Assembly: GCA_027067965.1 (NCBI GenBank)
Contig: JAMOUV010000027.1
Location: 1-64,000 of the forward strand
Reading direction: 5' to 3'
Origin: Flavobacteriales bacterium
GTDB lineage: Bacteria > Bacteroidota > Bacteroidia > Flavobacteriales > Flavobacteriaceae
Length of the DNA stretch: 64,000 bases
The notes beneath the pieces were generated by a model. The model searched no databases and was not told the origin of the DNA. It worked only from the letters and a program-made list of their open reading frames with translations. The position numbers and the translations under genes were made by a program. Below, in pieces: positions 1 to 64,000 of this stretch (its first letter is position 1; each line of letters begins with the position of its first letter).

Positions 1-162
<162 letters not shown>

Positions 163-1095
163 ATGAAAACGCTTTTAATTTCCGGTGGAACCGGTATGAT
201 CGGAAGGGCCCTCACTTCGCATTTGCTTGATAATGGCTATCGGGTAAAAATACTCACGCGGTTTCCGGAAAGGCATACCGACTCATCTCAAGTAACTTAT
301 CATTATTGGGATTGGACCAAGAAAGAAATTGATGCGAATGTTTTTGATAATGTAGAAGGATTTATTCATTTGGCGGGGGTTAATATCGGTCAAAGGAGAT
401 GGACAGCGGCATATAAAGCCGAAATTGCAGGCAGCCGGATTTTGTCTTTACGATTTATCAGGCAATTTTTATTGGAAAATAATATTAATCTGCAGGTTTT
501 TATAGGTGCTTCGGCGATAGGTTATTACGGTTGTGTGACGGATGATATGATGCGCAAGGAAAATGACCCGCCGGGTAATGATTTTTTAGCGGCAGTAGTC
601 GAAGAATGGGAAAAGGAATCGGATATGATGCATGCCGTAGCGTCTCGGGTGGTGATTCTTCGTACCGGTGTAGTGTTTCACCCGCGGGAAGGTGTTTTTC
701 CTCGGTTGGTAAGACCTATTTTACAAGGATTTCCTTTTATTTTGGGTAGCGGAAAACAATATATCGACTGGATTTCCATTGAAGACATTGCACGGATGTA
801 TCTTTATGCTTTACAGCACCCCTTTCGGGGTATATTCAATGCCGTTTCTCCCAAGCCGGTAACTTACCGCGAATTTGTAGAATGTATCACCGGCATTATG
901 AATAAATTTTGTTGTTTGCCTGCCATTCCTGCCTTTTTATTGAAATTCATTTTAGGAGAAAGGGCTTGTCTCATCACCGAAGGTGTGCCCGTGTCCTCAG
1001 AAAAAATTAGAGAGCAAGGTTTTCGTTTCGAACAAGACACTTTGGAAAAATTAGGGCAGTATTATTTGAAGAAAATAAGGAGAGGTGCATATTGA
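163..1095 (+). CDS. TIGR01777-type SDR epimerase (YfcH/SDR39U1 family)
   Basis: A 310-residue extended short-chain dehydrogenase/reductase. The N-terminal nucleotide-binding motif GGTGMIG is at about residues 8-14. The family motif around FIHLAGVNIGQRRW (about 67-80) and the FIGASAIGYYG segment (about 112-122, containing the active-site tyrosine region) are intact. The C-terminal part (from about 255) matches the DUF1731 tail of this family (PAIPAFLLKFILGERA, then GFRFEQDTLEKLG). Length is usual for the family. The substrate is not known for most members, so only a NAD(P)-dependent sugar-nucleotide-epimerase-like role can be stated. ATG start at 163; meaB follows after 35 nt on the same strand. 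Confidence 0.85.
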   Translation: MKTLLISGGTGMIGRALTSHLLDNGYRVKILTRFPERHTDSSQVTYHYWDWTKKEIDANVFDNVEGFIHLAGVNIGQRRWTAAYKAEIAGSRILSLRFIRQFLLENNINLQVFIGASAIGYYGCVTDDMMRKENDPPGNDFLAAVVEEWEKESDMMHAVASRVVILRTGVVFHPREGVFPRLVRPILQGFPFILGSGKQYIDWISIEDIARMYLYALQHPFRGIFNAVSPKPVTYREFVECITGIMNKFCCLPAIPAFLLKFILGERACLITEGVPVSSEKIREQGFRFEQDTLEKLGQYYLKKIRRGAY

Positions 1096-1130
1096 TTTTT
1101 TTTCGGATATTTACAATAAATTCCTAAGTT

Positions 1131-2195
1131 TTGACACACGAAAACTCATCGGAAAATATAAACCGGCTTCATCCGGAAATAAATTCGCATTACAAAAAAT
1201 TCAAAAAACCCTTGCCCGATGCGGACCGGTTTATTAAAGAAATTCGTGCGGGAAACCGGGAATACTTAAGCCGGGCCATTACTTTAATTGAAAGTTCATC
1301 GCCTTCGGTAAGGAAATTGGCCGACGAAATCGTCCGAAAGGCATTGGCATATTCGGGACGTTCGTTCAGGGTAGGAATAACCGGCGTGCCGGGCGTGGGA
1401 AAAAGCACATTTATCGATAAATTGGGTATGAATTTTATCGAACGCGGACATCGCGTAGCCGTATTGGCCATCGACCCGTCCAGTGCATTGAACAAAGGTA
1501 GTATCCTCGGCGACAAGACCCGCATGAATAATTTATCCAAATCCGACCGGGCTTTTATTCGCCCTTCGCCTGCGGGAGGTCATTTGGGTGGAGTGGGGCG
1601 CAAAACCCGAGAAAGCATTATCCTTTGCGAAGCGGCCGGATACGACCGGATTTTGGTGGAAACCGTCGGAGTGGGACAGTCCGAAATTTATGTACACTCC
1701 ATGACCGATTTGTTTTTATTGCTTAAACTTCCCGGAGCGGGAGACGAACTCCAAGGAATCAAACGCGGTGTGATGGAAATGGCGGATATGATTATTATCA
1801 ACAAAGCGGACGGAGAATTAAAAGACGAAGCCCGCAAAGCCGTACAAATTTTCAAAAACGCATTGTATTATTTTACCTTCCGCAACACAGACGAAATCGA
1901 TGTAATGGCGGTGAGCAGTATGGAAAATAGCGGCATTGAACAAGTAGCCGAATTATTGGAAAAAAAATATAAACACTTGTTGGAATCGGGTCGTTTGGAG
2001 GAAAAACGGACCGAACAATTGGTATTTTGGTTCGAAGAAAGTTTAAATGAACTGTTTAGAAACTATTTCGAAGGCAACCAATTGCTCCGGGCGGAGCGTA
2101 ATTTATTACTGGACCGGATTAAACAAAAGAAAATCACGCCCTTCGAAGCGGCTTCCAAATTATGGGATTTGTTTATAGAAAATTCAGAAAGATAA
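1131..2195 (+). CDS. meaB: Methylmalonyl-CoA mutase-associated GTPase MeaB
   Basis: 354-residue G3E-family GTPase of the MeaB/ArgK group, which protects and loads adenosylcobalamin on methylmalonyl-CoA mutase. Visible motifs: P-loop GVPGVGKST at about residues 84-92, the DPSS segment after the second strand, the switch segment ETVGVGQSE at about 177-185, and the base-recognition motif NKADG at about 225-229. The start is TTG at 1131: an in-frame stop (TAA at 1125) lies just upstream and no early ATG exists, so TTG is the only near start. The 3' end overlaps lnt by 12 nt in convergent orientation. The mutase itself is not in the window. Alternative: another G3E metallochaperone, less likely given the motif set. 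Confidence 0.9.
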   Translation: MTHENSSENINRLHPEINSHYKKFKKPLPDADRFIKEIRAGNREYLSRAITLIESSSPSVRKLADEIVRKALAYSGRSFRVGITGVPGVGKSTFIDKLGMNFIERGHRVAVLAIDPSSALNKGSILGDKTRMNNLSKSDRAFIRPSPAGGHLGGVGRKTRESIILCEAAGYDRILVETVGVGQSEIYVHSMTDLFLLLKLPGAGDELQGIKRGVMEMADMIIINKADGELKDEARKAVQIFKNALYYFTFRNTDEIDVMAVSSMENSGIEQVAELLEKKYKHLLESGRLEEKRTEQLVFWFEESLNELFRNYFEGNQLLRAERNLLLDRIKQKKITPFEAASKLWDLFIENSER

Positions 2196-3764
2196 TTTGA
2201 TTCTTTTTTTACCCAGCCCGTAAATTAACAAAACCAAAGCCACAAATACCGCTACGCGTGCAATAAAATCACCGTGCCGTGCATAAAAGGTTATTTCTTC
2301 GTTCAAACGGGGTTTGACAACTAAAACACCTCGCCGGTCATAAGCCAATGAGGCCATGATGTCGCCCCGCTGATTGATATGTCCGCTACGTCCGGTATTG
2401 GCCGAACGAACCAAATCACGCCGGTTTTCTATGGAACGCAAGCGGGCATAATGAAAATGTTGCCTGTAACCGCCCGTTTTTTTCCACCATCCGTCGTTAG
2501 TGATCACGGCAAGTAAATTGGCCCCTTTCTGGACATACCGGCGTACATAATCGCCGAAAACCGATTCGTAGCATATAATCGGGGCGACTTTTATTCGCCG
2601 GTTACTGTTTTCGAATACCACCGGCTGCGGGCTGGGTGTATGGGTACCCGTGGCACCGCCCAAGTTCAATACGATGTCGCCTATCAACGGACTTAAAAAA
2701 CGGTGAAAAGGCATTTTTTCCGCACCGGGAACCAAGATTTTTTTATGATACATTTCGGGCTGATTATCCGATTTGTAGTATAAGGCGGAATTATAGAGTT
2801 GATACCAATCGCCTGCCCGGGTTTGATTGGCGGTGGATGGAATGGGGCCGTTTTTATCCACGAAATTATATAAAGTGGCACCGATAAGCCAGTCGGCACG
2901 CGGATGTTTTTGTTTGAATTGCATGAGAAGGGCGGTGAATTTTTCATTTCCCATGTCGTCTTTATCAATAGCCCGGGCCAAGGCGGTTTCCGGGGCGATA
3001 ATCAAATCCACACTATCGGCATAGGGTTCGGCCAATTTGATTAAATCTACGATGCTTTCGCTGTTTTTCCGGTCGAATTTTTCCGTCCACGGATCGATGT
3101 TGGGCTGAAGGAGCAGGACGGATGCTTCTTCGCCTTTTTCCCGGTAGGAACGGTATAGGAAAAAGGATAGTATCAAAGGAAGAAAAAGAGTAAAAACCCA
3201 ACGAAAAGTATGGAAACGGCTGCGGTTTTTTATCCAAAAATACACATACATATTAACCAATAAAATCCATAATGTGCCGCCGAAAACGCCTGTAAATTCA
3301 TACCATTGAACCTGTTCGGGCGACGCGGCGAATACATTGCCCATGGTGAGCCACGGCCATTCCAAATCCCATACGTAATGTAATTTTTCAAAACTTATCC
3401 ACAAGGCGGGAAGCAGCGCCCATGCCATTTTGCGGGGAAGTTTCGCACGGAATTTATGCCATATCCAAAATGTAAATGCCATTAAAAACGAATTGGCCGT
3501 CAAAGCCACTATGGCTCCTACGGGAGTGGCATACCAAATCCAATAAGTGGTGAATAAATTAAAGAGAAAAAAACTCAAATAGAGGATGGGGAAGAATTTT
3601 TTCTTTCGGTGGGCCATATAATAATCCGATGAAAATAACAAGGGAATCCATGCCAAAAAAATTAACGGTGCCCATCCGTTTTCCGGCCATGCCAATGTAA
3701 ATAAAAGTCCGCTGAGAAGAGGTAAAAACCGGATGAGTGAATTATTCATAAATAAACTACACAT
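2184..3764 (-). CDS. lnt: Apolipoprotein N-acyltransferase
   Basis: 526-residue integral inner-membrane enzyme that adds the third acyl chain to the N-terminal cysteine of lipoproteins. The N-terminal ~210 residues hold about six hydrophobic segments. The carbon-nitrogen hydrolase domain carries the Glu-Lys-Cys triad: E in IIAPETALAR (about 257), K in KKILVPGAEK (about 344), C in PIICYESVFGD (about 397). A last hydrophobic segment is near the C-terminus (about 505-520). Two ATG starts are possible (3764 and 3749); the second gives the more typical MNNS... start. Convergent with meaB, overlapping by 12 nt. Confidence 0.92.
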   Translation of the reverse strand: MCSLFMNNSLIRFLPLLSGLLFTLAWPENGWAPLIFLAWIPLLFSSDYYMAHRKKKFFPILYLSFFLFNLFTTYWIWYATPVGAIVALTANSFLMAFTFWIWHKFRAKLPRKMAWALLPALWISFEKLHYVWDLEWPWLTMGNVFAASPEQVQWYEFTGVFGGTLWILLVNMYVYFWIKNRSRFHTFRWVFTLFLPLILSFFLYRSYREKGEEASVLLLQPNIDPWTEKFDRKNSESIVDLIKLAEPYADSVDLIIAPETALARAIDKDDMGNEKFTALLMQFKQKHPRADWLIGATLYNFVDKNGPIPSTANQTRAGDWYQLYNSALYYKSDNQPEMYHKKILVPGAEKMPFHRFLSPLIGDIVLNLGGATGTHTPSPQPVVFENSNRRIKVAPIICYESVFGDYVRRYVQKGANLLAVITNDGWWKKTGGYRQHFHYARLRSIENRRDLVRSANTGRSGHINQRGDIMASLAYDRRGVLVVKPRLNEEITFYARHGDFIARVAVFVALVLLIYGLGKKRIKLSF

Positions 3765-5454
<1,690 letters not shown>

Positions 5455-5475
5455 ATAAAATTTATATGCGCTGCT

Positions 5476-5505
5476 AAAAGACTGCCTTATTTCGGGCAGT
5501 CTTTT
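5476..5505 (+). terminator. Rho-independent terminator after tpl
   Basis: Inverted repeat AGACTGCC / GGGCAGTCT with flanking A and T runs, loop TTATTTC, followed by TTTTG. It lies 21 nt after the tpl stop. Because it is flanked by A on one side and T on the other, it may also serve transcription arriving from the convergent permease gene. Confidence 0.8.
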
Positions 5506-5629
5506 GTATATGATACCGGCTTATAAGCATTTTTACTTTTTAAAGGGTAATGGATGTTGGTGGAAAATTCCGTGCGGAATTTTGTAAACAGATTCAATTG
5601 GCTTAATTTCCATTTTGAATTTATGAGTT

Positions 5630-6937
5630 TTAATGCGTTTTAAACACCCTCGATCGACTGAAATCCCGCTTGCCGTATCGCCTATACACATATTCCAATA
5701 AAAAGGCCGCGCCGAAAATCAACCATCCAGCAATAAAGGCATCTTTTTCCGTTTGCCATTGATAACGCATCAAGCAGATGAATACAAAGATTAAAATTAA
5801 TAGATTAAGGAAAACCAACCACTTTTTTCCGCCGAATTTGTCGATGTTTTTATAATGCGAAATCAATACGAAAAGGTAAATCACCGTCGTAACCGCCGTG
5901 GTAATGGAAGCGATACCGTTGAGATTGAAAAACAAAGCCAAAAACAATCCCAAGCCGGCCGTTATATACAAGCCCGCCGGTGCACCGAACCAAACCTTGC
6001 GTTCGAAGTGTTCGGGCAAAAAGCCGTTTCGAGCCAAAGCATAGGCGATGTTGGCCCCGCCATAGATAGTGGCATTCATGGCCGAACCGATGGAAAACAA
6101 TGCCCCCACCGAAACGAGCAAAAAGCCCCATTCGCCCAAGAAAGGTTTCGCAGCCACGGCCAAGGCATTTTCCGAAGCGCGGATGATTTCCGGCACGGAC
6201 AAATTGCCCAAGGTTACCACCGAAATACCCACATAAATCGCCATCACGATAAAAATGCTGATAAAAATAGCCCGCGGCACATTCTTTTGCGGATTTTTCA
6301 TGTGTTCCGATGCATTGGTCACCAATCCGAAACCCATATAGGACAGAAAAAACACTATGGAAGCGTTAAGCATGCCTTTGAGATGCTCCGTATCCCACTG
6401 TGGATGAAGCCACTCCCAATGAATACTGTGAAATCCCGCTACAATAAAAAGCAGCAAAATGGATACCTTCACCAATACAATCCAAAATTCCGCCCTGCCC
6501 ACGGCCTTGCTACCGAAAAAATTAAGCGCCGTAAAAAACAGCACCAATCCCGCCATGACCAAATCGTGATAAAAGGGCGTTTCGGGCAGGTGAAAAAGCG
6601 GCAGGAAATAACCGGCAAAACCTTTGGCAAACAAGGCGATGGATACCACAAAACCGAACCAGTAGAGGATGCTCAGTGTTCCGGTGAGCAGGTTGTCGCC
6701 CAAGCCTTTGAGGATAAACGCCATGGGACCTGCCCCCGAAATAATTTTACGTCCCAAAACGGCATAAGAATATGCCACCGCCATGGCGTAAATACCCGAA
6801 AGCAAGAAAGCCCAAGGCAAATTTACCCCGGCCAGTTTAACGCCCAATCCGAATATGGAAAAAATACTGGCGCCGATCATGGTGCCTACCGCCAGGGCAA
6901 CGGCTTCAGTGAGGGTAAGTTTGTGGTTTCGGTTCAT
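5630..6937 (-). CDS. APC-family amino-acid permease
   Basis: 435-residue membrane protein with about 12 hydrophobic segments across its length. The APC superfamily signature is in the first segment: AVGTMIGASIFSIFGLG (about residues 16-32), where the glycine-rich break binds the amino-acid backbone. The mid-region SYMGFGLVTNASEHMKNPQKNVPRAI (in pieces, about 200-225) is also typical. Substrate cannot be read from sequence. It is convergent with the tyrosine phenol-lyase gene, and pairing with an aromatic amino-acid lyase would suit an aromatic substrate, but that is inference only. Confidence 0.85.
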   Translation of the reverse strand: MNRNHKLTLTEAVALAVGTMIGASIFSIFGLGVKLAGVNLPWAFLLSGIYAMAVAYSYAVLGRKIISGAGPMAFILKGLGDNLLTGTLSILYWFGFVVSIALFAKGFAGYFLPLFHLPETPFYHDLVMAGLVLFFTALNFFGSKAVGRAEFWIVLVKVSILLLFIVAGFHSIHWEWLHPQWDTEHLKGMLNASIVFFLSYMGFGLVTNASEHMKNPQKNVPRAIFISIFIVMAIYVGISVVTLGNLSVPEIIRASENALAVAAKPFLGEWGFLLVSVGALFSIGSAMNATIYGGANIAYALARNGFLPEHFERKVWFGAPAGLYITAGLGLFLALFFNLNGIASITTAVTTVIYLFVLISHYKNIDKFGGKKWLVFLNLLILIFVFICLMRYQWQTEKDAFIAGWLIFGAAFLLEYVYRRYGKRDFSRSRVFKTH

Positions 6938-7113
6938 GGTATTTGATTTAATACAATCCGCCTTATCCGGTAATTACAAAACTACTTTATTTTATGAAAG
7001 GATAAAAATTCAAAACAGGGCTTCCTAAGTGTTTGTAAGTATTTACTAAATTTATACATCAAACTAAATTTGTCTTTTTTCGTACAATTTTCCCGCATTT
7101 CCGGTTTATTTGC

Positions 7114-7132
7114 ATTTTAACCTGGTTAAAAT
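7114..7132. repeat. 19-bp palindrome, upstream copy
   Basis: ATTTTAACC-T-GGTTAAAAT, a perfect 9+9 palindrome about the central base. The same palindrome with central G recurs at 8457-8475, directly downstream of the ATPase gene, and a half site GGTTAAAAT is at 7157-7165 just before the ATPase start. The 6938-7191 intergenic stretch holds no gene. Confidence 0.7.
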
Positions 7133-7191
7133 GATAGTGAAGTGTTGTTTTTCTCGGGTTAAAATGTTAGTTTTGTATCAAAATTCGCGGG

Positions 7192-8433
7192 ATGATTAAG
7201 CGAAATCGTAAAAAAGACCTCTTACAATCGTTAAATCGAAAGGAAATCACCGTGCTGACCGGTGCCCGCCAGGTGGGGAAAACCACGCTTATCAAAGAAA
7301 TTATCCGTGAATTGGAAGCCAAAGGCGAAAAAACGCTTTATTTCAATTTGGATATCGAGCGGGATATGAACTATTTTCGCTCACAAGAAACTTTTTTGAA
7401 CAAATTGCGTTTGGAATTGGGCGATGCCCCCGCTTATGTGTTTATTGATGAAATTCAGCGCAAGGAAGAAGCCGGACTTTTTTTGAAGGGAATTTACGAT
7501 ATGGATTTGCCGTATAAGTTTACCGTAACGGGTTCGGGAAGTTTGGAACTCAAACAAAAAATCGGCGAAGCGCTCACGGGTCGTAAAATCCTGATTTACT
7601 TGCCGCCGGTGATGTTTGATGAATTTGTTCAATACAAAACCGCCTACCGTTACGAAAACCGCTTGGCGCTGTATTTTGAAACAGAAAAAGAAAACCTTGC
7701 ATTGCTTTTGAATGAATATCTGACCTACGGCGGCTATCCGGCGGTGGTAACGGCTTCTACGCAAGATGACAAAACCGGCATCATGCAAGAAATTTTTCAA
7801 TCCTATCTGACCAAAGACATTGCTTGGCTGTTGCATGTCAAATCTCCGGATAAATTTGTCAGGATGATGCAATTGCTTGCGGCGCAAGCGGGCGGTTTGT
7901 TGCGATACAGCGATTTGGCGCATGATGTTACGGTTACCGTCCAAACCCTTAAAACCTATTTATGGTATGCCGAGCAAACCTTTATGATCCATACGGTGAA
8001 ACCCTTTTTTACCAATCCCAAAAAAGAGCTGACCAAATCGCCGGTGGTGTATTTCAATGATTTGGGTATGTTGCATTTTCTTCGCGGCACCTTGCCCGGA
8101 AACCTGAAAACCGGCATGGATTTTCAAAACTTTGTTTATTTGATTTTGAAAGAACGATTCGAACGTCCGTTATCGCCCGTCAAATATTGGCGAACCAAGA
8201 ATAAGGCCGAAGTGGATTTCGTAATTATTAGGGACGGACAAGTTATTCCTTTTGAAGTCAAATTTTCCCCAATCAAAAAACCGGTTGTCAGTCGTTCCCT
8301 TCGTAGTTTTATTGAAAAATACAAACCACCGCGCGCCTACGTGGTCCATACCGGCGATTTTTTTGAAACCAAAATAGAAACCACGGAAGTAATTTTTCTG
8401 CCTTATTGGAAGTTGTATTTTTTGGAAAAATAA
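7192..8433 (+). CDS. AAA_14/DUF4143 ATPase
   Basis: 413-residue P-loop ATPase of the archaeal/bacterial AAA_14 plus DUF4143 type. Walker A GARQVGKTT at about residues 23-31, Walker B YVFIDEIQ at about 89-96, sensor TVTGSGSLEL at about 117-126. The C-terminal half (about 205-410) is DUF4143, with the nuclease-like signature WRTKNKAEVDFVI (about 337-349) and PFEVKFS (about 358-364). Function in bacteria is not settled; the family is patchily distributed and often solitary. It stands alone between a permease and aroA, framed by two copies of a 19-bp palindrome. ATG start at 7192. Confidence 0.88.
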   Translation: MIKRNRKKDLLQSLNRKEITVLTGARQVGKTTLIKEIIRELEAKGEKTLYFNLDIERDMNYFRSQETFLNKLRLELGDAPAYVFIDEIQRKEEAGLFLKGIYDMDLPYKFTVTGSGSLELKQKIGEALTGRKILIYLPPVMFDEFVQYKTAYRYENRLALYFETEKENLALLLNEYLTYGGYPAVVTASTQDDKTGIMQEIFQSYLTKDIAWLLHVKSPDKFVRMMQLLAAQAGGLLRYSDLAHDVTVTVQTLKTYLWYAEQTFMIHTVKPFFTNPKKELTKSPVVYFNDLGMLHFLRGTLPGNLKTGMDFQNFVYLILKERFERPLSPVKYWRTKNKAEVDFVIIRDGQVIPFEVKFSPIKKPVVSRSLRSFIEKYKPPRAYVVHTGDFFETKIETTEVIFLPYWKLYFLEK

Positions 8434-8747
8434 AATCCGGGTATTTATTCATTTACATTTTAACCGGGTTAAAATTATATTCCGGCATAAAAAATCCCGG
8501 GTAAAATAAAGCAAGGGAAATTTTTGCGGAATGCAACCCGCATTTTATTCGGTTTTTGTGGAATATAGTCCGCAATTTTTTTAACCACAAAGAACATGGA
8601 AAATATCTGTGAAATCTGTGTTTATCTGCGTCATCAGCGTCCAAAAAAAAACTATTCACTATCTCACTACCTCACTAATTCACTAAAAAAATTGTTCACT
8701 AAAAAAACTCCTTCACTCCTTCATTCTTTCACTCCTTCACTCCTTCA
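8434..8747. repeat. Intergenic stretch with palindrome and short tandem repeats
   Basis: No gene seen. It holds the second copy of the 19-bp palindrome ATTTTAACC-G-GGTTAAAAT (8457-8475). A stretch at about 8581-8642 contains the semi-repeated words ATCTGTG and ATCTGCGTCATC, a type of intergenic sequence I have seen in several bacterial phyla. A low-complexity run (about 8650-8757) is built from TTCACT and TTCACTCC words separated by A runs. The run reaches the 3' end of aroA. Confidence 0.55.
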
Positions 8748-11943
<3,196 letters not shown>

Positions 11944-13014
11944 TTATATAATATTATTTTCTTCTTCCTCGATAGGATAGATTTCTTTAAAATAATTTAA
12001 ACTCATTTTATTTTCAAAGAAATCTTTTGCCTTTTGTTTTTCAATAATAATTCTTTCCTCAGCAATATTTAATTTCTGAGATACGTATTTTTGCAATTCA
12101 TCTTTAGTCGTATTAGACCCTTTCATTACAGACATAACTTTTTTACTATCATCTAATTTCAACGCTTGTTCAATTAAACCATTGATATGTTCATCAGCAA
12201 AACTATAGCCAATACACACAATAAGTTTTGCATTCAAGGTATAATGCCTAAACTGTGAAAATAAAAATAAATAAGGGTCAGAATAACTTAATTTATTTTG
12301 AGTACCAAAGATAATATCAGGATTTTGGGGGATACTATCTGAATATGAAACAATCTTCGTTTTCGGGTCACGCTTCCAATCAATTGATCCATGGAGCTTA
12401 TATAAATAAACATCAATATCGGAATCAGGAAAAACATCAAATAATTTATAATTCCATTTACGATTATTACAATCAAATCCACGTTCAAAATTAAATTCAA
12501 ATCCTTTATTATTTGAATTAGATTCAATACATTTGTCATAATTAAGTGTAAAAACACGCAATGGAAAATTTAATTCAGCTCTCAATGTTTTTAAATGTTT
12601 AAAATATGAAGCTTTCCTAACATCATCTAATGTAATCCAATCTTTTAGTTTTTTCTTTATTTCCTTAGAGAAAGAATCTATTAATTGAAAATTATCTCTT
12701 ATAACTTCACTAAACCTAATATTCCAAGAACCAATAAAAGGATAAAGTAAATGTTTTTCCTTTTGTTTTAATTCTTCAAGTACAAATAATAGAGTTTCTA
12801 TATTAAAAATTCCAGATTGGCCTAACAATCCGGCAGAATAATTTACGCCGCTTTTAATTAAATAATATAAATCTTTAAATTTCTCCCATTCTGTAATGGT
12901 ATTAATTAATTGTTCAATTTCATCTATCATTTTTGATGAAACGGGGATCCCTGCATCTGCACTTGCACCTGCTCCTAATAAAAATATTATTTCATTTTCT
13001 CTAAAATTTCTCAT
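11944..13014 (-). CDS. SIR2-like NADase effector of an Argonaute system
   Basis: 356-residue SIR2-like protein. The NAD-binding motif GAGASADAGIPVS is at residues 14-26, the catalytic-region asparagine in TLNYD (Asn158), and the histidine in KLHGSIDW (His208). CIGYSFADEHING (268-280) closes the fold. Defence SIR2 proteins hydrolyse NAD and stop infected cells from growing. It follows the Argonaute gene by 10 nt on the same strand, so the two are probably translated together with SIR2 as effector and Argonaute as sensor. It has no APAZ-like region of its own, unlike SIR2-APAZ proteins. Very AT-rich, unlike ligA downstream. Confidence 0.85.
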   Translation of the reverse strand: MRNFRENEIIFLLGAGASADAGIPVSSKMIDEIEQLINTITEWEKFKDLYYLIKSGVNYSAGLLGQSGIFNIETLLFVLEELKQKEKHLLYPFIGSWNIRFSEVIRDNFQLIDSFSKEIKKKLKDWITLDDVRKASYFKHLKTLRAELNFPLRVFTLNYDKCIESNSNNKGFEFNFERGFDCNNRKWNYKLFDVFPDSDIDVYLYKLHGSIDWKRDPKTKIVSYSDSIPQNPDIIFGTQNKLSYSDPYLFLFSQFRHYTLNAKLIVCIGYSFADEHINGLIEQALKLDDSKKVMSVMKGSNTTKDELQKYVSQKLNIAEERIIIEKQKAKDFFENKMSLNYFKEIYPIEEEENNII

Positions 13015-13024
13015 AGATTGAAAA

Positions 13025-14911
13025 TTATAAAAACCAAGGTTTAGTAGTATTTGTTGTTACAAAATCCAAATTTAATTCTTTGAAATATTTGCTAAACTTA
13101 GAAATCAATTTAGGATAAAAAATAGATACAGGAAATGCCTTAGCGTTGAATCCTCTGTAATTTGCACCCGAAAGATTTAAGATATCTTGAAGATATTTTT
13201 CATGAAAATTGTAAAATTCTTCCTTGTTAGAATAATGAAAAGTTATATGCAATGGATTCCCATACCTTTTATATACTTTTTTAGAATGTAAGTTTAAACC
13301 TTCTGTCCATAAAAGAAATTCGTTATTACTTAATTGAATGTATGAACTTTCATAAGGCACTAAACTATTTTCATTTTTATTAAATCCAAAGAACTTAGGA
13401 TTATCATTAATTTTAATAATAGATAATTCAATATTATTATCAATCGTCCTTAAGGCATTTTCTATTGTTTTAATATCATTTTTATTAATCTTCTCAGATA
13501 CATGAAAAACTATTTTTTCATAATTTTGATAATTCCTAACTATTTCTTTGATATTGTAAGCTAGACTTTTTAAAAATGCATGTTTATCTTGTTCGTCCGC
13601 TAATTGTTTTATTTCTAGAAATTTACCGGAAGAATCCAATAAAACAGAATAAGAATAAAACCTTAATATCTTTTTAGTTTCCTCGTCATATTTATGAGAT
13701 TGACCTATACCTACAATTAATGTATTTTTATTACTCGGAGTTACTATCCAAGGAACACCACCTAATTTTGAAAAAATTTGTAATGCTATACTACCTACAG
13801 ACCATTTTAATTGGAGATTATTATTAATAGTTTCTATATGAACAACTTGAGAAGGTATATTAAATTTCAAACATTTATTTTTCAATTTAATATAAAAACG
13901 CTCTTCTTTTTTTGGCAAAACAATTATAATAATGGGATTCAGTTTCTTCGTTTCTAGAATCTTACTAAAAATTTTATCTAACTCAGTATCAGAATATTCT
14001 TTTATATAAAATGCCTTTGTGTTATATTTGTTTTGGTTTGGTAATTTAAATGTTGATAATCCTTTAAAAGTTATAAAAGAATCCCCGTTAAGTGCTTGCA
14101 ATAAATCTAATGCATAAGGTCTATGTTCGGGTTTAAAAATATAAAAATAAAAGGGCGATTCATTAATTTCTTGGTAAGGTCCAAATTCCATAATTCCTCT
14201 GAACTGAGAATTCATTTGTTGATTATTTGAAAATAAATATTGTTTTATTTTCAAAAAACTAGATTTAAGTTCTTGAAATGAAGAAGAAATTTCTATTGCA
14301 TTTGTTAGATATTTAATTTTTGGCAAAAAAGTATCAATAAAATTAAATAAATAAGTGTATTTATCTATATAATAATTTAAATTACTTTGATAGTCGTCAT
14401 TTAAAGATAAAGAATGTTTTAATACCTCTTTGTTAAAGGGATATTTATCTGATTTTATAAATTTATAATTAATGAGAAAACCAAATGCTTTTCTGTTTTT
14501 TAAAAAATAGGGTTCTAACCAAATAGTGCGATCTCCAATAACTTTTTGGTTTTTATCTTTTATTTTTTCAATTAAAAAATATACACGTTTTTGCTCAAAT
14601 TTCTTTGAATATTGGTGTAATTTTATATGCTCTTCATTAGACCTTTTTATCAAAAGATATTTTAAGTATTCTTTTGTAAGGTCTATATTTGTAGAAGCTT
14701 TACAACTAAATAACTCGGCATCTTTTAAAGGATAAAAACTTACCCAATAAGGAATATATTTTCCATTTTCATCAGGTAATTTATAATATCGAACCTTTTT
14801 ATCCCATTTTTTTTCATTCGGCTTTACTTTTTTACGAAATACATCAAATGTAAAATCCGAACTTTTTAATGGTAAAAAATTCAGGGTAATTATATGATTT
14901 TTCATATTCAT
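13025..14911 (-). CDS. Prokaryotic Argonaute, PAZ-less, catalytically inactive PIWI
   Basis: 628 residues. I read residues 1-250 as an N/linker region (ending FRGIMEFGPYQE), about 255-390 as MID, and 395-628 as PIWI. The MID 5'-phosphate pocket residues appear present: Tyr340/Lys342, Gln355 (IPSQVV) and Lys382 (FSKLGG). In PIWI the first catalytic Asp is replaced by Gly403 (VGIGQSH) and the second region reads FHVSEK instead of a DG motif, so no slicing is expected. There is no recognisable PAZ. It would bind a guide, recognise invader nucleic acid and switch on the SIR2 partner. It starts 6 nt after hsdS. Family inference from motifs only; closest class is inactive long-B or short pAgo. Confidence 0.82.
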   Translation of the reverse strand: MNMKNHIITLNFLPLKSSDFTFDVFRKKVKPNEKKWDKKVRYYKLPDENGKYIPYWVSFYPLKDAELFSCKASTNIDLTKEYLKYLLIKRSNEEHIKLHQYSKKFEQKRVYFLIEKIKDKNQKVIGDRTIWLEPYFLKNRKAFGFLINYKFIKSDKYPFNKEVLKHSLSLNDDYQSNLNYYIDKYTYLFNFIDTFLPKIKYLTNAIEISSSFQELKSSFLKIKQYLFSNNQQMNSQFRGIMEFGPYQEINESPFYFYIFKPEHRPYALDLLQALNGDSFITFKGLSTFKLPNQNKYNTKAFYIKEYSDTELDKIFSKILETKKLNPIIIIVLPKKEERFYIKLKNKCLKFNIPSQVVHIETINNNLQLKWSVGSIALQIFSKLGGVPWIVTPSNKNTLIVGIGQSHKYDEETKKILRFYSYSVLLDSSGKFLEIKQLADEQDKHAFLKSLAYNIKEIVRNYQNYEKIVFHVSEKINKNDIKTIENALRTIDNNIELSIIKINDNPKFFGFNKNENSLVPYESSYIQLSNNEFLLWTEGLNLHSKKVYKRYGNPLHITFHYSNKEEFYNFHEKYLQDILNLSGANYRGFNAKAFPVSIFYPKLISKFSKYFKELNLDFVTTNTTKPWFL

Positions 14912-14917
14912 CCGTAT

Positions 14918-16234
14918 TCATTTATCAAATGCTTCTTTCAATATTGCTTGCATCAGCATTTCGGCGTGTTGTTCGCTTTTTTGGATTTCTTCTTCCATTG
15001 CCGATACTTTTTGCATAATGCTTTCAACTTTTTCTACAATGGCTTTTTGTTCGGCTAGTGGGGGTAAAGATATTTTAATAGAACTTAATGATTTACCTGA
15101 TAAATTTCCTATTCCCATTCCTTTTTTATATTGATTAATTAACTTTGAATCATATAAAAACATCATAAAATAGTAAATGTATTTCACTTTAATATTTCCA
15201 TAAAGGCGAACTCTATGAATATGGTTTTGAAAACAAATATTATAGTCATAATTCCATATTGCAGAGCGTCCTACATCGCCTCCTTCACAAATTAATAAAT
15301 CTCCTTTTCTTGCAGTGCAACGTTCTAATTCTTTTTGCTCAACTTTAATTTTTTTTAGATTATTTAAATTGAAATAATTCCAATATAAGTTAGAAGTTGT
15401 AATATATTCATAGTATTTACCTGTATTTTTACTTTTGTGTAAAGTTTTACCTGAATTATGTTTAGCTATTTCTCCCAATCTACACCAAACCCAACCTTCC
15501 GGCAATTCAAAGGGAATTTCTTCCGGGCTAATGGGCGGCAGCGGTTTTTGTTTACGGATTTTTTTCTCTTTAATCAGTTTTTCTTTTTCGGTTTTGATGC
15601 GTTTTAGCAGTTCGCTTGCGGGTTCTGTGTCGGGGTGTTGTTGGCGCCACTTTTTGGTGAGTTTGCCTTGTATGGCGTCTTGTAATAGGGATTGTTTCAG
15701 GTGTTTTATGTGTTGTTTTTGTTGGGTGATTTCGTTAAGTAAATTTGATTGTTTTTCTTTAAATATCAGTAATTTATCTAAAATATTCTGTTGCTCTTTT
15801 TTTTTAGGAAGTATAACTTTTTGATTAAAAAATTTATCTTTTTGCAATCTAATTCTTTGTGTTGTTCCATCACTCGCTTTTTTACATATTTCATCAAACC
15901 AAGTAGTTGCAGTTAATTCAAGAAATAAAGGTTTTGATATAATGTTTTCATCTATTTCAAAATACCAAAAATCATTAGTTACAATAGCACCATCAAGTTT
16001 TTCGGGAACAATTCCAAAAGCACCATTTCTTGCATCAATTCCTGAAAGAATAAAATCGCCTTTTTTAACTTCATACATATTAGATTTAATCTCTTTTCCT
16101 TTTTTTAAGCCACGTAAAACCACACCTTTGTGCTTCATTTTAATTGTAACTAATTTATATTCTTTGTCAGCATCAAGACTAACAGGCCGTTTTATTCTTT
16201 TCAAAAAATCTCCTATTTTGTATTCTTTTCCCAT
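14918..16234 (-). CDS. hsdS: Type I restriction-modification specificity subunit
   Basis: 438-residue HsdS that reads the bipartite target for the type I complex. It has two target-recognition halves (about 1-150 and 245-390), each followed by a conserved helical spacer: KKEQQNILDKLLIFKEKQSNL (in part, about 145-170) and LAEQKAIVEKVESIMQKVSAM (in part, about 395-415). The pattern PLPPI/PFELPEGWVWCRLGEIA before the second recognition domain is typical. Its ATG overlaps the hsdM stop by one base (TAATG), indicating coupled translation. The Argonaute gene follows after 6 nt. Confidence 0.93.
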   Translation of the reverse strand: MGKEYKIGDFLKRIKRPVSLDADKEYKLVTIKMKHKGVVLRGLKKGKEIKSNMYEVKKGDFILSGIDARNGAFGIVPEKLDGAIVTNDFWYFEIDENIISKPLFLELTATTWFDEICKKASDGTTQRIRLQKDKFFNQKVILPKKKEQQNILDKLLIFKEKQSNLLNEITQQKQHIKHLKQSLLQDAIQGKLTKKWRQQHPDTEPASELLKRIKTEKEKLIKEKKIRKQKPLPPISPEEIPFELPEGWVWCRLGEIAKHNSGKTLHKSKNTGKYYEYITTSNLYWNYFNLNNLKKIKVEQKELERCTARKGDLLICEGGDVGRSAIWNYDYNICFQNHIHRVRLYGNIKVKYIYYFMMFLYDSKLINQYKKGMGIGNLSGKSLSSIKISLPPLAEQKAIVEKVESIMQKVSAMEEEIQKSEQHAEMLMQAILKEAFDK

Positions 16235-17670
16235 TATTTCACCAACTTTTCAAGTTCATTTAGTAAAGAATTAGCTTTGCTAAAAGAAGTTTTTAATTTT
16301 TCAATAACTTCTTCTGTTGAAAATTCAATTTCTTCCACTTTTACATTCGGGTTCTTAATATCCAAATCCCAATCTTTTAAGTCTTCTACTTTTACTTTCC
16401 ACGCTACTTCGGTTTCCTGGCGGTTGTTCCACCATTCAATAAGCGGTTTAAATTCTTCAAACCTGATGGGTTTGGTTTTGCTGTATGATTTTTGTCCTTC
16501 GGGCAAGCGGTGTTCGTAATACCAAATTTCTTTGGTAGGGCTTCCTTTTTCAAAAAACAATAAATTGGTGCTTACCGTCGCCGGAAAAAAGGTGCTTTGC
16601 GGCAGGCGAACAATGGTGTGTAGGTTGGCTTCGGTCAGTAGTTTTTTGCGGATACGCATTTTTACTCCGTCGCCGGTGATGGAACCGTCGGGTAATACAA
16701 TGGCGGCTCTACCATTAGATTTAAGCAATTTAAGAATTAAAATAAGAAATAAATCAGCTGATTCCTTGGTTCTAAATGATGCCGGAAAGTTGGTTTCGAC
16801 TCCATCGGCAATTTTAGCGCCAAAGGGTGGATTGGCCAAAATAACATCCACTTGATCCTTGCGACCAATACTGTTGTATTCGGTTTTTAAACTATCTTTA
16901 TATACATAATTGGGAACATCAATATCATGTAATATCAAATTGGTTAATCCTAATACATATGCAACAGGTTTCAATTCCCATCCACTAATGCTTTGTTGTA
17001 AAATATTTTCATCTTCCACAGTGCGAACATATTTTTCTCGAATATGATCAATGGCGGCCGTTAGGAACCCTCCTGTGCCTGCGGCCGGATCTAGTACTTT
17101 TTCTCCCAATTTAGGGTCGGTCAAAAGTGTCATTAGGCGTGTGACGGCACGCGGGGTATAATATTCACCTTTATTTCCGGCATCACGTAGTTCACGTAAA
17201 ATGGTTTCATATATGGTTCCAAAAATGTGCTTATCTTCCGAATTATTAAAATCTATTTCATTAAGTTTATTAATGACTTTACGAATTAAATAACCTGATT
17301 TCATATAATTATGTGTTCCTTCAAATACCTCTCGTACAATGGCGGCTCTTTTAGGATATTCTGGATTTTGTAATTTTTTTAATGTAGCAAAAAGACCTTC
17401 CTTTCCTTCTGCATTGCTATCTATAAATTCCAATAATTCGTCACCAGTTATACCTTCAGGATTTGCTGCCCAATTTCGCCATTGAAATTTTTCGGGTATA
17501 ACTGATTTATAGCCATCCTTAATTATTTCTAGCTCTTGATCTTTATCATCGAGAATTTTAAGGAATAGCATCCAACCTAATTGTTCCAAACGTTGTGCAT
17601 CACCTGAAATACCCCGGTCTTGACGCATTATATTTCTTATATTCTTAATTACAGCATCTATATTACTCAT
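16234..17670 (-). CDS. hsdM: Type I restriction-modification DNA methyltransferase subunit
   Basis: 478-residue HsdM, an N6-adenine methyltransferase. An N-terminal helical domain (about 1-140) precedes the AdoMet site DPAAGTGGFLTAAI (about 189-202) and the catalytic NPPFG motif (about 264-268, in VILANPPFGAKI). With HsdS it methylates host sites; with HsdR it restricts unmodified DNA. It starts 3 nt after the hsdR stop. Composition is AT-rich like its neighbours. The sequence appears intact with no frameshift. Confidence 0.95.
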   Translation of the reverse strand: MSNIDAVIKNIRNIMRQDRGISGDAQRLEQLGWMLFLKILDDKDQELEIIKDGYKSVIPEKFQWRNWAANPEGITGDELLEFIDSNAEGKEGLFATLKKLQNPEYPKRAAIVREVFEGTHNYMKSGYLIRKVINKLNEIDFNNSEDKHIFGTIYETILRELRDAGNKGEYYTPRAVTRLMTLLTDPKLGEKVLDPAAGTGGFLTAAIDHIREKYVRTVEDENILQQSISGWELKPVAYVLGLTNLILHDIDVPNYVYKDSLKTEYNSIGRKDQVDVILANPPFGAKIADGVETNFPASFRTKESADLFLILILKLLKSNGRAAIVLPDGSITGDGVKMRIRKKLLTEANLHTIVRLPQSTFFPATVSTNLLFFEKGSPTKEIWYYEHRLPEGQKSYSKTKPIRFEEFKPLIEWWNNRQETEVAWKVKVEDLKDWDLDIKNPNVKVEEIEFSTEEVIEKLKTSFSKANSLLNELEKLVK

Positions 17671-17673
17671 ACC

Positions 17674-20046
17674 TTATGCAATATTATATAATTCTTTTTC
17701 CAACTCCATTAGAGCTTCAATATATTTTTCCTTTGAACCAAATGCATTAATTAATTCCAAAGGTGTTCCAATTTTATTAAAAGGACTAAGTTTTAATACT
17801 TCCGTTTTCTCAATGGTTTCTAAGCCATCGTCAGCATATTTATCTAATAATGCTTCCAAAACTTTACGTGCTTTTTCTCCGTACTTTTCAAAATAATTTT
17901 TCTTTTTTACACGCCTTGCTCTTTCTCTTCTTGTTAAAGGTTTGGCATCAAATGCAATATGACAAATCAAGTCAAATGGGTCATATTCCTTTCCCACTTC
18001 TTCTTTTAGTCGTTCAAAAAATACACCATGCTTTTCTAATTCTTTAATAATCACTTCTTTTTTATCAGCATTATTCCATTTATTGAGAAAATCATCCAGA
18101 CTTGTGTATGTATTCAAAATATTTTTCTTGGTGTAATCTTTTAAATTTTCTGTAATTAATTTTCCAGTTTTAGGATCAATATATTGAACTCTCTCGTTAA
18201 TTATATTTACATCGACACCATTTACAAAATATTTAGAAGGGGGCTCACTAATTAAATCCTCATTAATAGAAACAGGGGAACTTTCAGGAAATTCAATAAT
18301 ATCCCCATTTTCTTCTTCAAATAAATAATCATCAACTTCATCTTCAATAATAGATAAATTATCCTTTTCAGTAGTTTCTTTGATCATTATAGGTTCTCCA
18401 TCAAAGGCAGGATCTGCAAATAAGTCGGTAACATTTCTAAAATCCATTATAGTAAAGTAGGTTTTTCCATATTCTTCATTAATCCGTGTTCCACGTCCAA
18501 TTATTTGTTTAAACTCAGTCATGGAATTTATATTACTATCAAGGACAATTAATTTACATGTTTGAGCATCAATTCCTGTTGTCATTAATTTAGATGTAGT
18601 AGCTATAACAGGATATTTTTCTTCGGGATTGATAAAATTATCCAATTCACGTTTCCCTTCTTCATTATCGCCTGTTATTTGCATTATGTATTTATGATTT
18701 TGTTCTACTAGATCGGCATTAGCATTAACCAACGCTTTTCGCATACCTTCTGCATGTTCAATGTCTGTACAAAATACGATGGTTTTTGCGAATCTGTCAT
18801 ATCCTTTTAAGTACTCGGTGATTTTGTTCGCTACAATTTTTCTCCTTTCATCTACTACTATATTACGGTCAAAATCTGTTCGGTTATAAATTCGATCTTC
18901 CACTGGATTACCATTTTTGTCCAAAAAACCTTGTGGTGGTCTCCATCCTTCAACATCTATATCTAAGGTAACCTTAATTACTTTATAAGGGGCCAAAAAT
19001 CCATCTTCAATTCCTTGTTTTAAAGAATAAATATAGATAGGTTCTCCAAAATATTCAATATTGGAAACATCTCGGGTTTCTTTTGGCGTTGCTGTTAATC
19101 CTATGTGTGTAGCTCCATTGAAATATTCTAAAATTTCACGCCATTTACTATCCTCTCGTGCACTTCCTCGATGGCATTCATCCACTACCACCAAATCAAA
19201 AAAATCCCTGCTGAATTGCTTGTAAGCATCTATCCCTTCATTATTTGATAAGCCTTGATAAAGAGCAAGATATATGTCATATGCGGTATCTATTTTATGA
19301 TTTTTAATAATAGTCATGGCATCTTTAAAATGTCTGAAATCACCCCTTGCTGTTTGATAGATTAAAGCATTTCGGTCGGCTAGAAATAATATACGTTTTT
19401 TGGCGCCACTTTTCCATAAACGATAAATAATTTGAAATGCCGTAAAAGTCTTTCCTGTTCCTGTAGCCATTACTAGCATTATTCTATTTTGACCTTTGGC
19501 AATGGCCTCAACGGTTCTATTAATAGCAATTTGCTGATAATATCGCGGTTCTTTCCCCGAAGGATCAATAAAATAGTCTTGAGTTATAATTTTTTCTTCT
19601 TCTGGTGTATGAATTCCTTTATGTTTTTTATATTTTTTCCATAACTCCTCAGGACTTGGAAATTCATCTAAGGAAAGTTCCATTTCAATTTTTCCTTCAT
19701 TTAAAGTTTTGTCATGAAAATAAAATCCATCGCCATTACTACTAAAAACAAAGGGGATATCAAGAATATCCGCATATTCAAGAGCTTGCTGAATTCCACT
19801 TTGCATAGAATGATTGTTATCCTTTGCTTCAATTAGAGCAATAGGAATATTGGGCTTATAAAATAAAATATAATCAGCAAATTTTCTTTTTCCTCGAGCG
19901 GTCATTTTTCCTTTAACATAAATACGACCATCTGTGAAATAAATTTCTCGCCCTATTTGTGTTAATTCATCCCATCCCGCGTTGATTAGCGCCGGAGTAA
20001 TAAATTTTGCTTTAATATCGGCCTCCGAAAATTTTTTTTTATTCAT
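17674..20046 (-). CDS. hsdR: Type I restriction-modification endonuclease/translocase subunit
   Basis: About 790 residues, EcoEI-type HsdR. The N-terminal nuclease domain includes FADYILFYKPNIPIALIEAKD (in part, about 55-75) with the D...EAK residues. The superfamily 2 motor has Walker A MATGTGKT (about 190-197), DECH box (VVVDECHRG, about 288), and TATP (about 322-325). The C-terminal EcoEI_R_C region is from about 640. I place the start at the ATG at 20046 (MNKKKFSEADIKAKF) rather than at 20088, because homologues begin here. First gene of the hsdR-hsdM-hsdS-Argonaute-SIR2 chain; its promoter should lie in 20047-20250. Confidence 0.94.
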   Translation of the reverse strand: MNKKKFSEADIKAKFITPALINAGWDELTQIGREIYFTDGRIYVKGKMTARGKRKFADYILFYKPNIPIALIEAKDNNHSMQSGIQQALEYADILDIPFVFSSNGDGFYFHDKTLNEGKIEMELSLDEFPSPEELWKKYKKHKGIHTPEEEKIITQDYFIDPSGKEPRYYQQIAINRTVEAIAKGQNRIMLVMATGTGKTFTAFQIIYRLWKSGAKKRILFLADRNALIYQTARGDFRHFKDAMTIIKNHKIDTAYDIYLALYQGLSNNEGIDAYKQFSRDFFDLVVVDECHRGSAREDSKWREILEYFNGATHIGLTATPKETRDVSNIEYFGEPIYIYSLKQGIEDGFLAPYKVIKVTLDIDVEGWRPPQGFLDKNGNPVEDRIYNRTDFDRNIVVDERRKIVANKITEYLKGYDRFAKTIVFCTDIEHAEGMRKALVNANADLVEQNHKYIMQITGDNEEGKRELDNFINPEEKYPVIATTSKLMTTGIDAQTCKLIVLDSNINSMTEFKQIIGRGTRINEEYGKTYFTIMDFRNVTDLFADPAFDGEPIMIKETTEKDNLSIIEDEVDDYLFEEENGDIIEFPESSPVSINEDLISEPPSKYFVNGVDVNIINERVQYIDPKTGKLITENLKDYTKKNILNTYTSLDDFLNKWNNADKKEVIIKELEKHGVFFERLKEEVGKEYDPFDLICHIAFDAKPLTRRERARRVKKKNYFEKYGEKARKVLEALLDKYADDGLETIEKTEVLKLSPFNKIGTPLELINAFGSKEKYIEALMELEKELYNIA

Positions 20047-20576
20047 TGAATTTTTGTAATAAATAAAAATACTTTTCAAATATATCAAATCCTATGTACC
20101 AAAACAAGATTTATAAAATATAATTTTTCGTTTTTGTATCATTTCATCCAAATCAATCCCCACATTTGGCACCGCGATAGGAATAATCCTGAACGCTAAA
20201 TTTAAATTTCCGTCGTTTCTTATCATAAAAAGACCATATTCCGTTATAGCAATACAATCAAACAACAGTCAAACAAATTTCGTTTACGGCCTGTACCTTA
20301 TCCCTATAACTTTAAATTACTAATTACTTGAGTTTTAAGTATTTATAATTATTGATTAAATGAAATGGTTTCAAAAAAATGCCCAACAAGACCAAAACAA
20401 TCAAGCAACAGTCAAACAACAGTCAAGCAAATTTTTGAATTATATTTACATATCATTTTTTGAAGCAAACCACCTAAAACGTTTTATATCAATTTCTTAG
20501 AAAATATCCTTTGAAAATATTTAAAATTTTTATACACCGGAACAGGCCGGTTTGTCAAACAACAGTCAAACAAATT
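20047..20576. repeat. Intergenic region with CAAACAACAGT-type repeats
   Basis: No gene recognised. It contains three related A/C-rich repeats: 20255-20280, 20399-20435 (with the word doubled) and 20554-20578, all built on CAACAGTCAAACAA and mostly ending in AAATTT. The last copy overlaps the stop codon of the regulator gene to its right. The region also carries the left copy of a 29-bp direct repeat (20161-20189). The upstream region of hsdR must contain the promoter for the defence operon, but I could not fix it. Confidence 0.5.
20161..20189. repeat. 29-bp direct repeat, left copy
   Basis: CACATTTGGCACCGCGATAG followed by GAATAATCC. It recurs at 22193-22221 with one difference (T to C at its 17th base). 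The copies are 2032 bp apart in the same orientation and enclose the AlbA_2 regulator gene; the bases outside the repeat do not match, so the repeat edge is sharp. Confidence 0.75.
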
Positions 20577-22037
20577 TTAAGCCCACCAGGGAACGTATTG
20601 CCTTGCTTTCGTGCCGACGCTTTCGTCATAAATTCTAATTTTTCCGGCTTGAATAGCTTCTTTTATGATGCGGGATACCATGGCTCTGTTTCGTTCGTCA
20701 ATGCCGAACCTTTCACGCAAGGAAGTATTGGTCATAAAATCATTTTGAATATACCGTAGAGATGCATGTAGATATGTGGCCCATATACGGTCTTGCTTGT
20801 TCATGTCTTTCAGTTGCTTGGGTGCAAACAAAATGGCGATCGTACTGTCGCCCGCTTCTCTAAAAACAGGCGCGGGAAGTTGATGTTGTTCCGTGGCGGC
20901 AACCGCTTTATCAATACCGCTTCCTCTTTCTTCACAAATATTAATTCGTCGCATAAATGCCGCCAAAATTTCATTACGCGACCTAGGCGGTGTGTCCAAA
21001 AACCGTTCCGTGTCCACCAAGGGAGTTCCCGGATTGGTGATTTCCATCCGGTTGTCAAAAATTTCTATCATTACCGAATTACCTCTTTGAAAAAAATCCT
21101 GATGAATGACGGCATTGGCAACCAATTCGCGAATAGATACATCGGGATAATCATGTTTCGTTTCTCTAAATGCTTCGCCAATGGTTTCTCTTACAGGCAC
21201 TAAATGATGTACCGTTTGAATAATTTCTTCAAATCCTACCGCATAACCTTTCTTTATTTCTATCTCCCGAATGGTTTGCAATTTTGTATTTCCATCGTAT
21301 TGAATAATTCGGACCGTTTTTCTTTTTAACGGATCAAATTGTGTTAAATCTTTTGCCAATAAAACGGCGCCTAAATAGGTAATGGAAAAACGTCCGTTTT
21401 CTAGTCTCTTAATCATTTCGTCATTTTCCAAACTTTCCAATATTCCCGACCTGTTTTCGGGAAAAGGCAATTTCAATAAATCAAAATAGCCCGCATAATC
21501 CAACAAATGCAACACCTCCGTTTCGCTTAAATCGAACGCCGCTATTTGTTTTTCAAAAGGAATGGCATCAAAAGTCCGCCAAAGCGCCCTTTCCTTTTCC
21601 GGTAAATCTTTCAATTTTTTCTTGTGTTCTCCCATTCGAATATATTCCGTTCCATTGAAACGAACGGGATAAATACGTGCAGGTGTAATTTCCAATAAAA
21701 CCACCTTTTTGCCGTCCACATTTATTTCATGAAAATTAAAATCTATGTTCGGTTCCAATAATCGTAAAAGCCAATTCATTAAGTTTTCATTTCCTACTTT
21801 TAATTCGAAAGGTTTAAAAGAAGTTCCCGTAATGCTTTTATCGTTATCATTGATCCCCCAAATCATATAAGCCCTTCTTTTGTGATGCAACGCCGCCGAA
21901 TTGGATAAAGCACTTATATATTCGCCTATCGTGTTTGGATTATAATTATTGCCTTTGAATTCCAACCACTCGGTTTCCTTTCCGTAATGCAACAATTCCT
22001 TGACTAAGGCAACGTAATAATCGTGGCTTTTTTTCAT
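20577..22037 (-). CDS. AlbA_2/Schlafen-like ATP-binding regulator (RecG-like HATPase type)
   Basis: About 486 residues. The N-terminal AlbA_2 (formerly AAA_4, Schlafen-like) domain starts at ETEWLEFKGNNYN and includes NSAALHHKRRAYMIWGI. The C-terminal part has the HATPase_c_4 signature ELVANAVIHQDF, IEIFDNRMEITNPG and EERGSGIDKAV, then a winged-helix-like tail. Such proteins are usually annotated as transcriptional regulators or RecG-like helicases and are common in defence islands and mobile regions. Start placed at the ATG at 22037 (MKKSHDYYVALVKELL); an upstream ATG at 22133 would add 32 residues without family resemblance. The gene lies between 29-bp direct repeats. Confidence 0.85.
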   Translation of the reverse strand: MKKSHDYYVALVKELLHYGKETEWLEFKGNNYNPNTIGEYISALSNSAALHHKRRAYMIWGINDNDKSITGTSFKPFELKVGNENLMNWLLRLLEPNIDFNFHEINVDGKKVVLLEITPARIYPVRFNGTEYIRMGEHKKKLKDLPEKERALWRTFDAIPFEKQIAAFDLSETEVLHLLDYAGYFDLLKLPFPENRSGILESLENDEMIKRLENGRFSITYLGAVLLAKDLTQFDPLKRKTVRIIQYDGNTKLQTIREIEIKKGYAVGFEEIIQTVHHLVPVRETIGEAFRETKHDYPDVSIRELVANAVIHQDFFQRGNSVMIEIFDNRMEITNPGTPLVDTERFLDTPPRSRNEILAAFMRRINICEERGSGIDKAVAATEQHQLPAPVFREAGDSTIAILFAPKQLKDMNKQDRIWATYLHASLRYIQNDFMTNTSLRERFGIDERNRAMVSRIIKEAIQAGKIRIYDESVGTKARQYVPWWA

Positions 22038-22441
22038 GATTTTGGATGAATGGTTTTTCATTAAATGATAATCAAATATAAGAATTATTGGCTTGATTAA
22101 ATACGATATCTTATATTGACAATATGCCTCCACTTCTTATATTCCCTCCTCAATTATACAGAAAAATCCGTCGATACATACGAATTAACCCTCACATTTG
22201 GCACCGCGACAGGAATAATCCGGTACGGAAAACAGGATTTTGACGGTATAATGTCGTCATTTTTATAAATTTAAAACAAATATTTTATTCCATACCACCG
22301 AAAAATTCCGTGACAAATACCGCATTCCGGTGTGTGCGGTGGAAAATAAATTTTTCATAGATGCAAATGCGTAAAGGATTTGCGTTGAAAGGTATTGTGA
22401 AGGAAAAAATGGAAAGATAGAGGAGGAAATGAATGCCACCT
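22038..22441. other. Intergenic region with second direct repeat
   Basis: The part 22038-22133 could belong to a longer regulator start but is more likely leader. The right copy of the 29-bp direct repeat is at 22193-22221. The rest (22222-22441) shows no gene, RNA or strong hairpin that I can support. Confidence 0.5.
22193..22221. repeat. 29-bp direct repeat, right copy
   Basis: Same orientation as 20161-20189 and identical at 28 of 29 positions. Position relative to the AlbA_2 gene suggests either the footprint of an inserted cassette or a repeated regulatory site. Confidence 0.75.
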
Positions 22442-22891
22442 TTACATAAATTTAATGACCGCCGTAACGATTCCCCATATAATCAATTCGTTTTCGGGTG
22501 TAACTTGAATAGGCGGATAATCTTGATTTTCAGGCATTAACCATATGATATCTCGATCTATTTTTATTCGTTTTACGGTAAATTCACCGTCGATATAACA
22601 AACGGCAATTTTTCCGTTTTCCGGTTCCAAGCTCCGGTCGATGACCAATAAATCGCCGTCTTCCAAGCCGGCATCCCGCATGGAATCGCCTTTTACGCGG
22701 GCAAAAAAAGTGGCCTCTTTATTCTTGATTAGTTCTTTATTTAAATCGATGCTGAGGTAGGAAAAATCATCCGCCGGCGAAGGGAATCCCGCGCGAATAC
22801 CGGTATCCACGTAAGGCAGACTGATTTCGACCGCTGTTTCGGCCGAATAAATATCTAATCCCGGATGTGAATTTATACGAATGATTTTCAC
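22442..22891 (-). CDS. umuD: UmuD-like S24 peptidase
   Basis: 149-residue LexA-type self-cleaving protease of the UmuD kind. The cleavage site Ala34-Gly35 (IRAGFPS), nucleophile Ser70 (KGDSMRDAG) and general base Lys107 (FTVKRI) keep the 37-residue Ser-Lys spacing of UmuD. No N-terminal DNA-binding domain, so it is UmuD rather than LexA. In E. coli the cleaved form joins UmuC as polymerase V; no umuC lies next to it here. Start is GTG at 22891. It is divergent from hutU, sharing a 72-bp intergenic region. Confidence 0.9.
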   Translation of the reverse strand: MKIIRINSHPGLDIYSAETAVEISLPYVDTGIRAGFPSPADDFSYLSIDLNKELIKNKEATFFARVKGDSMRDAGLEDGDLLVIDRSLEPENGKIAVCYIDGEFTVKRIKIDRDIIWLMPENQDYPPIQVTPENELIIWGIVTAVIKFM

Positions 22892-22963
22892 GAATGATGT
22901 GTTGGTGAATACAAATTTACGTCAAAATATCGTATCTTTACTTGGGTTGAAAAACATATCCAC

Positions 22964-24970
22964 ATGAACGCATTTCAACAAGCCATACGCCAAGGTATTC
23001 CAGATAAATTACCGGACCCCAAACCTTATGATCCGCAAGTCAATCATGCACCTAAACGGCGTAATATATTAACCGAAGAAGAAAAAAAATTGGCCGTGCG
23101 CAATGCCTTGCGGTATTTCAAACCCGAATGGCATGCCGTATTGGCACCCGAATTTGCCGAAGAATTAAATCGTTACGGTCGAATATACATGTATCGTTTT
23201 CGTCCCGATTATGAAATGTATGCCCGGCTGATAGACGCATATCCCGCCCGCACCAAGCAAGCAGCGGCCATCATGTTGATGATTCAGAATAATTTGGACC
23301 CCAAAGTGGCCCAACATCCGCATGAATTGATTACCTACGGAGGAAACGGCGCCGTATTCCAGAATTGGGCCCAATACCTGCTTACCATGAAGTATTTATC
23401 CGAAATGACCGACGAACAAACATTGGCCATGTATTCGGGACATCCGATGGGATTATTTCCTTCTCATAAGGATGCGCCGCGGGTGGTGGTTACCAACGGC
23501 ATGATGATTCCCAATTATTCTTCCTTGGATGACTATGACAGGTATAATGCCTTAGGAGTAACCCAATACGGTCAGATGACGGCGGGAAGTTATATGTATA
23601 TCGGACCGCAAGGAATAGTTCACGGTACGACCATCACGATTTTGAATGCCAAGCGAATTATTTCCGAACGGTTCGGTAAAGATAAGTCGGAACCCGTGCT
23701 TTTTGTTTCGGCCGGATTGGGCGGTATGAGCGGTGCTCAACCGAAAGCAGGCGATATAGCAGGCGTTATTTCGGTGGTTGCCGAAGTGAATCCCAAGGCG
23801 GCTCGGAAGCGTTATAATCAGGGATGGGTGGATGTGTTGACCGGCGATTTGGACGATTTGGTACATCAAGTCAAGGAAGCCATAAAAAACCGGCGTGTGA
23901 TTTCGTTCGGATACATCGGCAATGTGGTACATGTTTGGGAGCGCTTTTTGGAAGAAAATATCAAAATCGATTTAGGAAGCGATCAAACTTCCTTGCATAA
24001 TCCTTATAACGGCGGTTATTATCCCGTGGAATTGAGTTTTGACGAGGCCAATAGGATGATGGCCGAAGAGCCGGAGAAATTCAGGGAATACGTGCATCGT
24101 TCATTACGGCGCCAGGTGGATGCCATCAACCGGCATGCGGAGCGGGGGACTTATTTCTTCGATTACGGAAATGCCTTTTTGCTCGAAAGCAGCCGGGCGG
24201 GCGCCGATATTTTGCGAGAAGACGGACGGTTTAAATATCCTTCGTATGTCGAAGATATTATGGGGCCTTATTGTTTTGATTACGGTTTCGGTCCGTTCCG
24301 GTGGGTTTGCACAAGTGGTGATCCGGAAGATTTGGATACGACGGATCGCATTGCTACCGAAGTATTGGAAGAATTGATGCAAACTGCTCCCGAACGTATC
24401 AAGCAGCAAATGGCCGACAATATTCAATGGATTAAAGGAGCCAAATCCAACCGGTTGGTAGTGGGCTCGCAAGCACGTATTTTGTATGCCGATGCATGGG
24501 GACGTATTGAAATTGCCCGGCGTTTTAATGAAGCCATTGCCCGCGGCGAAATTTCGGCACCGGTGGTATTGGGGCGCGATCATCATGATGTAAGCGGAAC
24601 GGATTCGCCTTTCCGGGAAACATCCAATATCTATGACGGCAGCCGGTTTACGGCGGATATGGCTGTTCAGAATGTGATCGGTGATGCTTTTCGCGGCGCC
24701 ACGTGGGTTTCTTTGCATAATGGCGGTGGAGTAGGATGGGGAGAAGTAATCAACGGGGGCTTCGGAATGGTTTTGGATGGCACGCCCGATTCGGAAAGGC
24801 GGTTGAAACAGATGCTTTATTGGGATGTGAACAACGGAATTGCGCGTCGAAGTTGGGCGCGGAATGAAAATGCATTATTTACAGCCAAGCGGGCCATGAA
24901 TGAAAATGCCGCATTGCGGCTTACTTTACCTTATTCGGTCGATGATGATTTAATCGATAATCTATTTTGA
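22964..24970 (+). CDS. hutU: Urocanate hydratase (long form)
   Basis: 668 residues, second enzyme of histidine degradation: urocanate to imidazolonepropionate using tightly bound NAD as electrophile. Motifs: GGNGAVFQNWAQY (about 127-139), GSYMYIGPQGIVHGTT (about 208-223), NAD-binding GLGGMSGAQP (about 250-259), the catalytic-region CTSGDPEDLDTTD (about 449-461), and RDHHDVSGTDSPFRETSN (about 539-556). The family's short form is about 557 residues; this is the longer form. No other hut gene is nearby. Its TGA stop overlaps the TTG start of the next gene (TTGA), which couples it to an unrelated membrane protein. Confidence 0.95.
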   Translation: MNAFQQAIRQGIPDKLPDPKPYDPQVNHAPKRRNILTEEEKKLAVRNALRYFKPEWHAVLAPEFAEELNRYGRIYMYRFRPDYEMYARLIDAYPARTKQAAAIMLMIQNNLDPKVAQHPHELITYGGNGAVFQNWAQYLLTMKYLSEMTDEQTLAMYSGHPMGLFPSHKDAPRVVVTNGMMIPNYSSLDDYDRYNALGVTQYGQMTAGSYMYIGPQGIVHGTTITILNAKRIISERFGKDKSEPVLFVSAGLGGMSGAQPKAGDIAGVISVVAEVNPKAARKRYNQGWVDVLTGDLDDLVHQVKEAIKNRRVISFGYIGNVVHVWERFLEENIKIDLGSDQTSLHNPYNGGYYPVELSFDEANRMMAEEPEKFREYVHRSLRRQVDAINRHAERGTYFFDYGNAFLLESSRAGADILREDGRFKYPSYVEDIMGPYCFDYGFGPFRWVCTSGDPEDLDTTDRIATEVLEELMQTAPERIKQQMADNIQWIKGAKSNRLVVGSQARILYADAWGRIEIARRFNEAIARGEISAPVVLGRDHHDVSGTDSPFRETSNIYDGSRFTADMAVQNVIGDAFRGATWVSLHNGGGVGWGEVINGGFGMVLDGTPDSERRLKQMLYWDVNNGIARRSWARNENALFTAKRAMNENAALRLTLPYSVDDDLIDNLF

Positions 24971-26226
24971 AATTCGATATTTACATAACCTACATCCAAG
25001 AGGTCTTTCGCAATATGAAGGCCCAGGGCCTACGTACGTTTATTACGCTGCTTATTATCGCCATCGGTATTTTTGCATTGGTGGGCACCCTCACGGTGGT
25101 GGATGCACTGAATAACACTTTTACGGGAAATCTCAAAGCCATCGGTGCAAATAGTTTTTTTATCCGGCGTTATGAAAATTCTTTGTTACAAGGAAGACGG
25201 GAACACGGCCGTTTTTGGAGGCGCAAAGTCAATCCGCCGATTACCAAATTCGAAGCCAAAACTTTTAAGGAACGATATGACATGGATGGAACGGCCGTTT
25301 CACTCAGTTTTTTTGTTTCTTCGAATGCCGAATTAACCGGAAGTGGAAAAAAATCGACTAAAAAGGTGGAAATTATTGCCGTAGATGAGAATTATGCCAA
25401 GGTTTACGGTTCGCAAATAGACAAGGGCCGGAATTTTACCGCAAACGAAGTGCGATCGGGGAGTGCGGTGGCCGTCATCGGGCCGCAGGTGGCCGAAGAA
25501 CTTTTTGATCGAAAAAATCCTTTGGGACAAACTGTAAAATATAAAGGAAGGAAATGGAAAGTGATTGGTATAACCAAGAAAAAAGGTACGGCTTTCGGTA
25601 GAAGCGAGGATAATTTCGTATGGATTCCGCTGACCACAGGCGAAAGCATACTGCCCTCGAACACACCCTTGCGGTATGAAATAAGAGTTTTTGTAGAAGA
25701 CCCTTCAAAATATGAAGAAGCCATGGACAAAGCCATTGCATTAATGCGCTCCATCCGGCGACTTAGACCGGTACAACCGAATAATTTCGGGGTAGTGGGC
25801 AGCAAGGAAGCATTGGAAGAAATTAAACAAATCAACAAAGTATTGACCGTGGCGGCTTTTGTGATCGGGATGATTACCATTTTGGCTTCATCCATTGCTT
25901 TGATGAATATCATGTTGGTTTCGGTTGCTGAAAAATTAAAGGAGATAGGCATCAAGAAAGCCGTGGGTGCATCGAATAAACATATATTAATTCAATTTTT
26001 GATAGAAACGGTGATTATTGCTTTGAGCGGAAGTTTATTGGGAATTATTTTAGGCATTTTAATAGGATGGGGCGTGGCCATGTTAATGCGTTTTGATTTC
26101 AGTATGCCATGGAATGCGGTTTTTTGGGCGGTATTTATTACATTTGTTACGGCGATTATTTCGGGTTTGTATCCCGCCATAAAAGCATCTGCGGCCAATC
26201 CGATAGAAGTATTGCACTATGAGTAA
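24967..26226 (+). CDS. ABC transporter permease, MacB/FtsX type
   Basis: 419 residues with the layout of MacB-like permeases: one N-terminal transmembrane helix (about 20-42, TFITLLIIAIGIFALVGTLT), a large periplasmic MacB_PCD domain (about 43-280), then three helices (about 290-310, 340-370, 380-400) with the FtsX consensus ASSIALMNIMLVSVAEKLKE followed by IGIKKAVGAS. The ATPase partner is not in the window. Start is TTG at 24967, inside the hutU stop; no alternative upstream start exists on this frame that would not overlap hutU more. It overlaps fdtA by 8 nt. Role: export of a peptide, lipoprotein or antibiotic, not decidable here. Confidence 0.88.
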   Translation: MKFDIYITYIQEVFRNMKAQGLRTFITLLIIAIGIFALVGTLTVVDALNNTFTGNLKAIGANSFFIRRYENSLLQGRREHGRFWRRKVNPPITKFEAKTFKERYDMDGTAVSLSFFVSSNAELTGSGKKSTKKVEIIAVDENYAKVYGSQIDKGRNFTANEVRSGSAVAVIGPQVAEELFDRKNPLGQTVKYKGRKWKVIGITKKKGTAFGRSEDNFVWIPLTTGESILPSNTPLRYEIRVFVEDPSKYEEAMDKAIALMRSIRRLRPVQPNNFGVVGSKEALEEIKQINKVLTVAAFVIGMITILASSIALMNIMLVSVAEKLKEIGIKKAVGASNKHILIQFLIETVIIALSGSLLGIILGILIGWGVAMLMRFDFSMPWNAVFWAVFITFVTAIISGLYPAIKASAANPIEVLHYE

Positions 26227-26653
26227 ATTAGATTCGATTAAAACCGGTTTGAAAGATTTGCAATTTGTCAAAATCCCCGTAGTGAAGGATCACCGGGGCA
26301 ATTTGGCTTATTTGCAATGGGGAGACATGCCTTTCGATTTCAAAAGAGTTTATTACATTTTCGATATTCCTTCCGGGGCAAAACGAGGCGGACACGCCCA
26401 TCTCGTTTCCAAAGATTTATTGATTGCCATAAGCGGCAGTTTTGACGTGATTGTGGACGACGGCCAAGAACGCCGAAGGATTCATTTGAATAATCCGGAA
26501 ACGGGTTTGGTGACCCCCAACGGTATCTGGCGCGAACTCGATAATTTTTCGGCAAATAGTATTTGTTTGATTTTGAATAGCGAACTTTTTTCCGAAGACG
26601 AATATATCCGCGATTACGAAGAGTTTGTCCGGTTTAAAAAGATTGCCAGGTAG
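26219..26653 (+). CDS. fdtA: dTDP-4-oxo-6-deoxyglucose-3,4-oxoisomerase family (FdtA/QdtA-like cupin)
   Basis: 144-residue single cupin of the WxcM/FdtA group. The key region PSGAKRGGHAHLVSKDLLIA (about 55-74) contains the catalytic His pair GGHAH, and the second half has VIVDDGQERRRIHLNNP. FdtA/QdtA isomerise a dTDP-keto sugar on the way to 3-amino-3,6-dideoxy sugars used in surface polysaccharides; close relatives are also acetyltransferase fusions, not seen here. Overlaps the permease by 8 nt upstream and the convergent glycosyltransferase by 20 nt downstream. The aminotransferase expected next in such a pathway is absent from the window. Confidence 0.8.
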   Translation: MSKLDSIKTGLKDLQFVKIPVVKDHRGNLAYLQWGDMPFDFKRVYYIFDIPSGAKRGGHAHLVSKDLLIAISGSFDVIVDDGQERRRIHLNNPETGLVTPNGIWRELDNFSANSICLILNSELFSEDEYIRDYEEFVRFKKIAR

Positions 26654-27773
26654 TTAAATATTTTTCGGCAATTTTTATATAATGATGTTCTTTTTCTACA
26701 AATTTTCTGGCATTTTTCGATATGGCGGTTAATTTCGCCGGATTTTCAATCAAGCCGGATAATTGTTCAAATAAGTAATGCGCATCGGCTAAGGCATTTA
26801 TACAAACGGGTTCCTGCAATCCGTAATATGCTTCGAATTCGCGTTCGGCTCCGGTAAAAACCACTTTGCCCATGGCCATGGCTTCCAAGGCATTGTAACC
26901 CTGATCGTAGGAGAAAACTTGATCCAAAACGATATGCGATTCTTTTAGTAATTCCATGTATTTTTCATAGGGCAAATCAACGGTTTCAATAATTTTCACG
27001 CGGTCGCCGTATTTTTCCTTTAGCATGTCAAGGGCATAACTGAAATAGGTATTTCCTTTTTTTAAAATATTGGCCGAATTAATACCGTGAAAAATCACAA
27101 TCCGGTCTTGAAGGGAAGGAAAATGATAAGCGATTTTATCCACATTAACCGGGTTGGGAATCATTCCTGCGTTTTTGGGATGATTTTTATACGGAATGGC
27201 ATAATCCAAATCGGAAGGAATGACCGCTTGAATATGGCGCATAACAAAGTCGTGAAGTGATTTGAACGAAGGGTCGAGATATTTCAACGAATACCGGAAT
27301 TGGTTGCGAAGCCGGGGATTTTCAAGCAAAGGCGTGAGTACCGAGTATTTTAACTTGCCTTCGAGATAATAGGAATTGGTTACATAATCGTCTCCACATG
27401 CCAATAAAAAGAATTTCGAATTGTTTGCAAAAATCCGGCTCAAGAAATATTTCTCCCATTTCAAGGGCGTTTCGAAGGGGTAGGTATTGATTAATTGTAC
27501 TACATCATAATTTCGAAGTTTTTTTAAATGCCGCAACAGGCGGATACCTTTTTCGATGCGGGCAATATCATATTTGGTAAAACGATGGATTAATTTTCGC
27601 AGAAACAACAAAGGTTGTGTTTCGTTCAGGACGGGTCGAATGGAAAAATCGCTCGGATATTTTTTAAAATCATCACCGGAGGAAATCAAATGAACTTCGT
27701 GGCCGAGTTGGGTCAGTCCTTCTTTGAGTGTATTATGCAATCGACTGTATTCTCCGGCTAAAAGAATTTTCAT
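26634..27773 (-). CDS. Glycosyltransferase, GT-B fold (family 4-like)
   Basis: 379 residues. It starts MKILLAGEYSRLHNTLKEGL, a typical GT-B nucleotide-binding opening, and the C-terminal half has the donor-site features VIFHGINS (about 229-236), KYMELLKESHIVLDQVF (about 269-285) and the NALEAMAMGKVVFTGA signature (about 292-307) with the acidic Glu. This suggests a retaining sugar transferase acting on a surface glycan. Sugar and acceptor unknown. It is convergent with fdtA and divergent from the next glycosyltransferase, so these three may serve one polysaccharide. Confidence 0.8.
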   Translation of the reverse strand: MKILLAGEYSRLHNTLKEGLTQLGHEVHLISSGDDFKKYPSDFSIRPVLNETQPLLFLRKLIHRFTKYDIARIEKGIRLLRHLKKLRNYDVVQLINTYPFETPLKWEKYFLSRIFANNSKFFLLACGDDYVTNSYYLEGKLKYSVLTPLLENPRLRNQFRYSLKYLDPSFKSLHDFVMRHIQAVIPSDLDYAIPYKNHPKNAGMIPNPVNVDKIAYHFPSLQDRIVIFHGINSANILKKGNTYFSYALDMLKEKYGDRVKIIETVDLPYEKYMELLKESHIVLDQVFSYDQGYNALEAMAMGKVVFTGAEREFEAYYGLQEPVCINALADAHYLFEQLSGLIENPAKLTAISKNARKFVEKEHHYIKIAEKYLTTWQSF

Positions 27774-27811
27774 AATTTGTAAAAAAGTTTTTAGACAAAG
27801 ATAATCAACTT

Positions 27812-28606
27812 ATGCCATTGGAACTGGAAATATTGATTGCAACGATGTACCGCAGCGATTTGAAGTTTCTCGAACAAATGTTTCCGGATGATTACCGGAA
27901 TTATAACCTGTTGATTGTCAACCAGACGGAAAAAGGAACAGAAATTAATGAACAAAATCTTCCTTCGAATATCCGGGTTTTTAACGTATATGAAAAAGGG
28001 CTTTCCAAAAGCCGGAATTTGGCCTTGCGGCATGCCCGCAAAGACGTATTGCTTTTGGCGGATGATGATATTCGTTATTTGAAGGATTTTGATAAGCGGG
28101 TATTGGAGGCGCATGAAAAGCGGGATGCGAAGGTTTTGATCTTTCCTATTGTGGATGAATACGGTCATTTCTTGGGCGCATACGAAAACAGCGAAAAGCC
28201 GTTGACGGATTTTAAGATGGTATTTTCTCCCCAAATAAGTTTAAAAAAGGATTTGATAAAAATTCCCGGCATTTTTTTCGACGAAAAATTCGGTTTGGGT
28301 GCTCGTTTTCCCGATGCCGAAAATTATGTTTTTCTTAAAAACTTGGCCGAAAAGGGTATAAGTGTTTATTTCGTCAAAACCGAGCCCATTGCCACACACA
28401 GCCGGGTGAATTCAAGTTATTTTTTGGAACGGAATCCGAATTTCGAAACACGTTTAATGCTTATCAAAAAATATAATCCGCATTTGCTTTTTTTCTATTT
28501 TACGAAAATGCTGTTGTTTTTGTTGCTAACCGGACGTATTTCGCCTAAAGAAATACCCGAGAAATGGCAAATTTACAAACGGGTAAGCAAATCTAAGTTA
28601 AATTGA
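27812..28606 (+). CDS. Glycosyltransferase family 2-like protein
   Basis: 264 residues, GT-A fold. It begins with [18 protein letters not shown], then [25 protein letters not shown] (in part, about 69-93) containing the metal-binding DDD. This pattern is typical of inverting family 2 transferases. A C-terminal hydrophobic patch ([14 protein letters not shown], about 229-242) may touch the membrane. Divergent from the family 4-like gene by 38 nt. Its end overlaps the convergent TPR regulator by 14 nt. Confidence 0.82.
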
Positions 28607-30248
28607 TATTATAAAGTTTCTTGAAAATCTCCCGTCGGTTGGTTACGTTTAATTTTTCGTAAATATTGCGGATATGGGTTTTGACCGTATTTTTGCTGAT
28701 ATAGAGTTTTTTAGCAATTTCTTCGTTGGATAATCCTTCGCAAATCAATTTTAATACATCGTATTCTCGCTGAGTCAAGTCATATTCATCGACAAATTGT
28801 CTGCAGAAGATATTGCTGTTGCGAATGGCATGTTCGTCCGAAAAAATTCCTTTTTCCGCTTGAGTTTCTTCTTTGGGAGTAGAAGATAATTCCTTGAGTT
28901 TCAGCAATTGAAGTTGTTCCAAATACTGTTTTATTTCTTTGTTTTTGGCTTCGAGTTTGATGTCTGTGGCTTTGTTTCTGAAATGTAAAATGGTGAGCAG
29001 TAATCCGATAATCAATAAACTGATGATGCTGACCAGGATTAAAATTTTATAATTGGCTTCCGATTTTTTGCGGGCTTTTTCCTTTTCAACGGCGAGTTGT
29101 TTGATTTTTTCGTCTTTTTCGCGGGTTTCGTACAATACGTTTAATATATCCATGTTTTGCTGGATGCGCAAATTTAATATACTGTCTTCGTATTGTTCCA
29201 TTTTGGATTTTAGATGATAGGCGGTTTTATAATCCTTTTTCTGAAGGGCTATATCGATTAGTGCGTTTAATCCCAATACTATATTTTCCTTTGAATTGAT
29301 TTCTTCGGCAATACCAATTCCTTTATGAATAAATTGAAGGGCTTGATTGAGATTCCCTAATTTGAAATATGATTTTCCCAACATAATATAACCGTTGGCC
29401 ATATAACGCTTGATGTTTGTATTTTTAAGCATTTCGAGTGAAGTCTTATATGCTTCGATGGCCTTCCTGTATTGCTGAAAAACATAATAATATTTTCCCA
29501 AAAGATTATATTCGATAGCATTGTTTTTTCCATATAATTGTTTGGCCAAATTCAAAGTTTTATCCAGATAATATTTCGCCGAATCTTTCTTTTTAAGCAT
29601 GGTATATGCTTCGGCCAGATTAGCGTACGAATATTCTATACCGATTTTGTTGTTTCGTTTGGTTTCGATATTCAAACTTTTATAAAAATACGGGATGGCA
29701 TCTTTGAAATTTTCTATATCGGAATATATATTGCCGATTCCATGAAGCGATATGGCAATGCTGGGTTGGTGATTTATTTTATTGGCCAGATGAAGTGCTT
29801 TTTGAAAGTATTTTAAACTTTCTTCTTCCATGTTAATTTTTCTCAGGGAATTGGCCAGATTATTCAGATTTTTAATAATAAGCAAAGTGTCCTTGGACTT
29901 TTCAAGAAAGTTTAATGCACGTTTATGAAACTTGATGGATTCGGTAAAATTACTTTTCTTTCTTTCGATTTGTCCCTTAATATTATAGATTTTGCCTAAT
30001 CCTTCCGTGTATGCCATGTCCCATGATAAAGCCAGGGCATAATCCAGCATTTCATTGGCTTTCTCATAATCTCTGTATTTGAGTTTCTGTGCCAAATCGA
30101 TTATTGAATCGATTTTGGAAAAGGAATCGGGTAGTGATTTTAAATTATTAAATTTGGAAATTAGTTGATTATAATCAACCGATTGCGCGTAGGAATAGGT
30201 TGAAAAAACAAAGAAAAATAAGAAAATGAAATTAGCAGCCCTTTTCAT
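28593..30248 (-). CDS. TPR-repeat membrane regulator with C-terminal LuxR-type HTH
   Basis: 551 residues. A signal peptide (about 1-21, ending SYAQ) is followed by about seven tetratricopeptide repeats (about 40-350), a coiled-coil segment, one transmembrane helix (about 398-420, [20 protein letters not shown]) and a LuxR/GerE helix-turn-helix (about 490-551, [22 protein letters not shown]). This periplasm-to-cytoplasm design is common in Bacteroidota. The sensed signal and DNA targets are unknown. It is next to, but not co-directional with, the glycosyltransferases. Confidence 0.9.
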
Positions 30249-30280
30249 TTCGTTTTGTAAATTTATAAAAAAAATTAATA

Positions 30281-31081
30281 ATGAATAAAATAAAACTCTC
30301 CAGCTTTAATGTCAATTCGGTGAGAGCCCGGTTAAATCTTTTGGAAGCATGGTTTTCGCATAGAAACAATGATTTGGATATTTTGTGCATGCAGGAACTG
30401 AAAACGGAAGAATCGGGCTTTCCGTTCGATTTTTTCAAAAATTACGGTTTTATTTGTTATTTAAATGCCCAAAAGAGATATAACGGCGTGTCGATTTGTA
30501 CCAAAATCGACGCAGAAGAGGTGCAAACCGTTTTTGATAATGAAATTTTAAATCATGAAAAAAGGATGATTTACGCCCGCTTTCCCGGCTTTCATTTGAT
30601 AAATATTTATGCACCTCACGGCGATTTGCGGGGAACGGAAAAATTTTATTTTAAAATGAAATGGTACGATGCCTTATTGGAATGGCTTTCGTCGAATTTT
30701 GATCCGCAATCCGATAAACTGATTCTAACGGGTGATTTTAATGTCACATTTGATGACCGGGATGTGTACGATCCCGTCCTGTTGGCCGACACCATAGGCA
30801 CCATGCCGGAAGAAAGAGAAAAGCTCAGGCAATTATTGGAATGGGGACTTTATGATGCTTGGAAATTGAAATATGCTGATGTACAACAATTTACATGGTG
30901 GGATTATCAAGGTGCCAAAATATGGAAAAATCAAGGAATGCGCATCGATTTTGTGTTATTATCGCCTCCAATGGCTGCGCATTTAATTGATATTGAAGTG
31001 GATATGTGGGCCAGAAGAAAGAATAAAATCACACCTTCCGATCACGCGCCGGTTGTGGCTGTTTTTAGCAAACCGGAATAA
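30281..31081 (+). CDS. xth: Exodeoxyribonuclease III (AP endonuclease family)
   Basis: 266-residue metal-dependent endonuclease/exonuclease/phosphatase-fold enzyme acting at abasic sites in base excision repair. Residues: [10 protein letters not shown] (about 9-18) with the conserved Asn, MQELKTEE (about 39-46) with metal-binding Glu, TGDFNV (about 149-154), WTWWDYQGA-like [12 protein letters not shown] (about 206-217), and the catalytic DHAPVVA (about 256-262). Length is usual. Divergent from the TPR regulator by 32 nt. Confidence 0.94.
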
Positions 31082-31110
31082 TTTCATGTCCGTAAACGAT
31101 ACATGAAATT
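31080..31110. terminator. Hairpin between xth and DUF349 gene
   Basis: Perfect 10-bp inverted repeat AATTTCATGT / ACATGAAATT with an 11-nt loop, starting at the xth stop codon. A short T run follows at 31117. It sits between two convergent genes and probably ends transcription of xth. Confidence 0.5.
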
Positions 31111-31138
31111 AAGCCATTTTTATTCGATTGAAATTCGT

Positions 31139-33094
31139 TTAATATTTGACGGATCTTAAATAATTAAGTTTATTTCGCCAGAGTTCCAATTGTTTTTTCT
31201 GACGTTCGATTTTTTCTTTTAAACGTTGAAGCACGGAATTATTATCATCGCTTGCTTTAAAAAAGTGTAAATTATTTTCCGCTTTGCTTATTTCGTTTTC
31301 AAGGTCATTTATTTTGTTACGAATAAAGGCCATTTCCCGTTTAATCTTATTGGTTTCGCCATTATTTATCCATTCGTTAATCATATTTTTGAATTGCATC
31401 ATTCGCAATTCATTTTCGTCGAGATTTAATTTGTAAAATAACGAATTGATAAACCGGTTGAATTTGGAATTGATATAGCGTACATTTTCAGGGACGTGTC
31501 CGAGTGTTTTCCAGGTATCGAGAATATTTTTGACATCTTCCAAACTGAAATCATCCATTTTTCCTTCCCGTAAATCGCTTTTCAATTGAGATAAATATTC
31601 TTTCTTTTTCAGATAATTTTGGTATTCCTCGTCAATTTCGGTTTTAACCTTTTCCCGGTAATGATCATAAAATAAATTACATGCCTCTTTAAACTCATTC
31701 CAGACAACATCCGAAAGACGTTTGGGCACAAAACCGATGGTTCGCCATTCTTCGCGCAATTGTTTGCATTTCTCGTGGGCGGCCTTTACATCTTCTTCGT
31801 TGACCAATGCTTTTACTTGTTCGATAAGTTCTTTTTTCTTGCGAAGATTTTCTTTTTGTTTTTCCTTAAGTCCTTTATAGAAAGCATTTTTGGCTTTGTT
31901 AAATTGACGGATGCGACCGTAAAATTCATCCCGGATTTCATTGCGGTATTTTAGGGGGACAAAACCGATGTTTTTAAATTCTTCTTTGAGTTCTTCGACT
32001 TTTTTGATTAATTCTTGCCATCTTTTGTGCTCGGTTACCTCTTCTTGTAAAATTTCTTCCAATTTCTTTACCAATTCCCGTTTTTTATCCAAATTGGCAA
32101 AATATTCTTCTCTTAATTTGGCAATAAATGCGCGGCGTTTATCGTGAATTTGTTTGGTCAAACTTTTGAATTCTTGCCAAATTTCTTCTCTGATTTCCGG
32201 CGCAACCGGGCCGGTTCTTTCTTTCCAAACCTTATGTAAAAATTGCAATTCGCGGAAGGCATTCATCACATCGTCGCTTTCGAGCAATTCCTTGGCGCGA
32301 TCGATAATTTTTTTCTTTTCTTTTAAATTTTCTTCGTAGAGTTTTTCGCGGTATTTTTTATCCAGATTGATGAAATCATAAAATTGTTCCTCCCAGAATT
32401 TAAAGGAGCGCCATAAATGCTTGTATTGATTGCTCGGCACCTTCCCGATTTTGTGCCATTCTTGTCGTAAATCTTTAAAGCGCTGATACATTTGGGTATA
32501 ACCGCCTTCAAATTTTCCATGCACGATATCTTTGATTTCTTCAATAATTTTTTCGCGTTTCTTTTGATTTTCTTCGAGTTGCTTTTGGTATTGAATGCGT
32601 GCGTCTCTTAGGCGGCGTTTGAATTCGCGATATAAAGTGTTGAATTCTTCTTTTTCGGGCGATCGGAAATAAAATCCCTTTTCACTGCCCGTTTGCTCGA
32701 TATGCTTATTGAGCGCTTCTTCTTTTTGGATGTAGAATTTGTCGTCGAATAGTTTTTTGATTTGTTCCAGGTTGGTCCTGATTTTTTGAACGGGATATTT
32801 ATCCATCAATTCCCGGAACTCATCGACGAGTTGTTTTAAGGAAAATTCTTTGAGTTTTTGAAATTCAAGACCGATTTTTTCTTCCGCTTCCGTTTCTTCC
32901 TGTTTGGCCAGATGGTCATCGATTTCATCCACAATCTGATCATCCGACTTTTCGGCGTGAATATCTTCAGATTCGATCAATTGTTGCTCTTCTAAAGTCA
33001 GATTTTCAATTTTTGGCTTCTTAATTTCCTGACCTTCAGATTGTTTAGCGTTTTCCTCCTCGGGGAGTAGCGATTGTTTGTTCTCTTCACTCAT
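31139..33094 (-). CDS. DUF349 domain-containing protein
   Basis: 651 residues, acidic N-terminus (about 1-75) then repeated DUF349 units (for example WHKIGKVPSNQYKHLWRSF, RTGPVAPEIREEIWQEF, EFKNIGFVPLKYRNEI, WRTIGFVPKRLSDVVW), each a helical pair rich in Lys and Glu. The whole protein should be an extended coiled-coil-like helical array. DUF349 proteins are widespread in Bacteroidota; function is not established. Complete and in frame. Confidence 0.88.
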   Translation of the reverse strand: MSEENKQSLLPEEENAKQSEGQEIKKPKIENLTLEEQQLIESEDIHAEKSDDQIVDEIDDHLAKQEETEAEEKIGLEFQKLKEFSLKQLVDEFRELMDKYPVQKIRTNLEQIKKLFDDKFYIQKEEALNKHIEQTGSEKGFYFRSPEKEEFNTLYREFKRRLRDARIQYQKQLEENQKKREKIIEEIKDIVHGKFEGGYTQMYQRFKDLRQEWHKIGKVPSNQYKHLWRSFKFWEEQFYDFINLDKKYREKLYEENLKEKKKIIDRAKELLESDDVMNAFRELQFLHKVWKERTGPVAPEIREEIWQEFKSLTKQIHDKRRAFIAKLREEYFANLDKKRELVKKLEEILQEEVTEHKRWQELIKKVEELKEEFKNIGFVPLKYRNEIRDEFYGRIRQFNKAKNAFYKGLKEKQKENLRKKKELIEQVKALVNEEDVKAAHEKCKQLREEWRTIGFVPKRLSDVVWNEFKEACNLFYDHYREKVKTEIDEEYQNYLKKKEYLSQLKSDLREGKMDDFSLEDVKNILDTWKTLGHVPENVRYINSKFNRFINSLFYKLNLDENELRMMQFKNMINEWINNGETNKIKREMAFIRNKINDLENEISKAENNLHFFKASDDNNSVLQRLKEKIERQKKQLELWRNKLNYLRSVKY

Positions 33095-33550
33095 GAGACT
33101 TAATTTTCCTTATGTTAAGGTTGCCAAATATATGAAATTTTTATATAAAAAAGGAATTTAATTTTGTTTCGCTACGAAATAATTATACAGTAAGCCCGGA
33201 TAACTGTTGAAAAACGATTAACAATTGCAGGTTGTAGATTGCAGATTTCAGATTTCAGATTAACGATTGTAGATTTCATAAGAGTGAAAGTGAAAGTGAA
33301 CGTTAAAGTCCAAAAATGAGATGTCTCCCGCCTGAGGCGGACACGGCGTCGTTCGTTCCTCACTTCTCAAACCCGATGGGCGAGTTGCATCTACCCTCGA
33401 TCGAAGATTCTTACAGAGAATGACAAAAAGATTTCTGAGCATCTGTCATTCTGAGGAGCAAAGCGACGTAAGAATCTTATACTTAGGATTGGAGACAATT
33501 CTTTTTCCAAAAAAGTTAACATTAAAGTTAAAGTACAATTTTCCAAAAAC
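33095..33550. repeat. Intergenic region with MITE-like palindrome (33404-33478)
   Basis: No gene. A 75-bp element has perfect 11-bp arms AAGATTCTTAC (33404-33414) and GTAAGAATCTT (33468-33478) and inner 8-bp arms GAATGACA (33418-33425) and TGTCATTC (33444-33451). Its right half, including CATTCTGAGGAGCAAAGCGA, resembles a palindromic motif I have met in intergenic regions of several phyla. Left of it lie short direct repeats of CAGATTT words (33235-33285) and GTGAAA words (33285-33300). A TTAACTTTAAC-type word is at 33512-33535. Confidence 0.6.
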
Positions 33551-34252
33551 TTACTCCGTGGTAGTGAGATTCTCAACCAATTGAAGAACCTTTTCCAATT
33601 GTTCTTCCCGGCTCAGATGCGTATTGTCAATCAGGATGGCATCCTTCGTGCGGGTGAGGGGAGAGTGCTTCCGGGTGGTGTCGATATGGTCGCGGTGGAC
33701 GACGTTTTCTTTGACTTGTTCATACGGAATGTTCATACCTTTTTGCTTTAATTCTTCCCACCGGCGCCGTGCCCTTATTTCGGGCGAGGCCGTCATAAAA
33801 ATTTTGAGTTCCGCATCGGGCATTACAACGGTTCCGATATCGCGACCGTCCATCACCACCCCTTTTTGGCGGGCGATTTTTTGCTGCAATTTGACCAATT
33901 TTTCCCTGACTTCGGGTATTTCGGCCACTTGACTCACATATTCCGAAACGTGCATATCCCGGATTTGTTTTTCTACGTTTTTGCCGTTCAAATAAGTCTC
34001 CGATTTGCCGGTTTTCGAGTTGTGTTTAAATGAAATATCAATCCGGTCGAGGGCACGGATGAGTTTTTCCTTGTCAAAGAAATTTTTACCGATAAATTTA
34101 TTTTCCAGGGCAAATAAAGTCACGGCCCGGTACATGGCGCCCGTGTCAATATATATGTAATTGAGGGCTTTGGCAATGTCCTTGGCCAATGTGCTTTTTC
34201 CGGTAGAGGAATAGCCGTCGATGGCGATATTAATTTTCTTTTTTCTTTTCAT
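33551..34252 (-). CDS. cmk: Cytidylate kinase
   Basis: 233-residue CMP/dCMP kinase in pyrimidine nucleotide supply. P-loop IDGYSSTGKST (about residues 11-21), DTGAMYRAVT (about 37-46), the CMP-binding insert, DGRDIGTVVMPDAELKIFMTA (in part, about 130-150) and the Arg pair in RARRRWEELK. It overlaps porQ by 23 nt and both lie on the minus strand, an arrangement that is common in Bacteroidota. Confidence 0.94.
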   Translation of the reverse strand: MKRKKKINIAIDGYSSTGKSTLAKDIAKALNYIYIDTGAMYRAVTLFALENKFIGKNFFDKEKLIRALDRIDISFKHNSKTGKSETYLNGKNVEKQIRDMHVSEYVSQVAEIPEVREKLVKLQQKIARQKGVVMDGRDIGTVVMPDAELKIFMTASPEIRARRRWEELKQKGMNIPYEQVKENVVHRDHIDTTRKHSPLTRTKDAILIDNTHLSREEQLEKVLQLVENLTTTE

Positions 34253-35276
34253 GCTTGTTGTTATTCAGAAAAATACTGATGCCGAGGTGATGGGAATTAC
34301 CGGCAAAATGGTATTGTCCGTATCCGTAATCCAAGGAAAATTTGTTTAAGCGCAATCCGAATCCCAAGGAAAGTCCGGATGAAAAGTTCATGTCTTTTAA
34401 ACCCAGTTCGGCGGCCCGTCTAAAATTATAGCCCATTCGAAAACGAAAGCGTTTCCGGGGAAATACTTCTGCACCCAAAATCATATGTCTGAATATATGA
34501 TGATAAAAGCGGATATTTTCTTCGATGGTATTTCCGTCGGGATCAATTTGGTTACGGGCAGTATTGACGAAAGCAATGGCAGGTTGTTGCAAGTTTTCCA
34601 AGGTGATAAACAGACGTAAAGGTGCATGTTCGAGCAATCGTGCATAGGAAAGCGCTATTTCGAACGGAAGCGGTTCTTTCACACCGTTATATGTGGTCAA
34701 TTGCGTCCCTATGTTTCTTATAATCAACGAGCCGCTATTAAATTCGGTCAGATAACTGATGGCCAAATCAAAGGCCAAACCGGTGGAACGAAACCGTTCG
34801 AGTTGGGAGTAGATAAATTTCAAACTGATTCCCGTTTTCCATTTATCGTCAATCGCATGGGCGTAACCCACATAAAAAGCCGTTTCCGATGCCGTAAAAT
34901 TTCCGGTTATTTCACCGCTTTCGTCGGCCGCTACGAATTTTCCGTAGTTTAGATATGAAATTCCGGTAAAAAGGGATTGTAATTTGGGAATTTTCCAAAC
35001 ATATCCGATATGACCGTAATTGATATCGGTGATATAACTGGTATAATTGAGTGAAATTTGTCCGGATTGGTCGGGTGAGATGACGGACGGATTGCTGAAA
35101 TTCTGCAAGATGTCGTAAGTCATCGGAACGAATTGTTTGCCGCCCAAGGCGGTTTGTATGGGTGACGGACTCAGATTTAAAAATCTATAGGTGGCTGTTC
35201 CGCCGATTTGGGCCAAGGCCTGACCGGAAATCCATAAAAAGAAATATAAGATGAATTTAAAATGGTGTTTTCCCAT
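34230..35276 (-). CDS. porQ: Type IX secretion system protein PorQ
   Basis: 348 residues. A signal peptide (about 1-22, ending QALAQ) precedes a predicted outer-membrane beta-barrel of the PorV/FadL-like kind with many alternating aromatic strands (GGTATYRFLNLSPSPIQTAL at the mature N-terminus is very typical of PorQ). PorQ works in the attachment complex of the type IX system that exports proteins with a C-terminal sorting domain, which is specific to Bacteroidota. Directly upstream of cmk. No other por/gld genes are in the window. Confidence 0.88.
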   Translation of the reverse strand: MGKHHFKFILYFFLWISGQALAQIGGTATYRFLNLSPSPIQTALGGKQFVPMTYDILQNFSNPSVISPDQSGQISLNYTSYITDINYGHIGYVWKIPKLQSLFTGISYLNYGKFVAADESGEITGNFTASETAFYVGYAHAIDDKWKTGISLKFIYSQLERFRSTGLAFDLAISYLTEFNSGSLIIRNIGTQLTTYNGVKEPLPFEIALSYARLLEHAPLRLFITLENLQQPAIAFVNTARNQIDPDGNTIEENIRFYHHIFRHMILGAEVFPRKRFRFRMGYNFRRAAELGLKDMNFSSGLSLGFGLRLNKFSLDYGYGQYHFAGNSHHLGISIFLNNNKHEKKKEN

Positions 35277-35319
35277 GAACCCTTTACCATATATAACCGT
35301 TCCGGCTACGGATTATTGT

Positions 35320-36480
35320 TTAACTTTTACCCGAAAAATTTTCCACGTCTTCTTCCGTGATTTCATCACCGCCCAAAATCATCAAGCGTTCCACTACGTT
35401 TCGCAGTTCGCGAATGTTCCCGGACCATGAATAAGATTGCAATTTTTTTATGGCCTTTTCCGTAAATGCTTTGGGCTTCATATTTTGTTCTTCCGCTACT
35501 TTTTTGGCAAAATGTGTAACCAATAAAGGAATATCTTCCTTGCGTTCGTCCAAGGAAGGGACTTTAATGACAATAACCGCCAGGCGGTGATAGAGGTCTT
35601 CGCGGAAGTTGCCTTTTTTGATTTCTTCTTTCAAATCTTTATTGGTTGCGGCAATAATGCGTACGTCCACCTTGATATCTTTATCGCTTCCGACCCGTGA
35701 AATTTTATTTTCTTGCAATGCACGCAATACTTTCGACTGGGCGGAAAGACTCATATCGCCGATTTCGTCCAAAAATAAAGTGCCGCCGTCGGCCAATTCG
35801 AATTTTCCTTTTTTGTCTTTATAAGCGCCTGTGAATGAACCCTTTACATGTCCGAATAATTCGCTTTCGATAAGTTCCGAAGGAATGGCGGCGCAGTTCA
35901 CTTCCACAAAGGGCTTGTTTGCTCGTTTGCTTTTTTGGTGGATCCAATGAGCGACCAATTCCTTACCGGTGCCGTTGTCTCCCATGATTAGCACGCGCGA
36001 ATCGGTGGGGGCCACTTTTTCGATTATTTCCTTTACTTTCTGAATGGCTTTCGACTCGCCGATCATTTCATATTTCTTACTTATTTTCTTTTTCAACCGG
36101 ATATTTTCCTTGACCAAAGTGCCGAGTTTTTGGGCATTGCGCAAACTGGTCAATAACCGGTTTAAATCCGGTGGTTTCTGGATATAATCGTAGGCGCCCT
36201 TACGCATACTTTCCACGGCGGTGGGTAAGTCGCCATGTCCGGAAATCATCACAAACGGAAGGTCGGGTTTTATTTTTTTTGATTCTTCCAATACTTCAAT
36301 GCCGTCTTTTTTTGGCATTTTGATATCACATAAAACCACATCGTAGTCATTTTCCTTAATTTTCTTTATTCCTTCCACACCATTATAGGCCGAATCGATT
36401 TCGTATCCTTCGGATTCCAGTATTTTCTTAAGCACGCGTTGAATGACTTCTTCGTCTTCGATAATGAGAATTTTCGGCAT
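35320..36480 (-). CDS. Sigma-54-dependent response regulator (NtrC family)
   Basis: 386 residues. Receiver domain with phospho-acceptor in VVLCDIKMPKKDG (about residue 52) and conserved Lys in DYIQKPP (about 102). The AAA+ domain has Walker A GDNGTGKE (about 166-173), the sigma-54 contact loop GSFTGAYKD (about 215-223), Walker B GGTLFLDEIGD (about 232-242). It ends at NFSGKS right after the AAA lid, so a C-terminal Fis-type DNA-binding helix is absent. The partner histidine kinase is not nearby. It activates sigma-54 promoters when phosphorylated. Confidence 0.92.
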   Translation of the reverse strand: MPKILIIEDEEVIQRVLKKILESEGYEIDSAYNGVEGIKKIKENDYDVVLCDIKMPKKDGIEVLEESKKIKPDLPFVMISGHGDLPTAVESMRKGAYDYIQKPPDLNRLLTSLRNAQKLGTLVKENIRLKKKISKKYEMIGESKAIQKVKEIIEKVAPTDSRVLIMGDNGTGKELVAHWIHQKSKRANKPFVEVNCAAIPSELIESELFGHVKGSFTGAYKDKKGKFELADGGTLFLDEIGDMSLSAQSKVLRALQENKISRVGSDKDIKVDVRIIAATNKDLKEEIKKGNFREDLYHRLAVIVIKVPSLDERKEDIPLLVTHFAKKVAEEQNMKPKAFTEKAIKKLQSYSWSGNIRELRNVVERLMILGGDEITEEDVENFSGKS

Positions 36481-36507
36481 AATCGTTTGAATGTTTTTCC
36501 TGCGAAT

Positions 36508-37632
36508 TTATGAAAATAAATCGTGAATTTTTTGAAAGAAAGATTTTTGTTTGCTTTTGACTTTAAAATTTTCGTCTTCCAATTTCGATTCGAAGTATTC
36601 GATATCTTCTTTTGATAATTTTCGAGGCAAATGGACTTTTACGTGAATGTATAAATCACCGTAATGGTCGGTATTTAACTTGGGAATGCCTTTGCCGGGA
36701 ATGCGTAATATTTTGCCCGGTTCCACGGGGGCTTCCAGGTTCAATTTGATTTTTCCGTGGGGTGTTTCGATGGTTTTCGAAGTACCCAAAACGGCTTCGG
36801 GCAAGTTTAAATGTAGAGGCATGTGTAAATCCAGGTTTTCGATTACAAATCTTTCGGGTATTTTTTCTTTGAAGGTAACCAGCAGATCGCCGGGAACGCC
36901 GTTGGTTGCCGGGGCATCGTTACCTTTTTGGGCTACTTTAAGTTGAATGCCTTCGCGAATGCCTTTGGGAATTTTGACCTTGACGATTTCTTCTTTCCAA
37001 ATCATACCGTTTTCATCGCTTCCGGCCGGTCTGTAATCGATTATTTCGCCGCTACCGCCACAGTGAGAACATGTACTTCGCGTTTGTGCCGGTCCGAATA
37101 TGGTATGGGTGACGCGCGAAATTTTTCCCGTACCGTTACACTGCGGACAGGTTTTATAAACCGTTTCGGGCGCTTTTATTTTGCGTTTGACTTTGATTTT
37201 TCTTTCACCGCCGCGAACGATATCTTCAAGCGAAAGATTTAAACGTATTCTTAAATCCGTGCCCTTTACGCGCGGGCGCCTTCCGTAGGATGACGAACGG
37301 CTTCTTGATGAAAATCCACCGAAACCTTCTCCGAAAAAGTCCGAAAAAATATCACTGAAGTGTCTGAAAATATCTTCCACATCTTCATAATGATGCGGAC
37401 CGCCTCCTCCGGCAAAAGCCGCTTCGCCGAAGCGGTCGTATTTGGCTCTTTTTTCGGGGTCGCCCAAAATTTCATATGCTTCCGCCGCTTCCTTAAACTT
37501 TTCCTCGGCAGCCCGGTCACCCGGATTTCTGTCGGGGTGATATTTGATGGCTAAACGGCGGTATGCTTTTTTGATTTCTTCTTGAGATGCAGTTCTGCTT
37601 ACTCCTAAAATAGCGTAATAATCCTTTCCCAT
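36508..37632 (-). CDS. dnaJ: Chaperone DnaJ with a reduced zinc finger
   Basis: 374 residues. J domain with HPD (YHPDRN, about 32-37), Gly/Phe-rich linker (about 75-120), C-terminal beta-domains and dimer tail. Standard DnaJ has four CxxCxGxG motifs forming two zinc sites (1 with 4, 2 with 3). Here only two are present, CPQCNGTG and CSHCGGSG, separated as motifs 2 and 3 normally are. The spots for motifs 1 and 4 read [10 protein letters not shown] and [10 protein letters not shown], without cysteine. So one complete zinc site appears lost and the other kept. It still pairs with grpE 91 nt upstream on the same strand, so it is probably the main DnaJ. Confidence 0.9.
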
Positions 37633-37723
37633 GTGATAATTATTGATTAATGAAAAAACGGCTCAATATATGCATAAATTTGCAAAAACTAAGCCATTTT
37701 GTATCATATTGTCAATCAATAAG

Positions 37724-38257
37724 TTATTGTACCGTTACCACTTTCGGATAACGAATGACCTTCTTTCCGAGTTTGTATCCTTTTTCAATCACGTCGTGAA
37801 TCTTGCCCGACATGTTCTTGTCGCCCGGAATTTGAGCAACGGCTTCGTGAATGTCCGGATTAAAACTATCACCGTGTTTCACTTCAATTTCGGCCAATCC
37901 TTTATCGGTCAAGGTTTTTTTGAATTTTTCGTAAATTAATTCAACTCCTTTTAATACTTCTACATCTTCGGTCTTTTTCAATTCATTAATCGCGCGTTCG
38001 AAATCATCCAATACGGGCAACAATGCTTTCATGACATCTTCCGACGCGGTTTCGATTAAATCCATCCGGTCTCGTTGTGTCCTGCGTTTATAATTGTCAA
38101 ATTCGGCATATAATCGGATAAATTTATCTTTTTCGGCTTGTAATTCTTCGTTTAGTTGTTGAATTTTATCTTCGATATTTTCTTCTGAAACGTTATTATC
38201 CTGCTGAATATCAGTTTGTTGCTTTTCTTCTTCGATTTTTTTCTTATCCTTTTTCAT
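37724..38257 (-). CDS. grpE: Nucleotide exchange factor GrpE
   Basis: About 177 residues. Acidic/lysine-rich N-terminus, a long dimerising coiled coil (IEDKIQQLNEELQAEKDKFI), the segment YAEFDNYKRRTQRDR, and the C-terminal beta-domain ending GYKLGKKVIRYPKVVTV, which is highly diagnostic. It releases ADP from DnaK. ATG at 38257 preferred over an upstream TTG at 38278. Upstream gene of the grpE-dnaJ pair; dnaK is not in the window. Confidence 0.95.
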   Translation of the reverse strand: MKKDKKKIEEEKQQTDIQQDNNVSEENIEDKIQQLNEELQAEKDKFIRLYAEFDNYKRRTQRDRMDLIETASEDVMKALLPVLDDFERAINELKKTEDVEVLKGVELIYEKFKKTLTDKGLAEIEVKHGDSFNPDIHEAVAQIPGDKNMSGKIHDVIEKGYKLGKKVIRYPKVVTVQ

Positions 38258-38321
38258 TTTGTTTCTGATTTTTATCAAATATATTCAAAATTATTGCCAT
38301 TTGCCAAATTCTGACATGTTG

Positions 38322-39008
38322 TCAGTTTGGCTTTCGGGCGCGTAACATTTCTCTTTTTCCGGGCGGACCGGCTAATTTTTCCACTTCAAATCCCAAATCG
38401 ATCAAATTGCGCCGGACGCTTCCTTTGGCCGAATAGGTTACAAAAAAACCGCCGGCCCGGAGGCCTTCATAAATTCGTTTGAGAACGGGCTTTTCCCACA
38501 ATCCGGGTTGTACACGCGGACTGAAGGCATCATAGTAATGCACATGCCATAAATCCTTGGCGGAAATACGGACAAAATCCTTTTGAATTTTTTCGATTTC
38601 AAAGTATTCGGTTATGCTTGTTTTTTCTTCCCAATTCGCCTCATGAATCTTTAGAAAAAACTTCTTTTCTTCATCTGTAAACATTTCGGCCAATTGCTTT
38701 ATTATTTCGGGTGACAAAGGATATTTTTCGTAGGTTTGATAATGAATTTTGATGCGATTTCGCCGGGCATACAGCAGTGTTAATAAGGCGTTTAATCCGG
38801 TTCCGAATCCGGATTCTCCTATAATGATTTCATTAGCGGGATTGTTTTTTAAATAATCATTCAACCCCTTTTCGATAAACACATATTCCGACTCTTGACG
38901 TGCCCCGTGAATCGAATGATACGTTTCATGAAGTGCCGGAATTTTCAGGGTATAACTTCCGTCACCGGTCGGTTGAATTTCTATATGATAATTCTTTAAG
39001 TCGATGAT
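38322..39008 (-). CDS. mnmD: tRNA 5-methylaminomethyl-2-thiouridine methyltransferase-like (MnmD)
   Basis: About 229 residues, MnmC/MnmD methyltransferase domain (formerly DUF752) that finishes the wobble uridine modification in tRNA. AdoMet site: IIGESGFGTGLNALLTL. Signature: WHVHYYDAFSPRVQPGLW, then FFVTYSAKGSVRRNL. Coding clearly extends beyond the first GTG at 38882: the upstream codons give TGDGSYTLKIPALHETYHS and then GARQESEYVFIEKGL, which is the usual family N-terminus. No ATG, GTG or TTG lies in that extension before an upstream stop, so the start is probably ATC (39008) or ATT (39029). Confidence 0.78.
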   Translation of the reverse strand: MIDLKNYHIEIQPTGDGSYTLKIPALHETYHSIHGARQESEYVFIEKGLNDYLKNNPANEIIIGESGFGTGLNALLTLLYARRNRIKIHYQTYEKYPLSPEIIKQLAEMFTDEEKKFFLKIHEANWEEKTSITEYFEIEKIQKDFVRISAKDLWHVHYYDAFSPRVQPGLWEKPVLKRIYEGLRAGGFFVTYSAKGSVRRNLIDLGFEVEKLAGPPGKREMLRARKPN

Positions 39009-39086
39009 TGAAAATCTTTTGGCAAAAATAAAGTTTTATTGCAAGAAAAATTAATTATTCTACACATAATAACGATCTTTAAATTT

Positions 39087-39118
39087 CTTGGAAATTCTAT
39101 GATTTTTTTTTAAATTTG
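39087..39118 (+). promoter_or_regulatory. Bacteroidota-type promoter for ilvE
   Basis: TAAATTTG at 39111-39118 is an exact TAnnTTTG -7 box; CTTG at 39087-39090 sits 20 nt upstream in the place of the -33 TTTG. Start site would be near 39125, 14 nt before the ATG. Confidence 0.5.
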
Positions 39119-39138
39119 TTAAATAAAATTATGAGGTT

Positions 39139-40206
39139 ATGAAAGATGTTTTGGACGACTTAAAAATCATTAAAACTTCCCAATCGCGTTTACCCCAAGT
39201 TGACTTATCCAATTTGACTTTCGGTAGTGTTTTTTCGGATCACATGTTTGTGGTGGATTATATAGACGGTCAATGGCAAGAACCCCGCATTATGCCCTAC
39301 GGTCCGCTTCCGATGGAACCGGGGGCCAAGGTCTTTCATTACGGGCAAGCCGTTTTCGAAGGCATGAAAGCATTCAAGGACGAGCAGGGAAATGTTTTTC
39401 TTTTCCGTCCCGAAATGAATTTCGAACGAATCAACCGCTCGGCTTGGCGACTGGCTATGCCGCAAATTCCTGAAGAATTTTTCATGGGCGGAATCAAAAA
39501 ACTTATCGAATTGGACAAAGATTGGATACCCGACGGCGAGGGTGCCTCTTTGTACATCAGGCCGGTATATATTGCCACCGAAAACCAAATAGCCGCTTCC
39601 GTTTCGCGAAATTATCGTTTTATGATTATTACATCGCCCGCCCAAAGTTATTTTTCGGGCGAAGTCAAGGTCAAAATCGAAAAGCGCTATACCCGTGCCT
39701 GTCACGGCGGAGTAGGTTCGGCTAAAGCGGCGGGCAACTATGCCGCCCAATTTATGCCAACCCAACAAGCCCGTAAAGAAGGATACAAACAATTGATTTG
39801 GACCGACAGCAAAACCCACGAATTGATTGAAGAATCGGGGGCAATGAATTTATTTTTCCGAATCGGCGACGAAATTTGTACTTCGCCCCTCTATGACACT
39901 ATTTTGCCGGGTGTAACGCGCGATAGTTTGCTTACGCTTGGCCGTGATCACGGATTGGATATTAAGGAGCGAAAAATTACCGTAACCGAATTGGTAGAAG
40001 CGGCCGAAAAAGGCGAGTTGAAGGAAATTTTCGGTTCCGGTACGGCTGTAACCGTGTTACCTATAGTAGGTTTCGGTTATGAAGATAAATATTATCCGAC
40101 GCCCCAATTGGATAATCCGCTTTGGAGCGTGTTGAAGCAAATGTTAATGGATATTCAATACAATCGCGCACCCGATCCTTACGGCTGGCGGGTTAAAGTA
40201 TTGTAA
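39139..40206 (+). CDS. ilvE: Branched-chain amino-acid aminotransferase
   Basis: 355-residue class IV PLP aminotransferase making or breaking valine, leucine and isoleucine with 2-oxoglutarate/glutamate. YGQAVFEGMKAF (about 67-78), the PLP lysine in VGSAKAAGNYAA (about 193), EESGAMNLFFRIGDEI (about 229-244), LPGVTRDSLL (about 254-263) and GTAVTVLPI (about 303-311) are the usual landmarks of the eukaryote-like long subgroup. Complete. Preceded by a good -7 box. Monocistronic. Confidence 0.94.
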   Translation: MKDVLDDLKIIKTSQSRLPQVDLSNLTFGSVFSDHMFVVDYIDGQWQEPRIMPYGPLPMEPGAKVFHYGQAVFEGMKAFKDEQGNVFLFRPEMNFERINRSAWRLAMPQIPEEFFMGGIKKLIELDKDWIPDGEGASLYIRPVYIATENQIAASVSRNYRFMIITSPAQSYFSGEVKVKIEKRYTRACHGGVGSAKAAGNYAAQFMPTQQARKEGYKQLIWTDSKTHELIEESGAMNLFFRIGDEICTSPLYDTILPGVTRDSLLTLGRDHGLDIKERKITVTELVEAAEKGELKEIFGSGTAVTVLPIVGFGYEDKYYPTPQLDNPLWSVLKQMLMDIQYNRAPDPYGWRVKVL

Positions 40207-40298
40207 ATTAACAAATACATTTCTTTTATGATTGCTTGCATTTCATGTCAATGTAAGCGAGCTGAATATATGCTAAAGAATGAAGTGGAAAGACACCT

Positions 40299-40850
40299 TT
40301 AAATTTCTTCGGTTTGTTCGGAATCTTCGGAAGGAGAATTTTCCGGTTGATTTTTGAGATATTTATTTTTCCAGTCCCCCGCATATTGGATGAGTTTGCG
40401 GGTATTGGTAACCAAAGGTTCGTAAATGGTCGATTCTTTGAAGGTATCGGGCGGAAAAACTTGAAATTTTTGTTGAATTTCATCCACGGCTGTAAATAGG
40501 AGCCCGGCCAAAAGCAAATATTTCAGTCCCGAAACCACACCGCCCGCCAAACGGTTCATCCATCCCAAACCGGTCCATTTGAAAAATTTCTCGAGTAAAT
40601 GAGAAATGATACGGGATAGACTTAATACAATAAAGAAAATCAGCACATAGGCCACCCATTTGAGGTGAATTTCGTCCCAATGTAGAATTTCAGCTAAATA
40701 AGGGATTAGCCGCCCCGAAAGTCGCGAAGCAATAATAAAACCTGCTATTATTCCTATTAATGACAGGACAATAAAGAAAAAACCCTTTCGCAGTCCTTTA
40801 TAAAATCCCCATGCGGCCATGGATAAGATGAGCATATCTATTATCGCCAT
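40299..40850 (-). CDS. CvpA family membrane protein
   Basis: 183 residues with four hydrophobic helices (about 2-20, 26-46, 64-82, 103-122) and the opening MLILSMAAWGFYKGLRKGFFF, followed by IGIIAGFIIASRLSG, which fits CvpA/colicin V production-type proteins. The C-terminal tail is polar and acidic (ENSPSEDSEQTEEI). The molecular role is not settled; named after colicin V production in E. coli. Divergent from the next lipoprotein gene. Confidence 0.82.
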   Translation of the reverse strand: MAIIDMLILSMAAWGFYKGLRKGFFFIVLSLIGIIAGFIIASRLSGRLIPYLAEILHWDEIHLKWVAYVLIFFIVLSLSRIISHLLEKFFKWTGLGWMNRLAGGVVSGLKYLLLAGLLFTAVDEIQQKFQVFPPDTFKESTIYEPLVTNTRKLIQYAGDWKNKYLKNQPENSPSEDSEQTEEI

Positions 40851-40906
40851 ATCTTATTTATATTGATTGGAATTTCATAGTTTTGCATAAAAATAAAACG
40901 CAAGAT

Positions 40907-42022
40907 ATGAAAATCATTTCAAAAATTATTTTAGTATTGATTTTAATGGGATTGACCCAGGCCTGTTTTTTAAACCGGACTCAAGGAAAGCATGATGCCA
41001 GTACGGGCGAAACGAAAATAGGCAACAAAATTTTATACGAACAGGAAAAAAAGCATTTCAAATCGGTCAAGCAATTAACTTTCGGTGGCGATAATGCCGA
41101 AGCATATTGGAGTTTTGACGATAAAAAATTGGTTTTTCAAGCCCGCAATCCCAAATGGAACGTGCCCTGCGACCAAATATTTATAATGGACGCCGATAAA
41201 CCTTTGGATAGTACGACTATGCCCAAAATGGTTAGCACGGGTAAAGGGCGAACCACTTGCAGTTATTTTCTGCCCGGCGATACTTTGGTGCTTTATGCCT
41301 CTACGCACGAAGCCGATCCGGCATGCCCGCCGGTACCCGAAAATAAACCCGGCACCTACGTATGGCCGGTCTATTCTACTTATGATATTTATGTAGCTGA
41401 TTTGGATGGAAATATTGTCAAAAAATTAACCGACGAGCCGGGTTATGACGCCGAAGCCACCGTGTCGCCCCAAGGAGATAAAATCGTATTTACTTCGGAT
41501 CGCAGCGGCGATTTGGAACTTTATGTAATGGATATCGACGGTAGCAATGTCCGTCAATTGACTTCCGATTTGGGTTATGACGGGGGCGCTTTCTTCTCGC
41601 CCGACGGAAAACAAATCGTTTTCCGGGCTTCCAGACCCAAAACACCCGAAGAAATTAAAAAATACAAAGATTTGTTGGCACAACATTTGGTAGAACCCAG
41701 TGATATGGAAATATTTGTAATCAATACCGACGGAACCGGCTTGCGGCAAGTTACCGATTTGGGTGGGGCCAATTGGGCACCGTTCTTTCATCCTTCCGGA
41801 AAAAAAATTATTTTTTCTTCCAATCATAAGACCAAAACCATACCTTTTAACCTGTATATGATCAATGTGGACGGCACCGGATTGGAACAAATTACTTTCG
41901 ATCCTATTTTTGACGCCTTCCCCATGTTTTCGTATGACGGAAAAAAATTGGTTTTCGGTTCGAACCGTAATAACGGCGGTACGCACGATACGAATTTATT
42001 TGTGGCCGAATGGAAAGATTAA
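40907..42022 (+). CDS. TolB-like beta-propeller lipoprotein (PD40 repeats)
   Basis: About 371 residues. Signal peptide with lipobox (MKIISKIILVLILMGLTQAC), so the mature protein is lipid-anchored at Cys20 or so. The rest is WD40-like PD40 repeats: YWSFDDKKLVFQARN, ATVSPQGDKIVFTSDRSGD, AFFSPDGKQIVFRASR, PFFHPSGKKIIFSSNH and PMFSYDGKKLVFGSNR, separated by NVRQLTSD-type linkers. This is the TolB propeller fold, but without the TolB N-terminal domain. Probably a periplasmic or surface sensor/binding protein. ATG at 40907 preferred to an upstream TTG at 40883 because of the signal peptide. Confidence 0.85.
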   Translation: MKIISKIILVLILMGLTQACFLNRTQGKHDASTGETKIGNKILYEQEKKHFKSVKQLTFGGDNAEAYWSFDDKKLVFQARNPKWNVPCDQIFIMDADKPLDSTTMPKMVSTGKGRTTCSYFLPGDTLVLYASTHEADPACPPVPENKPGTYVWPVYSTYDIYVADLDGNIVKKLTDEPGYDAEATVSPQGDKIVFTSDRSGDLELYVMDIDGSNVRQLTSDLGYDGGAFFSPDGKQIVFRASRPKTPEEIKKYKDLLAQHLVEPSDMEIFVINTDGTGLRQVTDLGGANWAPFFHPSGKKIIFSSNHKTKTIPFNLYMINVDGTGLEQITFDPIFDAFPMFSYDGKKLVFGSNRNNGGTHDTNLFVAEWKD

Positions 42023-42086
42023 AACACTTGACAATCTGAGTGAGAAAACAAAACTAAACTTAGAAATTAGAAGGGAAAATTCTTTT

Positions 42087-42497
42087 ATGAAAATATTGGC
42101 ATTGGATTACGGAAAAAAACGGACGGGAGTGGCGGAAACCGATGATTTACAGATGATTGCCTCGCCATTAACGACGGTTCAAACGGATGTTTTGTTGGAT
42201 TTTTTGGATAAATATTTGAAGGAAAATCAAGTGGAAACCATTGTCATCGGCGAGCCGTTGCGCGAAGACGGAACCCATAATGAATTGGAAACGGATATTA
42301 TTCGATTGATAAAAAAACTAAATAAAAAATTTCCTTCTATTAAAATTGAACGAGAAGATGAACGATATACGTCCAAAATGGCTTTTCAATCTTTGATTGA
42401 AGGCGGAGCGGGACGAAAAAAAAGGCGTGATAAATCCCTGACCGACAGGGTGAGTGCCGCTATTATTTTACAAGATTATTTAAACCGAAAAAAATGA
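42087..42497 (+). CDS. ruvX: Holliday junction resolvase-like RuvX (YqgF)
   Basis: 136 residues, RNase H-fold. MKILALDYGKKRTGVAETDD at the N-terminus has the first catalytic Asp, IVIGEPLREDGT the second segment with Glu, EREDERYTSKMA and DRVSAAIILQDYL the last with the third acidic residue. Family proteins process pre-16S rRNA 5' ends and resolve junctions. The TGA stop overlaps the def ATG (ATGA), so translation is coupled to def. Confidence 0.9.
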   Translation: MKILALDYGKKRTGVAETDDLQMIASPLTTVQTDVLLDFLDKYLKENQVETIVIGEPLREDGTHNELETDIIRLIKKLNKKFPSIKIEREDERYTSKMAFQSLIEGGAGRKKRRDKSLTDRVSAAIILQDYLNRKK

Positions 42498-43078
42498 TTT
42501 TACCTATTGTCGCATACGGTATGCCCGTATTGAAGAAAAAAGCCGTTCCCGTAGATATAAATGCGGATTGGCTCGAGAAATTTGTTGAAAATATGTTTGA
42601 AACCATGTATAAGGCATCCGGTGTGGGTTTGGCGGCACCGCAAGTGGATAAATCCGTACGTATTTTTGTGATTGACCCGGCTCCTTTTGCCGAATGGGAC
42701 GAGTTGTCCGATGAGGAGCGTGAAAAATTGAAAAATGCCAAAATGGTCTTTATTAATGCGCAGAAAATCGAGGAAACCGGTGAGGAAAAAAGTTTTGAAG
42801 AAGGTTGCTTGAGTATTCCCGGGATTCATGAAAAAGTAAAAAGACCCGAGAAAATTACATTGGAATATTACGATTTGGAAGGAAAAAAACACAAGCAGAC
42901 TTTCGACGGAATTATTGCACGCGTGATTCAACATGAATATGATCATATCGAAGGCATATTATTCACGGATCATCTTTCCGCGCTCAAAAAACGTATGCTC
43001 AAGCGCAAATTGGATAAGATAAGCCGGGGCGATATCCAAGTGGATTACAAAATGAAATTTCCGAAAAAGAAAAGATGA
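42494..43078 (+). CDS. def: Peptide deformylase
   Basis: 194 residues, iron or zinc metalloenzyme that removes the N-formyl group from new proteins. The three motifs are intact: GVGLAAPQ (residues 43-50), EEGCLSIPG (about 102-110) with the metal Cys, QHEYDHIEG (about 146-154) with the two metal His and catalytic Glu. It overlaps ruvX upstream and the binding lipoprotein downstream by 4 nt each (ATGA), forming a compact ruvX-def-lipoprotein operon. Confidence 0.95.
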   Translation: MILPIVAYGMPVLKKKAVPVDINADWLEKFVENMFETMYKASGVGLAAPQVDKSVRIFVIDPAPFAEWDELSDEEREKLKNAKMVFINAQKIEETGEEKSFEEGCLSIPGIHEKVKRPEKITLEYYDLEGKKHKQTFDGIIARVIQHEYDHIEGILFTDHLSALKKRMLKRKLDKISRGDIQVDYKMKFPKKKR

Positions 43079-44187
43079 CACGAGGTTTCTTCCGGCTGTT
43101 TTTACTGATTTTGCTTTTGATTTCTTGTCGTCATGAGAATAAAAATAACCTTAAGCCATCGCTTCATAACGATTACGCTAAATTCTTTGAACTTAGTAAG
43201 TTAAAGGACGGTTTTTTGCTTAAAGTAAAGGAGCCGTATCCGGGTGCGCGGCCGCAAATAATAGTGTTGTCACAAGATACTGCACACCGCCCGCCGTCCG
43301 ATACACTTTTTGTGACCGTGCCGGTTAAGAAATTCGTCGCCACCTCCGTGACACATCTGCAACCGCTTAAGGAATTGGGCGTACTGGACAAACTGCAAGG
43401 ATTTACCGATACCAAATATATCGCCGATCCGGAGATTATTGCAAGGGTTAAAAGGGGCGAGATCCTTGATGTAGGCCATGCCAATGCAATGGATATGGAA
43501 AAATTATTGCAGCTTTCGCCCGATTTGATTTTTATGTTTGCCAGCGGTCCCGAAGATCAGCAGGATGATTTGTTGAAACGCCATGGCATCACACCGGTTT
43601 ATGTAGCGGAATGGATGGAAACCCATCCGCTTGGACGGGCGGAATGGATTAAATTTTTCGGGATTTTTTTCGGAAAAGAAAAGCAGGCCGTTGATATTTT
43701 TGAAAAAATAAAAAATAATTACCTACGGCTCTTCTCCGGCGTATCAAAAACCGGGCGAAAGCCGAAAATTTTCCAAGGCGGACGTTTCGGTGATAAATGG
43801 TATGTGCCGGGAGGTCGTTCTTGGGCGGCACAACTCATCCGCGATGCCGGCGGTGAATATTTGATTGATAATCATGAAACGGCCAGCACTTTATTAAACA
43901 ATGAACAAGCGCTTTTGCTTTTGGAACAAGCGGATATTTGGTTCAATCCGGGTACTTGGCAAAGTATGGAACAGATACTTAAGGAATTTCCACAAGTGAA
44001 AAATATACGGGTTTTCAATCAAAATCAAATCTATTCCGCTTACACGAGAAAAAATAGTGCGGGAAAAAACGAATTTTTTGAAAAGTCCGTACTTCACCCC
44101 GAATATTTACTTGATGATTACCGGAAAATTTTTGAACAATCTCCAGATACCGCTTTTTATTTTATGCAGAAACTTTCCGGTAAATAA
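43075..44187 (+). CDS. ABC transporter periplasmic binding lipoprotein (BtuF/FepB type)
   Basis: 370 residues. Short N-terminal membrane segment with lipobox (FLLILLLISC). Two lobes follow, with the helical-backbone binding-protein landmarks KKFVATSVTHLQPLKELGVL (about 82-101), AMDMEKLLQLSPDLIFMF (about 139-156), the glycine-rich RFGDKWYVPGGRSWAAQLI (about 237-255) and LLLEQADIWFNPG. This family delivers cobalamin, haem or Fe-siderophore to a BtuCD-like importer. The permease and ATPase are not in the window. A meaB gene in the same window gives a weak hint to cobalamin, nothing more. Confidence 0.85.
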   Translation: MTRGFFRLFLLILLLISCRHENKNNLKPSLHNDYAKFFELSKLKDGFLLKVKEPYPGARPQIIVLSQDTAHRPPSDTLFVTVPVKKFVATSVTHLQPLKELGVLDKLQGFTDTKYIADPEIIARVKRGEILDVGHANAMDMEKLLQLSPDLIFMFASGPEDQQDDLLKRHGITPVYVAEWMETHPLGRAEWIKFFGIFFGKEKQAVDIFEKIKNNYLRLFSGVSKTGRKPKIFQGGRFGDKWYVPGGRSWAAQLIRDAGGEYLIDNHETASTLLNNEQALLLLEQADIWFNPGTWQSMEQILKEFPQVKNIRVFNQNQIYSAYTRKNSAGKNEFFEKSVLHPEYLLDDYRKIFEQSPDTAFYFMQKLSGK

Positions 44188-44375
44188 AATGAATTATCGT
44201 TTGCGGCCCTTCTTATTTTTACAACAGAATTTAACGGTCGAAAGAAAAATGGAATTTAGTAAAACGAGGATTGGATATTAAATATAAATCAATTTTAATA
44301 TTCTGGACAAAATCTGATTTTTATGCATAAATATTCCGGAGTTTTTGATGTAAATTTACCACAAAAGAAATCAAT

Positions 44376-46601
44376 ATGAAGAAACCATATATAGTTTGGA
44401 CCAAAGTCGATGAGGCACCCCAATTGGCCTCTTATTCGTTTTTACCCGTATTAAGAAAGATTTTATCGTCTGCCGGCATAGATATAGAGACCAAAGACAT
44501 CTCTTTAGCCGGTAGGATTTTGGCAAATTTCCCCGATTATTTAAAACCCGAGCAAAGAGTTCCCGATGCCCTGTCGGAATTGAGCGAACTCACCGGCAAA
44601 AAAGAAGCCAATATTATTAAATTGCCCAATATCAGTGCCTCTGTTCCGCAATTGCAAGCGGCCATTAAGGAATTGCAAGAAAAAGGATTTGCGGTACCCG
44701 ATTATCCCGAAGAACCCCGAAATCCGGAAGAAGAAAAAATCAAAGAACGTTATGCCAAGGTGTTGGGAAGCGCCGTGAATCCCGTATTGCGTCAAGGAAA
44801 TTCGGACAGGAGAGCGGCAGAATCGGTCAAACGTTTTGCACAGAAAAATCCGCATAAATTGATGAAACCCTGGCCCGAAAATTCCAAAACCCATGTGGCC
44901 CATATGACCGAAGGCGATTATTATGAAAATGAAAAATCCGTCACGCTCGATAAAGACACGGATTTCAAAATCATATTGGAAACCGACTCAGGCAAAACCA
45001 TTGTGTTGAAAGACGGTTTGCACGGAGAAAAAGGCGAAGTGCTCGACGGGACATTCATGAGCAAGGAAAAATTGCGGGAATTTTACCGCAATCAAATCAA
45101 AGATGCCAAGGACAAGGATGTGTTGCTTTCCCTTCATCTGAAAGCCACTATGATGAAAGTTTCCGACCCCATTATGTTCGGTCATGCGGTTTCGGAATAT
45201 TATAAAGATGTATTGGAAAAATACAAAAATGAATTGGAACAAATCGGATTTAATCCCAATTTCGGAATAGCCGATTTATATAAAAAATTAAAACGTTTAC
45301 CTGAGGATAAACAAGAAGAAATCAAAAAAGCCATTGAAGAAGTTTACAAAAAACAACCCGATTTGGCCATGGTGGATTCCGATAAGGGAATTACCAATCT
45401 TCACGTACCCAACAACATTATAATCGATGCGTCCATGCCGGTGGTCATCCGGGACGGTGGGCGCATGTGGGGCCCCGACGGTCAATTGCACGACACCAAA
45501 GCCATGATTCCCGACCGGACCTATGCGCGCATGTACCAAACCGTCATTGAAGATGCCCAAAAACACGGCCAATTCGACCCCGCCACCATGGGAACGGTCC
45601 AAAATGTGGGCTTGATGGCCATGAAAGCCGAAGAATACGGCTCGCATCCCACCACCTTTGAGATTCCCGAAGACGGCACGGTGAAGGTTATCGATAGCGA
45701 AGGCAATGTATTGATGCAACACCGCGTGAAGAAAGGCGATATTTGGCGAATGTCCCGCACCAAAGATATTGCCGTGAAGGATTGGGTAAAATTGGCGGTA
45801 AATCGCGGGAAAATTACCGGCTATCCGGTGGTATTTTGGCTCGATGAAAACCGCGCCCACGACCGTGAATTGATTAAGAAAGTCAAACGTTATTTGAAAG
45901 ACCACGACACATCCGGCTTGGACATCCGTATTATGGCGCCCGAAAAAGCCATGGCCTATACCTTGGACAGGGTTCGCAAGGGCAAGAATACCATTGCCGT
46001 TACCGGGAACGTATTGCGGGATTATCTGACCGATTTGTTCCCCATTTTGGAATTGGGCACCAGTGCCCGGATGCTTTCCATCGTACCTTTATTATCAGGT
46101 GGCGGGTTATTTGAAACCGGTGCGGGCGGTTCGGCGCCCAAGCATGTACAACAGTTTTTAAAAGAAGGACATTTGCGTTGGGATTCCTTGGGTGAATTTT
46201 TGGCCTTAACGGCTTCTTTGGACCATTTGTCCCGTGTATATAATAACAAGAAGGCCAAAATTTTATCGGAAACTTTGGATAGGGCTATCGAAAGGTATTT
46301 GGAACATCGCAGGTCACCGGGCAGAAAAGTTGGAGAATTGGATACCCGCGGGTCGCATTATTATTTGGTTCGTTATTGGGCCGAAGAATTGGCCGCCCAA
46401 AAGGAAGATCCCGAATTGGCGGAGAAATTTAAAAAAGTGGCCCGGGAATTGGCCGAAAACGAAGAAAAAATCTTGAAAGAAATCAGGCAATCCGAAGGAA
46501 GCCCCAAAGATATCGGCGGTTATTACCTGCCCGAAGACAATAAAGCGGAAAGAGCCATGCGGCCTTCCGAAACGTTTAATAAAATAATGAAGGATATTTG
46601 A
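44376..46601 (+). CDS. icd: Isocitrate dehydrogenase, NADP-dependent, monomeric type
   Basis: 741 residues, matching the usual ~740-residue monomeric IDH, a TCA-cycle enzyme oxidising isocitrate to 2-oxoglutarate and giving NADPH. Diagnostic segments: [19 protein letters not shown] (about 147-165), [14 protein letters not shown] (about 269-282), [15 protein letters not shown] (about 351-365), [16 protein letters not shown] region (about 384-400), [14 protein letters not shown] (about 487-500), [19 protein letters not shown] (about 573-591). Complete and in frame. Preceded by 188 bp without a supported gene. Confidence 0.96.
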
Positions 46602-46633
46602 AAAATTAGTAATTTCGCATAAACACGATAGTT

Positions 46634-47989
46634 ATGGCGCTATATAAATTAAAATTACCACACATGGGCGAAGGAGTTATCGAAGCCACGCTCACCCAAT
46701 GGTTAAAAGAAATAGGAGATGAAATCGAAGAGGATGAAGCCGTATTTGAAGTGGCTACCGATAAGGTGGACAGTGAAGTGCCTTCCGAAGTACCGGGCAT
46801 ATTAAAAGAAAAGTTGTTTCAACCCGGCGATGCCATTAAAATCGGTGAAGTGGTGGCTATTATCGAAACCGACCGGGATGTGGAAGAAGAGGATGACGAT
46901 TTGACGGCACTTTTGGGTGGTGTCAATCAAGAAACGGAAGAAATAATGCCCGAAACAAAATCAACTTCCGAAAAACAACAGACGACTGTTATTTCAACCG
47001 AAAAAAGATTTTATTCGCCCTTGGTAAAAAATATTGCAAAAGTCGAAGGAATTACGCAGGAAGAATTAGACGCCATTCCCGGTACGGGACGTAACGGCCG
47101 GGTGACCAAACGTGATATCTTGAATTATTTGAAAGCACGCGAAAGCAAGCCGCAGCAAGCAATGGCGAGCCGAATGACTCAAAAGAAAAAGGAAGCTCCC
47201 GCGCCGCAGCCCGCTTCTGTACCCCAAGGTGTTCCGGCAAGCGGTTATACCCCTAAAGAAAAAGGTATCATCATTGAACCGGGCGATGAGATTATCGAAA
47301 TGGACCGCATGCGCAAGTTGATTGCCGAACACATGGTGCGTTCCAAACATACTTCTCCGCATGTGCAATCCTTTGTGGAAGCCGATGTCACGAATATTGT
47401 ACGTTGGCGTAATAAGATTAAAAATGATTTTTTGAAACGCGAAGGAGAGAAAATCACCTTTACACCTATTTTTATTTATCTTTTGGCCAAAACCATTAAG
47501 GAATTTCCGATGATTAACGTCCAAGTTGACGGCGATAAAATTATCAAGAAGAAAAATATTAACATAGGAATGGCGGTAGCATTACCCAACGGAAATCTAA
47601 TTGTACCGGTTATTAAAAATGCGGATGAATACAGTTTGTTGGGACTGACTAAAAAGGTAAACGATTTGGCCAAGCGGGCGAGGGAGAATAAATTACAACC
47701 CGACGAAATTATAGGAGGCACTTATAGTTTGACCAATATCGGTTCATTCGGAAATATTGCGGGTACCCCCATTATTCCCCAACCGCAAGTGGCCATTATG
47801 GCGGTGGGAGCCATTCGTAAATTACCTGCGGTGATTGAAACACCCGAAGGCGATATGATTGGAATCCGCCATAAAATGATTCTTTCCCATTCATACGATC
47901 ACCGGGTGGTGGACGGTATGCTGGGCGGACTTTTTGTTAAACGCTTCGGAGAATTGCTTGAAAATTTTGATGTAAATACTGAAATATAA
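46634..47989 (+). CDS. 2-oxo acid dehydrogenase complex E2 (dihydrolipoamide acyltransferase)
   Basis: 451 residues. One N-terminal lipoyl domain with the lipoylated Lys44 in EVATDKVDSEV, a flexible linker, the peripheral subunit-binding domain (about 112-157, FYSPLVKNIAKVEG ... GRNGRVTKRDILNYL), an Ala/Pro linker and a catalytic domain (about 215-451) ending with SHSYDHRVVDG (catalytic His and Asp). It transfers acyl groups from E1 to CoA. Which complex (pyruvate, branched-chain or 2-oxoglutarate) is not decided by motif; single lipoyl domain fits branched-chain or 2-oxoglutarate best. No E1 or E3 neighbour. Confidence 0.92.
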   Translation: MALYKLKLPHMGEGVIEATLTQWLKEIGDEIEEDEAVFEVATDKVDSEVPSEVPGILKEKLFQPGDAIKIGEVVAIIETDRDVEEEDDDLTALLGGVNQETEEIMPETKSTSEKQQTTVISTEKRFYSPLVKNIAKVEGITQEELDAIPGTGRNGRVTKRDILNYLKARESKPQQAMASRMTQKKKEAPAPQPASVPQGVPASGYTPKEKGIIIEPGDEIIEMDRMRKLIAEHMVRSKHTSPHVQSFVEADVTNIVRWRNKIKNDFLKREGEKITFTPIFIYLLAKTIKEFPMINVQVDGDKIIKKKNINIGMAVALPNGNLIVPVIKNADEYSLLGLTKKVNDLAKRARENKLQPDEIIGGTYSLTNIGSFGNIAGTPIIPQPQVAIMAVGAIRKLPAVIETPEGDMIGIRHKMILSHSYDHRVVDGMLGGLFVKRFGELLENFDVNTEI

Positions 47990-47998
47990 TTCTTTCCA

Positions 47999-48343
47999 AT
48001 GAAAAAAATACTCCTTGTCCTGGCAATCGTATTGGTGTTTTTGTTTTTTACGAACCCCGATCAGGCCGATTTTAAAGAATATGTACAAAAAATCGCTGTT
48101 GAAGAGGTGAATAAAGAAGCAGCCGTAAAAAGTCCTTTGCTGGATGGAATTGTTTCCACTTTATCCACAGTAGTAGCCGATGCTTATGTACGTGAAGATT
48201 ATTATTTCTTTTCCTTATATAAATTGGGCGATCATAAAATACTCGGCATTGCCAAACAGTTTATTTCTTTGAATCAACCCGATAAAGAAGCATTTAAAAA
48301 AATTCCGGAAATGAAGGAATTGGAAAAAATGTGGGAGAAATAA
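47999..48343 (+). CDS. DUF4359-like small exported protein
   Basis: 114 residues. One N-terminal hydrophobic segment (KKILLVLAIVLVFLFFTNP) followed by QADFKEYVQ, which is the pattern of DUF4359 (TNP then a short helix). A C-terminal part KLGDHKILGIAKQFISL also fits. Function unknown. It starts 10 nt after the E2 stop and may be in the same transcript. Confidence 0.7.
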   Translation: MKKILLVLAIVLVFLFFTNPDQADFKEYVQKIAVEEVNKEAAVKSPLLDGIVSTLSTVVADAYVREDYYFFSLYKLGDHKILGIAKQFISLNQPDKEAFKKIPEMKELEKMWEK

Positions 48344-48391
48344 AATGAATTGATTGGCGAATAAAGATAAATTTTTTATAAACTTACGTTA

Positions 48392-49579
48392 TTATTTTTG
48401 TTTGTAATAAGGATAAATCTCCTTGTTATAATAACCTAAAATCCGTTTGGCGCCTTGCAAACTTTTGCGTCGTTTTGGATTGTATAAACTATCTTCTGAC
48501 CACAAACTTTCTTCTTTTACTTCGCCCGTGGCATGAATAATCCGGCCGTTACCCGTATAAAACGCTACGTGGGTGATGCGCACTTTGTCACCGTTTTTGC
48601 TCCCGAAAAATAATAAATCACCCGGTTGTAACTCTTTGAGATTATCATCAAGCGGAATATCTTTTCCTATTTTGAATTGTTGCGATGCATCCCGGGGTAA
48701 TAATATGCCGAAATTATGAAACAAACTTTTGGTAAACCCGCTGCAGTCAAGCCCTTTAATGGAAGTGCCTCCCCACAAGTACGGAATGCCCATATAATCC
48801 GTTTTGGCTAATTGAATCATATCTTTGACATCGAACAATTTGCTATTGATAAAATGCCATTCTTCCAATGTAACCGCTTTGTCGGCGCCAATGTATGCTT
48901 TTCGACCGTCCGGCAGCATGATATGATGGAAATAATCGCCTTGGGAAAGGAGTACCGCCACATCATTTTGTACCGCATCGCTAACTTGCCCCGATGCCGG
49001 ATCGGTCTTTTCCGTCAAGCGGGCATAAGGAGCTTGCACAATAATTTTAGGTTGCCGGAGCCATTGGTTGAAATCCTGCCGGTCCATGAGAACCAATGCG
49101 GCTAAGTCCGTCCAGCCCAAATATCCCGAGGGCGTCCGGATGCGGTAAAAATCATCTTTTTGTTCGAGTATTTGAACGGGCATCCCCATAAATAATTGGG
49201 TTGAAAGTTCGGCCGAATGCCGGGGTTGGCTTCGTACGTTGGCCACCGAAAGCCGGATTACGCCGGTGAGATTTTTCCATTTTTCAGCCGGTAATATTCT
49301 GATATTCTCATGATATGGAATGTTTTTCCGCTTCAATGTTTCCAGTAGCGCGTCTTTTGCTTCCGGCAGGTCGGTAACACCCGAAATGCGATAGGTTTTT
49401 TGGTGGGATTCCATACTGATTTCCCACACATGATCCCTTGGATCGGGAGCGTACCGCCTTTTTATGCTGTCTATAATCGATAGTAACTCTTCTTCGTTGG
49501 ATTTGGCTTGTTCGGAAGACCGGAAATCACAAGAAGACAAGCCGATCAGCAAGAGTAGAAAAAGATAAATTTTTTTCAT
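48392..49579 (-). CDS. NlpC/P60 (C40) peptidoglycan peptidase lipoprotein with SH3 domains
   Basis: 395 residues. Lipoprotein signal with lipobox (FLLLLIGLSSC). Bacterial SH3-like domains span about 105-235 (VRSQPRHSAELSTQLFMGMP, YRIRTPSGYLGWTD). The C-terminal NlpC/P60 domain has catalytic Cys in KGLDCSGFTKSL (about 281) and His in ITHVAFYTGNGRIIHATG (about 337). It cleaves stem peptides of the cell wall. Downstream of murQ by 10 nt on the same strand, both linked to peptidoglycan turnover. Confidence 0.92.
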   Translation of the reverse strand: MKKIYLFLLLLIGLSSCDFRSSEQAKSNEEELLSIIDSIKRRYAPDPRDHVWEISMESHQKTYRISGVTDLPEAKDALLETLKRKNIPYHENIRILPAEKWKNLTGVIRLSVANVRSQPRHSAELSTQLFMGMPVQILEQKDDFYRIRTPSGYLGWTDLAALVLMDRQDFNQWLRQPKIIVQAPYARLTEKTDPASGQVSDAVQNDVAVLLSQGDYFHHIMLPDGRKAYIGADKAVTLEEWHFINSKLFDVKDMIQLAKTDYMGIPYLWGGTSIKGLDCSGFTKSLFHNFGILLPRDASQQFKIGKDIPLDDNLKELQPGDLLFFGSKNGDKVRITHVAFYTGNGRIIHATGEVKEESLWSEDSLYNPKRRKSLQGAKRILGYYNKEIYPYYKQK

Positions 49580-49589
49580 ACCGGCAACT

Positions 49590-50414
49590 TTAATCCTTGT
49601 CTTTAAAAAATTCCTTTAAAGCGCGTCGTACCGAACCCCATTTTAACAATTCCGCTTTGGCCGAATCATAATCCAATCCTGTTTCTTCCATAATCATCCG
49701 GGTACCGCGATCGACCAATTTTTGATTGGTTAATTGCATATCCACCATTTTGTTGTCTTTGACCCGTCCCAATTGAATCATGGCGGTTGTGGAAATCATG
49801 TTCAATACGAGTTTCTGGGCCGTCCCCGCTTTCATACGGGAACTACCCGTGACAAATTCGGGCCCGACCACCACTACTACCGGATATTCGGCGGCCAAAG
49901 CCAAGGGACTTCCCGGGTTCATGGTAATGGCCCCGGTAGTAATGCCGTGCTCACGTGCCTTTCTCACGGCCCCCACTACATAGGGCGTGGTACCCGAAGC
50001 GGCAATTCCGATGAGCACATCCCGCGGACCGATATGGTATTTTTTCAAATCTTCCCATCCTTGTTGATAAGAATCCTCGGCTTCTTCCACCGCTTTTCGT
50101 ATGGCTTTGTCGCCGCCGGCTATCAATGCAATGGCCAAATCGTCTTCCACCCCGAAGGTAGGCGGTAATTCGGAAGCGTCCACCACACCGAGTCGGCCGC
50201 TGGTGCCTGCCCCGATATAAAATAAACGACCGCCTTTTTTGAGTTTTTCAACCACCGCTTTTGTCAGCGCTTCTATTTGCGGAATGGCTTTTTCCACGGC
50301 ATAGGGAACGGTTTTGTCTTCATTATTGATATTTACCAAAAGTTCACGAATCGACATTTTTTCCAAGTCGTGATACTTGGATTCCTTTTCGGTTATTTTT
50401 TCAAAATCAGGCAT
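49590..50414 (-). CDS. murQ: N-acetylmuramic acid 6-phosphate etherase
   Basis: 274-residue SIS-domain enzyme of wall recycling: N-acetylmuramate-6-P to N-acetylglucosamine-6-P plus lactate. FYIGAGTSGRLGVVDASELPPTF (in part, about 66-85), IGIAASGTTPYVVGA (about 136-150), GSSRMKAGTAQKLVLN (about 190-205). Complete. Co-directional with glyA (12 nt gap) upstream and the NlpC/P60 lipoprotein downstream, so a glyA-murQ-peptidase transcript is likely. Confidence 0.95.
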   Translation of the reverse strand: MPDFEKITEKESKYHDLEKMSIRELLVNINNEDKTVPYAVEKAIPQIEALTKAVVEKLKKGGRLFYIGAGTSGRLGVVDASELPPTFGVEDDLAIALIAGGDKAIRKAVEEAEDSYQQGWEDLKKYHIGPRDVLIGIAASGTTPYVVGAVRKAREHGITTGAITMNPGSPLALAAEYPVVVVVGPEFVTGSSRMKAGTAQKLVLNMISTTAMIQLGRVKDNKMVDMQLTNQKLVDRGTRMIMEETGLDYDSAKAELLKWGSVRRALKEFFKDKD

Positions 50415-50426
50415 GGTAAATTCGTA

Positions 50427-51701
50427 TTAATAAGCAAATAAGGGTTTGCCCCGGGTTAATTCTTTGACTTTTTCTCCTATTTTTTCCAAATATGCATCGT
50501 CCGTGGCATGTGTAATCACTTCATCGATTAATTTGGCGATAATTTCCATATCGTTTTCATCGAAACCGCGCGTGGTGAGGGCGGGCGTCCCGATTCGAAT
50601 TCCGGAAGTTACAAACGGCGATTTGTCGTCAAACGGCACCATATTTTTATTTACCGTAATATGGGCCTTGCCCAATGCTTTTTCGGCATCGCGCCCGGTA
50701 ATTCCTTTGTTGCGTAAGTCAATGAGCATCATATGGTTATCCGTGCCGCCCGAAATGATATGATAATCCATTTCGTATAAGGTTTTTGCCATATGTTTTG
50801 CATTGCTGATAATCTGTTTTGCATACTGTTCAAATTCCGGTTGAAGGGCTTCATAAAAAGCCACCGCTTTGGCGGCAATTACATGTTCGAGCGGACCTCC
50901 TTGCATGCCCGGAAATACGGCCGAATCAATCACCTGCGACATCATTTTAATTTTTCCTTTGGGTGTTTTAATGCCCATTGGATTTTCAAAATCTTCGCCC
51001 AATAAAATCATTCCGCCGCGGGGACCTCGAAGGGTTTTATGGGTGGTGGTGGTCACTACGTGGGCATAGGGCAGGGGAGAATTGAGCAAACCTTTGGCAA
51101 TCAATCCGGCGGGGTGTGAAATATCCGCTACCAAAAAAGCACCAACCGAATCGGCAATTTCACGAAAGCGCTTAAAATCCATATCGCGCGAATATGCGGA
51201 GGCCCCCGCAATGATGATTTTTGGTTTTTCCTTTTCTGCAGTTTCCGCCAAGCTATCGTAATCGATTAATCCGGTATCTTTATCCACCGAATAAAAGGCG
51301 GTTTGATAAAGTTTTCCCGAAAAATTTACGGGAGAACCATGGGTTAAATGACCGCCATGGGCCAAATTGAATCCCAAGATTTTATCGCCCGGTTTGATAA
51401 GGGCAAAATATACTGCCGCATTGGCTTGAGAGCCGGAATGAGGTTGTACATTGGCATGGACCGCTCCGAAAAGTTCTTTGGCCCGGTCAATGGCGGTCTG
51501 TTCCACTTGGTCCACTACCTCACATCCGCCGTAATAACGCTTGCGAGGATAACCTTCGGCATATTTATTGGTCAGCACCGACCCCATGGCTTCAAGCACT
51601 TGGTCGCTTACATAATTTTCCGAGGCAATAAGTTCCAAACCTTCGGTTTGACGCTTAATTTCGGCTTGAATTAAATTGAATATATGTGTGTCTTTTTTCA
51701 T
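50427..51701 (-). CDS. glyA: Serine hydroxymethyltransferase
   Basis: 424 residues, PLP enzyme converting serine and tetrahydrofolate to glycine and methylene-tetrahydrofolate. [16 protein letters not shown] (about 24-39), [18 protein letters not shown] (about 47-64), the PLP lysine in [16 protein letters not shown] (about 229). Complete. First gene of the glyA-murQ-NlpC/P60 run. Confidence 0.97.
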
Positions 51702-51876
51702 TGGAATGTTTTTTTAACTTTAACTTTAACCTTAACTTTAACTTTGAAGTTTATTTGGTTGATTTATAATGTCTAGCATGTATTTTGTTTTTGTCTCATT
51801 GTACAATTAACAAGTGATTATATTCTGTTATTTTATTTTTAATCATTTGGGTTTAAAATTCTTTTTTATGAATCAC
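51702..51876. repeat. TTAACTTTAAC tandem words upstream of glyA
   Basis: 51713-51746 is a near-tandem run of 6- to 12-mers of the form TTAACTTTAACC. The same word family occurs at 58744-58806 and at 33512-33535. The remainder of the gap is AT-rich with no gene. Confidence 0.6.
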
Positions 51877-52683
51877 CTATTTATTTTTTTGTTCTAAATT
51901 ATGAAGAAAATCCGAGATCACCTTAATCATTTCACTAGGATTTTCGATATAGCTCATATGTCCGCCTTCTATAATTTTGAAATACAACTCCTTGTCTTTT
52001 TCGGCTTCACGTTGAAAAAAGCCGGGATCAATTAGTGGATCATCCTTGGAGATAATCCATGCGCTTGCATAATTTTTTTGGTGGAAAAATAATGAACTTC
52101 TATCCTTGCGGGTCATCATGCCGCGAAGGGCGCCGGCAATGCCGCGGGCGGGCATTTTCATGGCTTTTCGAATCAATTTATCGATTTCTCCGGAGAATTT
52201 TTCGCGGTTATAAGCGGCAAAAAATCCCGGAATGGTTTGGGACAAATAGGCATACTTGTCCTGTAAAACCGCTTGCACGCCCTTTCGCCGTCCTTCGATT
52301 TTATCCGCCGGGTCGGCATACGGATGGGAATTTAATAGAGTAATGCTTTGAACTTTTTCCGGATAGAGTTCGGCCAAAGCAAGAGAAATATATCCGCCCA
52401 TACTATGTCCTATAAGATGTACCTTCTCGATTCCTTGCATAGTCATTAACCGGGCAAGCATTTCGGCTTGTTCTTCCATGGTCAACACATCGCCGGTGAG
52501 ACCGCTTTTGTAATGTCCCAGTAAATCGGGGAGGAATAAAAAGTATTTTTCTTTCAAAACATTAATAAGCGGTTTCCACATGGCAGCCGTTTCCGTAAAA
52601 CCGTGGATGAGCATCACGGCCGGTCCGGATGGATTGCCTTTTATGCGGTAATGAATACGGGTATTTTTATAATCCGAATACAT
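51877..52683 (-). CDS. Alpha/beta hydrolase
   Basis: 268 residues. Oxyanion HG motif LIHGFTETAAMW (about 23-34), nucleophile elbow GHSMGGYIS (Ser about 95), Asp in ISKDDPLIDP (about 213) and His in EGGHMSYIENP (about 242). Substrate unknown. Close to ribE (7 nt gap, same strand), so the two may share a transcript. Confidence 0.88.
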   Translation of the reverse strand: MYSDYKNTRIHYRIKGNPSGPAVMLIHGFTETAAMWKPLINVLKEKYFLFLPDLLGHYKSGLTGDVLTMEEQAEMLARLMTMQGIEKVHLIGHSMGGYISLALAELYPEKVQSITLLNSHPYADPADKIEGRRKGVQAVLQDKYAYLSQTIPGFFAAYNREKFSGEIDKLIRKAMKMPARGIAGALRGMMTRKDRSSLFFHQKNYASAWIISKDDPLIDPGFFQREAEKDKELYFKIIEGGHMSYIENPSEMIKVISDFLHNLEQKNK

Positions 52684-52690
52684 AATGGTT

Positions 52691-53290
52691 TTATTTTAAA
52701 TAATTCAAAGTCAATTTTTCCACATATTTGCCAATCATATCGAATTCAATATTAACCGTATCGCCGGGTTTTAAGTCGCCGAAGTTGGTATGCTCGAAAG
52801 TATAAGGAATTATGGCTACCTGAAAGCTGCGGTTGGTCACATTAAAAACCGTCAAACTCACACCATTGACCGCTACGGAACCCTTTTCAATCATCACGTG
52901 TTGCGGGGCTTCAATAAATTCAAATGTAAATAACCAACTGCCTTCTTGCGGTTCCACCTTTTTTACCCGGGCGGTTTGATCTACATGTCCCTGAACGATA
53001 TGGCCGTCGAGCCGGTCGTTGAGTCGGACCGAGCGTTCCAAATTGACACGATAACCCGGCTGCCAAAATTTTAAATTGCTCCGGTCGAGTGTCTCTTTTA
53101 TGGCGGTGACCACATAACTTTTCTTTTCATGATTAAGCCGGACAACCGTGAGGCATACGCCGTCATGGGCGATGCTTTGGTCTATTTTTATTTCGTCGAA
53201 AAAAGGAGCGGTAATTTCAAAATGCTTGTTTTTTTCTTCATCTTTAATGTTCAAAACCTTACCCGTCGCTTCGATTATACCTGTAAACAT
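52691..53290 (-). CDS. ribE: Riboflavin synthase, alpha chain
   Basis: 199 residues: two lumazine-binding repeats, first MFTGIIEATGKV, second from LNDRLDGHIVQGHVDQTARV (about 91-110). SIAHDGVCLTV and GSVAVNGVSLTV are the paired substrate loops. Final step of riboflavin synthesis by dismutation of two dimethylribityllumazines. Other rib genes are not in the window. Confidence 0.95.
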   Translation of the reverse strand: MFTGIIEATGKVLNIKDEEKNKHFEITAPFFDEIKIDQSIAHDGVCLTVVRLNHEKKSYVVTAIKETLDRSNLKFWQPGYRVNLERSVRLNDRLDGHIVQGHVDQTARVKKVEPQEGSWLFTFEFIEAPQHVMIEKGSVAVNGVSLTVFNVTNRSFQVAIIPYTFEHTNFGDLKPGDTVNIEFDMIGKYVEKLTLNYLK

Positions 53291-53374
53291 AATTTCGCTT
53301 TAATAAATAATTGCGTAAATTTACAACTCAAAATTTACATTTCATAATAAATTAATCATAATCCGGAATATCAT

Positions 53375-54469
53375 ATGCATAAGAAAAAAGATTTGAAAAT
53401 TCGTGTGGGCATCAGCATTGGCGACCTAAACGGAATCGGTCCCGAAATAATTCTCAAGACCTTTTCGGATAAAAGAATGTTTGAATTTTGTACCCCTGTG
53501 GTTTTCGGTTCCACTAAGGTCATGTCATATTACAGAAAATCTTTGGGACTGAATATCGACATTTTCGGTATTACGCGGTTTTATCAAATGGCCCCGAAGC
53601 GATTGAATGTTTTGAATCTATGGAAAGAAGTGATCAATATTCAAATGGGCGTTCCCGATCCGGTTATAGGCAAGTACGCCGTCGATTCGTTTAAACATGC
53701 GGTTCAGGCATTGAAAAACGGTGATATAGATGTATTGGTCACGGCTCCGATTAACAAAAAAACGGTGCAATCGGATGAATTTGACTTTCCCGGCCACACC
53801 GATTATTTGGCCCGCGAATTGGAAGGTGAAGCGCTGATGATGATGATTTCGGATGAAATGAAAGTGGCCTTGGTTACCGATCACTTGCCTTTGCGTTTGG
53901 TTTCCACTCAAATATCCGAAAAACGAATCCGGAGTAAGGTTTTAACGCTCCTTCATAGTTTACAACAGGATTTCAATATTGAAAAAGGAAAAATAGCCGT
54001 TTTGGGATTAAATCCACATGCCGGAGACGACGGTTTGATAGGCAAGGAAGATAAGGAAATAATTCGTCCCACCATTGAAAAACTCAAAGACGAAGGCCAT
54101 TTTGTTTTCGGGCCTTATGCGGCCGACGGCTTTTTCGGAACTGGCGCTTACCGGCATTTCGATGCCGTTTTGGCCATGTATCATGATCAAGGATTGATTC
54201 CGTTCAAAATGTCCGGTTTCGGTAAAGGTGTGAATTTTACCGCCGGATTAAACAAAATCCGTACTTCTCCCGACCATGGAACGGCTTATGAACTTACGGG
54301 AAAAGGAATTGCCGATGAATCTTCATTCAGAGAAGCGGTTTTTGCCGCCATTGATATCTTTAAAACGAGAAAAGAAAACGAGGAATTAAAAGCCGGGCAG
54401 TTGCAAGAACCGGAAGAAAACAAGCAAAATATAGAATCCGACCAAGCGGATAAGGACGACCTGGTATGA
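53375..54469 (+). CDS. pdxA: 4-hydroxythreonine-4-phosphate dehydrogenase
   Basis: 364 residues, pyridoxal-phosphate biosynthesis. GISIGDLNGIGPEI (about 11-24), FPGHTDYLAREL (about 136-147, metal His), LNPHAGDDGLIG (about 213-224), DGFFGTGAYRHFDAVLAMYHDQ (in part, about 252-273), and TSPDHGTAYELTGKG (about 299-313). A charged C-terminal tail of about 35 residues (from EELKAGQLQEPEE) exceeds the usual end. The next gene overlaps it by 4 nt (ATGA). Confidence 0.94.
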   Translation: MHKKKDLKIRVGISIGDLNGIGPEIILKTFSDKRMFEFCTPVVFGSTKVMSYYRKSLGLNIDIFGITRFYQMAPKRLNVLNLWKEVINIQMGVPDPVIGKYAVDSFKHAVQALKNGDIDVLVTAPINKKTVQSDEFDFPGHTDYLARELEGEALMMMISDEMKVALVTDHLPLRLVSTQISEKRIRSKVLTLLHSLQQDFNIEKGKIAVLGLNPHAGDDGLIGKEDKEIIRPTIEKLKDEGHFVFGPYAADGFFGTGAYRHFDAVLAMYHDQGLIPFKMSGFGKGVNFTAGLNKIRTSPDHGTAYELTGKGIADESSFREAVFAAIDIFKTRKENEELKAGQLQEPEENKQNIESDQADKDDLV

Positions 54470-54804
54470 TTTTGCTTTTGGACTTAATGCGATATTTTGA
54501 TTTCGGTAAAATTACCGCTTCCACTGTATTAGAAAATTTTTTGAGTTTGATTACCGGCCTTATTGTAGCCGGTTTGTTTTATTTGGTTTTCTTAAGAAAG
54601 ATTGAAGGAATCCGGTTAAAATATGTCATGCTAATTGGTGGTTTGTCGGCTTTTTTCGAATACGCCGTATTGGAGTTATTTCATGCAAAGATAATTTATT
54701 GGAATTTGCAAAATAACTATCTGACATTAATTATTAATGCCGCTTTGATTTCGTTTCTTTCCTTGTTTGCTTATTGGCAAATACTGGCATTGAAGAAAAA
54801 GTAA
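54466..54804 (+). CDS. Small three-helix membrane protein, unknown
   Basis: 112 residues with three predicted transmembrane helices (about 22-42, 52-70, 84-106) and a positively charged C-terminus. I do not recognise a family. It starts inside the pdxA stop (ATGA), so it is translationally coupled to pdxA, which supports it being real. Confidence 0.6.
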   Translation: MILLLDLMRYFDFGKITASTVLENFLSLITGLIVAGLFYLVFLRKIEGIRLKYVMLIGGLSAFFEYAVLELFHAKIIYWNLQNNYLTLIINAALISFLSLFAYWQILALKKK

Positions 54805-54966
54805 ATTGGGTTGATTGATGGTTTTATATGGAATTCTTCAATTGTGAAATAAATGAATAATCTCGGCTATATGAATAGACGCCCTTCCAAAGATGAAATT
54901 TTCATTTAACAAATTAATCTTGATAAAAGGCATACTAATTAGAAATTAAAAGGATTTTATAATAAA

Positions 54967-56343
54967 TTAATAAAGAATTTGTGAAAATTTTATTTTTTCT
55001 AATGAATATATTTTTTCTTTAATTAATTGACTTGCCCTATCGATTTTATTGATGTCTAAAGGAATACCTACTAAATGAATAATATTTTGAGTATGATTTA
55101 ACGCATAAGAAAATTTTATTTCCTTGCTCTCTACCTGTGTAGAAGGATAGCATAGAAAGCCATATTTGGCAGGTTGGTCAGAGAAAGACATATAACTCAT
55201 GATTTGATGCAAGTCCTTCCGGAATTCAGATTTTAAATCATCGCTCGAAGAAAATTTGTTGAGTAAATGCGACTTGTATTTGGCATCAACAAAAATATTT
55301 AACCGGGTTCCTTTCCGGTAAATACCGTCGGGTTCCAAGTGGCTTAATTCCCAAGTAAATCGGGTGGGGGACATTTGGCGGATTTTGTAATTTGGATAAA
55401 ATTTCCCACCTAGTTCCTTGCTAATTTCCATGAAAATATATTGCACATATTTTTCAAAAACTTCATTGAAATCCACACGCCAAGCTATTGCTTGACTGAA
55501 TTCTTTTTGCATGATTTTGTTGCCCTGTTTTTTTACTTCTTTGACCAAAGGTGGATCCGAATGCCGAATGATAAAGTGCTTGGTTTTAAGGCTGTTATGG
55601 AATTTTAATTTTGTTTCAAGATAATGCAGAAGGGGCTTAATACCATATTTCATTTCCGTAGGTGTGGCTGGGCCAAGTAATTCTTTTTTACATAGTTCAA
55701 ACACATATTTGATTTGCCCATATTCTTTATGATATTCTGAGAGAATGTTTTTTCGCACAGGAAATTTTAAACTGTTTTCAACTTTGTATTCACGCTGTAT
55801 ATATTTTTTCCAATTAACTTGTCCCTGAGGATGATCAAAAATTTTTTCTTCTCGATCAAATTTCACCCATTTATTTCGGGTCAGTTGGGCAAGTTTTTTA
55901 ACGAAAATCAAAGCTTCGTAATAAAAAGGTGGTTGAAAATTTCTGCCTGAAACCAAAGGAATGGAAGGCTTAAATTCCGCTTGAATGGACTGGTTAATTA
56001 AGTTAAGAATTTTGATATAATCCGTAAATTTCCCCTCCGTTCCATAGCGTGGCGATACGATAAAATCGCCTATTTGTTTGCCTGTATCGGGACTTCGCAA
56101 CGGAATAGCGCCTACAAACTCGGAGGACCTGAAGCGAAGACTTACATTTCGATCTGTTCCTTCCACCAAAGGGGTAACCCCTAAAAAATCAAGAAAAGGT
56201 TTGTTGTATTCAATAAATTTTTGAATATACTGGGCCATGTAACGCTTATCGGCTTTATGGAACCAATGCTTGCGCAAGTATTCCCCACTGAGCGCTTTGG
56301 AATATTCGGTGAGGCATGGTATTTCAAAGAAAACCTTCCTCAT
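54967..56343 (-). CDS. mcrC: McrC-like nuclease subunit of a type IV restriction system
   Basis: 458 residues. The C-terminal part has a PD-(D/E)xK-type active site: SHLEPDGIYRK then NIFVDAKYKSHL (about 350-378), with Asp and Asp-x-Lys. The N-terminal part (about 1-120) contains the strand-rich region seen in McrC-like proteins. It pairs with an AAA GTPase whose stop overlaps its start by one base, an McrB-McrC layout that cuts methylated DNA. The N-terminal half is not closely similar to E. coli McrC by eye. Confidence 0.8.
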   Translation of the reverse strand: MRKVFFEIPCLTEYSKALSGEYLRKHWFHKADKRYMAQYIQKFIEYNKPFLDFLGVTPLVEGTDRNVSLRFRSSEFVGAIPLRSPDTGKQIGDFIVSPRYGTEGKFTDYIKILNLINQSIQAEFKPSIPLVSGRNFQPPFYYEALIFVKKLAQLTRNKWVKFDREEKIFDHPQGQVNWKKYIQREYKVENSLKFPVRKNILSEYHKEYGQIKYVFELCKKELLGPATPTEMKYGIKPLLHYLETKLKFHNSLKTKHFIIRHSDPPLVKEVKKQGNKIMQKEFSQAIAWRVDFNEVFEKYVQYIFMEISKELGGKFYPNYKIRQMSPTRFTWELSHLEPDGIYRKGTRLNIFVDAKYKSHLLNKFSSSDDLKSEFRKDLHQIMSYMSFSDQPAKYGFLCYPSTQVESKEIKFSYALNHTQNIIHLVGIPLDINKIDRASQLIKEKIYSLEKIKFSQILY

Positions 56344-57785
56344 TATTCAACCAAAGATTTTCCTATTCTGTTTTGGAAATAGGCATTAAATTCTTCCTTG
56401 GCCGGCAAGAGCAATCCTTCTTGTAAATATTCCTTAATGAGCGGAAATAATTCATAGGTTATTCTGTTTTTCATCTCGCCATCATCTCGTGCAATAAAAT
56501 AGGCTTGTCCGGGTTGAAGGTTCAATTCATTGGATGAGGCATACCATTTAAAAATATCATCAAATCGTTCAAAATCTTTCTTATAAAATTTGTAGCCATT
56601 GGGCAAATCTCTTCTAGGAATAGACATGGGATAAAAGGTAAGCCACGCAAAGCGCCGACGCAGGGCAAAATCCACTACGGCAAGGCTTCTATCGGCCGTA
56701 TTCATGGTGGCTACCACATAAAAATTATCGGGTAATGTGGAAAGTTTCAAATCTGGGGTAATTTCTATTTTAATATCTGAATTTGTCCGTTGATATTCAA
56801 ACAAATAGAAAATAGGACCTAGGATATTGGAAAGATTGGCTCGGTTGATTTCATCAATTATAAGCAGAATATTTTCGTCCGAGTTTTGTAGGGCATATTC
56901 AAGGGCTTCAACAAATTTTCCTTTTACTTCTTCATAGGCTATATTTTCGGCATTTAATTTTGGTCTAATCCCCCAAATAAAATCCGAATAAGAAGTTTCG
57001 GCATGAAATTGTGTAAAAAAGGTTTGCACATTCAAATCCTGGGCCAGCAAATGAGCCATACGCGTCTTTCCGGTTCCAGGAGCGCCTTCCATGATGAGAT
57101 ATTTTCGTTGTAGCAACACATTTTTAATATCATCGCGGGACAATGTTTCAATGGGTCTTTTGATCTTGCTAATGCTCTCGGCAATGGCCTTGCGGTGACG
57201 GTCATTTGAGGCCCAATTCCTTAGTTTGGCATAGGCCGCCAAAAATCCTACTAAGTAATCTATGCTTTCATTTTCAATAATATCTCCATGCTCATCAATT
57301 TGAGGTTTTTCGATAATTTGACACGCAGGAAGCACTTTTTTATAAGTATCCAATGTTTTGCGAATAGAAACGATTTTTTCGTTTTGAAGAAAGAATTTAG
57401 GTAATGAGGTCTCGATATCCGAAAAATCCGTTTTACAAAAACTGTCCTCCTCTTTCATAATGGACTGAAACAACCGTCTTACGCCAGGATAAGTGGCCAG
57501 TTCAAAATCATTCTTAAAGCCCAAAGAGCCAATACCTAAACAAACCACCCAATACTTGGCATCTTCATCACCGGGAGAGGAAGGAAAAACTACAAAAGAA
57601 AAATCATGGTAAGGACCTGAGGGCTCTTCTTCGGGATGAATAAAACCAAAGTAGGCACCGCCAGTTTGAAATGCCTCAGGTTTTATATTCCGTCTCAGCA
57701 CATAATCTTTGACTACTTCATTGCTATTATCGGCACCAAATTCCCGGGCTTTTTGTTCGAGGTAGGTTATTATTTGGTCAATCAT
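56343..57785 (-). CDS. mcrB: McrB-like AAA+ GTPase
   Basis: 480 residues. The N-terminal ~215 residues are a target-sensing region I do not recognise. The AAA+ domain has Walker A EGAPGTGKTRMAH (about 235-247), the McrB signature FHAETSYSDFIWGIRPKL (about 262-279), Walker B LLIIDEINRANLSNILG (about 305-321), and the sensor VATMNTADRSLAVVDFALRRRF (in part, about 358-379). The NTADRS motif is characteristic of the McrB branch. It drives the McrC nuclease using GTP. Upstream 57786-57992 is AT-rich without a gene. Confidence 0.9.
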   Translation of the reverse strand: MIDQIITYLEQKAREFGADNSNEVVKDYVLRRNIKPEAFQTGGAYFGFIHPEEEPSGPYHDFSFVVFPSSPGDEDAKYWVVCLGIGSLGFKNDFELATYPGVRRLFQSIMKEEDSFCKTDFSDIETSLPKFFLQNEKIVSIRKTLDTYKKVLPACQIIEKPQIDEHGDIIENESIDYLVGFLAAYAKLRNWASNDRHRKAIAESISKIKRPIETLSRDDIKNVLLQRKYLIMEGAPGTGKTRMAHLLAQDLNVQTFFTQFHAETSYSDFIWGIRPKLNAENIAYEEVKGKFVEALEYALQNSDENILLIIDEINRANLSNILGPIFYLFEYQRTNSDIKIEITPDLKLSTLPDNFYVVATMNTADRSLAVVDFALRRRFAWLTFYPMSIPRRDLPNGYKFYKKDFERFDDIFKWYASSNELNLQPGQAYFIARDDGEMKNRITYELFPLIKEYLQEGLLLPAKEEFNAYFQNRIGKSLVE

Positions 57786-57992
57786 GATCGTTGTTTTAGT
57801 ATGTAACTAATTAGAATCTTTGTGGTGAAATATCTATTAGTTTTGTGTTTAACAAAAATAACTAAAATTTAGCTAAAAAATCATGAGACCCAAATATTAA
57901 TTTTTTGGAATAATCCTTTGTTCTATCACATCATAATTCCATAAGTTTTTTTGGGAATTAGAAAGTGTTCTAGAAACATCCCCCTTCCAAAC

Positions 57993-58022
57993 AAAAAAAC
58001 CGCCCCTTTACAGGACGGTTTT
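57993..58022 (-). terminator. Terminator after rplT
   Basis: Arms AAAACCGCCC / GGACGGTTTT with one mismatch, loop CTTTACA-like. Read on the minus strand it ends in a T run. It follows the rplT stop by about 33 nt and closes the thrS-infC-rpmI-rplT operon. Confidence 0.75.
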
Positions 58023-58054
58023 ATCTCGAATTCGCGAAACGAATCTAAAGATTA

Positions 58055-58402
58055 TTAAGATTTGATTTTCTTTACAATGGCTTCAAAGGCCTCGGGATGA
58101 TTCATAGCCAAATCGGCTAAAACCTTGCGGTTGAGTTCGATGTTGTTTTTATGAATCAATCCCATGAATTGCGAATAATTGAGTCCGTGTTGGCGTGCGG
58201 CGGCGTTGATACGCTGTATCCACAAGCTCCGGAAATTTCTCTTCTTCAATTTACGTCCTACATAGGCGTATTGGAGTGCTTTTTCCACGGCATTTTTAGC
58301 CACCGTGTATTGTCTGCTTCGTGCGCCGAAATAGCCCTTGGCCATTTTCATTATCTTCTTGCGGCGCTTCTTTCTTGCTACTGCGTTTGTTGATCTAGGC
58401 AT
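58055..58402 (-). CDS. rplT: 50S ribosomal protein L20
   Basis: 115 residues, [20 protein letters not shown], then [19 protein letters not shown] and the C-terminal RNA-binding part with [17 protein letters not shown]. In many bacteria L20 represses its own operon by binding the mRNA leader. Last gene of the operon; 88 nt after rpmI. Confidence 0.97.
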
Positions 58403-58490
58403 AATTTTAATTTTTTTTGTAACAGGCGGTCATTTTCATGACACTTTGGAGCACAGTTCCATGGTTTCTCAACCGTATTGTTACGGAAAA

Positions 58491-58688
58491 TTATTTTTTT
58501 CCGAGCATTTTCAATACGTTCTTCTTATCCGCATCGCTCACCAAGGTGGCATGCGTCAATCGCAACTTACGCTTCTTGCTTTTCTTCGTCAAAATGTGAC
58601 TTTTGTAAGCGTGTTTTCTCTTAATTTTCCCGGTGCCCGTCAACTTGAATCGCTTCTTGGCACTGGCTTTCACTTTGATTTTTGGCAT
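58491..58688 (-). CDS. rpmI: 50S ribosomal protein L35
   Basis: 65 residues, [20 protein letters not shown] and [21 protein letters not shown], typical L35 in length and composition. 136 nt separate it from infC; that gap contains TTAACTTTAAC words. Confidence 0.97.
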
Positions 58689-58824
58689 TTTGCTTTGTTT
58701 TTAATTTATATATTTAGCCGTTAGCTGTTAGCTTTTTTACTTTTATTCTAACCTTAACCTTAACTTTAACGTTAACTTTTTTTGATAGTCAAGGTTAATG
58801 TTAACGTAACGTTCCGAAGGAACG
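58689..58824. repeat. infC-rpmI gap: TTAACTTTAAC words and a small hairpin
   Basis: 58744-58779 is a run of TAACCTTAACTTTAAC-type words; 58785-58806 carries the reversed theme (AAGGTTAATGTTAAC), so the two can fold on each other. Directly after the infC stop is a perfect 6-bp hairpin CGTTCC-GAA-GGAACG (58810-58824), without a T run. It may act in processing or attenuation between infC and rpmI. Confidence 0.5.
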
Positions 58825-59388
58825 CTATTTCTTCTTCTTCGGATGTGGCGCCAGCATCATAATCATCTTCTTGCCTTCCATTTTGGGCAATTGTTCTACC
58901 TTGCCGTACTCTTCCAAATCTTGCGCCAGACGCAATAACAATAATTGCCCTTGGTCTTTGTAAATGATCGATCGCCCTTTAAAGAACACATACGCCTTTA
59001 CTTTGTTTCCTTCCTCCAAAAACTTGATGGCATAGCGTTTTTTGAATTCGTAATCATGATCGTCGGTTTGCGGACCGAAGCGAATTTCTTTCACCACCAC
59101 TTTTTTGGTCTTTTGTTTTTTGGCCTTTTCCTTTTTCTCCAACTGATACAAGAATTTCTTGTAATCCAATATCTTACATACGGGTGGATCGGCCTTGGGC
59201 GAAATTTCAACCAGGTCCAAATCCATCTCATCGGCGATTTTCAATGCCTCTTTTAAGGGATAGATTCCCATTTCGACATTATCGCCGACCAAACGCACTT
59301 TGGGTGCCTTGATTTCTTCGTTAATTTTGTGGGGATTTTTTTTGATTACTCTCCCCGGTCCTCTTTTTCTACGTCTTCTAATTCCGAT
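58825..59388 (-). CDS. infC: Translation initiation factor IF-3, non-AUG start
   Basis: About 187 residues. Conserved body: [60 protein letters not shown] and [21 protein letters not shown]. The first GTG (59298) would drop the N-terminal domain. In-frame upstream codons give [16 protein letters not shown] then [13 protein letters not shown], matching the family N-terminus. The only start candidates there are ATC at 59388 or ATT at 59382. This mirrors E. coli infC, which uses AUU so that IF-3 limits its own synthesis. It lies 22 nt after the thrS stop. Confidence 0.9.
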
Positions 59389-59410
59389 GGTTGTATGGTT
59401 TTTAAGTTAG

Positions 59411-61360
59411 TTATGCTTCCGGTTTTGCCTGTTCTTCTTCCTTCATCATGGCAATCAAATCTTCAATTTTCATGCTTCCCAAATCGCCTTTCTTTCTTCG
59501 TCTTACAGAAACCGTGCCGCTTTCTTTTTCTTTTTCACCGACCACAAGCATATAAGGAATTTTCATGGTTTCCGCATCGCGTATCTTTTTTCCTATTCGC
59601 TCGTCGCGTTTGTCCACCGAGGCACGGATGCCTTTTTCAGCCAGCAAATTTAATACATTTTCGGCAAAATCAATATATTTTTCGCTAATTGGCAAAATAA
59701 CGGCCTGTTCGGGTGCCAACCACAGGGGCAAATCGCCGCCGGTGTGTTCCAGCAGGATGGCCACAAAGCGTTCTAACGAACCGAAAGGCGCGCGGTGGAT
59801 CATCACGGGACGGTGCATTTGGTTGTCCGGTCCTTTGTATTCCAAGCCGAAACGTTCGGGCAAATTGTAGTCCACCTGAATGGTGCCGAGTTGCCACTTG
59901 CGTCCCAACACGTCGCGCACCATAAAGTCGAGTTTGGGACCGTAGAAAGCCGCTTCGCCGAGTTCCATTTTGGTTTTCAGGCCTTTTTCTTCGGCGGCTT
60001 CGATGATGGCCTGTTCGGCGCGTTGCCAGTTTTCTTCGCTTCCGATGTATTTTTCCTTGTCGTTGGGGTCGCGCAGGGAGATTTGCGCTTCGAAATTGTC
60101 AAATCCCAACGAACCGAACACATACAACACCAGGTCGATGACGCCTTTGAATTCGTCCTTCAATTGTTCGGGCGTGCAAAAGATGTGGGCGTCGTCCTGT
60201 GTAAAGCCGCGCACGCGGGTGAGGCCGTGCAATTCGCCGCTTTGTTCGTAGCGATACACGGTGCCGAATTCCGCATAGCGGACGGGCAGTTCCTTATAGG
60301 ACCATTGCCGCGTTTTGTAGATTTCGATATGGTGCGGGCAATTCATGGGTTTGAGCAGGAACTCTTCGTCTTCGCGGGGCGTGCGGATGGGTTGGAAACT
60401 GTCCTGTCCGTATTTTTCGTAGTGGCCGGAAGTTACATACAGGTTTTTATGGCCGATGTGGGGCGTAATCACCTGTTGGTAGCCGGCTTTTTGTTGGGCT
60501 TTTTTGAGGAAGTTTTCCAGCAGTTCGCGCAGTTTGGCGCCGCGGGGCAACCACAAGGGCAGGCCTTGGCCTACCTTGTCCGAAAAGGCGAAAATTTCCA
60601 GTTCGCGTCCCAGCTTGCGGTGGTCGCGTTTTTTGGCTTCTTCGAGCATTTGGAGGTATTCGTCCAACAGTTTCTTTTTGGGAAATGAAATACCGTAAAC
60701 GCGCGTCAGTTGTTTATTCTTTTCGTCGCCGCGCCAGTAGGCACCGGCCGCGTTCATGATTTTGAAGGCCTTGACCAGTCCGGTGTGCGGAATATGACCG
60801 CCGCGGCACAGGTCCGTAAAATCGTCGTGGTCGCAGAAGGTGATTTCGCCGTCGTTGAGCAATTCGATGAGTTCGATTTTGTAGGGGTTGTTTTCCTTGC
60901 GGTAAAAATCCAAGGCGGCTTGCTTGCTCACTTCGCGCATGCGGAAGGGATGCTTGCCGCGGGCAATTTCCAAAAAGGTTTTTTCGATTTTGGGAAAATC
61001 CTTTTCCGTAAAGGTTTCGTCGCCGAAGTCGATATCGTAGTAGAAGCCGTTTTCGATGGGCGGACCGATGGTGAGTTTGGCGTTGGGGTAATGTTTTTTG
61101 ATGGCTTGCGCCATGATGTGCGCCGAGGAGTGCCAAAAGGCGCGTTTGCCTTCGTCGTCGTCCCAGGTGTAGAAGCGCAATTCGCCGTCGCGGGTAAGCG
61201 GTGTGCTCAGTTCGACGGTTTGGCCGTTGAAGGACGCCGACAGGGCGTTGCGTTGGAGGCCGTGGCTGATGGAGCCGGCCACTTCGTAGGGCGTAATTCC
61301 GGCCGGATATTCCCGCACGCTACCGTCGGGAAAAGTGATTTTGATCGTTTGTTCCGCCAT
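59411..61360 (-). CDS. thrS: Threonyl-tRNA synthetase
   Basis: 649 residues. TGS domain (about 1-62), the HxxxH editing domain (about 70-225, [18 protein letters not shown]), catalytic class II core with zinc ligands in [14 protein letters not shown] (Cys/His, about 335) and motif 2 [20 protein letters not shown] (about 363-382), motif 3 with [11 protein letters not shown] (about 515-525), and the anticodon-binding domain to the end. First gene of the thrS-infC-rpmI-rplT operon. Confidence 0.97.
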
Positions 61361-61382
61361 AATCGTATTTGAATTATAAGTG

Positions 61383-61390
61383 CAAAAATA
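61383..61390 (-). promoter_or_regulatory. -7 promoter box for the thrS operon
   Basis: On the minus strand TATTTTTG is an exact TAnnTTTG box, about 23 nt before the thrS ATG. No clear TTTG is found at the -33 spacing, so the call is partial. Confidence 0.4.
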
Positions 61391-61689
61391 GGGATTTAAT
61401 TTGGTTTGGGGGAATCCTAATTTTTATATAAAATCCTTTTAAAATATTCTTATCGCAGATATCATGCAATAAAATCGGGAGGGAATTTTTATTTAAAGTC
61501 CCTCGCATGACACATAGTACAGCCGATATAAAATATTCATAAAAGTGCGGACAGAAAGGTGTTCAATTACAGAGAGATGATCTTAGGTTATAGACTTATT
61601 GAGTGCCAATAGCCCTGTCTCCGGCGCTTATATAAAATTGGCGGTGTTGAGTACACCGCCAAAGAAATAAAAAAGATTTTGCAAAAAGA
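61391..61689 (-). terminator. Gap before the array, with minus-strand terminator hairpin (61638-61662)
   Basis: No gene supported. Perfect 10-bp stem TTGGCGGTGT (61638-61647) and ACACCGCCAA (61653-61662), loop TGAGT. On the minus strand it is followed by TTTTATAT, so it is a terminator for transcripts coming leftwards out of the repeat array; on the plus strand no T run follows. It lies 28 nt left of the outermost, degenerate array repeat, the expected spot for the end of an array transcript. Confidence 0.65.
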
Positions 61690-61746
61690 TTGTTTTCAAA
61701 CTCTCACAGCGTTAGTGACCTATGGGCCCTCGCTCGGGCGCCCAAG
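61690..61746 (+). repeat. Degenerate outermost repeat of the array
   Basis: The right 20 bases (CCCTCGCTCGGGCGCCCAAG, 61727-61746) are intact and match every other repeat. The left part aligns with the 69-nt repeat class (CTCTCACAG, TTAGTGACC) but has many changes, and the GTCGCAGTGAGGTTG opening is gone. A decayed last repeat is what CRISPR arrays show at their leader-distal end. Confidence 0.7.
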
Positions 61747-61834
61747 GGTAATCGGGGCCTTCTGCAAGGCCTCGTGGCAACATCGCTGGGGTCGCAGTGA
61801 GGTTGTTCACAGAATCTCACAGAGTCAGTGACCC

Positions 61835-62336
61835 GTGGACCCTCGCTCGGGCGCCCAAGAATACGAGAAGGAGTGGAATGTTCCTTCTGAACTCTCTGCG
61901 TCGCAGTGAGGTTGTTCACAGAATCTCACAGAGTCAGTGACCCGTGGACCCTCGCTTGGGCGCCCAAGAAAGAAAATGCGACGCACAGCGCAAGCGATTT
62001 TTGAACCGTTGTCGCAGTGAGGTTGTCCACAGGAGTCTGTGACCCCTCGCTCGGGCGCCCAAGAAAAAATTGAAAAAAATGAAACACACGCGACATACCG
62101 CCTGGTCGCAGTGAGGTTGTTCACAGAATCTCACAGAGTCAGTGACCCGTGGACCCTCGCTCGGGCGCCCAAGCAGTACGCGTACATGATGGACTTCGGG
62201 TCCTACCGAGACATGTCGCAGTGAGGTTGTCCTGTAAGGACCCTGTGGGCCCTCGCTCGGGCGCCCAAGATCGTCTACCCTCACCATGATGAGGACGATG
62301 AGACTCTTTCTTCTAAGAGTCGCAGTGAGGTTGTCC
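61835..62336. repeat. 502-bp duplicated block of the array, first copy
   Basis: Identical over its length to 62737-63238 at a distance of 902 bp. It contains five variable segments and four whole repeats (including the CTTGGG variant). Left edge lies within a 69-nt repeat, right edge 18 nt into a 55-nt repeat. Confidence 0.85.
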
Positions 62337-62736
62337 TGTAAGGACCCTGTGGGCCCTCGCTCGGGCGCCCAAGGTGGTGAATTTCCCGAGCGAATCGGGG
62401 AGCGGAGTGAACCTGTCGCAGTGAGGTTGTCCTGTAAGGACCCTGTGGGCCCTCGCTCGGGCGCCCAAGTGCAAAGTTAAACAAACCATTTTAGTCCTTT
62501 TGTAGCAAGTGTCGCAGTGAGGTTGTCCACTGGAGTCTGTGACCCCTCGCTCGGGCGCCCAAGGTTCATTCGTATCTCCAAAACTGGGGACGGGGTGTAC
62601 CTTCTTATGTCGCAGTGAGGTTGTCCACTGGAGTCTGTGACCCCTCGCTCGGGCGCCCAAGACTATATACTATGTTTAAAAATTCTAAAGTTAAAGTAAG
62701 AACCTTGTCGCAGTGAGGTTGTCCTGTAAGGACCCT

Positions 62737-63238
62737 GTGGACCCTCGCTCGGGCGCCCAAGAATACGAGAAGGAGTGGAATGTTCCTTCTGAACTCTCTG
62801 CGTCGCAGTGAGGTTGTTCACAGAATCTCACAGAGTCAGTGACCCGTGGACCCTCGCTTGGGCGCCCAAGAAAGAAAATGCGACGCACAGCGCAAGCGAT
62901 TTTTGAACCGTTGTCGCAGTGAGGTTGTCCACAGGAGTCTGTGACCCCTCGCTCGGGCGCCCAAGAAAAAATTGAAAAAAATGAAACACACGCGACATAC
63001 CGCCTGGTCGCAGTGAGGTTGTTCACAGAATCTCACAGAGTCAGTGACCCGTGGACCCTCGCTCGGGCGCCCAAGCAGTACGCGTACATGATGGACTTCG
63101 GGTCCTACCGAGACATGTCGCAGTGAGGTTGTCCTGTAAGGACCCTGTGGGCCCTCGCTCGGGCGCCCAAGATCGTCTACCCTCACCATGATGAGGACGA
63201 TGAGACTCTTTCTTCTAAGAGTCGCAGTGAGGTTGTCC
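62737..63238. repeat. 502-bp duplicated block of the array, second copy
   Basis: Exact copy of 61835-62336. Its left edge falls inside repeat 62707-62761, whose insert begins as the 20-nt class but ends GTGGA like the 34-nt class. Its right edge falls inside repeat 63221-63273, whose insert begins TCCACAGGA as in an 18-nt class and ends GGACCCTGTGGG as in the 20-nt class. Confidence 0.85.
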
Positions 63239-63385
63239 ACAGGACCCTGTGGGCCCTCGCTCGGGCGCCCAAGCAAAATGGACAAATAACTGCGGAAAAA
63301 ATTATCCGCGATATGTGTCGCAGTGAGGTTGTTCACAGAATCTCACAGAGTCAGTGACCCGTGGACCCTCGCTCGGGCGCCCAAG

Positions 63386-63484
63386 CTGTTAAAATAGTAA
63401 TAGAAGGAGAATTTTTAAAAGTACCTCTTGTCGCAGTGAGGTTGTCCTGTAAGGACCCTGTGGGCCCTCGCTCGGGCGCCCAAG
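63386..63484. repeat. 99-bp duplicated unit of the array, first copy
   Basis: A 44-nt variable segment plus a 55-nt repeat, recurring exactly at 63636-63734 (250 bp to the right). The repeats just before the two copies differ (69-nt and 35-nt). Confidence 0.85.
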
Positions 63485-63635
63485 TAAAGTTTCCGAACAA
63501 AAGCCTCGGGGGCCGCCTTTTGGGTCGCAGTGAGGTTGCCCTCGCTCGGGCGCCCAAGCAAAATAACGACGGTACGCTGACGGGAAACCTGCGGGTAGAT
63601 GTCGCAGTGAGGTTGCCCTCGCTCGGGCGCCCAAG

Positions 63636-63734
63636 CTGTTAAAATAGTAATAGAAGGAGAATTTTTAAAAGTACCTCTTGTCGCAGTGAGGTTGTCCTGT
63701 AAGGACCCTGTGGGCCCTCGCTCGGGCGCCCAAG
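63636..63734. repeat. 99-bp duplicated unit of the array, second copy
   Basis: Exact copy of 63386-63484, preceded by a 35-nt repeat and followed by a new variable segment. Confidence 0.85.
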
Positions 63735-64000
63735 CGTACCCCGTTGGTATTCCGCCCTTTTACGCAGAAAAAAAGTCGCAGTGAGGTTGCCCTCGCTCGG
63801 GCGCCCAAGGTTAAAAGAAAATAACCTTCTCTCATTTGAAACAAGAAAAGACTGTCGCAGTGAGGTTGCCCTCGCTCGGGCGCCCAAGCCGAATGTGAAC
63901 GTAAATTCGAAAAAAAAATATCCGCGCTGTCGCAGTGAGGTTGCCCTCGCTCGGGCGCCCAAGAATATTCTTAGCCGGTGACCTGTTCACCGATAAGAAT

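Follow-up and report, generated by a model that had tools for sequence, protein, structure and literature searches.

Mobile elements of the IS200/IS605 and RAYT/REP kinds insert by a short one-sided motif, in one orientation and without target duplication, and have hairpin ends. Among the short palindromes of bacterial genomes, REPs (CGTC- and GTAG-tagged) and Rickettsia palindromic elements have been catalogued, and no dedicated transposase has been found for the CGTC REPs (PMC3733652). CRISPR repeats, on the other side, are as a rule regarded as unvarying, since they have to be recognised by Cas1-Cas2 and Cas6. The type III-B RT-Cas1 system of Marinomonas mediterranea MMB-1, which has the same gene content as the locus described here, RT-Cas1 included, also has a 35-bp repeat (PMC11014452). 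In the open-licence literature, our searches turned up no description of CRISPR repeats with hairpin inserts. Here we analyze an array in which repeats of 35, 53, 55 and 69 nt coexist, in contrast to the single repeat length of the RT-Cas1 arrays that we examined. Hairpins of the same kind as those in its older repeats occupy the loops of tRNA copies and palindromes scattered through the genome, and this suggests that tiny selfish hairpins have invaded the immune array.

Results

An RT-Cas1 locus with repeats of several lengths

The window, that is, the whole stretch of DNA analyzed, comprises the first 64,000 nucleotides of contig JAMOUV010000027.1 of a Flavobacteriales bacterium. Positions 61678-64513 of the contig, which extend beyond the window end, are occupied by a CRISPR array; its locus is of type III-B and has an RT-Cas1 fusion (Table 1). 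The array contains 30 repeats and one degenerate terminal repeat, with mostly unique spacers of 39-49 nt. Past the leader, the minus strand encodes, in this order, cas2, RT-Cas1, cas6, cmr6, cmr5, cmr4, cmr3, cmr2/cas10, cmr1 and a CorA-like gene. With cas10/cmr2, cmr1 and cmr3-6 adjoining the array, the locus is filed as type III-B on the basis of its genes. The fusion protein has 744 aa, with matches to the RT model at 4-272 and to Cas1 at 410-731, and Cas2 is encoded beside it. A constant repeat length together with unique spacers, a usual though not strictly defining feature of type III-B RT-Cas1 arrays, is not found here. The array is transcribed from right to left, and the repeat RNA reads CTTGGGCGCCCGAGCGAGGG^CAACCTCACTGCGAC. 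Since the leader is on the right and the degenerate terminal repeat on the left, the left side of the array is old and the right side new.

Regarding its distribution, the repeat has no occurrence elsewhere in the 2.05-Mb genome, so the observed pattern is not due to chance. A search at E 1e-60 did not find RT-Cas1 in the other 396 family genomes covered, and the repeat is missing from the other eight genomes of the genus, which makes the locus look acquired. Left-arm matches with one mismatch in 149 family genomes were isolated single hits. In viral contigs, the 15-nt left arm and the T-loop insert pattern (see below) gave single matches per contig, and the contexts of the insert pattern looked unrelated. 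The spacers had no match in phage or plasmid records, and three of them had none in viral contigs. Elsewhere in the window (54967-57785, minus strand), two adjoining genes resemble, as read by eye, a McrB-type AAA+ protein and a McrC-like partner, and may be a restriction system neighbouring the CRISPR locus. The window and the contig begin with 43 T (positions 1-43), perhaps a sequencing or assembly end artefact.

Table 1. Coordinates of the array, its inserts, duplicated blocks and leader (contig positions; repeats numbered from old to new)
Feature	Position	Strand	Remarks
CRISPR array, type III-B RT-Cas1 locus	61678-64000	-	part in the window; continues to contig position 64513
Degenerate terminal (oldest) repeat T	61678-61746	-	34-nt insert at 61693-61726 diverged, as is the left arm; right arm identical
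Insert A (34 nt), repeat 1	61806-61839	+	
Insert A, repeat 2	61915-61948	+	right arm with C>T
Insert B (18 nt), repeat 3	62026-62043	+	16/18 bases identical to dispersed palindromic element C10:328024-328041
Insert A, repeat 4	62120-62153	+	
Insert C (20 nt), repeat 5	62230-62249	+	
Insert C, repeat 6	62334-62353	+	
Insert C, repeat 7	62430-62449	+	
Insert D, repeat 8	62526-62543	+	
Insert D, repeat 9	62624-62641	+	
Insert E, repeat 10	62722-62741	+	point mutation or C/A recombinant; left edge of duplicated block
Insert A, repeat 11	62817-62850	+	copy of repeat 2
Insert B, repeat 12	62928-62945	+	copy of repeat 3
Insert A, repeat 13	63022-63055	+	copy of repeat 4
Insert C, repeat 14	63132-63151	+	copy of repeat 5
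Insert F (18 nt, near-perfect hairpin), repeat 15	63236-63253	+	matches D-loop insert of C10 tRNA-Ser pseudo-copies at all 18 bases but one; one extra base there
Insert A, repeat 16	63332-63365	+	
Insert C, repeat 17	63445-63464	+	
Insert C, repeat 20	63695-63714	+	copy of repeat 17
Five insert-free 35-nt repeats (63524, 63601, 63775, 63854, 63929)	63524-63963	-	
Duplicated block, first copy	61835-62336	.	identical to 62737-63238
Duplicated block, second copy	62737-63238	.	
AT-rich leader	64514-65066		553 bp, 26% G+C; cas2 next

All inserts split the repeat at one point

Inserts of 18, 20 or 34 nt are present in 18 of the 30 repeats, the other 12 being 35 nt long. Every insert splits the repeat at one phosphodiester, GTCGCAGTGAGGTTG^CCCTCGCTCGGGCGCCCAAG, i.e. 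GTCGCAGTGAGGTTG^CCCTC, between GTTG and CCCT. An earlier note on this DNA had claimed a single split point and a set of mutually related inserts, and both claims hold, with all the inserts it listed present at the same place. Insert A (34 nt) and insert C (TCCTGTAAGGACCCTGTGGG, 20 nt) occur six times each, insert B (TCCACAGGAGTCTGTGAC, 18 nt) and insert D (B with CACTGG, 18 nt) twice each, and insert F (TCCACAGGACCCTGTGGG, 18 nt) once. Insert E, which is C with A as its last base, occurs once and had been overlooked. Also overlooked were the degenerate terminal repeat with a 34-nt insert of its own, a C>T change that repeats 2 and 11 have in their right arm, and the continuation of the array outside the window, with seven further 35-nt repeats up to 64513. 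From old to new, the classes follow the order A A B A C C C D D E A B A C F A C - - C (a dash marks a repeat without insert), and then come ten insert-free repeats. The presence of inserts is strictly leader-distal, the ten newest repeats having none; with the leader on the right, the insert-bearing repeats are the older ones.

Part of this order is the product of duplication. A block of 502 identical nt with five spacers is present twice, repeats 10-15 including the duplication, and both of its ends fall inside inserts; the array also has two copies of spacer 11, identical over 119 nt. Insert class travels with the adjacent variable segment, at least as followed within the array, given that spacers 2-5 keep A, B, A and C in both copies. 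Once the duplicates were removed, the order of classes in the insert-bearing part did not differ from a random one, with 9 runs where 10.4 are expected (P = 0.24). The alternation of classes described previously is in part the result of duplication; what stands is an order no blockier than random, which simple copying of the neighbouring repeat would not give.

The assembly is a 33-contig draft and contains this long exact duplication, so one could argue that the inserts are an assembly error or the plain decay of old repeats. We regard this as highly implausible: all the inserts end at the same exact point, between unique spacers, and they are homologous to elements elsewhere in the genome (see below); decay, moreover, would not lengthen a repeat by 34 nt at a fixed site.

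A more serious alternative is that a single ancestral insert was inherited. The array would have been founded with a 69-nt repeat, each new repeat being copied from the leader-proximal one, and the insert would have shrunk and changed stepwise from 34 to 20 or 18 and finally 0 nt, with recombination shuffling the order and the genomic palindromes being at most the first source. Consistent with it, the oldest repeat carries a diverged 34-nt insert whose divergence is similar to that of its left arm, and this is better explained by a single ancient insert that was then inherited than by repeated entry; insert length tends to drop towards the leader; the CCC and DD runs look copied; and both the 502-nt block and spacer 11 are duplicated. 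Moreover, published ruler experiments on other CRISPR types show that, when the repeat changes in length on the leader side of the ruler, the whole change is duplicated with it (PMC6895254). However, inheritance would require a repeated, exact return to A and to C in an order that is not blocky, and a final deletion landing exactly on the normal 35-nt form. Inheritance from a single founding insert remains the main rival to repeated entry, and we consider it unlikely.

The insertion point is predicted to be the loop of a hairpin

When folded as single-stranded DNA, the plus strand of the 35-nt repeat gives a hairpin with the loop TTGC, and the inserts enter after TTG. The insertion point, whose position is fixed by the repeats themselves, is therefore predicted to be the apical loop of the repeat's hairpin. 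For inserts A, B, D and F, DNA folding predicts a base hairpin that persists and whose tip the insert extends; insert C folds otherwise and not as a loop extension. At the RNA level, the folding energies of the repeats were no better than those of shuffled sequence; the structural claim is accordingly based on the position of the inserts and on DNA folding. A predicted RNA stem beside the Cas6 cleavage site is retained with high probability in form B only. RNA structure as the cause of the insert series was rejected on these two grounds.

In all cases the inserts, lying in the loop, leave intact both arms and the 8-nt handle ACTGCGAC, which is common to the closest relatives. This would be expected if inserts were kept for tuning Cas6 processing or the stability of the crRNAs of old spacers. 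Such a function is nonetheless very improbable, considering that related systems lack inserts, that the stem by the cleavage site is kept with high probability in a single form, and that the newest repeats are insert-free.

Related arrays have repeats of constant length

The closest RT-Cas1 relatives show 51-55% identity and come from Flavobacteriales and Chlorobiota MAGs. The two closest relatives with clear arrays have repeats of ~35 nt with the same ACTGCGAC end, and apart from its inserts the repeat studied here is an ordinary RT-Cas1 repeat. We measured 738 repeats in 50 other RT-Cas1 arrays, taking arrays that adjoin RT-Cas1 genes and leaving out some, this one included, and found 2 that were off by more than 3 nt. 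The odd length in one of them (L087) was discarded as a false pairing. The other (L084, 8940-8994) is the terminal repeat of an unrelated RT-Cas1 array and has a palindrome-like CCCGCTGAAGCGAGGCAGG between CTAT and GTGGG, apparently an insert in the repeat's loop again. Given this constancy across the surveyed arrays, repeats normally have 35-37 nt and rarely contain inserts. As to whether the 35-nt repeats are ancestral or newest, a question left by the earlier note, they are the newest in this array, yet 35-37 nt is the normal length in related ones. In a separate observation, the motif TTTGCGAA(C/T)TTTT is present 2-4 times in twelve RT-Cas1 loci from Bacteroidota and Campylobacterota, lying between cas2 and the array at least in several of them; it is possibly a conserved leader element.

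The inserts have relatives among dispersed palindromes

Searches with the cores of inserts F and A gave no exact match in the genome outside the array, and the idea that the inserts have full copies elsewhere was discarded. The core search did lead to three further genomic sites, copies of an intergenic palindrome mosaic with the form GTCATT..GATCTC. One 157-nt mosaic element, with insert modules within it, gave 48 BLAST matches in the genome, in line with the many dispersed copies typical of REPs and Rickettsia palindromic elements. The pattern GTGACCNNNGGAC, taken from A, has 15 matches in the genome: six in A inserts, and the other nine all at coordinates of dispersed elements. The repeat containing A aligns over ~50 nt with two different dispersed elements (scores of 23 and 22, against a best of 18 in a 2.3 Mb background). 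Individual insert matches are weak, with values of 18 against a background of 15 for A, and of 14 against 14 for B.

In order to limit selection, we chose as test stretch one uninterrupted 409-kb piece, C10:1-409000, where the palindromic elements and the tRNA cluster described below make up 0.96% of the sequence. The best local match of 6 out of 6 insert types (A, B, C, D, F and that of the terminal repeat T) fell within this 0.96%, compared with 3 of 180 shuffled inserts; the six types are interrelated and do not count as six independent trials. The best match of the 35-nt core repeat was not in the palindromic elements of this stretch. Two of the element classes had first been found through inserts A and F, while the partner of B (C10:328024, 16/18) had not. 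As single matches are weak, the case rests on all of them falling in one small class of elements, partly found by insert searching. It also bears on inheritance from a single founding insert, since B (16/18) and F (all but one base) match outside elements better than they match each other (14/18).

Some of the dispersed elements are themselves filled and empty versions of one another. In the comparison of elements L169 and L209, the empty form reads GTCATTCCGAACGAATGTGAGGAATCTC, and the filled form reads the same with TCCACAGG..GTGGGG inside; the element at C10:95242 is a filled version of a short element found elsewhere in the genome, its insert again starting with TCCACAGG. Insert-like palindromes are thus nested inside dispersed GTCAT..ATCTC palindromes. 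The CGTC/GTAG tag and the CCA tail are absent from the dispersed elements, which read GTCATT..ATCTC, and the inserts of the CRISPR repeats and tRNA copies start with TTC or TCC and end with GGG, GGA or GAC.

The only Y1 transposase of the genome is a RAYT-like gene (C7:27287) with clusters of its own palindrome, CCGCGCGAATCCTTTCGCGTGG, on both sides, and not of insert sequences. Mobilisation of the inserts as REPs by this Y1/RAYT protein was rejected, as it lies among different palindromes.

Hairpins in the loops of tRNA-Ser pseudo-copies

When the array was compared by BLAST with the genome it comes from, four matches were obtained at C10:346974-347367, covering the left arm and insert F. Here, tRNA-Ser(TGA) pseudo-copies and GIY-YIG-like reading frames are clustered around a single intact tRNA gene; the GIY-YIG-like frames are in tandem, as seen in loci L201 (C10:345500-349000) and L203. 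The pseudo-copies contain TCCACAGGATCCCTATGGGA in the D-loop, between GGTTG and AATGC, a hairpin in the anticodon loop (CTTG followed by CTTTTCCCTACGGG..), and TCCACAGGACCTTTAGGG in the T-loop, between GGGTTC and AATCC, the latter being 18 nt long, the same length as F. The sequences in the D-loop and the T-loop closely resemble the 18-nt insert of the array. A further hairpin is found at the junction of the T-stem and the acceptor. The tRNA-Ser(CGA) pseudo-copies of C15 have a nested palindrome of ~60 nt at the same point of the T-loop, which in the third copy continues into a dispersed element. At this site (L159, 1600-2132, minus strand; C15, near 13.9 kb), an intact tRNA-Ser(CGA) is followed by three 3'-half copies. 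For both TGA and CGA, the intact tRNA-Ser genes that adjoin the pseudo-copies represent the empty sites, as expected of a mobile element, and Rfam recognised only the two intact tRNAs. According to these results, the allelic series that had been proposed is not private to the array; the inserts belong to a genome-wide palindrome family that is also present in the loops of tRNA pseudo-copies.

Discussion

The explanation that we favour, and consider probable, is that REP-like palindromes of the host entered the loop of the CRISPR repeat in the older repeats, and that recombination and the contribution of several donors gave the mixed classes. The native repeat would be of 35 nt, forming a hairpin with the loop TTGC, as related arrays and folding indicate. 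Short palindromes of the REP-like family would have entered between TTG and C in the leader-distal repeats, each insert then putatively forming a second hairpin on top of the first. The palindromes in tRNA-Ser pseudo-copy loops and inside dispersed palindromes make the CRISPR repeat, on sequence grounds, one of several hairpin-loop targets in the genome. Entry was probably by insertion of a single-stranded hairpin or by hairpin-to-hairpin template switching, 3' of a TT(C/G) motif and presumably without target-site duplication, in a manner resembling single-strand transposition of the IS200/IS605 kind.

One 34-nt form may have been present when the array was founded: in the terminal repeat, the insert and the left arm have reached a similar degree of divergence, so such a form was there early. 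Some insert-bearing repeats would have been copied during spacer acquisition, which the CCC and DD runs make likely; the other variants may have come from the genomic pool, and the array duplications seen here would have mixed the order. The leader-adjacent repeat is now insert-free, so all recent repeats are of 35 nt; this repeat either never took part or would have lost its insert. In a broader version of this scenario, which is possible and which we put forward tentatively, a loop-seeking hairpin of as little as 17-20 nt would enter the tips of other hairpins, namely those of the CRISPR repeat, the D-, anticodon and T-loops of tRNA copies, palindromes, and its own tip. Nested palindromes would grow in this way, and those in the CRISPR repeat would be amplified by spacer acquisition.

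An array that has apparently grown with 18-34 extra bases in the loop of its repeats shows what extra length may be acceptable to the integrase and the processing enzyme; its natural series of 35, 53, 55 and 69 nt is ready material for tolerance tests. Likewise, with empty and filled sites of tRNA copies in the same genome, the old question of how REP-like palindromes move becomes directly testable.

Compared with known systems, the inserts would share with IS200/IS605 and RAYT/REP all the insertion features named at the outset, from the one-sided motif to the hairpin ends. They differ in that no transposase is linked to them, the only Y1 protein being the RAYT amid other palindromes. The mitochondrial repetitive or double hairpin elements and GC clusters are also hairpins that spread in a genome, insert into genes for structured RNAs and are retained in the transcript (PMC2800124); these, though, belong to sponge, fungal and yeast organelles, are unrelated in sequence and have no CRISPR target. 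REPs and Rickettsia palindromic elements are, like the dispersed elements described here, short dispersed palindromes with many copies per genome, some of them within genes (PMC3733652). In outline, GTCATTCC..GGAATCTC, our elements come close to the CGTC REPs. In contrast to REPs, they start with TGTC or similar, end with CTC and not CCA, are mosaics of nested palindromes, and insert in the loops of other hairpins, including those of CRISPR repeats and tRNA copies.
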